This document shows positions 1 to 36,024 of a DNA stretch of 36,024 nt, piece after piece. The stretch spans positions 1 to 36,024 of the forward strand of contig CABYPW010000018.1 of the NCBI GenBank assembly GCA_902520885.1, read 5' to 3'. How positions within the stretch are numbered: position 1 is the first letter of the stretch; every line of letters starts with the position of its first letter. The stretch comes from an uncultured SAR116 cluster alpha proteobacterium (lineage in GTDB: Bacteria; Pseudomonadota; Alphaproteobacteria; Puniceispirillales; Puniceispirillaceae). The notes beneath the pieces were generated by a model that did not search any database, had not been told where the DNA came from, and saw only the letters and a list, made by a program, of their open reading frames with translations. Position numbers and translations under genes: made by a program.

Positions 1-143
1 GCCAAACTTCTAGAGAAACAAACGACATACTCAGAATTTGTTTAATATTTTTTTAAATTTATTAATTTTTTTTTACTTTTTTTTAAATAATCGCTATTAA
101 ATAAGTTAAAATAAATTGAGAAATTATATGTTTTGGAAATATT

Positions 144-629
144 ATGAATTGTCCTAACTGGATATATGAGATTTGCATTGCAAGAGTTACTAGCGAGTAT
201 TTATCCTCGGAACTAGATATTGTGGCATTTGCTAAAAAGTACAGCGAGGGTCTTGCTATTTCATATAACCCTATACCCATTGAGGCTTTTTCTGAACCTA
301 CAGAGCAGATAATCATATTCCTTGCAGAGATCGAGGCTGGCGAAAATGCTGTTGAATTACTAGAAAACTTCACATATTTTAGATTATATTTCGAGGCATT
401 AAATGTACCCAGAAAGCTAAAAACTGTTTTTGGAAATATTGAAGACCCTGTGAAGCAACCTCTCGAGCCGAAAGAAAACACACTTAAAGCTTTGAGGGCC
501 TATATATTTGGTCTGAGGTCAAATACCGTCCCCACTAGGCCTGCAGGATGGTTGCTAGAAAAAGACGAAAACATTCCCAAACTTGCAGAGCTGGTTGCAA
601 AACCTGTAACTATTTTGGATATACTTTAA
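144..629 (+). CDS. Hypothetical protein, 161 aa, beside fliD
   Basis: I do not recognise this protein. It is acidic, probably soluble, and rich in Glu, Leu and Ile, with no signal peptide, no clear membrane segment and no Cys-based metal site. The N-terminal half looks mainly helical (FAKKYSEG, IIIFLAEIEAGENAVELLENF). The ATG at 144 follows a weak GGAA about 6 bases upstream; a nearby ATG at 128 opens only a few codons in another frame. The gene converges on fliD, with 28 bases between the two stop codons. Its place beside fliD allows a flagellar role, but nothing in the sequence shows one. A minus-strand ORF overlaps the first two thirds, but this frame is longer and has a normal soluble-protein composition. 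Confidence 0.6.
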   Translation: MNCPNWIYEICIARVTSEYLSSELDIVAFAKKYSEGLAISYNPIPIEAFSEPTEQIIIFLAEIEAGENAVELLENFTYFRLYFEALNVPRKLKTVFGNIEDPVKQPLEPKENTLKALRAYIFGLRSNTVPTRPAGWLLEKDENIPKLAELVAKPVTILDIL

Positions 630-657
630 ATTTAATAACAACTAATACGCCGCTTAA

Positions 658-2940
658 TTATGATTTTAGGCTTGCTTTCCAGGATTCCATCATATTTGTT
701 ATTGTTGTTTCAGTAGATTTTAACTGCGCTACCAAAGTGTCCATGGCAGCATATTGAGCAACATATCTTGCTCTAATAGTTTCCATTTTGGAGGAAATAT
801 CCACAAGTTGTTGTTCATATTCAACAACGTCCTCATCTAACGAATTAATTTTTTTTTCAATATCCCCTCCACTTGCCAACATTTCCGTTGCAAACATTTG
901 TAGGGTTTCGGACAGAGACCTGCCAACATATATGTTTGCAGAACTTGCTCCAGTTTCCGTGGAAAGAAACAGGCCAGCCAAGATACCTCCTGAAGAGTAA
1001 TAGGTCGAACCTGAATTTATCAGTTCAATATCCGTATCTATTGTACCGGCGCCTGTACTACTATCAATTGCAAACGAATATTTGCCTGGTGTATAATCAG
1101 AGCCAAGCATTGAACCTGAAACCAATGAAGAGTCTGATACAACTCTACTAGTCGTAATTGCTGCAAAGTATGTTGGATTCTCAGAAAAGTAACTCTTGAA
1201 TTTATCCTCATCTATTGACAAAGAACCATCTAATTCAGTCAAAACACCAAAATTGGTTAAATAAATAGACTCGTCTGCATACCCCTCAATAGCCTGCGTA
1301 GTTAGGCTTGTTAACTGTTTTAATAAATAAGATGCTAAAGGATCTCCCGCTAACGCTCCAGGGTCTGATGTTGAACTCCCGCGGTCTGTCAACGCTTTTA
1401 AGGTGGAAATTGACGAATTCATTTGGTCCACAAATACCTGCAATGCCAACAAGGCATTCGAGCTATCCCAATTACCTGAAATAATTTCAGCTGAGGATGT
1501 AGTGCTATTTAAGGTTAAAGTTACTCCATCGATTAAATCAGTGATCGTATTTGAAGTTCTGGTTACCGATACACCATCGATAGAGAGGCTAGCATCGGAT
1601 GCCGAGACGCTCTCAACAGTATCCAGATAACCAACATTTGCTAACGCTACATCTCCATCTGATGCATCATATGTTAATGTGAGTGCATTAGATCCAGCAG
1701 AAACCGTAAAATTCATATCGCTATAACCAGTAGCTGAAGTTATAGCCGATACCACTGCTGCTAAGTCCGCTGGTGTTGATGAAAAACTAACTGATAAGTC
1801 ATTTGTCCCATCATGAAAAAATAATGTTTTTCCTGACAATGTACTAATATCTGAGGCTGTAAACCCAGCTACAGATTGTATTTCAGCTGTTGACCCCGTA
1901 ACCCCTTGCGTAGTCTGTGAAACAGAGAGACCACTCGCTGGATTAAATGCACTTGTGCCAGAGGTATCATAATTAGTTATATAGTATAAATTGCTATCAT
2001 CTGGTCCCCCTGTAGATAAAACGCTGACACTTGATAAATCAACATTTCCGTCCGAGGAGTCATAGGTGAGAGTTAATGCATTTGTGCCCGCCGTTACTGC
2101 AAAATTCATGTCACTATAACCAGAGGTTGAGGTTATAGCTGAGACAACTGCAGCTAAATTTGAGGGTGCAGAACTAAATTCAACCGATAATGAATTTGTC
2201 CCATCATGCAAAAATAGCGTTTTCCCAGATAATGCACTTATATCTGATGAAGTAAATCCCGCAACGGATTGAACTTCTGCTGTTGAACCCTCAACTCCAG
2301 CAGTTGTCTGCGAAACAGTTTTACTGCTACCCGAGGAAATACGCATTGCGTTCTGAGCACCCTCTTCAGATTTTAAAACTAAAGCAAAATTAGAGTCGGA
2401 TTGTTTTAAAATGGAAGCAGTAACGCCTATATTAGCGGCGTTTATTGCATCTTTTACCTCGGCTAAGGTATCGGAACCATTTTCAATTGCGACACTGCCT
2501 CCCGTGACTTCACTATTAACTATGAAACTTCCACTAGACCAACTTCCCAATTCAAACGTAAGTGTTCCAGAACCTACATTAGCAGACTCGGATGTGAATC
2601 CATCAAATACGAGTGTATGAGCTTGTGCAATTTGACTCACTTCAAAACTACTCGAAAATTGGTCTACTTTTGCATCATCTCTTATCGTAGCAGTTACTGA
2701 TGAACCTGCTTGAGTGAGTGACATACCAGTTACACCATTCATAGCACTCATCGTACTTTTGAAATCGGTTAAATTCTGCCTAACAGAACCAAAACTTGAG
2801 ATAGAAACGCTTGCTTCTTCTTTTTGACTATTAACAAGCGCTTCCTGTGGTTCTTGCTCTGCCGCAACCAATGCATCAATTATTTGAGTTGTATTAAGCC
2901 CACTTCCTACATTAAGGGCACTTAAATAATCAGTAGCCAA
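658..2940 (-). CDS. fliD: Flagellar hook-associated protein 2 (filament cap) FliD
   Basis: FliD forms the oligomeric cap at the filament tip that helps flagellin subunits fold into place; it is exported through the flagellar channel. The N-terminus (YLSALNVGSGLNTTQIIDAL) and the coiled-coil C-terminus (about residues 690-755, ending TETTITNMMESWKASLKS) are typical of FliD, and the segment near residues 155-200 (DTLAEVKDAINAANIGVTAS) resembles the flagellin hook IN motif. At 760 aa it is much longer than the enterobacterial protein (about 470 aa). Much of the excess is a tandem duplication of about 97 residues in the surface-exposed middle region (residues 209-305 and 340-436). There are no cysteines, as is common in exported axial proteins. 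A sigma-54-type element lies about 65 bases upstream, so fliD is probably its own transcription unit, divergent from the ClC gene. Confidence 0.95.
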   Translation of the reverse strand: MATDYLSALNVGSGLNTTQIIDALVAAEQEPQEALVNSQKEEASVSISSFGSVRQNLTDFKSTMSAMNGVTGMSLTQAGSSVTATIRDDAKVDQFSSSFEVSQIAQAHTLVFDGFTSESANVGSGTLTFELGSWSSGSFIVNSEVTGGSVAIENGSDTLAEVKDAINAANIGVTASILKQSDSNFALVLKSEEGAQNAMRISSGSSKTVSQTTAGVEGSTAEVQSVAGFTSSDISALSGKTLFLHDGTNSLSVEFSSAPSNLAAVVSAITSTSGYSDMNFAVTAGTNALTLTYDSSDGNVDLSSVSVLSTGGPDDSNLYYITNYDTSGTSAFNPASGLSVSQTTQGVTGSTAEIQSVAGFTASDISTLSGKTLFFHDGTNDLSVSFSSTPADLAAVVSAITSATGYSDMNFTVSAGSNALTLTYDASDGDVALANVGYLDTVESVSASDASLSIDGVSVTRTSNTITDLIDGVTLTLNSTTSSAEIISGNWDSSNALLALQVFVDQMNSSISTLKALTDRGSSTSDPGALAGDPLASYLLKQLTSLTTQAIEGYADESIYLTNFGVLTELDGSLSIDEDKFKSYFSENPTYFAAITTSRVVSDSSLVSGSMLGSDYTPGKYSFAIDSSTGAGTIDTDIELINSGSTYYSSGGILAGLFLSTETGASSANIYVGRSLSETLQMFATEMLASGGDIEKKINSLDEDVVEYEQQLVDISSKMETIRARYVAQYAAMDTLVAQLKSTETTITNMMESWKASLKS
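1633..1923 (-). repeat. FliD internal repeat, copy 2 (codons 340-436)
   Basis: This is the second copy of a roughly 97-residue unit inside FliD. It begins VSQTTQGVTGSTAEIQSVAG and ends near DASDGDVALANV. Most residues match copy 1, and the differences are largely conservative (E/T, L/F, S/T, A/S). Confidence 0.9.
2026..2316 (-). repeat. FliD internal repeat, copy 1 (codons 209-305)
   Basis: This is the first copy of the duplicated unit. It begins VSQTTAGVEGSTAEVQSVAG and ends near DSSDGNVDLSSV. About 34 residues containing an aromatic stretch (NLYYITNYD) separate it from copy 2. Confidence 0.9.
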
Positions 2941-3006
2941 TTTTTCCTCTTAATCTAAGAAAATTAATTTAAAAATATTTTACAAAATAGATAACGGCAG
3001 AAAATT

Positions 3007-3022
3007 GCAATTTTTATGCCTA
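3007..3022 (-). promoter_or_regulatory. Sigma-54-type promoter for fliD
   Basis: Read on the minus strand, the element is TAGGCATAAAAATTGC. It has GG and GC separated by exactly 10 bases, the hallmark of -24/-12 promoters (consensus TGGCAC-N5-TTGC). The implied transcription start is near 2996, giving a leader of roughly 55 bases before the fliD ATG. Confidence 0.7.
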
Positions 3023-3137
3023 ACTAGAAATAAGCTTATTTAAAATTATTTTAAAAATTTTATAATTTGCAACGAAAGTAATTAAGAGTATGCTTTTTCC
3101 TAAAATGGATATTAAACATTTTCTTTTTGATTGAGCC

Positions 3138-4880
3138 ATGTTAGCGAAGCCGGCAAACCATACAAATCGCTCTGTAGCGTTTTCCACTCTTCAAGCTATT
3201 TTCATAGTAATGATTACTGGTATTAGCTTTGGGATTTTGATGTCAATTGTTTCAAACGCTTTTGTCATTGGTGTCGACTGGCTTTTTAATACTAGACACT
3301 ATTTTAATTTCCTAGATTTTTCTTTTTTTGGTAAACAACTCTCCCCAACGCCTTTAATAACACTTTTATGCGCAGTATTTGTAATATTATTTATTCGAAA
3401 AATCTTTTCTATTAGCAGATGGCATGGACCTGCAGACTCTATCTATGCTGCGCACCGAACAGATAATGAATTAGATGTAAAAGCTGGATTTGGTTCAACC
3501 ATTGCTGCTTTTATTTCAGCGGGAAGCGGTGCTTCAGTAGGACAGTATGGACCATTAGTGCACTTTGGAGCAACGGTAGGAAGCTACGTTAGAACACTAA
3601 CTAATGGGAGAATTAGCACTGACGTATTTATTGGATGTGGTGTTGCAGGAGCTATTGCAGCTGGTTTTAATGCCCCAATTGCCGGAACTATTTTTGCCTG
3701 TGAAACGATTTTAAGACACTTTTCTTTGCGTGCAGTAGCACCGGTAGCAATAACCAGCATCACTTCTGCAGGCATAAGCCAGATATTTTTTGGCAATGTG
3801 AATACCTTTTCGATGTCTGGAATTAATCCTGACCTAATGTTTTTGCTACCACTTGCTCTACTCACTGGTCCGATCTTTGGGATTTTATCAATAATTTATA
3901 TGGTTACGCTCAGAAAAACTTCAGAAGTAGCAAGAGACTTAAAATGGTCACCTATGAAACTATTAATCACTGCAGCACTGATTACTGGTATTACCGGTAT
4001 GTTTTTACCAGAGATACTTGGTTTAGGAATTGAGCATATAGAAAATATTCTTAATGATGGTTTCCATGTGCACTATTTGTTTTTCCTTCTAGTTGGCAAA
4101 TTAATTATTACTGGTGTTTGTATTGGATTTGGAATGTTTGGAGGAATTTTTTCGCCCGCTTTGTTTATTGGTGCTGCTGGAGGAGCATTATTTACAAAAG
4201 TAGCTGCCCTGATAGGCGGTGCTACTGTCGCCACAGCTATTGGACCGGGATTAGTAATATGCGGGATGGCGGCATTATCTAGTACAGTGGTGGGCACACC
4301 TATTGCTGGTGTCTTAATTATGTTAGAGTTAACAATGAGCTATGAATTAGCTCTAGCTGCAATGCTAAGTGTAGTAACAAGTTCGTTGGTAGCGCATTTG
4401 TTATTCGGCCACTCATTTTTCGACAGACAGCTATTAGATAGAGGGATTGATATTTCACAAGGTCGAAGCCAAATTGAAATGATGGAATTGTCAGTCAGGC
4501 AATTAGCAACAAGCGATTATGTAAGCCTTTCACAGGATACTATTGCAGAAGATGGCATTAAAGCCATGACCAAATCAGAGGTAAGTGAGGCTTATATATT
4601 AACTAAAGAACAACAATTTTATGGTAAGATTAGCCTGCATGGACTTCTTAAAATCAAAAAAAATAATCCTGTAACAGATGCACTCATTCAAAAACCAATT
4701 ATAATAAAGCATGATGCTTCTCTTCAACAAAGCATAGAAATAGCTAGTAAGTTTGTTGGAGAATCCATCCCCGTCGTAAATAAAGAAACAAAAGAAATGC
4801 TCGGTGTCGTAAGTGAAGCCGATCTTTTTCAAGCGTATCTTTTAACACAAAATAAAATTATAGATTTAGAAAAAAAGTAA
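3138..4880 (+). CDS. ClC-family anion channel/transporter with C-terminal CBS domains
   Basis: This is a ClC-family membrane protein for Cl- or another anion: about 440 residues of hydrophobic helices followed by a cytoplasmic tail with two CBS-like segments (about 455-510 and 520-575). Family landmarks are visible: GSGASVGQYGP (129-139), GFNAPIAG (176-183) and GGIFSP (335-340), the last matching the selectivity-filter loop. In the GREGP-equivalent segment the gating glutamate (E148 of E. coli ClC-ec1) is Tyr137. The internal proton glutamate position (E203) appears to be Thr190. The protein may therefore act as a channel or uncoupled transporter rather than a standard Cl-/H+ antiporter; this is inference. 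The ATG at 3138 begins the ORF. The gene is divergent from fliD and lies between flagellar genes without an obvious link to motility. Confidence 0.9.
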   Translation: MLAKPANHTNRSVAFSTLQAIFIVMITGISFGILMSIVSNAFVIGVDWLFNTRHYFNFLDFSFFGKQLSPTPLITLLCAVFVILFIRKIFSISRWHGPADSIYAAHRTDNELDVKAGFGSTIAAFISAGSGASVGQYGPLVHFGATVGSYVRTLTNGRISTDVFIGCGVAGAIAAGFNAPIAGTIFACETILRHFSLRAVAPVAITSITSAGISQIFFGNVNTFSMSGINPDLMFLLPLALLTGPIFGILSIIYMVTLRKTSEVARDLKWSPMKLLITAALITGITGMFLPEILGLGIEHIENILNDGFHVHYLFFLLVGKLIITGVCIGFGMFGGIFSPALFIGAAGGALFTKVAALIGGATVATAIGPGLVICGMAALSSTVVGTPIAGVLIMLELTMSYELALAAMLSVVTSSLVAHLLFGHSFFDRQLLDRGIDISQGRSQIEMMELSVRQLATSDYVSLSQDTIAEDGIKAMTKSEVSEAYILTKEQQFYGKISLHGLLKIKKNNPVTDALIQKPIIIKHDASLQQSIEIASKFVGESIPVVNKETKEMLGVVSEADLFQAYLLTQNKIIDLEKK

Positions 4881-4901
4881 AATCATTTAGTTGAAGCTTA
4901 A

Positions 4902-5264
4902 TTAAGCTATAATATCGATTTGATCTTTAAAACGCGGTGTATCTTCATGAATGTTTGACGTTCTTGCTTCACGAGTGGCAGCCATATTGTGATTGTAAGC
5001 CGGAGAAAACGAAGAACGAGCCAGAAAAAACTCTTCTGCACTAATTGAAGATGGGGCCATTCTTGGATGCGATATCGTAATTTGTGGCCTGTTTTCCTCG
5101 TACCTATGAGATTTTTTCATTTCATCTAAAGGCTCTAGCCCATAAATAGTTTGTTGAAGAGTTGGCATAGTGTTTGCACGTATATGACCAAGCGGTTGTA
5201 CCATTGCATCAGGTTTAATTTGAGCGGTTGGTCCAACTAATTGTGTAGATAAAGGATAAAACAT
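4902..5264 (-). CDS. Hypothetical protein, about 120 aa, divergent from fliS
   Basis: I do not recognise this protein. It has no predicted membrane segment and no cysteines, and it is rich in Pro, Gln, Ala, Met and His (for example MPTLQQTIYGLEPL and HPRMAPSSISAEEFFLARSSF). The frame can be extended to a TTG at 5291, but the ATG at 5264 (MFYPLSTQLVGP) gives a more normal start; no clear Shine-Dalgarno precedes either. It is divergent from fliS, with about 55 bases between the two starts, and its stop lies about 20 bases from the end of the ClC gene. Location inside the flagellar cluster suggests, but does not show, a flagellar role. The composition (extended, Pro- and Gln-rich) would fit a poorly ordered or exported protein. 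Confidence 0.55.
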   Translation of the reverse strand: MFYPLSTQLVGPTAQIKPDAMVQPLGHIRANTMPTLQQTIYGLEPLDEMKKSHRYEENRPQITISHPRMAPSSISAEEFFLARSSFSPAYNHNMAATREARTSNIHEDTPRFKDQIDIIA

Positions 5265-5320
5265 AATAAAGTATAACTGATTTTTTAACAAAAATCAAAG
5301 TGTCGGAGCTAGAAAATCTA

Positions 5321-5713
5321 ATGAACTACAATAAAATGTTAGACGCATACTCAAATTCAGAGAAAAAGGCTGTAATTGAAGCTGAGGACTCACACTCAAT
5401 GGTCCTGCTTTTATTCGATGAACTTATTAAGTCCATGCGTATGTTTTGTGAAAATATTAATCCAAAAGAAGCAGATTTGGAGATAAGAGCCGAAAAAATG
5501 AGTCGCTCCCTCACTATAATTTATGCGTTACAGTCTAGTTTAGATTTTGAACAGGGAGGAGAGATTGCTGAGAATCTTTTCCGACTATACGAATATGCAA
5601 GAGAGCAAATATTAATAGATCATAAAAGTGGAGAGGCTGTTGGAGTCAAAGTAGCTATTTCCTCTTTAGAAGAGATACGTGAAGCGTGGGTAGAAATTAG
5701 GTCTATTTTATAA
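5321..5713 (+). CDS. fliS: Flagellin export chaperone FliS
   Basis: FliS binds the C-terminus of newly made flagellin in the cytoplasm, prevents early polymerisation and delivers it to the export gate. The protein is a small all-helical bundle of about 130 aa, the usual FliS size. It carries the characteristic AEDSHSMVLLLFDELIKSMR segment (compare SPHxLVxMLFDG in the family) and a later LDFEQGGEIAENLFRLYEYA helix. A GTG at 5300 is in frame, but the ATG at 5321 (MNYNKMLDAYSNSE) matches the usual FliS start and has GGAG about 12 bases upstream, so I chose it. The stop overlaps the start of the next gene (TAATG), so the two are probably translationally coupled. Flagellin itself is not in the window. 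Confidence 0.88.
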   Translation: MNYNKMLDAYSNSEKKAVIEAEDSHSMVLLLFDELIKSMRMFCENINPKEADLEIRAEKMSRSLTIIYALQSSLDFEQGGEIAENLFRLYEYAREQILIDHKSGEAVGVKVAISSLEEIREAWVEIRSIL

Positions 5714-6009
5714 TGAAACTAGGAGACCAACTAGAACAGTTTAAAAGCTTATCGAAACAACTTTTAAAGGCACTCAAACAGAACAATTATTCTAAAGCAG
5801 AAAATATATCCTCTAAACAACAGATGCTGATTGAGAAGACAGTAAATAATAATCCGAAAACACCTAGTTTGGAACTAGAAAATCAATGGATATCGGAAAT
5901 AAAATCTTATAGAGATATTCGCATTTCATTAGAGTTACAGCTTAAAAAGTTAAATACTAAAACTAAAAAAAACCTTAATCGCCTAAAAGGTTATACAAAC
6001 AGGATGTAA
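5713..6009 (+). CDS. Small helical protein in the FliT position
   Basis: This is a 98-aa basic, highly helical protein with heptad-like Leu and Ile spacing (LEQFKSLSKQLLKAL, ISLELQLKKLNTKTKKNLNRL). It is encoded directly after fliS with a TAATG overlap. In many bacteria fliT, the chaperone of the FliD cap and a regulator, sits there, and FliT proteins are short helical bundles of about this length with poor sequence conservation. I therefore suggest a FliT-like chaperone from position and shape, not from a recognisable motif. The gene converges on the FleQ-like activator with only 3 bases between the stop codons. Confidence 0.6.
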   Translation: MKLGDQLEQFKSLSKQLLKALKQNNYSKAENISSKQQMLIEKTVNNNPKTPSLELENQWISEIKSYRDIRISLELQLKKLNTKTKKNLNRLKGYTNRM

Positions 6010-6012
6010 AAA

Positions 6013-7116
6013 CTAATCTATTTCAATATCTATAGACAAATCAGATTTGGGCAATGGCTTTTCTATCATAAGCTTTTTCATCTTCTCTATCAAAGTGGTT
6101 CTGCGTAATTTTAGTATCGATGCCGCTTGGCTCACCATACCTTCTGTTTTTTCTAAAGCTGCTTCGATTAACACTACCTCCACATCTCTCAAGTGTCTTC
6201 TAAGGTCAATAGTATCAAAATAGTGGAACCATTGTTTATAATGAGATGGATGAGGAACTGGCTTTTCCATCTCTGGCGGAAGTTGTAACTCTTCCTCTGT
6301 TGCTAAATCTGCTGTTGCATCCCATAATAGCTCTTGCTCATCTGCTCTGTCAGGAACTTTAAGTCTTAGTAAATTTTCCCTGACGTTTTTGCTATTAATC
6401 TTACTATCTGGAAAAAGGACACTTGCCCGCTCTATAACATTGCGCAATTCTCTAACATTTCCAGGCCAAGAATACTTAGACAATTCCAGAAAACCTGTTT
6501 CATCAAAATTTGGCTTAGCTAAACTTTGAGTTTGTGCTGAGATGGCCTCAACAAGGTCTGGTATATCTACAGCACGTGAAGCGAGCGGTGGCACTTGCAC
6601 TGGAAACACATTGATACGATAAAACAAATCGGACCTAAACAAACCTTCATCAATTTTCGATTCAATATTTTGGTGTGTTGCGCAAACAAGGCGAAAGTCT
6701 ACTTCTATTTCGTCACTCCCTCCAACTCTCTGAATTGTCCTTTGCTCAAGTGCGCGTAATAACTTTGATTGTAAAGGCATCGGCATATCACCAATTTCAT
6801 CTAGAAATAATGTACCACCATCTGCCTGTTCAAAGCGTCCTGCCCTTGTTTTTTCTGCACCAGTAAAAGAGCCTTTTTCATGACCAAATAACTCTGATTC
6901 CAATAGTTCAGAAGGTATGGCAGCGCAATTTACGGAAATAAGCTTTCCTTTTCTTTCAGATAATTCGTGGATAGCTCTGGATATAACCTCTTTGCCTGTA
7001 CCTGTCTCTCCTTGAACTAAAACGGCTGTTGGCGTTTTGGCGACCGCAAAGATAAGTTTTTTTAGCTCTTCAATTACGGCAGACTTACCTACAATTATGT
7101 CGTCAATATTTCCCAT
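6013..7116 (-). CDS. FleQ/FlrA-like sigma-54 activator without N-terminal regulatory domain
   Basis: This is a bacterial enhancer-binding protein that remodels sigma-54 RNA polymerase using ATP. The AAA+ module starts almost at once. Walker A is GETGTGKE (36-43), the sigma-54 contact loop is GSFTGA (82-87, usually GAFTGA), Walker B is TLFLDEIGD (102-110), arginine-finger candidates lie in RSDLFYR (161-167), and sensor 2 is WPGNVREL (217-224). The C-terminus (about 305-350, [20 protein letters not shown] then [13 protein letters not shown]) is a Fis-type HTH whose RRTTLIEKM signature closely resembles FleQ and FlrA. At 367 aa it lacks the 120-130-residue N-terminal domain of those proteins. 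The best-supported promoter in front of it is sigma-70 type, as expected for a class I master gene. It is divergent from the flbD-like gene. Confidence 0.88.
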
Positions 7117-7158
7117 GAAAATGCCTAACCATTTTAAGTGTCATTATTTTGTTCACAA

Positions 7159-7187
7159 ATTATAGAAAAAAGCAAGTCCTGTGTCAG
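7159..7187 (-). promoter_or_regulatory. Sigma-70 promoter for the FleQ-like activator gene
   Basis: On the minus strand there is CTGACA, a 17-base spacer and TATAAT: five of six at -35, six of six at -10, ideal spacing. The implied start is near 7152, giving a leader of about 35 bases. A TGTCA sequence at 7139-7143 lies just downstream of the start. Confidence 0.6.
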
Positions 7188-7275
7188 AATTTTGAACCAC
7201 ATTTAAGAAATATTATGTTTATTTTTTATATTATATTTCAACACACTAGGAGTTTTTTTTGGTAAATTTTCTTTT

Positions 7276-7290
7276 TGGCAAGCTTTTTGC
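7276..7290 (+). promoter_or_regulatory. Sigma-54-type promoter for flbD-like/fliE operon
   Basis: The element is TGGCAAGCTTTTTGC, with GG at 7277-7278 and GC at 7289-7290 and an exact 10-base gap. It lies 41 bases before the ATG of the flbD-like gene and is the likely start of the fliE-fliJ run. Confidence 0.8.
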
Positions 7291-7331
7291 CTTTACCCCT
7301 TCGAACAATTTTTTACGTGAAGGAAAAATAA

Positions 7332-8513
7332 ATGAGCGATGTTCACCTTATTACAGAAATGTTCTCTTCTGTGGACCGCCTTTCAGAGATTTTGCAGAAC
7401 CGTCAAATACCGTTTATTTGCAGTGATAATATATCAGCTGACGTTGGTATATCATCTAGTAAATGCCAGACTCTCATCATAAGCGAACAATACTATAAAA
7501 AAGTTGGTAATGATGCACTAATTTCATTTGCGAAAACTTTAAGAGCTAGCCAGATATGTGCGGTAAGTGAAAACCAACCAGAATTTGGAATAACATCTGA
7601 ACTCGGCGGTAAGATGATTTTCCTTCGCCTGCCTATCCAAGAAAGTGAAAATATTAGCGAAGATTATGGATTGCAAATGCTTGCAACATTAGTATCCAAT
7701 TCAGGCGTTGTTGCGGCAAGTGACGAAAGTAGTCAAAAATTATTCAACTTGGCAAAGCGCGTTGCCAATACAGATGTGACTGTTTTTATAAACGGCCCAA
7801 CTGGAACTGGCAAAGAAGTATTATCTAAGTTCATACACAATAATTCAAAACGAAACGAAGCGGGATTTATTGCCGTAAATTGCGCAGCTATTCCTGAAAA
7901 TATGCTAGAGGCTATCTTATTTGGCTATGAAAAAGGTTCGTTTACGGGAGCTTCTACTACTAATAAAGGTATATTTAGAGCAGCGGACAACGGAACATTA
8001 TTACTGGACGAAATCTCAGAAATGCCAATTTCTCTACAGGCAAAATTATTGCGAGCCTTGCAAGAAAAATCTGTTACGCCAATTGGCTCTCAAACATCAA
8101 TTCCTGTTGACGTCAGAGTCATAGCCACAACGAATAGGAATATGGTTGAAGAGATCAGAAATGGAAATTTCAGAGAAGATTTATATTACCGATTAAATGT
8201 TTTTCCTCTTTCCACATTAAGCCTGGCTGAGAGAACATCTGACATTATCGCTATTTCAACAGTGTTGATCAAAAGACACTGTAATGAAATTGAGAGTATA
8301 CCATTTTTAGCAAAATCTGCTCTTGACTTATTGGTAAATTATACCTGGCCAGGCAATGTTAGAGAGCTAGAAAATGTAATTCAGCGCGCATTGGTATTAT
8401 CAGATGGAAAAACCATTAGTGCGGAAGATATCATTATCGATGACACTCTATATCAGGGAGGCGGTCAAGCACACATTCAAAACATGTTGGAAAAACAAGC
8501 TATAGCAGGATAA
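7332..8513 (+). CDS. FlbD-like sigma-54 activator lacking the C-terminal DNA-binding domain
   Basis: The N-terminal part (about 1-115) is a degenerate, receiver-like segment in the place where FlbD and FlrC carry a receiver; I see no convincing phospho-acceptor Asp. The AAA+ domain follows: GPTGTGKE (155-162), GSFTGA (202-207), LLLDEISE (223-230), REDLYYRLNVFPL near 281-293 and WPGNVREL (339-346). The central domain is close to Caulobacter FlbD (NCAAIPEN, LLLDEISEM, LQAKLLRALQE). The protein stops at residue 393, shortly after the AAA+ lid, without the Fis-type HTH expected there. fliE begins 10 bases later, so no frameshifted HTH can be hidden. A DNA-binding-less activator of this type is known, for example FlgR of Helicobacter. 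It heads the fliE operon behind a sigma-54 promoter, so positive feedback is possible. Confidence 0.88.
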   Translation: MSDVHLITEMFSSVDRLSEILQNRQIPFICSDNISADVGISSSKCQTLIISEQYYKKVGNDALISFAKTLRASQICAVSENQPEFGITSELGGKMIFLRLPIQESENISEDYGLQMLATLVSNSGVVAASDESSQKLFNLAKRVANTDVTVFINGPTGTGKEVLSKFIHNNSKRNEAGFIAVNCAAIPENMLEAILFGYEKGSFTGASTTNKGIFRAADNGTLLLDEISEMPISLQAKLLRALQEKSVTPIGSQTSIPVDVRVIATTNRNMVEEIRNGNFREDLYYRLNVFPLSTLSLAERTSDIIAISTVLIKRHCNEIESIPFLAKSALDLLVNYTWPGNVRELENVIQRALVLSDGKTISAEDIIIDDTLYQGGGQAHIQNMLEKQAIAG

Positions 8514-8523
8514 GGGGTTTAAA

Positions 8524-8838
8524 ATGACGAGTATAAATTCATCAGTTGTAAAACTTGATAGCCTTCACGAGAAGGTTATAGAAAAAGCAGCAGAAACACT
8601 TGGCACATCAGGCCAAAACGTTGAGTTTTCTGATAGAATGAAAAATGCTTTGACAGAAGTCGCAGATGCACAGAAACAAGCAGCTGACAGCATGAAGGCC
8701 TTTGATCTTGGGCTTGAGACAGACTTGAGTAAAGTTATGGTTGACCAGCAAATATCATCCCTTGGATTTCAGCTTACTCTAAACGTACGAAATAAAATGT
8801 TGAGTGCCTACAAAGATATCTTAAATATGCCAGTTTAA
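8524..8838 (+). CDS. fliE: Flagellar hook-basal body protein FliE
   Basis: FliE joins the MS ring to the proximal rod and is among the first substrates of the export apparatus. The 104-aa protein ends with the family signature region (QQISSLGFQLTLNVRNKMLSAYKDILNMPV; compare S..F...LQVRNKLVDAYQEIMRM.V). It is helical and lacks cysteines. The start has a good Shine-Dalgarno (AGGGG) immediately after the flbD-like stop codon. It is the second gene of the sigma-54 operon and precedes fliF, the usual order. Confidence 0.93.
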   Translation: MTSINSSVVKLDSLHEKVIEKAAETLGTSGQNVEFSDRMKNALTEVADAQKQAADSMKAFDLGLETDLSKVMVDQQISSLGFQLTLNVRNKMLSAYKDILNMPV

Positions 8839-8894
8839 AGCTGCTGCATGAATTTTTAAATAACAATAGGATCTATTAAACTAGGAAAAGAAAA

Positions 8895-10607
8895 ATGGCT
8901 GAATCTACAACGATAGATAATATGAATTCAACTGCGGTAATAGAGCAGCGAAACGGAATCTTGTCAAATGTGCGCAGACTGACATCTGACCCCAGTTTTA
9001 AAAAGTCCTTTCCAACAATTATTGCCGTGTCTGTTTTAGCATTAGGTCTTATAATTTATATGTTATTGCAACAACCAAGCTTAACACCGTTATATGCATC
9101 ACTACCAGAGGCTGAAAAAGCGCGAGTTGTAGAGGCATTAAAAAATGCAGGATATGACGTAAGCATTGATCCATCTACTGGAGATGTATTGGTTCCAACT
9201 GGTGATTATCACAAATCACGTATGACACTGGCAGCACAGGGACTACCTTCATCCGTGCCCGATGGATATTCGGCTATAGGTGATATACCAATAGGTTCTA
9301 GTAGGTCAGTTGAAAATATTAGATTGAAGCAGAGTCAAGAGATAGAGCTTGCACGCTCGGTTGGTGAAATACAAGGAGTGGTTGCAGCTCGTGTTCATTT
9401 GGCAATTCCTGAAAAATCTGTTTTTGCGAGAACATCTACGGCGCCCACAGCCTCAGTTTTTGTTCAATTGAACGAAGGAAGAACATTAAGCAAACAACAA
9501 GTAAATGCAATTATTCACTTGGTTTCTTCTTCTGTTCCTAGCCTAGCAAAATCAGATGTAACAGTAGTAGATCAATATGGTGGACTGCTGTCAAACCCAA
9601 ATGATGACCCTGCAAGCGCACTATCTGATGCACAATTAGAACATCGAATTAAAGTTGAAGCTATTTATCGTAGCAGAATTATATCCCTAGTCTCACCTCT
9701 TGTTGGAGCTGGCAATGTAACTGCTCAAGTGAATCTTGATATAGACTTTACAAAAAGTGAAATCACTGAAGAAAGAGTTGACCCAGAAGGAAATGCACTT
9801 CGCAGTGAGCAAAAAAGCTTGGATCTAACTGCTGAAGAAACAGCCAGGGGTATTCCTGGGGCAACAACTAATAGAGCTCCTACCCAGGCAGAAATTGCAA
9901 CTCAGCAAAATGCAGGGAACGAACCTGGTGAGTTTAAGACTCGTTCTTCTAACGAAGTTCGAAATTATGAAGTAAGCCGTAAAGTTGAGACGACATTACG
10001 ACCATCAAATAAGATCAATCGTATTCAAGCATCCGTTTTAGTGAGAGAAAAGGAGAGCGTTAACCCAGAAACAGGGCTTTTAGAAGCAGTCTCATTAACG
10101 CCAGAACAAATTGCAAACATCGAACAGTTAGTAACAAATGCAATCGGCATCGATAAAGAAAGAGGTGATCAGTTAACAGTTGAAAGTGCTGCTTTCGTCT
10201 CGAGTATAGAGGGTATATCCAAGGCTTGGTATGAAATTGATTTTTTTACAAACCTTATTCAACAGGTAATGACCTTCCTGGTAATGGGTGTTATTGTTCT
10301 TGGAGTTATTCGTCCGCTTATCAATCGCATTATGATACCAACAGCATCTGGAAAACCTGGAGAAGCGATGGTTGGTTTAGAAGATGATCCGGATTTAGAT
10401 GCAGTTGAAATTGAAGAAGGTGAGAGTCTTGAAGATATAAAAGCTAAGTTAAAGCCTAAAAAAGCAGCAATTTCTCCTGAAATGTTAGATACTGCAAACT
10501 CTTATGATGATAAGGTGGCTATAATTAGAATGATTGTTGGAGAAGAATCTGGACGAGTTGCTAATGTGTTTAAGTCTATGATGAATGCTGATAAAGAACC
10601 TTCATGA
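8895..10607 (+). CDS. fliF: Flagellar MS-ring protein FliF
   Basis: FliF builds the MS ring in the inner membrane, the base on which the rod, C ring and export gate assemble. The 570-aa protein has a first membrane helix (about 40-58), the periplasmic ring-building motifs with the typical YASLPEAEKARVVEALKNAGYD segment, then VARVHLAIPE-like sequence (GVVAARVHLAIPEKSVF), a long low-complexity linker (about 310-370), a second membrane helix (about 458-477) and a cytoplasmic FliG-binding tail (about 545-570, DKVAIIRMIVGEESGRVANVFKSMM, the last part matching the end of other FliF proteins). AGGA lies upstream of the ATG. Confidence 0.96.
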   Translation: MAESTTIDNMNSTAVIEQRNGILSNVRRLTSDPSFKKSFPTIIAVSVLALGLIIYMLLQQPSLTPLYASLPEAEKARVVEALKNAGYDVSIDPSTGDVLVPTGDYHKSRMTLAAQGLPSSVPDGYSAIGDIPIGSSRSVENIRLKQSQEIELARSVGEIQGVVAARVHLAIPEKSVFARTSTAPTASVFVQLNEGRTLSKQQVNAIIHLVSSSVPSLAKSDVTVVDQYGGLLSNPNDDPASALSDAQLEHRIKVEAIYRSRIISLVSPLVGAGNVTAQVNLDIDFTKSEITEERVDPEGNALRSEQKSLDLTAEETARGIPGATTNRAPTQAEIATQQNAGNEPGEFKTRSSNEVRNYEVSRKVETTLRPSNKINRIQASVLVREKESVNPETGLLEAVSLTPEQIANIEQLVTNAIGIDKERGDQLTVESAAFVSSIEGISKAWYEIDFFTNLIQQVMTFLVMGVIVLGVIRPLINRIMIPTASGKPGEAMVGLEDDPDLDAVEIEEGESLEDIKAKLKPKKAAISPEMLDTANSYDDKVAIIRMIVGEESGRVANVFKSMMNADKEPS

Positions 10608-10658
10608 TTGATAAATACGTAGCTTAGAAGATATTTTTGCTAGAATGTGAGAAAAAAG

Positions 10659-11702
10659 ATGGCTGAGTCAGAAAATAAATCAGATGGAAATGATCAAACT
10701 GTATATGATTCATTGAACGGTATACAAAAATCTGCAATCCTGATGATGCTTCTCGGGGAAGAGGAAGCATCTGAAATAATAAAGAATCTTGGTCCTAAAG
10801 AAGTACAGGCCCTTGGTGCTGCTATGTATTCAGTTCAAGGATTAGGCCAAGACACTGTAAATCAGGTGCTCGACGAGTTTTTATTTATCATAAAACAGCA
10901 AACGAGCTTGGGCCTTGGAGCTGGCAATTATATTAAAAATGTTCTTAATAAAGCAATCGGAGAAGAGCGCGCTCAATCTGTTTTAAGCAGGATTGCACCA
11001 TCCAACTCAGAACGACCTATAGAAATTTTGGATTGGATGGACGCCCCCTCAATATCTGATTTGATTTCAGATGAACACCCGCAAATAATTGCTTTAATTA
11101 TTTCTTATTTGGATGCTTCACTTGGTGCAGATGTTCTTAACCTTTTACCTGAAGAAATGCAGGCTGATGTTATAGCTAGAATTGCTAACCTTGATACAGT
11201 AGGGCCCGATGCACTTAACGAACTTGAAGATGTAATGCAAAAGAAATTCAAAGCTAACACATCGCTCCGCGCCACGCAGGTCGGAGGTATAAAAGCAGCA
11301 GCAGCAATAATGAATTTTACTAATCAAGAGCAAGAAAGTAAAATTATGAAAGTTCTTGGCAAGGACGATAAGCACCTAGTTGTTGCAATTCAAGAAAGCA
11401 TGTTTGTATTTGAGAATCTTCTTAAATCAGATGATAAATCTCTTCAGATGCTCCTTAGAAATGTAGAAACTGACGACCTAATTCTTGCCCTCAAAGGAGC
11501 AGATGAGATTCTGAGGGAAAAACTATTTTCTTGCATGTCATCACGTGCGGCAGCGAATATTGTGGATGAGATGGAAGCTCTCGGTCCCGTTCGCCTAAGT
11601 GAGGTACAAGAGGCTCAGAAACGAATAATTAACGTCGCGAGACGAATGTCGGATGAAGGATCTATAGTATTAGCCGGCCGTGGCGGTGAGGACTACGTCT
11701 AA
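10659..11702 (+). CDS. fliG: Flagellar motor switch protein FliG
   Basis: FliG is the C-ring protein that contacts FliF and the stator and generates torque. The N-terminal part (GIQKSAILMMLLGEEEASEI...LGPKEVQALGAAM), the middle EHPQIIALIISYLD motif and the C-terminal motor domain (NVETDDLILALKGADEILREKLFSCMSSRAA, GPVRLSEVQEAQKRI) are all present and in the normal order. The charged torque-helix residues (D, K, E, R near DDLILALKGADEILREK) look intact. A GTG at 10647 is in frame, but the ATG at 10659 (MAESENKSD), 8 bases after a GAG, is more likely, giving 347 aa. Confidence 0.95.
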   Translation: MAESENKSDGNDQTVYDSLNGIQKSAILMMLLGEEEASEIIKNLGPKEVQALGAAMYSVQGLGQDTVNQVLDEFLFIIKQQTSLGLGAGNYIKNVLNKAIGEERAQSVLSRIAPSNSERPIEILDWMDAPSISDLISDEHPQIIALIISYLDASLGADVLNLLPEEMQADVIARIANLDTVGPDALNELEDVMQKKFKANTSLRATQVGGIKAAAAIMNFTNQEQESKIMKVLGKDDKHLVVAIQESMFVFENLLKSDDKSLQMLLRNVETDDLILALKGADEILREKLFSCMSSRAAANIVDEMEALGPVRLSEVQEAQKRIINVARRMSDEGSIVLAGRGGEDYV

Positions 11703-11743
11703 TTAAAGAAAGATAAAATTAAATATTTAATTGGAATACCAAA

Positions 11744-13063
11744 ATGGCAAGTGAACAAATTACCTACGCTGATGAACAAGCTGAGCTACCCAATGCGTTG
11801 GAAGATTCCGAAATCGCGAGGATAATGAAACTTGTGACTGAGTCAGGTTATAAAAAATCTGAAAACGCACCCACTAGAAAAAAACAGGAGTTTAAACCAA
11901 GGTCTCTTGTTGAAATTGCTATGGAAGCGCAAAAAAAACTGGATAACGAAGATAAAAAATCAAAAAATGAGTCGTCACAAACCAAAGGTGCAAAACCAAA
12001 TAAAGGTACAGATACAGACATAGACACAGATAAAAATGAAGATGAGCCAGTCAAAGCTTCGTCTGTCGAAATTGAGGAAAAAGATTCTCAACAAGTAGAG
12101 TCCCCCTCTTCCCTTCCTGGTAATAATGACATTGAACTAGCTGGTGAGCAAATTGGTCTTAACGCCACTATGCCGATTGACAACGACACTACAACCTCAT
12201 CACAAAATGCTGAAAGTAGCATAGCTGAGCCAATTGCTGATTCTGGTGAAGGTGACCAAAGCGAAAAAAATAGCATTCCTGACAATATTGAAGCCTACAC
12301 TGCCCAAAGCACTGATGAATTAACCGTTCAATATAACAAAGGTTATAAGGATGGTATAGAAGCTGGAAAAAATGAAATGGAAATAGATTTACAAGAAAAG
12401 TTTTCCAAACAATTAAGCATACTTGATGCACTTATTTCAAATTTCACTAAGAATAATTATGCCGATACAGAGCAATTAGAAAAAGATATACGAACAACTA
12501 TCTTATCACTAGCAAGTGAGCGTGCAGGATTTGCCATAAAAGAAATGCCTGAACATTTTGTTAAAAGAATAGACAAGCTTATTTCTCGAGTTGGCACGAG
12601 CAGTAAAAATCCTATTATAAAATTAAATAAGGCAGACTTGAGCCATGTGGAGATGGTAAAAGAAAAATCGGAGACCCTCTCGAAATTTACTTTTTCTGAG
12701 GACGAGACACTTAACCACGGCGATGTAGCTATATGTTTAGGTGGAATCGAAATAGAAGATATAATAGAGAAGCGTATTTCTCTTACACCAATAGAAACCT
12801 ATGAGGAAAAAAATATTATTTCAGAACCACTTACCAAACCAAAAGCGGAAATATCTAATTCTTCGGACACTTTAGTTGGTCAAAATGAACAAAATGCTAA
12901 ATTAAATGATACCGAGAATAAATCAACACAACAAAATAAATCTGATGACAGATCAGAAGTAATTAAGCATGAGGATGAAGCCAAGGGTGAGGAAAAGAAT
13001 GATAGTGAAATTGAGATAACTACTGAAAATTCCTCTGAAAAAATCCGGGACGAATCATCATGA
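11744..13063 (+). CDS. fliH: FliH-like export ATPase regulator with long acidic extensions
   Basis: FliH binds and restrains the FliI ATPase and links it to the C ring. The family core is recognisable at about 196-350: a YNKGYKDGIEAGKNEM segment (compare GY..G...G) followed by a helical region and an HGDVAICLGGIEIEDII segment like the (D)(A/R)(I/V)..GG.....T sheet in FliH/YscL proteins. The assignment rests on this and on the fliG-FliH-fliI order. At 439 aa it is almost twice the E. coli length (235 aa). The extra sequence is low-complexity, acidic and Ser/Thr-, Asp-, Asn- and Lys-rich at both ends (for example DTDIDTDKNEDEP and the last 90 residues). Its stop overlaps the fliI start (ATGA). 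Confidence 0.85.
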   Translation: MASEQITYADEQAELPNALEDSEIARIMKLVTESGYKKSENAPTRKKQEFKPRSLVEIAMEAQKKLDNEDKKSKNESSQTKGAKPNKGTDTDIDTDKNEDEPVKASSVEIEEKDSQQVESPSSLPGNNDIELAGEQIGLNATMPIDNDTTTSSQNAESSIAEPIADSGEGDQSEKNSIPDNIEAYTAQSTDELTVQYNKGYKDGIEAGKNEMEIDLQEKFSKQLSILDALISNFTKNNYADTEQLEKDIRTTILSLASERAGFAIKEMPEHFVKRIDKLISRVGTSSKNPIIKLNKADLSHVEMVKEKSETLSKFTFSEDETLNHGDVAICLGGIEIEDIIEKRISLTPIETYEEKNIISEPLTKPKAEISNSSDTLVGQNEQNAKLNDTENKSTQQNKSDDRSEVIKHEDEAKGEEKNDSEIEITTENSSEKIRDESS

Positions 13064-14382
13064 TATCTGTTCAGGAGAAACTTTCTAAAAGTATCCATTC
13101 ATTAAATTTGGATCAGCCTATTTCTGTTTCTGGAAGAGTTAACCGATATGACGGACAAATGGTAGAATGTGATGGTTTTCCAGCAACAATCGGATCCTTA
13201 TGTGAAATTGATACAGAAACCAATGTACCTGCAATAGCAGAAATTATTGGATTTCATGGAGGACAAAATCTATTGAGCCTTCATGATTTTGGTGCTCGCA
13301 TAAGCGTTGGTGCAAAAGTGCGCGTTATAGATGATGGATATATGATACCAGTTGGCGAGGGTTTGTTAGGGCGCGTTACTGATGCAATCGGATTACCATT
13401 GGATGAAAAGCCCATTCCAACATTAAATGACAAATGGCCTTTGTTAGGAAAGGAATTAAATCCTCTTGCTAAAAATCCTGTGGACACCCCCTTGGATGTT
13501 GGAGTTCGTGCAATAAATAGTCTTCTGACTGTGGGTCGGGGTCAGCGTTTAGGTATTATCGCTGGTTCTGGTGTGGGTAAATCAATCCTGCTCGGAATGA
13601 TGAGTAAATATACCGAAGCAGATATTGTTGTCGTTGGAATGATAGGTGAGCGTGGACGAGAAGTTGGAAGTTTTGTAAATACCATTTTTTCGGAAGAATC
13701 AAAAGAAAGAACAGCTATAGTGGCTGTACCAGCAGACAGGTCTCCCTTGCTGCGAATAAGAGGAGCTGAGAGAGCAACTGCAATCGCAGAATACTTTCGT
13801 GATAAAGGGAAAAATGTCCTCTTAATTATGGACTCGCTTACAAGAGTTGCGCATGCTCGAAGAGAAATTGGACTTGCCCTTGGTGAACAACCAACTTCAA
13901 AGGGCTACCCGCCCTCCGTTGTTTCCATGATACCTCGTTTGATAGAAAGAACAGGGAGTGGCGTAAGAAATCAGGGAACTATAACAGCCATTTACACTGT
14001 TCTAGCTGATGGAGATGATTCTAATGACCCTGTTGTGGATACAGCGCGTGCTATTCTTGATGGCCATATTCTGTTATCTAGAAAACAAACACAAATGGGG
14101 GTATACCCCGCTATTGATGTACCTATGTCGGTTAGCCGCGTGATGAGCGAAATCACTGACGAAAATTTACAAAAAAGTGCTCAAAAATTTAGGAAACTCG
14201 TATCATTATATATGGAAAACCGTGATTTGATTTTAATGGGTGGATATACATCAGGGCAAGATCCAGAATTAGATGAAGCAGTGACTCTTTGGCCAAAATT
14301 AATGGGACATATACAACAGGCTGAAACTGAAAGAGCTGACTTTGCGACAAGTAAAGAGGCCCTATTGAGCCTTATCAAATGA
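13060..14382 (+). CDS. fliI: Flagellum-specific export ATPase FliI
   Basis: FliI is the hexameric ATPase of the flagellar type III export apparatus, homologous to F1-ATPase beta. The 440-aa protein carries Walker A AGSGVGKS (168-175), the GERGREV motif (196-202), Walker B LLIMDSLTR, and the export-ATPase signature LGEQPTSKGYPPSV. The ATG overlaps the fliH stop (ATGA), indicating coupled translation. Length and domain order match the family. Confidence 0.97.
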   Translation: MISVQEKLSKSIHSLNLDQPISVSGRVNRYDGQMVECDGFPATIGSLCEIDTETNVPAIAEIIGFHGGQNLLSLHDFGARISVGAKVRVIDDGYMIPVGEGLLGRVTDAIGLPLDEKPIPTLNDKWPLLGKELNPLAKNPVDTPLDVGVRAINSLLTVGRGQRLGIIAGSGVGKSILLGMMSKYTEADIVVVGMIGERGREVGSFVNTIFSEESKERTAIVAVPADRSPLLRIRGAERATAIAEYFRDKGKNVLLIMDSLTRVAHARREIGLALGEQPTSKGYPPSVVSMIPRLIERTGSGVRNQGTITAIYTVLADGDDSNDPVVDTARAILDGHILLSRKQTQMGVYPAIDVPMSVSRVMSEITDENLQKSAQKFRKLVSLYMENRDLILMGGYTSGQDPELDEAVTLWPKLMGHIQQAETERADFATSKEALLSLIK

Positions 14383-14416
14383 CAAACTCTTTTTGCAGAT
14401 ATGGTGTGGACTTCGG

Positions 14417-14842
14417 ATGAAAAACAAATCAATATATGAGCGATTTACACTAAAACAACAGATTGGTATATCGAGGCAAGCGGAAGCAATGCGAACTCTT
14501 AACTCTGAACTCAAAAAGTCACAAGAATTAGTTCAACAGTTGACCGAAATTGCCAATCAAACCGAAATAAAAATAGGTGAAACAAACGCTATTTCCTTAC
14601 GCTCCTCCTCTTGGTATGGAACAAGAGTGCAGGAACAGCTTGAAACAACAAAGAACCGAAATAAATTCTTACAAAAAGAAGTAGATGACTCAAAAAAAAT
14701 GCTTGCCAAGGCAGTCCATAAAAAAAATAAATCAGAAGAGTCGTGGCATCAATACGAAGCGAGTGAACGAGCGAATAAAGAAGAAAAGTTGGACAGAGAA
14801 GTAGCAGACCGTAAGAGAATGCCTAGAAAATTTGGCAGATAG
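14417..14842 (+). CDS. fliJ: FliJ-like coiled-coil export chaperone
   Basis: FliJ is a short antiparallel coiled-coil protein that acts as the central stalk of the FliI hexamer and helps chaperone recycling. This 141-aa protein is strongly charged and helical through most of its length (LNSELKKSQELVQQLTEIA; VQEQLETTKNRNKFLQKEVDD; SEESWHQYEASERANKEEKLDR), has the usual FliJ length, and follows fliI directly. FliJ proteins are poorly conserved, so the call rests on shape and position. The frame opens at a TTG (14393), but the ATG at 14417 gives a better N-terminus. The C-terminus is basic (ADRKRMPRKFGR). Confidence 0.75.
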   Translation: MKNKSIYERFTLKQQIGISRQAEAMRTLNSELKKSQELVQQLTEIANQTEIKIGETNAISLRSSSWYGTRVQEQLETTKNRNKFLQKEVDDSKKMLAKAVHKKNKSEESWHQYEASERANKEEKLDREVADRKRMPRKFGR

Positions 14843-14885
14843 AAACTTAATATTAATAAATTAGTCTTGTAAGCTTTAAAAAAGT

Positions 14886-14900
14886 TGGCATTTTATTTGC
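14886..14900 (+). promoter_or_regulatory. Sigma-54-type promoter for fliK operon
   Basis: The element is TGGCATTTTATTTGC, with GG at 14887-14888 and GC at 14899-14900 and exactly 10 bases between. It lies about 40 bases before the fliK ATG, in the gap after fliJ, so fliK-fliN can be transcribed separately from fliE-fliJ. Confidence 0.75.
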
Positions 14901-14939
14901 AACGCATCTGAGAATTTTAATTCAAAGCGGGCAAATAGT

Positions 14940-16442
14940 ATGACACATGTTACCGGTGGTACAAACACCAACGTTCAGTCTTCTCAAACTGCAAGACAAG
15001 CAGATAAACAAGATAATCAATCTGATGCTTTATTTGAAAATATATTCTCAATAGTGAGCGAACTTGACCAAGATTCTATTAATTTTATAAGTAGTGAATT
15101 AAAATTAAAACTGAATTCTGAGGAGAAAAATGTTTGGCACGTGATAGAGGCAAATTTAAATGATCCGGACTCTTACACAGGAGACCTTGAAGAAAAGAAC
15201 AACAGCAACCTTGCTACCGCAATAGGAAAACTAAGGTTACTTTTGAATGAGAAAACTTCACCAGAAAACATTGATGAGGGTGGATTAAAAGAAAAAATCG
15301 TTTCATTGCATCTTACGAATTCATCGAATAAAAATAATGCCTCAGAAAGAAATTCTAACGAAATAAAAATAGAAAAAACACCTGCCGCACATCCATTTTC
15401 ACGCCAAACTTTGGCTTATGCTAACGCCAACCAAAATTCTCTGCCTATAAATAAATTAAGCAATTTTTATGAAAACCCCGCAAGTAGTGATGACCTCACC
15501 AAAGTAATTAAGTTAATTGAACAAGCAATTGTATCAAAAAAATCAAATAATAACCCTTCAGATATAAACACAGAAAAAAGTTTTATAAATACTTCCAAAC
15601 TCAAAAGTACCAGTGCATTGGATAAAGCCATGGAGGTATTAGACGAACAAAAAGTGGGTAAAAAAACTAATGCTGGTTTTGAAAATTTAGAAAGCCTCAA
15701 AAAGAAAGAGACAATTTCAGTCTCTAAGGATGGTTTTGATAATAAAGATTTTTTAAATACACAGGTTTATAAAATCCCCAATTTAAAACCACCCTTGATT
15801 AACTCTCTAAATACCAAAAGTAATTCAAAAGAAAACACAACAGGAACTTTGACGAGGCAAGTGGAATTAAGTCAGCAATTTACTTCAAATGCAACCAACC
15901 AATCAACTATACAAAATAACGGTTTAGATATGCATTCTGGTGGTAATTCAGAGCAAGACTCTAACGAATATCAATCGCAGAATCAGATACTTAGAGCCAA
16001 CTCTCCTTTGTCTACCATTCAAAAGCTGAATATGGCTGATAAAGCTTGGAAAGAAGTCCTCGTACGTCAAATAGAAACGCAATTAAAAGATGGTAATAAA
16101 ACTCTAGATATATCTCTAAATCCTAAACAATTAGGTAGAATGACCGTTTCCATTAATATATCAGGAGATGATGCATCTATTCAAATTTCTACAGAGACCA
16201 CTGCCGCTGCCAACATGTTACTAGAATCAGAAGGCAAACTGGCACAGATGATGCAGGATATCGGCTTGCGGTTGAGTTTGCTTCAAGCAAGCTTTTCAAG
16301 CAAGCACGAAAAGGAGACAAAACAAGGCAGTGATAATGAAAAATTATCAAAAAACAATAAAGAATTGTTGGAAGATAAAACTGGACTGAGTAAAACAAAT
16401 TTGGAAAAAATAGATAATTCAATTTTAAATATAATTGCATGA
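14940..16442 (+). CDS. fliK: Flagellar hook-length control protein FliK
   Basis: FliK acts as the molecular ruler that stops hook growth and switches export specificity by contacting FlhB. The long N-terminal part (about 1-350) is low-complexity, rich in Asn, Ser, Lys and Gln, and lacks cysteine, as is typical of FliK rulers. The C-terminal hook-length domain (about 370-450) is recognisable: LDISLNPKQLGRMTVSINIS followed by ETTAAANMLLESEGKLAQMM and DIGLRLSLLQASFS (compare the family L.P..LG.v.V and L......L...L...G). At 500 aa it is longer than E. coli FliK (375 aa). The last 50 residues are charged and probably disordered. Confidence 0.9.
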   Translation: MTHVTGGTNTNVQSSQTARQADKQDNQSDALFENIFSIVSELDQDSINFISSELKLKLNSEEKNVWHVIEANLNDPDSYTGDLEEKNNSNLATAIGKLRLLLNEKTSPENIDEGGLKEKIVSLHLTNSSNKNNASERNSNEIKIEKTPAAHPFSRQTLAYANANQNSLPINKLSNFYENPASSDDLTKVIKLIEQAIVSKKSNNNPSDINTEKSFINTSKLKSTSALDKAMEVLDEQKVGKKTNAGFENLESLKKKETISVSKDGFDNKDFLNTQVYKIPNLKPPLINSLNTKSNSKENTTGTLTRQVELSQQFTSNATNQSTIQNNGLDMHSGGNSEQDSNEYQSQNQILRANSPLSTIQKLNMADKAWKEVLVRQIETQLKDGNKTLDISLNPKQLGRMTVSINISGDDASIQISTETTAAANMLLESEGKLAQMMQDIGLRLSLLQASFSSKHEKETKQGSDNEKLSKNNKELLEDKTGLSKTNLEKIDNSILNIIA

Positions 16443-16469
16443 TATTATACTAACCTAAAGGAACAAAAA

Positions 16470-17045
16470 ATGGCTGATGAAGAAGTAGAAGAAAAAAAAT
16501 CTAAAGGCGGTCTGCTTAAAATCATTTTGTTTGTAGTAGGTGGTATTGTTCTTATCGCAGTAGGGCTTGGTGTTGGGTATTTCGTTTTTGGTAGCAGTCA
16601 ACCCGACCCATCTGAGGAGATTGAGGCTATTATAGAACGAAAAATGGAAGAAGCTGCAGCTGCAGCAGCTGCAGATGATAACTCATCTCTGAAGAAAGTT
16701 TCAAAAGAAACACCAGAGCAAGAAAATTTTGTAACTATATATTATGAATTTCCTGGGACATTTACAACAAACTTGCGAGGCTCTCGAAAAATGCTTCAAG
16801 TTGGGATAGGTGTTTCAACACAATATGATGATACTGTGATGATGAATGTTGAGTCACATGAGTTAGCATTGCGCTCTACAGTATTGGGTGTATTGAGTGA
16901 ATTTGCAGAAGAAGAAATTGAAGGAACGAATGGGAAGGCTGCACTTGCTTCTGCACTAAAAGAAGGGATAAATAATAAATTAATTTTATTAGAAAACTTT
17001 GGTGGTATTCAGGAAGTTCTATTTACGTCTTTCGTACTAAATTAA
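16470..17045 (+). CDS. fliL: Flagellar basal body-associated protein FliL
   Basis: FliL is a single-pass inner-membrane protein near the stator that supports torque under load. The 191-aa sequence begins with a charged cytoplasmic tail (MADEEVEEKKSKGG), one membrane helix (about 16-40), an alanine- and glutamate-rich linker encoded by a run of GCA/GCT codons near 16653-16675, and a periplasmic domain with the family pattern ENFVTIYYEFPGTFTTNLRG and a C-terminal ENFGGIQEVLFTSFVLN. AAAGGA lies before the ATG. It precedes fliM, the usual order. Confidence 0.92.
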   Translation: MADEEVEEKKSKGGLLKIILFVVGGIVLIAVGLGVGYFVFGSSQPDPSEEIEAIIERKMEEAAAAAAADDNSSLKKVSKETPEQENFVTIYYEFPGTFTTNLRGSRKMLQVGIGVSTQYDDTVMMNVESHELALRSTVLGVLSEFAEEEIEGTNGKAALASALKEGINNKLILLENFGGIQEVLFTSFVLN

Positions 17046-17072
17046 GATTAGAGTCTAACAGGAGTTTTTATC

Positions 17073-18050
17073 GTGGCATCTACCCGAAAGTTAAGCACAG
17101 AGGAAGTAAATGCGCTAATTGAAGGCCTAGATGGAGATGACGAAGACTCAACAATTTCTGACGGAATAGACGATAGTAATGTAAGACCTTTTAAATTTGG
17201 ATCTGACGACTTATCCTTAATGGGCGATTATTATGCACTTCGTATGATTAATGAACGCTTTGCAAGATTTGCTAGAAGCGTTTTTCTTCCAATGCTTAGG
17301 CTTCAACCTCGTATCTCATCGTTTCCCCCAGAGGTAAAATCCTTCGATGAATATGCTGCTAATATTGATGGTTTTATGAGCATGAACATTAGTAGGATGG
17401 AAGAATTACGAGGCAATATGATGATGGTAATTGACCCCTCGTTTATTTCCATTCTAACAAACGCATATTATGGCGGCAAAATTGAGCCCTTAAAAAGCAG
17501 ACGGTCAGAATTTACAACCACTGAAGATAGATTAATAGAACTTATAACAAAAGGTCTAAATAAAGTTTTACAAGATGCTTGGAATGATTTAACGCCAACA
17601 ACAATTACTTATCAAAGTAGAGAAATTAATCCACAGTTTGCATCATTCGTTGATGGCACGGATTTAGTGATTATATGCTCATTTGTTATTCAATTACCAA
17701 ATACAGATGCAGCCAGTTTTGATATCATTTATCCTTTACAAATACTAAAACCAATCGCATCACAACTACGTTCGCGTGTACAATCTGATATTTCTTATGA
17801 CGATGAAACTTGGCGAGAGGAAATGGAAAAAGCAGTACTGGGAATACCACTTAGAATAAAAGCAAAGTTAAGTGAGCCAAAACTGTCAATGAAAACACTA
17901 ATTAATTTAAAACCAGGAGATGTTTTTCCAATTCAAATTGGCGAGGGTGTTGAAATACTGATGGATGAAGAGTTATTATTCAGAGGGGAAATTGGAGAAG
18001 TTAGCGGTCAAGCAGCAATTAATTTAACCTCTAGGATTAGAAAAATATAA
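17073..18050 (+). CDS. fliM: Flagellar motor switch protein FliM
   Basis: FliM is the central C-ring protein that binds phosphorylated CheY and holds FliG and FliN. The N-terminal CheY-binding motif is LSTEEVNALIEGL (compare LSQ.EIDALL), followed by the MINERFARFARSVFLPMLR segment and the GNMMMVIDPSFISILTNAYYGG core typical of FliM, and a C-terminal SpoA-like domain (about 255-325, ending LTSRIRKI). The start is GTG at 17073 with a strong AGGAG at 17060-17064. Length (325 aa) is normal. An intact CheY-binding motif suggests the motor is coupled to chemotaxis. Confidence 0.96.
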   Translation: MASTRKLSTEEVNALIEGLDGDDEDSTISDGIDDSNVRPFKFGSDDLSLMGDYYALRMINERFARFARSVFLPMLRLQPRISSFPPEVKSFDEYAANIDGFMSMNISRMEELRGNMMMVIDPSFISILTNAYYGGKIEPLKSRRSEFTTTEDRLIELITKGLNKVLQDAWNDLTPTTITYQSREINPQFASFVDGTDLVIICSFVIQLPNTDAASFDIIYPLQILKPIASQLRSRVQSDISYDDETWREEMEKAVLGIPLRIKAKLSEPKLSMKTLINLKPGDVFPIQIGEGVEILMDEELLFRGEIGEVSGQAAINLTSRIRKI

Positions 18051-18105
18051 TAAGAATAAAACTGGTAGAATAAGCCATTTTTAAACATAAAGAAAGGACA
18101 ATAAG

Positions 18106-18405
18106 ATGTCTGAGGAAACAGAAAACCAGAGTGAAGAGAATGTTGGTTATGATAATTTGCGGATTTTGGAAAATATAGAAGTTAATCTAACAGTAGAAGT
18201 TGGCAGTGCTGAGTTAAAGATTAGGGATCTATTAAGACTAAATGAAGGTTCTGTTATTGAGCTCGACAGATTAGCAGGCGATCCTTTAGATATTTTAGCA
18301 AATGGAACTATGATTGCTAAGGGCGAGGTCGTGATGGTTGGAGAACGTTTTGGAATTCGATTCTCTGAAATAGTGTCTCCTGAAAAAAGAGTTGAGAATC
18401 TCTAA
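18106..18405 (+). CDS. fliN: Flagellar motor switch protein FliN
   Basis: FliN forms the lower C-ring and docks FliH. The 99-aa protein has a short acidic N-terminus, then the SpoA domain with the typical order: NIEVNLTVEVGSAELKIRDLLRLNEGSVIELDRLAGDPLDI, LANGTMIAKGEVVMVGERFGIRFSEIV. The latter (GEVVMV...FGIR.TEI) is close to the FliN consensus. It has an AAAGGA before the ATG and follows fliM, as usual. Confidence 0.95.
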   Translation: MSEETENQSEENVGYDNLRILENIEVNLTVEVGSAELKIRDLLRLNEGSVIELDRLAGDPLDILANGTMIAKGEVVMVGERFGIRFSEIVSPEKRVENL

Positions 18406-18424
18406 ATATATCAATTTGTGTCGT

Positions 18425-18451
18425 TGTCATAAGTATGTCAATATTATGACA
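18425..18451 (+). promoter_or_regulatory. Candidate FleQ-like enhancer: phased TGTCA half-sites
   Basis: TGTCA occurs at 18425-18429 and 18436-18440 and its complement TGACA at 18447-18451, each 11 bases apart, i.e. about one helical turn. The central part, GTCAATATTATGAC, matches the Pseudomonas FleQ box (GTCAATAAATTGAC) at 11 of 14 positions. The array ends 95 bases upstream of the fliO sigma-54 element, a normal enhancer distance. Binding by the FleQ-like protein encoded at 6013-7116 is inferred. Confidence 0.5.
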
Positions 18452-18545
18452 TAACAATAAAAATGTTTAAAAATATTTTTTATAAATATTATTTTCATTA
18501 TAAATTACAATATGTTACCAATTAATATCGTTTTTGAGAACGTTA

Positions 18546-18560
18546 TGGCATGAGTTTTGC
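18546..18560 (+). promoter_or_regulatory. Sigma-54-type promoter for fliO operon
   Basis: The element is TGGCATGAGTTTTGC, with GG at 18547-18548 and GC at 18559-18560, gap 10. It lies 41 bases before the fliO ATG, the same arrangement as at the flbD-like gene and fliK. Confidence 0.8.
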
Positions 18561-18601
18561 CTTTGTAAATCACTTTATTAGATTGAAGGATTTACAAAGA
18601 T

Positions 18602-19072
18602 ATGGTTTCCATAAATCCGTTTAGTTACGAACAAGTCACCATAATATTCATATTTCTATCAATTCTGTTGGGCGTTCTTCTTTTTGTGCGCAAAAATAGA
18701 GGTCGTTTTAGTATCAAGTTACAAAATGAGAAAGCAATTTTTGTAATGGAAGATACTGCAATCAGTCCATCTGAGCGTTTAAGATTAATAAAGGTAGGAG
18801 ATGAAATCTTTTTAATGGCATCTGGCAAAGGGATTTCTGCCCAGCTTGTAAAGCTTGATTCAGGGAATAGTATTTTAAGGCAAACCAAAATAGATAATCG
18901 ACAAATCAAAAATATCAATCAGTCCCCACCAAGTGAGAGCAAAGTCAAACAGCACAATAAGTTAGAGCTAACAGCAAAAAGTACAAATGCCAGTCTGACC
19001 CAAACAAAATCAATATTCGATGCAATAAAGCAAGCTCGTACTAAAAACCCATTATTAGGATTAAATAAATGA
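18602..19072 (+). CDS. fliO: FliO-like flagellar export protein
   Basis: FliO is a small membrane protein that helps assemble the FliP ring of the export gate. This 156-aa protein has one N-terminal membrane helix (about 12-29, VTIIFIFLSILLGVLLFV), a basic stop (RKNRGR), and a cytoplasmic domain with the FliO-like pattern LRLIKVGDEIFLMASG (compare L.lV.vg...lLig.t). The C-terminal tail is polar. The gene lies directly before fliP and its stop overlaps the fliP start (ATGA). The family is weakly conserved, so the position carries part of the call. It is the first gene after the fliO sigma-54 element. Confidence 0.83.
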   Translation: MVSINPFSYEQVTIIFIFLSILLGVLLFVRKNRGRFSIKLQNEKAIFVMEDTAISPSERLRLIKVGDEIFLMASGKGISAQLVKLDSGNSILRQTKIDNRQIKNINQSPPSESKVKQHNKLELTAKSTNASLTQTKSIFDAIKQARTKNPLLGLNK

Positions 19073-19905
19073 AAGTAAAATTGGGATTTAAAATAATGGG
19101 GAAACTTCTTAAACATAGCTTACGGCTTAAAAACGTATTTTTTCTGAGCTGCCTTTTTTCTTTAAGCGTATTAAGTTTTGACAATGCATTCGCGCAATCA
19201 GCACTGGAGACAAGCCTGTCGGGCTTGCCAGTATTAAATGTAATGAATAGTGATGGTGAAGCTGGAACTACCTATTCACTTTCCTTACAAATACTCGCAT
19301 TAATGACTGCATTGACAGTCCTCCCCTCTCTGGTATTAGGAATGACTTCATTTACCAGAGTGATTATTGTTTTATCTATCTTAAGGCAAGCAATGGGGAC
19401 GCAACAAACACCCCCTAATCAAGTTCTTATCGCAATTGCTCTATTTTTAACTTTTTTTATTATGGCACCAACATTTGAGACTTTATATGATGATGCTATC
19501 TCACCATATCTCGATGGAGAGATGACCGCAGATGTCGCTCTATCAGATGGCACTAATGTAATGAAAAGATTCTTAGTACAAAATACAAGAATAACAGACC
19601 TGAATATGTTTTCAGATATGGTTGGTATTTCAAATTATGACTCGCCAGAGGCTGTTCCTTTATCTGTGTTACTACCAGCTTTTATCACTTCAGAATTAAA
19701 AACTGCTTTTCAGATAGGGTTCCTACTATTCTTGCCATTCTTAGTGATTGATATGGTAATCGCTTCTATTTTAATGTCTCTTGGAATGATGATGCTTAGC
19801 CCAATGCTGGTAGCTATGCCATTCAAATTACTTTTATTCGTATTAGTTGACGGCTGGTCAATGACAGTTGGCTCACTCGTAGCTACTTATTCTATTGGAG
19901 GATAA
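19069..19905 (+). CDS. fliP: Flagellar export gate protein FliP
   Basis: FliP forms the core pentamer of the export gate. The protein has a cleavable signal peptide with a basic start, a hydrophobic core (about 23-37) and a likely cleavage after FAFA-type sequence (NAFA, residue 42). The family signatures are clear: LPSLVLGMTSFTRVIIVLSILRQAMGTQQTPPNQVLIAIALFLTFF and the C-terminal LLFLPFLVIDMVIASILMSLGMMMLSPMLVAMPFKLLLFVLVDGW. Length (278 aa) is normal. An internal ATG at 19096 is possible, but the first ATG overlaps the fliO stop and keeps the signal peptide with its basic residues. Confidence 0.96.
   Translation: MKVKLGFKIMGKLLKHSLRLKNVFFLSCLFSLSVLSFDNAFAQSALETSLSGLPVLNVMNSDGEAGTTYSLSLQILALMTALTVLPSLVLGMTSFTRVIIVLSILRQAMGTQQTPPNQVLIAIALFLTFFIMAPTFETLYDDAISPYLDGEMTADVALSDGTNVMKRFLVQNTRITDLNMFSDMVGISNYDSPEAVPLSVLLPAFITSELKTAFQIGFLLFLPFLVIDMVIASILMSLGMMMLSPMLVAMPFKLLLFVLVDGWSMTVGSLVATYSIGG
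19897..19902 (+). promoter_or_regulatory. Ribosome binding site that fixes the fliQ start
   Basis: GGAGGA lies in the last codons of fliP, 4 bases before a TTG at 19907. An earlier in-frame TTG (19895) has no such site, so this Shine-Dalgarno decides the start. Confidence 0.7.
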
Positions 19906-19906
19906 A

Positions 19907-20185
19907 TTGAATAGTGCAAATTTATTTGATCAGAATGTAGAATTCTTAAGAATAGCCTTTTGGCAAATCATTTTGGCAGCCGGGCCATTACTTGCGATTG
20001 GTCTTGCTGTTGGTCTCACTATAGGCATTATACAAGCAGCCACTTCAATAAACGAAATGACCTTAAGTTTTGTTCCAAAACTAGTTATAGTAATGATATC
20101 TTTTGGCTTTCTTTCGAATTTTATTTTAACCCAGCTCACCGACTATTTTGGTTTTATTTTTGACCAAATTGCTAATATTAGCTAA
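19907..20185 (+). CDS. fliQ: Flagellar export gate protein FliQ
   Basis: FliQ is a two-helix membrane protein that surrounds the FliP-FliR core of the export gate. The diagnostic stretch is GIIQAATSINEMTLSFVPKL (E. coli: SILQAATQINEMTLSFIPKI). From the TTG at 19907 the product is 92 aa, close to the usual 89; the frame opens at an upstream TTG (19895) lacking a Shine-Dalgarno. The start is one base after the fliP stop, and the RBS is inside fliP. Confidence 0.95.
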   Translation: MNSANLFDQNVEFLRIAFWQIILAAGPLLAIGLAVGLTIGIIQAATSINEMTLSFVPKLVIVMISFGFLSNFILTQLTDYFGFIFDQIANIS

Positions 20186-20191
20186 TTTGAT

Positions 20192-21013
20192 ATGCTTCCC
20201 ATTACTGCTCAAACTATTACCTCTTTTCCAGGACTGGAGTTACAAGGCCTCATTACCATGGCCTTACAATTTTTTGTAGCAATGTTGAGAATTGGTGCAT
20301 TTTTAATTTCGTCCCCTCTTATTGGCGCAAGATGGGTTCCCCTACAAGTGAGATTGACCATGGGTGTAATGCTTACGATGGTTATTTGGCAATATACAAC
20401 TCCTGTGAGTATAGAAGTGTTTACTTCTTATAAAGCAATAATAATTATATTCTCAGAAATTGCTATTGGGCTTTCTGCTGGCCTAATTCTAACTATCTGG
20501 TTTGCTGCTATTTTGTTGGCTGGGGAAAAAGTAGCAGCATCGTCGGGATTAAGTTTTGCAGCGCAAATAGACCCCGCCACTGGTGGTCAAACACCAGTTG
20601 TAAGTCAGATTTTTTATCTTTTTTTATTAGTTTTATTTACAAGTACCGATGGACATCTAGTTGCCATAAGCACATTACTAGAATCATATAGAATTTTACC
20701 AATTGGTATTATTCCATCATTTAAAATCTTCATATCATCTGGTATTCAAGCAGCAGGTACCATGTTTTATGCAGCTTCAATCATAATGCTACCATTTTCA
20801 GTAGTCTTATTATTGACTAATGTAAGTATAGGTATAATTACACGCTCTGCACCATCCTTGAATTTATTCTCAATTGGTTTTTCGATAACTCTTATTGGGG
20901 TTTTCTTCGTTTTATATTTTTCTACAACATCATTGGCAAACTCTATCAGTGATCTGACAAATGCAAGCCTGCTGAACCTCAGAGAAATAATAGGAGGATT
21001 GGTTAATGGCTGA
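20192..21013 (+). CDS. fliR: Flagellar export gate protein FliR
   Basis: FliR completes the FliP-FliQ-FliR gate in the inner membrane. The 273-aa protein is highly hydrophobic with several membrane helices. Family features are the N-terminal MLRIGAFLISSPLIGARWVPLQVRL (compare R....f...P......vP..vr), GEKVAASSGLSFAAQIDPATGGQTPVVSQ (compare G......G......DP..g....v...) and the TDGHLVAISTLLESY segment, followed by APSLNLFSIGF. The start lies 6 bases after the fliQ stop. Its last 8 bases overlap flhB. Confidence 0.96.
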   Translation: MLPITAQTITSFPGLELQGLITMALQFFVAMLRIGAFLISSPLIGARWVPLQVRLTMGVMLTMVIWQYTTPVSIEVFTSYKAIIIIFSEIAIGLSAGLILTIWFAAILLAGEKVAASSGLSFAAQIDPATGGQTPVVSQIFYLFLLVLFTSTDGHLVAISTLLESYRILPIGIIPSFKIFISSGIQAAGTMFYAASIIMLPFSVVLLLTNVSIGIITRSAPSLNLFSIGFSITLIGVFFVLYFSTTSLANSISDLTNASLLNLREIIGGLVNG

Positions 21014-22154
21014 AGAATCACAAGATGGTCAGGATAAAACCGAAGAACCCTCCCAACGAAAAATAGATAAAGCTAAAGAAGATGGTCAGGTATTACAATC
21101 AAAAGAGATGTTCGTATTCACCTCCATCGCCATGGGTCTTATAATTTTTTTATTTATTCCGCAGGTTGCATTACCAGGAATGAATGAGTGGGGAAAATTC
21201 TTTCAGATTGAAAGCAAAGAGCAATTATACAATCTTCCTTACTCACGCTTATACCAGGTCTTTGAGATCATTATAATTATTGCTTTATTCGTAGGAATTC
21301 CATTGATGGTGGTGAGTCTTCTGACACAAATGGCTGTTGGAGGTATAAATTTTGCTCCAAAAGCAGCAACCTTTAAGGGTAACAAAATTAACCCCATAAA
21401 AGGTTTAAAAAGAATATTCTCCGTTAAAGGGTTGGTCGAACTTGGAAAATCTATTCTTAAGGTTGTACTATTAGTTGGCCTTTCAACAATTGCGATTTAC
21501 ATAATGCTTCCACAATTGCTTATGATCTCACATGGCACACTGAATAGCGCATTAGAAATCATGTATTATGCATTTCCATTTCTTATTGGAACCCTCCTAG
21601 CTGCATTAGCAATTATCGCGGCCATTGATTATTTCTGGCAAAGACACGTTCATATTGAACAATTAAAAATGACCAAGCAAGAAGTGAAAGATGAGCATAA
21701 GCAAACTGACGGATCCCCGGAGGTGAAAGCAAAGATCCGACGCATGCAAATGGAAAAATCAAGAGAATCCAGCAAACAAAGAGAAGCACTTGAAAATGTT
21801 TCCAATGCAACAGCAGTTATTACGAATCCTACTCATTTTGCTGTGGCCTTAAAATATAATCCTGGCGAAATTGGTGCTCCAACCATTATCGCGATGGGTC
21901 AAGGAGCCATCGCAAGACAGATAATGGAGCGAGCAAATGAGCACAAAATTACTATTTTCCGCAGTCCACTACTCGCAAGAGCTCTTTATTTTACAGGGGA
22001 GATTGGCAATGAGATTTCTGACAAACTTTACAATGCCGTCGCTATTGCCCTAGCCTACATATACAGAATCGAGCAAGGGCAAACTGCGGAGGAGCCTGAT
22101 ATTACAATACCTGATGAATTAACTTTTGACGAATTTGGCAATATAGAAAAATAA
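21006..22154 (+). CDS. flhB: Flagellar export switch protein FlhB
   Basis: FlhB is the export-gate component that cleaves itself and switches substrate class from hook to filament under FliK control. The N-terminus has the typical GQDKTEEPSQRKIDKAKEDGQV segment, then four membrane helices, then the cytoplasmic domain with the autocleavage motif NPTH (274-277) in VITNPTHFAVALKYN. The C-terminal tail after about 355 is short and acidic. AGGAGG at 20993-20998 precedes the ATG, which overlaps the end of fliR. flhA does not follow; four unknown genes do. Confidence 0.97.
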   Translation: MAEESQDGQDKTEEPSQRKIDKAKEDGQVLQSKEMFVFTSIAMGLIIFLFIPQVALPGMNEWGKFFQIESKEQLYNLPYSRLYQVFEIIIIIALFVGIPLMVVSLLTQMAVGGINFAPKAATFKGNKINPIKGLKRIFSVKGLVELGKSILKVVLLVGLSTIAIYIMLPQLLMISHGTLNSALEIMYYAFPFLIGTLLAALAIIAAIDYFWQRHVHIEQLKMTKQEVKDEHKQTDGSPEVKAKIRRMQMEKSRESSKQREALENVSNATAVITNPTHFAVALKYNPGEIGAPTIIAMGQGAIARQIMERANEHKITIFRSPLLARALYFTGEIGNEISDKLYNAVAIALAYIYRIEQGQTAEEPDITIPDELTFDEFGNIEK

Positions 22155-22198
22155 GTGATAAAAATAATAAATTAATAGGTTTAGGTAAAGATAAATAA

Positions 22199-22417
22199 AT
22201 GGCACGTAACCCGAAAAGTATTGGTGAGATGATTTCAACTGTTACTTTCTTTGGTGTAGGTATAGCTTGTATATTGCAAGCCTTAGCCTTTAATGAAGAA
22301 GGATTGACAATCAGAAGCTATATAAGTGCATTTGCAGGACTTTTATGTGTTATGGGAGGTCTTCGTTTTGTAATAGCAGATATAATTTATAGAGTTAATA
22401 AAAGAAAACGCAAATGA
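22199..22417 (+). CDS. Small two-helix membrane protein, unknown function
   Basis: This 72-aa protein has two probable membrane helices (about 12-30, ISTVTFFGVGIACILQALAF; about 41-62, ISAFAGLLCVMGGLRFVIADI) and a strongly basic C-terminus (RVNKRKRK) that should lie in the cytoplasm. I do not recognise a family. The gene starts 44 bases after flhB on the same strand and its stop overlaps the start of the next gene (ATGA). No separate promoter is visible, so it is probably co-transcribed with flhB. A role near the export gate or motor is inference from position only. Confidence 0.7.
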   Translation: MARNPKSIGEMISTVTFFGVGIACILQALAFNEEGLTIRSYISAFAGLLCVMGGLRFVIADIIYRVNKRKRK

Positions 22418-22644
22418 ATACCACTAAAAATAATGAAGTTAAGTCTAAACTAAGTGCCCAACATGTAAATTGTTTTCGGTGTGAGTATTTATTCATAACG
22501 CATGAAAAAAACAAACGGTATGGGTGCAAAAGATTTGGGTTTAAGGGACCTTATTTTCCCTCAATTACGGTATTTTCAACAACTGGCACGAAATGTGCTT
22601 ATTTCACATTGAAAAAGCGACTTAAAAATAGCAAGTCGTATTAA
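22414..22644 (+). CDS. Small four-cysteine, probably zinc-binding protein
   Basis: This 76-aa basic protein has Cys at 20, 23, 38 and 61 (C-x2-C-x14-C-x22-C), a spacing that could bind one zinc or an iron-sulfur cluster. The pattern CFRCEYLFITHEKNKRYGCK, then GFKGPYFPSITVF, then TGTKC resembles a family of small conserved proteins that I recall from flagellated bacteria, with GCKAFGFKSKxxPSxxVFxxSGxxC; this is recollection, not a search. The ATG overlaps the stop of the preceding membrane protein gene. Its function is unknown. The overlap and orientation place it in the flhB transcript. Confidence 0.75.
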   Translation: MNTTKNNEVKSKLSAQHVNCFRCEYLFITHEKNKRYGCKRFGFKGPYFPSITVFSTTGTKCAYFTLKKRLKNSKSY

Positions 22645-22664
22645 ATTAAATCCAGGGGTAGAGA

Positions 22665-23402
22665 ATGAGCACGGATTATAATGCAGTTCAAGAAAGCATC
22701 AAAATTGCCCTTGATGCAGCTGATGCGGCTACAGATGTCACAGCCGAATACAATAAGATTAGACGAGACCATAAAAAGTTGGAGAATTCTATGAATCAAT
22801 CTCAGCGTTTTATTTCTATAATTTTTGCAAGTTCTGTTGCAGCAGCAATAGCTGCCCTGGTTTTTGCAGGGTTAATCTACTTTAGAACCTTGGCAGAGCT
22901 TACTACAATGACAACCACAAGCAGAGAGGCACTTATTGTTTTTGCTGAAAATGTTGATAATATGAATAGTTCATTGGAAAGGCTTGAGGCTTCTCTTGAA
23001 ACTCAGACCGAGCTTGTTTCCTTGAATAAAACTCTAATTGACGAACTCGGCTCATTAAAACAAGTAATTGCCGACTCGAATATTTCAATGACATCTAAAT
23101 TAGAATCTACAGCTAATGCCCTTACAAAAAGTAACGGCTCTCTTGCAGAATCCCTAACTAAAGCAATTGCAAATGAATTAAATAGTCAAAATCGAAAAAT
23201 GTTAGGACAATTGCAGAAAATTGAAAACCTGACTATTGATTCAATGTCGCAATTATCTGCTCGCGTCGCTAGTGACCAAACTTTATCTAAAGTTGCAGGA
23301 AGCCAACAAGTATTAGCAAAGCGATTGGATGGTCTTGCAACTCAAAACCAAGAAATACTTAAACAAATGGAAACGCGTGACAACAGAATTAGTTTTCCTT
23401 GA
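22665..23402 (+). CDS. Membrane-anchored helical protein, unknown function
   Basis: This 245-aa protein has a helical cytoplasmic N-terminus (about 1-47), one membrane helix (about 48-73, FISIIFASSVAAAIAALVFAG), and a long region of about 170 residues with heptad-like pattern and no cysteines (LERLEASLETQTELVSL, LIDELGSLKQVIADSN, MTSKLESTANALTKSNGSLAESLTKAI), probably coiled coil. I do not recognise it. The topology is like that of a scaffold or sensor protein, but without HAMP or methyl-accepting signatures. A Shine-Dalgarno (AGGGG) is 8 bases before the ATG. It is co-directional with flhB and the two short genes before it. Confidence 0.75.
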   Translation: MSTDYNAVQESIKIALDAADAATDVTAEYNKIRRDHKKLENSMNQSQRFISIIFASSVAAAIAALVFAGLIYFRTLAELTTMTTTSREALIVFAENVDNMNSSLERLEASLETQTELVSLNKTLIDELGSLKQVIADSNISMTSKLESTANALTKSNGSLAESLTKAIANELNSQNRKMLGQLQKIENLTIDSMSQLSARVASDQTLSKVAGSQQVLAKRLDGLATQNQEILKQMETRDNRISFP

Positions 23403-23447
23403 CACAACCATTTGATTTAGTAATTCGGTGTAATTGGATCATGACCA

Positions 23448-24290
23448 ATGACATATGCAGATGAAAACTTGCAGGAACAAGAAACTGTAAATGAGGGCAC
23501 TACCTCTCCAAATGGCAAAGCAGATAGTAATGAAGATGCTGCCCAACACTTCATTTGTATCAAAGAAGTTCGTCCTGTTTCTCGTGCAAAAGCACTTCGA
23601 CTAAAAACCGGAGATGTAATCGTTGGTGTAGGAGGCAAGACCTTTTTTGGTAGTGTCGAAGAGTTGCTGGATATCTTTGATGAAATCAACGAAGAAGAAG
23701 GTACTTTGTTAACAATTTGGAGAGCAGGTGTCAGTTTTAACCTAATTATTTATGGGCCTCTAGGGTGTGTGTTTGAGTTTACCTCAGATGAGGTAACACA
23801 TTCTGTTCATACAGCAATTCCTGATATAAAAATGGATAATATTAAAGAATATACAACATTTGAATTGCTTCGTAATATTGAGGGTGAATGTAATATCTTT
23901 GATACTAGGGTATCACCATTGGGTATTTACCTTCCTCCAATTTGGCTCATTCAACAAAGGCTATGGGAGCCATTGTTTGCTATAATATCAGTTTATATAG
24001 TTACTCTTGTTGTTCACTGGGCATTATTTTTGATAGCTGCAGTCTTATTGGCTATTTACTTTCGTCGTGCTCAATTAATCTTACTTCGTAGTTTTAGTTT
24101 ATATAAAGGGAAAATAATCTGGATGATTATTGCTGAAAAAACTATGCTAGATGCCCAAAAAATTGCTCGTTTATTTGACCCAAATATAACCTTCAAACCG
24201 GATCTTGTTGGTCCACCTGCACCTGGAGAATTAGGTCCTGAAAAGAAAAAGAAAAAGAAAAAGCGAAAATCATCTATTCCGAGTCAATAG
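23448..24290 (+). CDS. PDZ-like domain plus membrane hairpin protein, unknown function
   Basis: The 280-aa protein starts with an acidic tail (1-30), then a PDZ-like domain (about 36-103: ICIKEVRPVSRAKALRLKTGDVIVGVGGKTFFGSVEEL, with the RxxxLxxGDxIxxVxG pattern). A middle region includes a conserved-looking SPLGIYLPPIWL stretch, then two adjacent membrane helices (about 175-205). The cytoplasmic tail ends in a run of eight or nine Lys/Arg after EKK. The PDZ domain sits before, not after, the membrane helices and there is no protease domain. The function is unknown. It is the last gene of the flagellar-orientation run and ends 27 bases from the tRNA gene on the other strand. Confidence 0.78.
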   Translation: MTYADENLQEQETVNEGTTSPNGKADSNEDAAQHFICIKEVRPVSRAKALRLKTGDVIVGVGGKTFFGSVEELLDIFDEINEEEGTLLTIWRAGVSFNLIIYGPLGCVFEFTSDEVTHSVHTAIPDIKMDNIKEYTTFELLRNIEGECNIFDTRVSPLGIYLPPIWLIQQRLWEPLFAIISVYIVTLVVHWALFLIAAVLLAIYFRRAQLILLRSFSLYKGKIIWMIIAEKTMLDAQKIARLFDPNITFKPDLVGPPAPGELGPEKKKKKKKRKSSIPSQ

Positions 24291-24300
24291 ATAAAAAAAT

Positions 24301-24405
24301 AGTAAAAAATTATCTGTTGGTGGGCCCGGCAGGACTCGAACCTGCAACAACACGGTTATGAGCCGTGGGTTCTAACCAATTGAACTACAGGCCCAGAACA
24401 GATAA
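24301..24405 (-). terminator. Terminator-like stem around the tRNA with a T-run
   Basis: On the minus strand, TTATCTGTT (24405-24397) lies two bases before the tRNA 5' end, and its exact complement AACAGATAA (24318-24310) begins at the tRNA's terminal A. TTTTTT follows directly. The transcript can form a 9-bp stem stacked on the acceptor stem, followed by a U tract, as in an intrinsic terminator. It would end the dnaG-rpoD-tRNA transcript. Confidence 0.4.
24318..24394 (-). tRNA. tRNA with anticodon CAT (Ile2 or elongator Met)
   Basis: The 77-nt gene, CCA included, has a seven-pair acceptor stem (GGGCCTG with CGGGCCC, one G-U pair), a D arm (GTTC/GAAC), an anticodon loop CTCATAA, and a T arm with GGTTCGAGTCC. 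CCA is encoded. The loop does not fit initiator tRNA-fMet (no C1-A72 mismatch). It is either tRNA-Ile2, with CAU modified to lysidine, or elongator tRNA-Met; the sequence alone does not decide. It starts 14 bases after the rpoD stop and is probably co-transcribed with it. Confidence 0.93.
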
Positions 24406-24408
24406 CCA

Positions 24409-26379
24409 TTATTGCTCTAGAAAACTTCTTAATTTTCTAGAACGCGAAGGATGTTTTAGCTTCCTTAGAGCCTTCGCTTCAATCTGTCTAATTCGTTCCC
24501 TGGTGACAGAAAATTGTTGTCCAACTTCTTCCAAAGTATGATCTGTATTCATACCAATGCCGAAGCGCATACGCAAGACACGTTCTTCACGAGGAGTAAG
24601 ACTTGCCAATACCCTCGTAGTTGTTTCCCTTAAATTAGAATGAATTGCCGCTTCCAGGGGTTGTATTGCATTTTTATCTTCAATAAAATCGCCTAATTGG
24701 CTATCATCTTCATCACCTATTGGTGTTTCAAGACTAATTGGCTCTTTAGCAATTTTCATTACCTTACGGACCTTGTCTAGGGGCATAGAAAGTTTTTCCG
24801 ACAATTCTTCAGGTGTTGGCTCTCTTCCTATTTCATGAAGCATTTGTCGTGATGTCCTGACTAATTTGTTAATTGTTTCTATCATATGAACAGGAATTCT
24901 GATAGTTCTAGCTTGGTCTGCGATTGAACGGGTTATTGCTTGTCTTATCCACCAGGTTGCATATGTTGAAAATTTATAGCCACGTCTATACTCAAACTTA
25001 TCAACAGCCTTCATAAGACCGATATTACCTTCTTGAATTAGGTCTAAGAACTGAAGTCCGCGATTTGTATATTTTTTTGCAATGGATATTACCAGCCTTA
25101 AATTTGCCTCCACCATCTCTTTTTTTGCACGCGCTGCTTCCCTCTGACCTCTCTGTATAGTAAGAAAAACTTCCTTAAAATCAGGAACAGATAACCCTAC
25201 GTCCTCTACTATTAAAGATATTTTATTCTTGATATCCACAACGGTGGCTGCATGCAATTCTCTGAATTTCTGCCATGCTTTAGATTTATATTTAGGATGA
25301 GGCCATTCTGTTTCTAATTCATGGCCTAACCAAGCTTCTAAAAATTGATTTCTTGCAATGCCGCAACTGATGGCAATAGATATCAATTGCCCTTCAAGCG
25401 AGTTGAGGTGCTTGTTTAACTCAGACAATTGAGATGCCAATGCTTCAAGTCTATTTACATTAATATACACGTTTTGCAGTTGCTCCGCTAATAAAATACG
25501 TTTGTTTTGAAGTTTCTCAAGGTCATCTTCGGAGAGATCTTCTGCTGCTAACTGTCTCTCTTGCAATGTTTCGTAAATTTTAAATGTCCCTGCTATTTCA
25601 TCTAAAGTAGCCATTACCTCATCAAAAACAGCATCCTCCATCGCTGCCAATGACAAAGTTAAATCATCTCCATCATCAGTGTCATGATCTTCTCCTGTCT
25701 CTTCATCGTTAGCATCTAACTCATCAGTTTCTTCGCCTTCGTCTTCTTCCTTTTCTTCAGACAAATTTTTTGCAACGTTAATGACGTGGTCAGATACGTT
25801 TGATATAATGGACATGTCCTCAATTGGAGTTCCATTTAGTTTTGTATACGTGGTATCCAGATCAATTATATCTCTCAGGGACACACCTCCGTCAGTAATT
25901 TGTTTTTTCCACTGCAACAAAGCTCTTATTGTTAGTGGACTCTCGCATATTCCCCCTATCATCATTTCTCTACCGGCCTCAATTCGCTTAGCAATGGCAA
26001 TTTCACCATCACGAGACAATAGCTCAACCGATCCCATTTCACGCAAATACATCCGAACCGGGTCATCAGAACCAGCGCTCTCATTATCTGATACGTTACC
26101 AGTGGAGCTTCCAGCTTCACTCTCATCGACACTTGATTCGTCTTGCTCCGCTGACTCCACTACCATAACACCCATTTCAGACAAGGCGGACATTACGTCT
26201 TCTATTTGCTCAGACGTTAACTCCTCCTGCGGTAATGCAGAATTTAGGTCATCATGGGTTACAAAACCTGCACTTTGACCCTTCTTAATGAGAGCTTTTA
26301 TTTTTGAATTATTGGTATCCAGAACAGGTGCATCGGATACCTCTGCTGCGGCGGTGGCAACAGCTTGTTTTCTTGCCAT
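24409..26379 (-). CDS. rpoD: Primary RNA polymerase sigma factor RpoD (sigma-70)
   Basis: RpoD directs core polymerase to housekeeping promoters. Region 1.1 is followed by a very acidic insertion ([26 protein letters not shown]), region 1.2 ([28 protein letters not shown]), and region 2 ([46 protein letters not shown]). Region 3 follows, and region 4 has the typical HTH ([27 protein letters not shown]). The start is the ATG at 26379, with GGAGGG 9 bases upstream, giving 656 aa; a TTG at 26424 would add 15 unlikely residues. It lies 52 bases downstream of dnaG, with which it forms an operon, a common alphaproteobacterial arrangement. Confidence 0.97.
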
Positions 26380-26431
26380 AAATTCAAACCCTCCAGCTCC
26401 AAAACTCGAGCTTATTGTAAACAAACATTAT

Positions 26432-28108
26432 TTAACGACGTCTTGGTGCAAGTGATAACGAAATAATTTCATCAACCTTTAGCTTAGCTTCATCTAATTC
26501 GATACCTGCCCTTTGATTTTTCAAGTTCAAATCGGATAGCATTTCATCAATTTGTCTTAATGTTTTTTCATAACCCAGATCATATAGATGTTGCCTTATT
26601 TCTTTATCGTCAAGATCAGATTCACGAAATAAAATATCAAATAGATGATTTTTCAATTTTTCGCAATCCAAATCTCCAAATTCCAATGTTGAGAGAACGT
26701 CAAATTTATCAATTGCTATCTGCGGAAAAGAAATAAGCAAGCCCAGTAGTATTTGCGTTCTTCTGATAGAACCAGTCCTTGGTCTTCTTATATTTACACG
26801 TAAACCAGAATTAAAATTATAAGCTGACAAAGCCTCATTTCTTCTCGTCATGTCTCTCATCTTTTGAATTCTTCTCTCAATCTCGTCACCAAATGCCACT
26901 CTCATTTGATTATGAGCGATAGTACGCACAAGTTTTCGTATCTCTTGCCAAAATAAAGCACGTTGTTCAGGTTGAACCAAATCATGTGAATTTGCTTTTC
27001 CTGACCAAGTTGCATCTAATAATGATGAAGCGCTATCAATAATATGCATTAATCCTTCAGCACCCTGTTGGCGAAGTACGTCATCCGGATCACTCCCATC
27101 TGGGAGTGCGGCTATTCTTACCGTTTTACCAGGTTCTAGGATTGGTAAAATTCTTTCAATAGCTTTATTCGCAGCATTTCTACCCGCAACATCTCCGTCA
27201 AAGCACAGAATAGGTTCATCATGTAATCTCCATGCAAGGCTTATTTGTTCTTCCGTAAGAGCTGTTCCGAGAGGAGCGAGTGCCGCTGCTTTATTGGATG
27301 CAGTGACTGATATTACATCCATATAGCCTTCCACCAACAATAAAGGCAAATTACGTTTAACTCTCTCTCTTGCTTGTGGCCAACCATATAAAACAGCTTT
27401 CTTTGAAAAACTTGGACTCTCTGGTGAGTTAAGATATTTTGGTTTAGAATCTCCCATGGCTCTTGCTCCAAATGCAATCACTTGTCCTTTCCTATTTTCA
27501 ATTGGAAAAATAACTCTTTCCCTAAAATAATCGTATTTTTGTCCCCCTCGTTCTGAAATAGATGTGAGACCTGCTAATTTAGAAACTTCCTCCACATAAC
27601 CCTTATTCTGTAAGTATTGATGAAGACCTACCCGTGGAGCATATCCAAGCCTAAATTCGTCGATGACCGTTTTTGTAAGCCCTCTTTGAATAAGATAATT
27701 TAAGGCCTCACGGCCCTGTTCTGATTTCAAACTTTTTTGAAAGAATTCAGCTGCAGTTTCAAAACAAGACAACAAAGTTAAGTTTCGTTCTTTTTTTGCA
27801 CTGTCTTGAGGCCTAAATTCAGGCATAGGTATACCGGCAATATCTGCCAACTCCTGCACTGACTCTACAAAACTTAAACCACTTGTCTCTCTAACATAAT
27901 TTATTACATCACCACTTGCGCCACACCCAAAACAATAAAAAAAACCTTCATCATCATTTACATTAAATGACGGGGTTTTCTCACTATGGAAAGGACATAG
28001 ACCAATAAATCGATTTCCTCTTTTTGTTAGCTTTACACGTTTACCTATGATGCTAGAAAGGCTAATCCTGTCGCGCAGTTTTTCAATAAATTCAGGAGTG
28101 ATTGTCAT
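26432..28108 (-). CDS. dnaG: DNA primase DnaG
   Basis: DnaG makes RNA primers at replication forks. The CHC2 zinc ribbon is C38, H41, C59, C62 (CPFHSEKTPSF, FYCFGCGASGD). The TOPRIM domain has EGYMDV (about 260) with FDGDVAGRNAA (about 308), which carries the metal-binding acidic residues. The C-terminal helicase-interaction domain is short, making the total 558 aa against about 580 in E. coli. The ATG at 28108 begins the ORF. rpoD follows on the same strand, 52 bases away. Confidence 0.96.
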   Translation of the reverse strand: MTITPEFIEKLRDRISLSSIIGKRVKLTKRGNRFIGLCPFHSEKTPSFNVNDDEGFFYCFGCGASGDVINYVRETSGLSFVESVQELADIAGIPMPEFRPQDSAKKERNLTLLSCFETAAEFFQKSLKSEQGREALNYLIQRGLTKTVIDEFRLGYAPRVGLHQYLQNKGYVEEVSKLAGLTSISERGGQKYDYFRERVIFPIENRKGQVIAFGARAMGDSKPKYLNSPESPSFSKKAVLYGWPQARERVKRNLPLLLVEGYMDVISVTASNKAAALAPLGTALTEEQISLAWRLHDEPILCFDGDVAGRNAANKAIERILPILEPGKTVRIAALPDGSDPDDVLRQQGAEGLMHIIDSASSLLDATWSGKANSHDLVQPEQRALFWQEIRKLVRTIAHNQMRVAFGDEIERRIQKMRDMTRRNEALSAYNFNSGLRVNIRRPRTGSIRRTQILLGLLISFPQIAIDKFDVLSTLEFGDLDCEKLKNHLFDILFRESDLDDKEIRQHLYDLGYEKTLRQIDEMLSDLNLKNQRAGIELDEAKLKVDEIISLSLAPRRR

Positions 28109-28194
28109 GTAAAATCGGATTGTTTTTAAAACAGATAATAAATTGTGTGAAATTAATTCTAATCGTAAAGCTCAATAAAGGGCAAAAGCTAATA

Positions 28195-28665
28195 TCATCC
28201 ATTATTTGATAAACAAATTAATGCACCTTTTACATTTGCACTAATTTTACTAAAATCCATCTTACCAGTATACTCTTTCTTTAGGTATCCCATTACTTTA
28301 CCCATATCTTTAACAGAAATAGCATTAGTTTGGGATATTGCTGTTTCGATAGCTACTTTGATTTCATCTTCTCCCAATTGCTCTGGTAAGAATTCCTCTA
28401 TTATTTTTATCTCTAGCTCCTCCGTTTCAGCTAATTCATTCCTACCAGCATCTCTGTACATTACTGATGATTCGCGGCGTTGCTTTATCATAGTTTGCAA
28501 CATCAATAGGATTTCATCATCGCTAATACCTTCGGATGTACCGTTACCTCGGGCTGTGATATCTCTATCTTTTAGTGCCGCAGCAATAAGCCTTATTGTA
28601 GATAGAGCAACTTTATCGCCAGCCTTTAGAGCGTCCTTCATAGAACTTGATATCTTATCTCTCAT
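28195..28665 (-). CDS. GatB/YqeY domain-containing protein
   Basis: The family is a free-standing version of the GatB tail domain and is thought to act in tRNA-related chemistry; its precise role is not settled. Signature segments are ALKAGDKVALSTIRLIAAALKDRDI, EILLMLQTMIKQRRESSVMYRDAGR, EIKIIEEFLPEQL and MGKVMGYLKKEYTGKMDFSKISANVK. The first in-frame codon is a TTG at 28677, but the ATG at 28665 (MRDKISSSMKD) is the better start, giving about 156 aa. The gene lies next to dnaG on the same strand, with 86 bases between, and divergent from carA. This yqeY/carA arrangement is frequent in Alphaproteobacteria. Confidence 0.93.
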   Translation of the reverse strand: MRDKISSSMKDALKAGDKVALSTIRLIAAALKDRDITARGNGTSEGISDDEILLMLQTMIKQRRESSVMYRDAGRNELAETEELEIKIIEEFLPEQLGEDEIKVAIETAISQTNAISVKDMGKVMGYLKKEYTGKMDFSKISANVKGALICLSNNG

Positions 28666-28789
28666 GATTACTATCAATCTTTATGGTTTTTGGTTAACTA
28701 TTACACGTTTAAATTCTCTCCATACTAAAAGGGAACAAATCTGGCAAGTTTATGTTTAAATTTGCCCTGTTATTATCTATTTCATACTC

Positions 28790-28818
28790 TTGACCTCCGC
28801 ATCCGAGTTTTGTAAAAA
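28790..28818 (+). promoter_or_regulatory. Possible sigma-70 promoter for carAB
   Basis: TTGACC, a 17-base spacer and TAAAAA form a plausible -35/-10 pair in the 282-base gap between the yqeY-type gene and carA. The leader would be roughly 120 bases. I see no clear attenuator or riboswitch in it; nothing else stands out in this gap apart from a short GCTAT/ATAGC hairpin near 28875-28893. Confidence 0.3.
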
Positions 28819-28947
28819 ATCAAAGTTTAGTTATTTTTGAATATCAGCTTGTATTTTCTAAAAATAAAAAAAACGCTATTAATTTCAGATAGCTAACCCC
28901 GATATCGACAAATATATTTCTTTCTTAGAAAGTAGCTAATTAAAATC

Positions 28948-30129
28948 ATGCCAAATACTCTGAAACGCCAGAATAATGCTCTACTAGTTTTAGATAGTGG
29001 AGCCATTTTTTATGGATATGGATTTGGTGCAGAAAACGAATCGGTAGGTGAATTATGTTTTAATACCTCGATGACAGGGTATCAAGAAATACTAACCGAT
29101 CCCTCTTATGCTGGACAGATAATTAATTTTACCTTTCCGCATATAGGAAATGTAGGAACAAACCCAATAGACATGGAGACGGGCAAACCTTCTGTTTTAG
29201 GCCTTATAACCAGGAATCAAATAACGGAACCTTCTAATTGGCGAAACACTCAGTCATTTTCCCAATGGCTAAAGAAATATAAAATACCCGGTATAAGTGG
29301 AATTGATACACGTGCCCTAACTCGCAAAATCCGTGATGAAGGTGCCAAAACAGCGCTGTTAAGCTATAAAAAGAATGCGGATTTTAATTTTGAGACTATC
29401 AAGAATAAAATAGCAGCCTGGCCAGGTCTGAAAGATATGGATCTTGCAAAAACTGTTACATGCTCAGCCACCACAGAGTGGTCGGGCAGTCTTTACCGAT
29501 TTGATTTCGAGAAAAATTTATCGTCCAGTCTAAATGTTACGAAAAAGCACAAAGTTATTGCAATTGATTTTGGCGCTAAATATAATATTCTTCGTTGTCT
29601 CGAAACGGCAGGTTGTGAAGTTATTCTACTACCCGCCAATACCACTGCTAACGATGTTTTATCATACAATCCAGATGGTATTTTCTTATCTAATGGACCA
29701 GGAGACCCTAGAGCTACATCTGAATATTCAGGTAGTGAAATTCGAACTTTGGTTGAAACTGGAATACCTTTGTTCGGAATTTGCATTGGACATCAACTCC
29801 TCGCGCTTGCACTAGGCGGTAGTACATCAAAAATGGATAGGGGGCATAGAGGGGCAAATCACCCTGTAAAAGATTTAACAACAAATCAAATAGAAATCAC
29901 TAGCCAGAACCATGGATTTGTAGTTAATGAGCATGACCTCCCGAATTCTCTTGAGGTGACCCATCGCTCTTTGTTCGATGGAAGTATTGAAGGGCTAAGA
30001 CATAAGAAGTTGCCTTCATTTTCAGTACAATATCATCCTGAGTCTTCACCGGGGCCCCATGACTCTCGCAACTTATTTAGTTATTTTACCTCTTTAATGG
30101 AAAAAAGAGCCAATAAATATGCCACGTAG
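28948..30129 (+). CDS. carA: Carbamoyl-phosphate synthase small subunit CarA
   Basis: CarA is the glutaminase subunit; it releases ammonia from glutamine for CarB, feeding arginine and pyrimidine synthesis. The N-terminal CPSase_sm domain ([41 protein letters not shown]) is typical, and the class I amidotransferase domain has the catalytic Cys279 in [10 protein letters not shown] with His363 and Glu365 in YHPESSPGP. Length (393 aa) is normal. The last 11 bases overlap carB, whose ATG lies within it, so translation is coupled. Confidence 0.97.
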
Positions 30130-33100
30130 AAGTGATATATCATCCATCTTGATAATTGGTGCTGGTCCGATAGTTATCGGTCAAGCGTGTGAATTTGATT
30201 ATTCAGGGACTCAGGCGTGCAAAGCCCTTAAGGAAGAGGGTTATCGTATTATCCTCATAAATTCTAATCCAGCCACCATTATGACTGATCCTGAAATAGC
30301 AGATGCAACATATATTGAGCCCATAACACCAGAGATAGTTGAAACAATTATCAGTAAAGAACTTCCAGATGCAATCTTACCTACTATGGGCGGCCAAACA
30401 GCACTAAATACAGCATTAAAATTACATGAAATGGGTATCCTTGAAAAGTATGACGTTGAATTAATTGGTGCAAAACCAGAAGCCATTGCTAAAGCAGAAG
30501 ATCGGTCTTTATTTAGGTCTGCTGTGGATAGAATTGGCCTTGAGTCTGCTCGCTCAGTCACAATTAGAGTTTTAGGAGATGCCGAAGATGCGTTAGATCT
30601 CGTCGGTTTGCCAGCTATCATCCGGCCTTCTTTTACACTTGGGGGTGAAGGTGGCGGTATTGCTTATAATAAGGCTGAATATTTGCAGATAGTTTCTGAC
30701 GGTCTGCGGCTATCTCCTGTAAATGAAGTTCTTATTGAAGAATCACTTCTCGGTTGGAAAGAATTTGAAATGGAGGTGGTTCGTGACAACACTGACAATT
30801 GTATAATTGTCTGCTCCATTGAGAATGTAGATCCGATGGGAGTTCACACAGGAGATTCCATAACTGTTGCTCCAGCCCTAACACTTACAGATAAGGAATT
30901 TCAAACATTGCGAAATGCATCCATTGCTGTTTTGCGAGAAATAGGTGTTGATACAGGAGGCTCAAATGTTCAGTTTGCTATTAATCCCAATACAGGTCGA
31001 ATGATTGTAATTGAAATGAACCCTAGGGTAAGTAGATCATCGGCACTTGCATCAAAAGCTACTGGATTTCCAATAGCAAAGATTGCCGCTAAACTAGCAG
31101 TTGGTTACACACTAGATGAATTAGCAAATGATATAACCAAAGTAACGCCCGCTAGTTTCGAACCAACAATTGATTATATCGTTACTAAAATTCCGCGCTT
31201 TACATTCGAGAAATTCAGTGGCTCAGAAGCTATTTTATCGACGTCTATGAAGTCAGTGGGTGAAGCAATGGCTATTGGCCGAAGCTTTAAGGAAAGCTTG
31301 CAGAAAGCACTTCGTTCACTTGAAACTGGGCTAACAGGCCTGGATGAGATTAGCCTTCCTGCGTCCACAGGTGAGTTAAGCAGGGATGCATTGAATGGGT
31401 GGCTTTCTGAGCAAACCCCAGACAGAATTTTACGCATAGCCCAAGCGATAAGAAGTGGCATGAATATAGAAGAAATTCATAACATAACAAAATGGGATAT
31501 TTGGTTTATTAACGAAATTGCATCTATAATTGAAATTGAAAAAGAGCTATCTCAAGTTGGACTACCAAATAATAAATCAGAATTTTTGCTCTTAAAGTCT
31601 GCAGGATTTCATGATAAGCGAATTGCATTTTTGACTCATAATGAAGAAAAAAAAGTAACACAGGTGCGCAGATTGCTAAACGTACATCCCATTTTTAAGC
31701 GTATTGATACATGTGCTGCAGAATTTGCCTCAGAGACAGCCTATTTCTACTCCACATATGAGGAAAATGGTGACGCAGAATGCGAGGCAGACCCGTCTGA
31801 TAAAGAAAAAATTGCTATATTAGGTGGTGGACCCAATAGAATTGGACAAGGGATAGAATTTGATTATTGCTGTGTTCACGCGGCTTATGCTTTGTCGGAG
31901 TCAGGGTTTGAAACAATTATGATTAATTGCAATCCTGAGACAGTTTCAACAGACTACGATACATCAGATAGATTATATTTTGAACCATTAACTGGTGAAG
32001 ATGTAATTGAAATATTACTTAAGGAGCAAGAAAAAGGCACCTTGAAAGGAGTGATTGTGCAGCTTGGGGGGCAAACTCCTCTTAAAATCGCAGGAGACAT
32101 TGAAGCCGCAGGCATACGTATTCTAGGAACCAGCACAGACTCAATTGATCTTGCTGAAGATAGGGAACGGTTTCAAAAGCTCATTATGAGTTTATCTCTT
32201 AAACAACCAGAAAATGGAACTGCTACATCAGTAACCGAAGCGATTAATATTGTGAAAAGGATTGGCCTACCAGTGGTAATAAGGCCATCTTATGTTTTAG
32301 GTGGTCGAGCAATGGAGGTAGTGTTTCAACTCTCTGATTTAGAGAGATATATGCAAACTGCCGTAAAAGTGTCAGGTGATAATCCTGTATTAATTGATCG
32401 TTTTATAGAAAATGCGATTGAAGTAGACGTAGATGCATTATGCGATTCTGAAAATGTATTCATTGCAGGAGTGATGGAGCACATTGAAGAAGCAGGTATT
32501 CATTCTGGGGACTCAGCTTGTTCACTACCACCTCAAACCCTGCCTCCTAACGTACTTAAGAAAATTCATCAGCAAACTCGAGAATTAGCATTTTCGCTAA
32601 ATGTTATTGGATTGATGAATGTTCAGTTTGCAATAAAAAACGATGAGGTATTTCTTTTAGAGGTTAACCCTAGAGGAAGCAGAACAGTACCATTTGTTGC
32701 AAAATCAACAGGAAATCAAATTGCAAAGATTGCTGCAAAAATTATGTCAGGTCAAAAATTATCTTCAATAAAAACACTCACATCGAAACAGAAACATGTC
32801 GCAGTTAAGGAAGCTGTTTTCCCATTTGCTCGTTTTCCTGGTGTGGATGTTTTTCTTGGCCCAGAAATGAAATCAACTGGCGAAGTCATGGGCATTGATA
32901 AGGACTTTGGAATTGCATTCGCAAAAAGTCAATTAGCAGCAGGTGTTAAATTGCCAACAGCTGGAGTAGTATTTATTTCAGTAAAAGATTCAGATAAGCT
33001 CGCTTTCGTAGAAATTTGTAATATTCTTATCGGTTCTGGTTTTAAAATATTGGCAACAGAGGGAACAACTAAATATCTAAATAATGCAGGGATTGCAGCT

Positions 33101-33367
33101 AAAAGAGTTAATAAGGTTCTTGAAGGTAGACCACATGCAGTAGATGCGATGCTATCAGGTCAAATTGATCTTATTTTTAATACAGCACATGGAGTCGCTT
33201 CAATTAGAGATAGTTTGTCCCTCAGACAAACAGCCCTTACAAACAATATTCCATATTATACGACAGTTTCTGGAAGTAGAGCGGCGGTTGCCGCTATCGT
33301 TGCATTGCAAAAAATAAAAATTTCTGCAAAGTCTATACAAGATTATTTACATGACTCAAAGAGCTAA
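30119..33367 (+). CDS. carB: Carbamoyl-phosphate synthase large subunit CarB
   Basis: CarB makes carbamoyl phosphate from bicarbonate, ammonia and two ATP. Two homologous ATP-grasp halves are visible: [29 protein letters not shown] near residue 10 and [28 protein letters not shown] near 562. They are joined by an oligomerisation linker and followed by a C-terminal MGS-type allosteric domain (about 935-1082; [22 protein letters not shown]). The 1082-aa length is close to the E. coli value (1073). In E. coli this domain binds UMP and ornithine. carB starts within the end of carA, and greA follows 87 bases later on the same strand. Confidence 0.97.
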
Positions 33368-33454
33368 ACATACTAAGCCTAGACGGTTAAATTAAATCTC
33401 ATTACACTTAATTTTTGAATATATTTTTATTTGTAAAGCGATAAGAGGCTAAAT

Positions 33455-33934
33455 ATGGAAAAAATTCCATTCACGCAATCTGGATTAGAAAAAATTAAGA
33501 CGGAGCTACAACAGCTAAAAAACGTTGAAAGACAACAGGTTATTCGTGCAATTGCTGACGCTAGGGAGCACGGCGACCTTTCTGAAAACGCTGAATATCA
33601 TGCTGCTCGGGAGCGCCAATCCTTCATAGAGGGTCGAATCACAGAGTTAGAGGATGTAACAAGCCGAGCTGAAGTAATAGATACCAGCAGAATATCAGGC
33701 GAGACAGTGACATTCGGTGTAACCGTTGTAATTGTTGATGAACTTACAGATATAGAATATAATTACTCAATTGTTGGACCATATGAGGCAGAGCTGGAAG
33801 AAGGAAAAATCTCAACAGCATCTCCCATCGCAAAAGGTCTTATAGGAAAGAGAGTCGGTGAATCCGTGGAGGTACAAACTCCTAGAGGCCCTCATCCTTA
33901 TGAAATAATATCTATTTCAGTTTATAATGGATAA
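33455..33934 (+). CDS. greA: Transcript cleavage factor GreA
   Basis: GreA rescues stalled RNA polymerase by stimulating transcript cleavage in the secondary channel. The coiled-coil N-terminal domain carries the functional tip (DAREHGDLSENAEYHAARERQ, with the acidic D and E at the tip), followed by FIEGRITELEDV, and the C-terminal FKBP-like domain ends in SPIAKGLIGKRVGESVEVQTPRG. Length (159 aa) is normal. AAGAGG is a plausible ribosome site. It follows carB, a common order in Alphaproteobacteria. Confidence 0.97.
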   Translation: MEKIPFTQSGLEKIKTELQQLKNVERQQVIRAIADAREHGDLSENAEYHAARERQSFIEGRITELEDVTSRAEVIDTSRISGETVTFGVTVVIVDELTDIEYNYSIVGPYEAELEEGKISTASPIAKGLIGKRVGESVEVQTPRGPHPYEIISISVYNG

Positions 33935-33967
33935 TTATTGAACCTCTATACCCGTCTTTATCCAATC

Positions 33968-34447
33968 TCATCTAATATTCATAGGAACACCTGGAAGATT
34001 TTTCTCAGACCTTATAGAAACAGCTGTTTTTACGTGGCTTACATTGGGAGCAGGAGTGAGCTTACTAGTTAAAAATTTCTGAAAATCATCCCAATCAGTT
34101 GAAACAATCTTTAGCAGAAAGTCTATCTCTCCCATAAGCATGTGGCATTCTCTTACTTCTTCCCAACTTAATATCATATTTTCGAATTTTTTTAAATCTA
34201 CCTCTGCTTGACTAGTTAGCCCAACAAATGCAAACACAGTGACCGTATAACCTACAGCCTCTGAGTCTATTTCTGCGTTATATCCTCTAATAACCCCTGC
34301 ATCTTCTAGAGCTCTTACACGCCTGAGACATGGCGGTGCAGATATTCCTGCATTTTTAGCAAGCTCGACATTACTTAATCTTCCATTTTTTTGAAGATCA
34401 AATAGAATTTGTCTATCAACTTTATCCAGCTTGTGTTTTTTAGTCAT
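33968..34447 (-). CDS. Lrp/AsnC-family transcriptional regulator
   Basis: This family binds DNA as dimers or octamers and usually senses amino acids. An N-terminal HTH (about 5-50: LDKVDRQILFDLQKNGRLSNVELAKNAGISAPPCLRRVRALEDAGVI) is followed by a RAM effector domain (about 65-150; VREC-HMLMGEIDFLLKIV, with the G-D-x-hydrophobic pattern). The ATG at 34447 has AAGGA 9 bases upstream; a longer frame (from 34498) would add 17 atypical residues. The gene is divergent from the ELM1-family gene. The specific ligand cannot be inferred. Confidence 0.92.
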   Translation of the reverse strand: MTKKHKLDKVDRQILFDLQKNGRLSNVELAKNAGISAPPCLRRVRALEDAGVIRGYNAEIDSEAVGYTVTVFAFVGLTSQAEVDLKKFENMILSWEEVRECHMLMGEIDFLLKIVSTDWDDFQKFLTSKLTPAPNVSHVKTAVSIRSEKNLPGVPMNIR

Positions 34448-34557
34448 AAATCTAATCCTTATTTGATTTTCAAACCATAAATAGTTAAACCAAAACACGC
34501 AAGAATATTACAAAATTTAAAAAACAAATGTAAGCTAGAATAAAAAATAGTTAAAAA

Positions 34558-35550
34558 GTGTCCTATAATAGTAATTCAAAAACATGCTGGATAGTTTCGG
34601 ATGGAACTGTTGGAATGCTGAAACAATCTATAGCTGTAGCTAATTCATTAGATTTGTTATATGATATACTAGAGGCACATCCAACACCAATTCTTCGATT
34701 ATTTCCTAAACTTGCTAAGATACCAACTTGGCGACTTACAATCGGTCGCACCCCCAGCTGGATTAGAGGCCCCTACCCTGACTATATAATTAGCTGTGGA
34801 CGTAGAATGAGTGGATTATCAATTGGCCTAAGACGACTATCGAAGGGAAAAAGCAAGACTATTCATATACAAGACCCCTATATATCACCTAAAAATTTTG
34901 ACGTATTAGTTGTCCCTTCTCATGATAAGTTAGCGGCGTCAAAACATAAATACTCGAACCTTGTCATATCTACTGGCTCTTTAAGTTGGCTAGTTAAAGA
35001 TGAAATTATGGAAAGTAAATCCAAAATGATTGACCGGTTTAGCCCGATAGATAAACCACAAATTATTTTGTTGCTTGGCGGAAATAATAGGCGATACAGA
35101 GTAACAAAAAAAATTCTGACTAAACTAGCTATGGATGTTTATGAGTATGCAAACACTAAAAATGCACGGCTCATAATTATACCGTCTAGCCGAACACCAA
35201 AAAGTGCGAAAAATATTTTTGAACACCTTGACAAGGAGCAAAAACATATTTTTTGGGATGGAAAAAATAGCAATCCGTATCCGGAGGTTTTTTCTATCGC
35301 AAATGAAATTATCGTCACCTCGGACTCGGTGAATATGGTTACAGAAGCATGCTTGTTTGGATTACCAGTGTTTATCGCTCATTGGCAAGAAGAAAAGGGA
35401 AGAATAGCCAATTTTCATAAAATAATGAATTCTAGTGGTTACACGCAATATCTTCAGGAGGCGAATAAAAATCTAAAACCAAAAATCCTTAATCAAATGC
35501 CTAAAATAGCTATGCAAATTTCCATAATTCTCAGAAAAGCAGCTAAATAA
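34558..35550 (+). CDS. ELM1-family (mitochondrial fission ELM1-like) protein
   Basis: The 330-aa protein matches the ELM1 family, named for a plant factor that recruits dynamin to mitochondria; bacterial members have unknown function and a two-domain, glycosyltransferase-like (GT-B) fold. Characteristic features are CWIVSDGTVGMLKQSIAVA, the DYIISCGRRMSGLSIGLRR segment, KTIHIQDPYISPKNFDVLVVPSHD, LLLGGNNRRY, and the C-terminal IANEIIVTSDSVNMVTEACLFGLPVFI. The start is GTG at 34558. It lies divergent from the Lrp-type gene. Presence of this family is one of the alphaproteobacterial hints in the window. Confidence 0.88.
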   Translation: MSYNSNSKTCWIVSDGTVGMLKQSIAVANSLDLLYDILEAHPTPILRLFPKLAKIPTWRLTIGRTPSWIRGPYPDYIISCGRRMSGLSIGLRRLSKGKSKTIHIQDPYISPKNFDVLVVPSHDKLAASKHKYSNLVISTGSLSWLVKDEIMESKSKMIDRFSPIDKPQIILLLGGNNRRYRVTKKILTKLAMDVYEYANTKNARLIIIPSSRTPKSAKNIFEHLDKEQKHIFWDGKNSNPYPEVFSIANEIIVTSDSVNMVTEACLFGLPVFIAHWQEEKGRIANFHKIMNSSGYTQYLQEANKNLKPKILNQMPKIAMQISIILRKAAK

Positions 35551-35757
35551 AAAACATTGCACCTCTTTTTCAAAAATAAATTTTAAAATTAGTTCAACGC
35601 TATACTTCACAACCACTTTTAAAAAAAACTTTTAAGTGCTTGCCTTTTATTTATCAAAAAGGTACCAAAATTTTCAAAGACCGCAGAATTATAAAACGGT
35701 TTGGTTTAATGAACCTAATACAACATCTCTCAAAAAAGGTATTAAATTAACCTAACA
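35551..35757. other. Gene-free stretch between ELM1-family gene and exchanger gene
   Basis: This is 207 bases of AT-rich sequence. The only structure noticed is an imperfect hairpin (CACTT...AAGTG, 35619-35643) with A and T runs between its arms; it lacks a GC-rich stem, so I do not call a terminator. Nothing else is seen in it. Confidence 0.4.
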
Positions 35758-36024
35758 ATGATTATTCCCATATTAATGTTAGCTATCGGCTTGGGTATGC
35801 TGTTAACTGCTGCACATGTTATTATACCAGGCACTATATCGATTGCACATTACCTGCGAATTCCAGCTCATGTTGTCGCAGTCCTGTTAATTGCCGCAGG
35901 CACTTCTGCACCTGAATTAGTTGTTGCGGTGCAGGCTGCCTTGAATGGAACACCAGAGATCGTTTGGGGGAATATTATCGGTTCAAATATTACTAACATC
36001 TTGGTGGTTTTAAGCATAACTGGT
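35758..36024 (+). CDS. Na+/Ca2+ exchanger-type protein (YrbG-like), N-terminal part
   Basis: The frame opens at ATG 35758 and continues without a stop for 89 codons to the window edge. The translated part has the first alpha-repeat signature of the CaCA superfamily: AAGTSAPELVVAVQAALNG and GNIIGSNITNIL, with the acidic residue of SAPE and the Asn of GSNITN both present. Bacterial YrbG-type proteins of this family exchange Na+ or H+ for Ca2+ across the inner membrane. There are hydrophobic helices at about 3-20 and 38-46. The rest is outside the window. Confidence 0.88.
   Translation, partial: MIIPILMLAIGLGMLLTAAHVIIPGTISIAHYLRIPAHVVAVLLIAAGTSAPELVVAVQAALNGTPEIVWGNIIGSNITNILVVLSITG

Follow-up and report, generated by a model that had tools for sequence, protein, structure and literature searches.

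This locus raises the question of how two adjacent, divergently transcribed sigma-54 activators, each lacking a domain that the other retains, might act together in flagellar gene expression. The window, which is the whole stretch of 36,024 nucleotides analysed from an uncultured SAR116 cluster alphaproteobacterium, carries one such pair, for which an earlier note had proposed a mixed hexamer or relay with DNA binding provided by a FleQ-like subunit and regulatory input provided by an FlbD-like subunit. We consider it probable (about 0.85) that this locus encodes a FleQ/FleT pair like that of Cereibacter (Rhodobacter) sphaeroides, in which FleQ fires the fleT operon and a mixed AAA+ complex then drives later promoters. 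This system is already known, and the present case is a wider sighting of it with a few new details. The pair and its adjoining flagellar genes comprise:

6013 to 7116, minus strand: FleQ-like activator of 367 aa, with the AAA+ module at 6598-7095 and a Fis-type HTH at 6070-6192, without an N-terminal domain.
7332 to 8513, plus strand: FleT-like activator of 393 aa, with the AAA+ module at 7716-8210 and the lid at 8229-8432, without an HTH.
7332 to 7694, plus strand: N-terminal domain of FleT, predicted from alignment and a fold model to be receiver-like, with the phosphorylation-site residues lost.
8433 to 8510, plus strand: short FleT tail (residues 368-393), where FleR/FlrC has a linker plus an HTH.
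8524 to 8838, plus strand: fliE, directly after fleT (gene annotation).
8895 to 10607, plus strand: fliF (gene annotation, FliF tree).
10647 to 14842, plus strand: fliG, fliH, fliI and an ORF at the fliJ position (gene order).

The domain content proposed earlier was confirmed by coordinates and Pfam. In the FleQ-like protein, Pfam matched Sigma54_activat at residues 8-173, the lid at 180-253 and HTH_8 at 309-349, with nothing N-terminal of residue 8; in the FleT-like protein it matched Sigma54_activat at 129-293 and the lid at 300-367, with no HTH match. Walker A (GETGTGKE in FleQ, GPTGTGKE in FleT), Walker B (LFLDE, LLLDE) and the GSFTGA loop are intact in both, as had also been claimed. The top PDB sequence match of the FleQ-like protein is P. 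aeruginosa FleQ (2.7e-85), and its HTH motif reads RRTTLIEKM, against RRTTLVEK in gammaproteobacterial FleQ. The FleT-like protein is closest in the PDB to Vibrio FlrC (1.7e-85), with the next family at ~1e-64.

A FleR/FlrC-type C-terminal HTH was looked for in the FleT-like protein and is absent. Residues 376-393 of its tail are modelled with pLDDT <50, and because the fliE ATG at 8524 follows the stop at 8513 after a gap of 10 bp, there is no space downstream for a lost HTH. The segment after GAFTGA spans 179-191 residues in the measured FleT lineage versus 229-298 in gammaproteobacterial FleR/FlrC found with the same patterns, the exception being locus L135 (177), whose sequence is cut by its locus end (L labels denote loci and G labels genomes, G000 being the window's assembly). 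Five checked motifs are kept in 53/53 unique FleT cores, which had themselves been selected on two of these motifs; the activator (EBP) sets were picked out with Walker A and GxFTGA patterns, and motif conservation is to that extent built in. These patterns returned no protein in 4 of 80 loci (L124, L125, L134, L145) and only a FleQ-type protein in some others. Among FleQ cores, 4/37 fell outside the strict Walker A (GKE) pattern and 1/37 outside that for Walker B, and a recount with a looser pattern found GKD in place of GKE in 9/47.

The FlbD-like label given to the HTH-less protein had to be abandoned. The protein scored 294.7 bits against the NCBIfam FlbD equivalog, whose cut-off is 750, and two trees of AAA+ cores grouped it with FleR/FlrC and put FlbD-type rows outside, these rows being ones that we take to be FlbD-type from their HTH type. 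The first, a quick tree of 96 rows hand-chosen for spread from 223 cores, placed 30 HTH-less proteins in one group (support 87), which joined 11 fliE-linked, HTH-bearing proteins of sphingomonad type (99, starred) and then gammaproteobacterial FleR/FlrC; 21 N-less FleQ, the window's included, formed one group (99, starred). A more careful tree of 63 of those 96 rows recovered the FleT group (92/83), and gammaproteobacterial FleR was not one group in it. In these trees the window's FleT falls among HTH-less proteins from Octadecabacter, Thalassovita and further Rhodobacterales, R. sphaeroides FleT lying outside the comparison. As judged from sequence, HTH-less FleT is a relative of FleR/FlrC, not FlbD-like, and a single loss of the HTH after the split from HTH-keeping sphingomonad relatives fits the trees with moderate support.

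The history of the surrounding cluster was followed in a 71-row FliF tree, in which 14 FleT-linked FliF formed one group (99, starred) with sphingomonads adjoining and gammaproteobacteria apart, and in which the window's FliF had as its nearest named locus one from a SAR116-cluster genome. The R. sphaeroides flagellar cluster is described as gammaproteobacterial in origin (PMC7277832), and other alphaproteobacterial orders are described as donors of two Rhodobacterales clusters (PMC12363192, which also names the cluster RSP_0032-RSP_0083 of CP000143.2 for R. sphaeroides FleT). The FliF tree, in which R. sphaeroides is not included, suits the latter account in that Rhodobacterales rows stand with SAR116-type and other alphaproteobacterial rows. 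Three sphingomonad-type genomes (G525, G522, G503) encode a short-N FleQ-like protein and an HTH-bearing FleR-like protein, as would be expected of an intermediate. Four others (G518, G514, G524, G505) gave a FleQ-like match and no FleR/FleT-like match at E<=1e-70, the FleQ-like protein of G518 having a longer N-terminus. HTH-bearing FleR was found in G042, G272, G352 and G174, and searches of G042 and G272 found no close FleQ. HTH-keeping sphingomonads, some with an N-less FleQ elsewhere, may represent a natural series of steps toward one activator depending on another.

The pair is common among relatives of the window's bacterium. A clear FleT match was obtained in 24 of 31 relatives (the window's genome included), and across 121 genomes of the SAR116-type order, again with the window's, FleT was found in 75, FleQ in 70 and fliF in 78, with all three in 67 and none of them in 40. 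The exceptions among the 121 were FleT without FleQ (7), FleQ without FleT (2), fliF without FleT (4) and FleT without fliF (1). In six of the seven FleQ-lacking genomes (G002, G006, G016, G441, G466, G485) FleT lies <= ~700 bp from a contig end, the seventh (G478) being outside this check, and a search of all seven at E<=1e-40 returned no other N-less FleQ. Two rows of the FleQ search were left out (G412:C171 and G022:C8, with frames of 516 and 521 aa and E ~4e-76), each of these genomes being FleQ-positive through other rows, and G008, with 7% contamination, contributes extra copies. In family f108, FleT was found in 2 of 13 genomes. Same-contig FleQ/FleT pairs are divergent in 69/69 cases, with 214-443 bp between the aligned parts. 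Four families of the order retain FleQ and FleT as a linked pair, as do genomes beyond it, where adjacent divergent pairs among the matches listed occur in G171, G038, G269, G179, G550 and G551; G134 and G540 carry the two genes on separate contigs. Our literature search found no paper combining SAR116, flagellar and FleQ, and such an account may be printed elsewhere.

The neighbourhood is shared as well. By gene order, fleT heads a predicted operon with fliEFGHIJ, in which fliJ is placed by position only; the ORF at 14393-14842 gave no NCBIfam match. The window also carries fliD and a chloride-channel gene (658-2940 and 3138-4880), and an Octadecabacter arcticus plasmid has the same kind of divergent pair with fliE-F-G-H-I, and with fliD and a chloride-channel gene within the cluster.

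These comparisons bear on the possibility that FleT is decaying or has been truncated locally. The loss of the HTH and of receiver residues is what such a reading would draw on, but the equal tail length recurs across the lineage and the AAA+ motifs are kept, and we give decay practically no credence. Relatives that keep the HTH, which the earlier note had named as a sign of local truncation, occur only in the sister group (the sphingomonads) and not inside the FleT lineage, and the search of related genomes indicates that the pair is not a local accident. Nor is the complementary arrangement as unusual as it had looked, the system being known and common in the order.

The N-terminal domain of FleT was examined as the possible source of regulatory input. 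The ~125 residues before the AAA+ module gave no Pfam match; judged by Pfam alone, the window's FleT would also be listed without both domains. The region aligns with the FleR/FlrC receiver, with the phosphoacceptor Asp absent in 10/10 FleT rows and present in 15/15 gammaproteobacterial FleR rows, and the conserved receiver Lys lost and kept in the same proportions (10/10 and 15/15). In this 27-row alignment Pfam matched Response_reg in 15 rows and HTH_8 in 17, nameless counts that equal the 15 gammaproteobacterial rows and those 15 plus 2 sphingomonad rows, respectively. The model built from a FleT-only alignment of 10 rows predicts a folded domain (pLDDT 86.8). Foldseek returned nothing at E<=0.001, the best match (5.9e-3) being a receiver domain, with TIR domains and others also listed. 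VIA-align placed receiver 2b4a at the top (Z 9.6, 107 aligned, rmsd 3.3) and gave Z 8.2 for the FleR receiver 7w9h (104 aligned, rmsd 3.6), in a list that also holds an unrelated Rossmann protein (Z 9.1) and TIR domains (8.6). The domain is likely to be receiver-like, a reading that its position and its alignment with FleR support. A phosphorylation input to it is unlikely, since the phosphate-accepting Asp is missing, and the proposal that this subunit supplies regulatory input is probably wrong, given the loss of both residues.

FleT has been listed without both N-terminal and DNA-binding domains (PMC3162934, PMC7175178), and a further paper describes FleQ and FleT as without N-terminal regulatory domains. 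The window's FleT departs from these statements in having a predicted folded N-terminal domain. The published view may derive from domain scans, in which Pfam sees nothing there, and in view of the receiver remnant it merits a second look. We suggest that the remnant could serve as a contact or structural part. A more specific proposal is that, across alphaproteobacteria, the dead FleT receiver docks onto N-less FleQ, the two genes together restoring a single complete activator out of the receiver-shaped interface of FleT, the HTH of FleQ and both AAA+ modules, the dead receiver setting ring composition and the promoter switch; we regard this as speculative and rather doubtful.

To evaluate how the pair might be ordered in a regulatory cascade, we examined the candidate promoter elements of the window, which are:

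7276 to 7290, plus strand: sigma-54 promoter TGGCAAGCTTTTTGC of fleT-fliEFGHI (motif; kept among same-genus genomes).
7183 to 7196, plus strand: FleQ-box-like palindrome GTCA-N6-TGAA, ~88 bp upstream of the fleT promoter.
7138 to 7151, plus strand: second conserved box-like element GTGTCATTATTTTG, repeated at 7181-7194 (alignment).
7172 to 7186, minus strand: sigma-54-like element facing fleQ, TGACAC-N5-TTGC (GA for GG), a candidate fleQ promoter.
5163 to 5177, plus strand: sigma-54 promoter match before fliS (5300) (motif).
14886 to 14900, plus strand: sigma-54 promoter match before the ORF at 14940 (fliK position) (motif).
18437 to 18450, plus strand: exact FleQ-box palindrome GTCAATATTATGAC, ~100 bp upstream of the 18546 site.
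18546 to 18560, plus strand: sigma-54 promoter match before a fliO-like gene (18602, below the Pfam cut-off) and fliP (19069) (motif).

Four sigma-54-type sites thus listed (5163, 7276, 14886, 18546) precede flagellar genes and are taken to be the four GG-N10-GC promoters mentioned in the earlier note. Window-wide, sigma-54 sites with <=2 mismatches number 77 against a mean of 54.8, a weak excess reached by 2 of 100 shuffles, and FleQ boxes number 11 against 9.4 expected, not above chance. The boxes were consequently dropped as a window-wide signal and only their positional conservation was counted. In the published FleQ box, GTCAAT and ATTGAC are separated by two nucleotides (PMC10723142); for P. 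fluorescens, the motif was considered an unreliable guide at genome scale (PMC6120874).

Positional conservation was pronounced. Six same-genus genomes share the intergenic sigma-54 site (7276) and the GTCA-N6-TGAA box (7183), and the element at 7172-7186, a possible fleQ promoter, is retained in 6 aligned same-genus genomes. A plus-strand sigma-54 site is found in 47/47 pair loci and a FleQ box (<=1 mismatch) in 45/47. For the 46 distinct pair sequences, the box is present in 44 versus a resampled mean of 2.2 (maximum 7) and the sigma-54 site in 46 versus 1.65 (maximum 5), where the controls are first-order Markov resamplings rather than exact shuffles and the relatives are not independent samples. 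A stricter selection of loci agrees with this recount (box 37/39, sigma-54 site 39/39); its strict Walker A pattern lost some FleQ (L016, L038 and L040-L042 among them) from the 39-locus count and from the 96-row tree, and the 47-locus recount used the looser pattern. No box with <=1 mismatch was found in pair loci L069 and L070, L068 has one box with a mismatch, and the FleQ proteins of all three have a changed recognition helix, which fits FleQ and box changing together. At the sequence level the fleT operon has a sigma-54 promoter and predicted FleQ sites, and we infer that FleQ would bind the candidate boxes.

Use of these promoters implicates RpoN, which was matched in 19 of the 24 FleT-bearing relatives; it was not found in the window's assembly (G000) nor in FleT-bearing G001, G003, G017 and G029, and RpoN without FleT was seen in G025, G028 and G030. 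The near relative G009 (FleT 96%, FleQ 99% identical) has rpoN. In the 7.5 kb surrounding the gene there, the final 47 bases are the only ones with a counterpart in G000, where they start at the first base of contig C28, which indicates that the missing RpoN is probably an assembly gap. Among the sigma-54 activator family matches of the assembly, only FleQ and FleT have the GxFTGA loop, the two other NtrC-like proteins (which we labelled NtrC and NtrX) being without it.

In the proposed mechanism, FleQ, cut down to AAA+ and HTH, would bind GTCA-N6-TGAC boxes and, with RpoN, fire the divergent fleT-fliEFGHI operon. FleT, as a FleR/FlrC relative that has lost its HTH and a working receiver, would enter FleQ assemblies through AAA+ contacts, and the mixed complex, with FleQ as its sole DNA anchor, would activate later flagellar promoters. 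FleT would thereby act as a stage switch by being made, not by receiving phosphate. The published R. sphaeroides pair supports this sequence of steps: FleQ and sigma-54-2 are described as transcribing fleT with the fliEFGHIJ operon, and the hetero-complex as activating class III genes (PMC11999139, PMC7277832), the control step being that FleT is made and then joins FleQ (PMC11999139). With the same HTH loss, operon and neighbourhood, a FleQ-FleT mixed complex probably forms here too, and the suggestion that its FleQ-like subunit brings DNA binding stands by this analogy. On the same grounds we infer that a hetero-oligomer forms and that the promoter classes follow the R. sphaeroides order.

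Two other roles for FleT were weighed against the mixed complex. FleT might act alone, as a homo-hexamer working from solution without an enhancer in the manner of FlgR or CtcC, with FleQ only switching on the fleT operon. Activators without an HTH do exist in FlgR and CtcC (PMC3162934, PMC7175178), the five motifs are intact throughout the (preselected) FleT cores, and Thalassovita autumnalis (L067) has an HTH-less FleT, which adjoins chemotaxis genes; a search there with the window's FleQ as query gave no N-less FleQ at E<=1e-40, and the 725 bp upstream of FleT hold no sigma-54 site (<=1 mismatch). However, R. sphaeroides FleT by itself is reported not to activate flagellar promoters (PMC11999139), the pair is kept together within and beyond the order, and the entries for FlgR and CtcC in PMC7175178 include a response-regulator domain controlled by phosphorylation, whereas the receiver residues of FleT are lost; action alone is thus quite unlikely. 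FleT might instead modulate or restrain FleQ, in a way loosely comparable to FleN, the second ATPase that tunes FleQ in P. aeruginosa (PMC10723142). A pure brake would have no need of the conserved GAFTGA, Walker and FRxDL motifs, which fit sigma-54 contact and ATP hydrolysis, and the R. sphaeroides account is one of co-activation (PMC7277832, PMC11999139), so that we consider a brake highly improbable. The mixed complex remains our preferred reading, and the FleQ/FleT layout throughout this marine order suggests that a hetero-oligomeric design is common, where hetero-oligomeric sigma-54 activators have been described as rare (PMC4145663 among the sources).

Comparison with known systems places the pair as follows. 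As in C. sphaeroides, according to the published descriptions, an HTH-less FleT heads fliEFGHIJ, has a FleQ partner and belongs to a sigma-54 flagellar cascade; the C. sphaeroides protein is described as lacking a DNA-binding domain, as unable alone to activate flagellar sigma-54 promoters and as forming hetero-oligomers with FleQ (PMC11999139, PMC7277832). The likeness is drawn through these descriptions and through Rhodobacterales relatives rather than by direct sequence comparison, and the present case differs in that the pair is in a SAR116-type bacterium and that the window's FleT has a predicted receiver-like N-domain. FlgR of Helicobacter and CtcC of Chlamydia are likewise activators without a DNA-binding domain (PMC3162934, PMC7175178), but are listed with a response-regulator domain, and the passages of those papers on FlgR and CtcC mention no HTH-bearing partner. 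HrpR/HrpS of Pseudomonas syringae are similarly co-dependent, hetero-hexameric activators, but both are described as lacking only the N-terminal domain, with no complementary loss (PMC4145663). The closest full-domain lineages are FleQ/FlrA with FleR/FlrC of Pseudomonas, Vibrio and other gammaproteobacteria, which have the FleQ HTH motif and box type in common with the window and, in the loci examined, a FleQ-type gene upstream of fleR with FliF after it; in contrast to the pair described here, neither of those proteins lacks its N-terminal region or its HTH, and the receiver residues are retained in FleR/FlrC.

The GxFTGA loop is absent from both other NtrC-like activators of the genome that carries the window (G000:C19 26500-33700, locus L168), and so FleQ and FleT look like its sole sigma-54-competent activators. 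The role of sigma-54 in this organism may be limited to the flagellum. The fleQ gene may itself be under sigma-54 control, via a candidate element conserved across six aligned genomes of the same genus:

7172-7186 of the window, minus strand: sigma-54-like element with GA replacing GG, facing fleQ

Among 47 pair loci recounted with a looser Walker A pattern, 9 (including L029, L030, L031 and L075) encode a FleQ whose Walker A motif closes with GKD rather than GKE; GKE is present in all FleT cores, which were preselected by Walker A and GxFTGA patterns. This substitution may alter ATP handling in some FleQ proteins. Rhodobacterales-type FleQ proteins (L068, L069, L070) have long branches and an altered recognition helix, and no FleQ box was found in L069 or L070. 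In Thalassovita (L067 369-6178), the place expected for fleQ is occupied by chemotaxis genes encoding a short CheA-like protein, CheR, CheB and an MCP, divergent to fleT.

Linkage of a CLC chloride-channel gene to flagellar genes recurs, for no obvious reason, at three sites:

window 3138-4880: within the flagellar cluster
L065 3077-4819: same flagellar cluster, Octadecabacter plasmid
L192 48-1448: immediately adjoining the unlinked FleQ of G540

Two assemblies each contain two FleQ-FleT pairs (G429:C28 and C29; G446:C125 and C188), reflecting either duplication or mixed strains. Among sphingomonad-type genomes (G525, G522, G503; L170-L172, L177-L179), an HTH-bearing FleR occurs alongside a short FleQ, a combination that possibly represents an intermediate stage.
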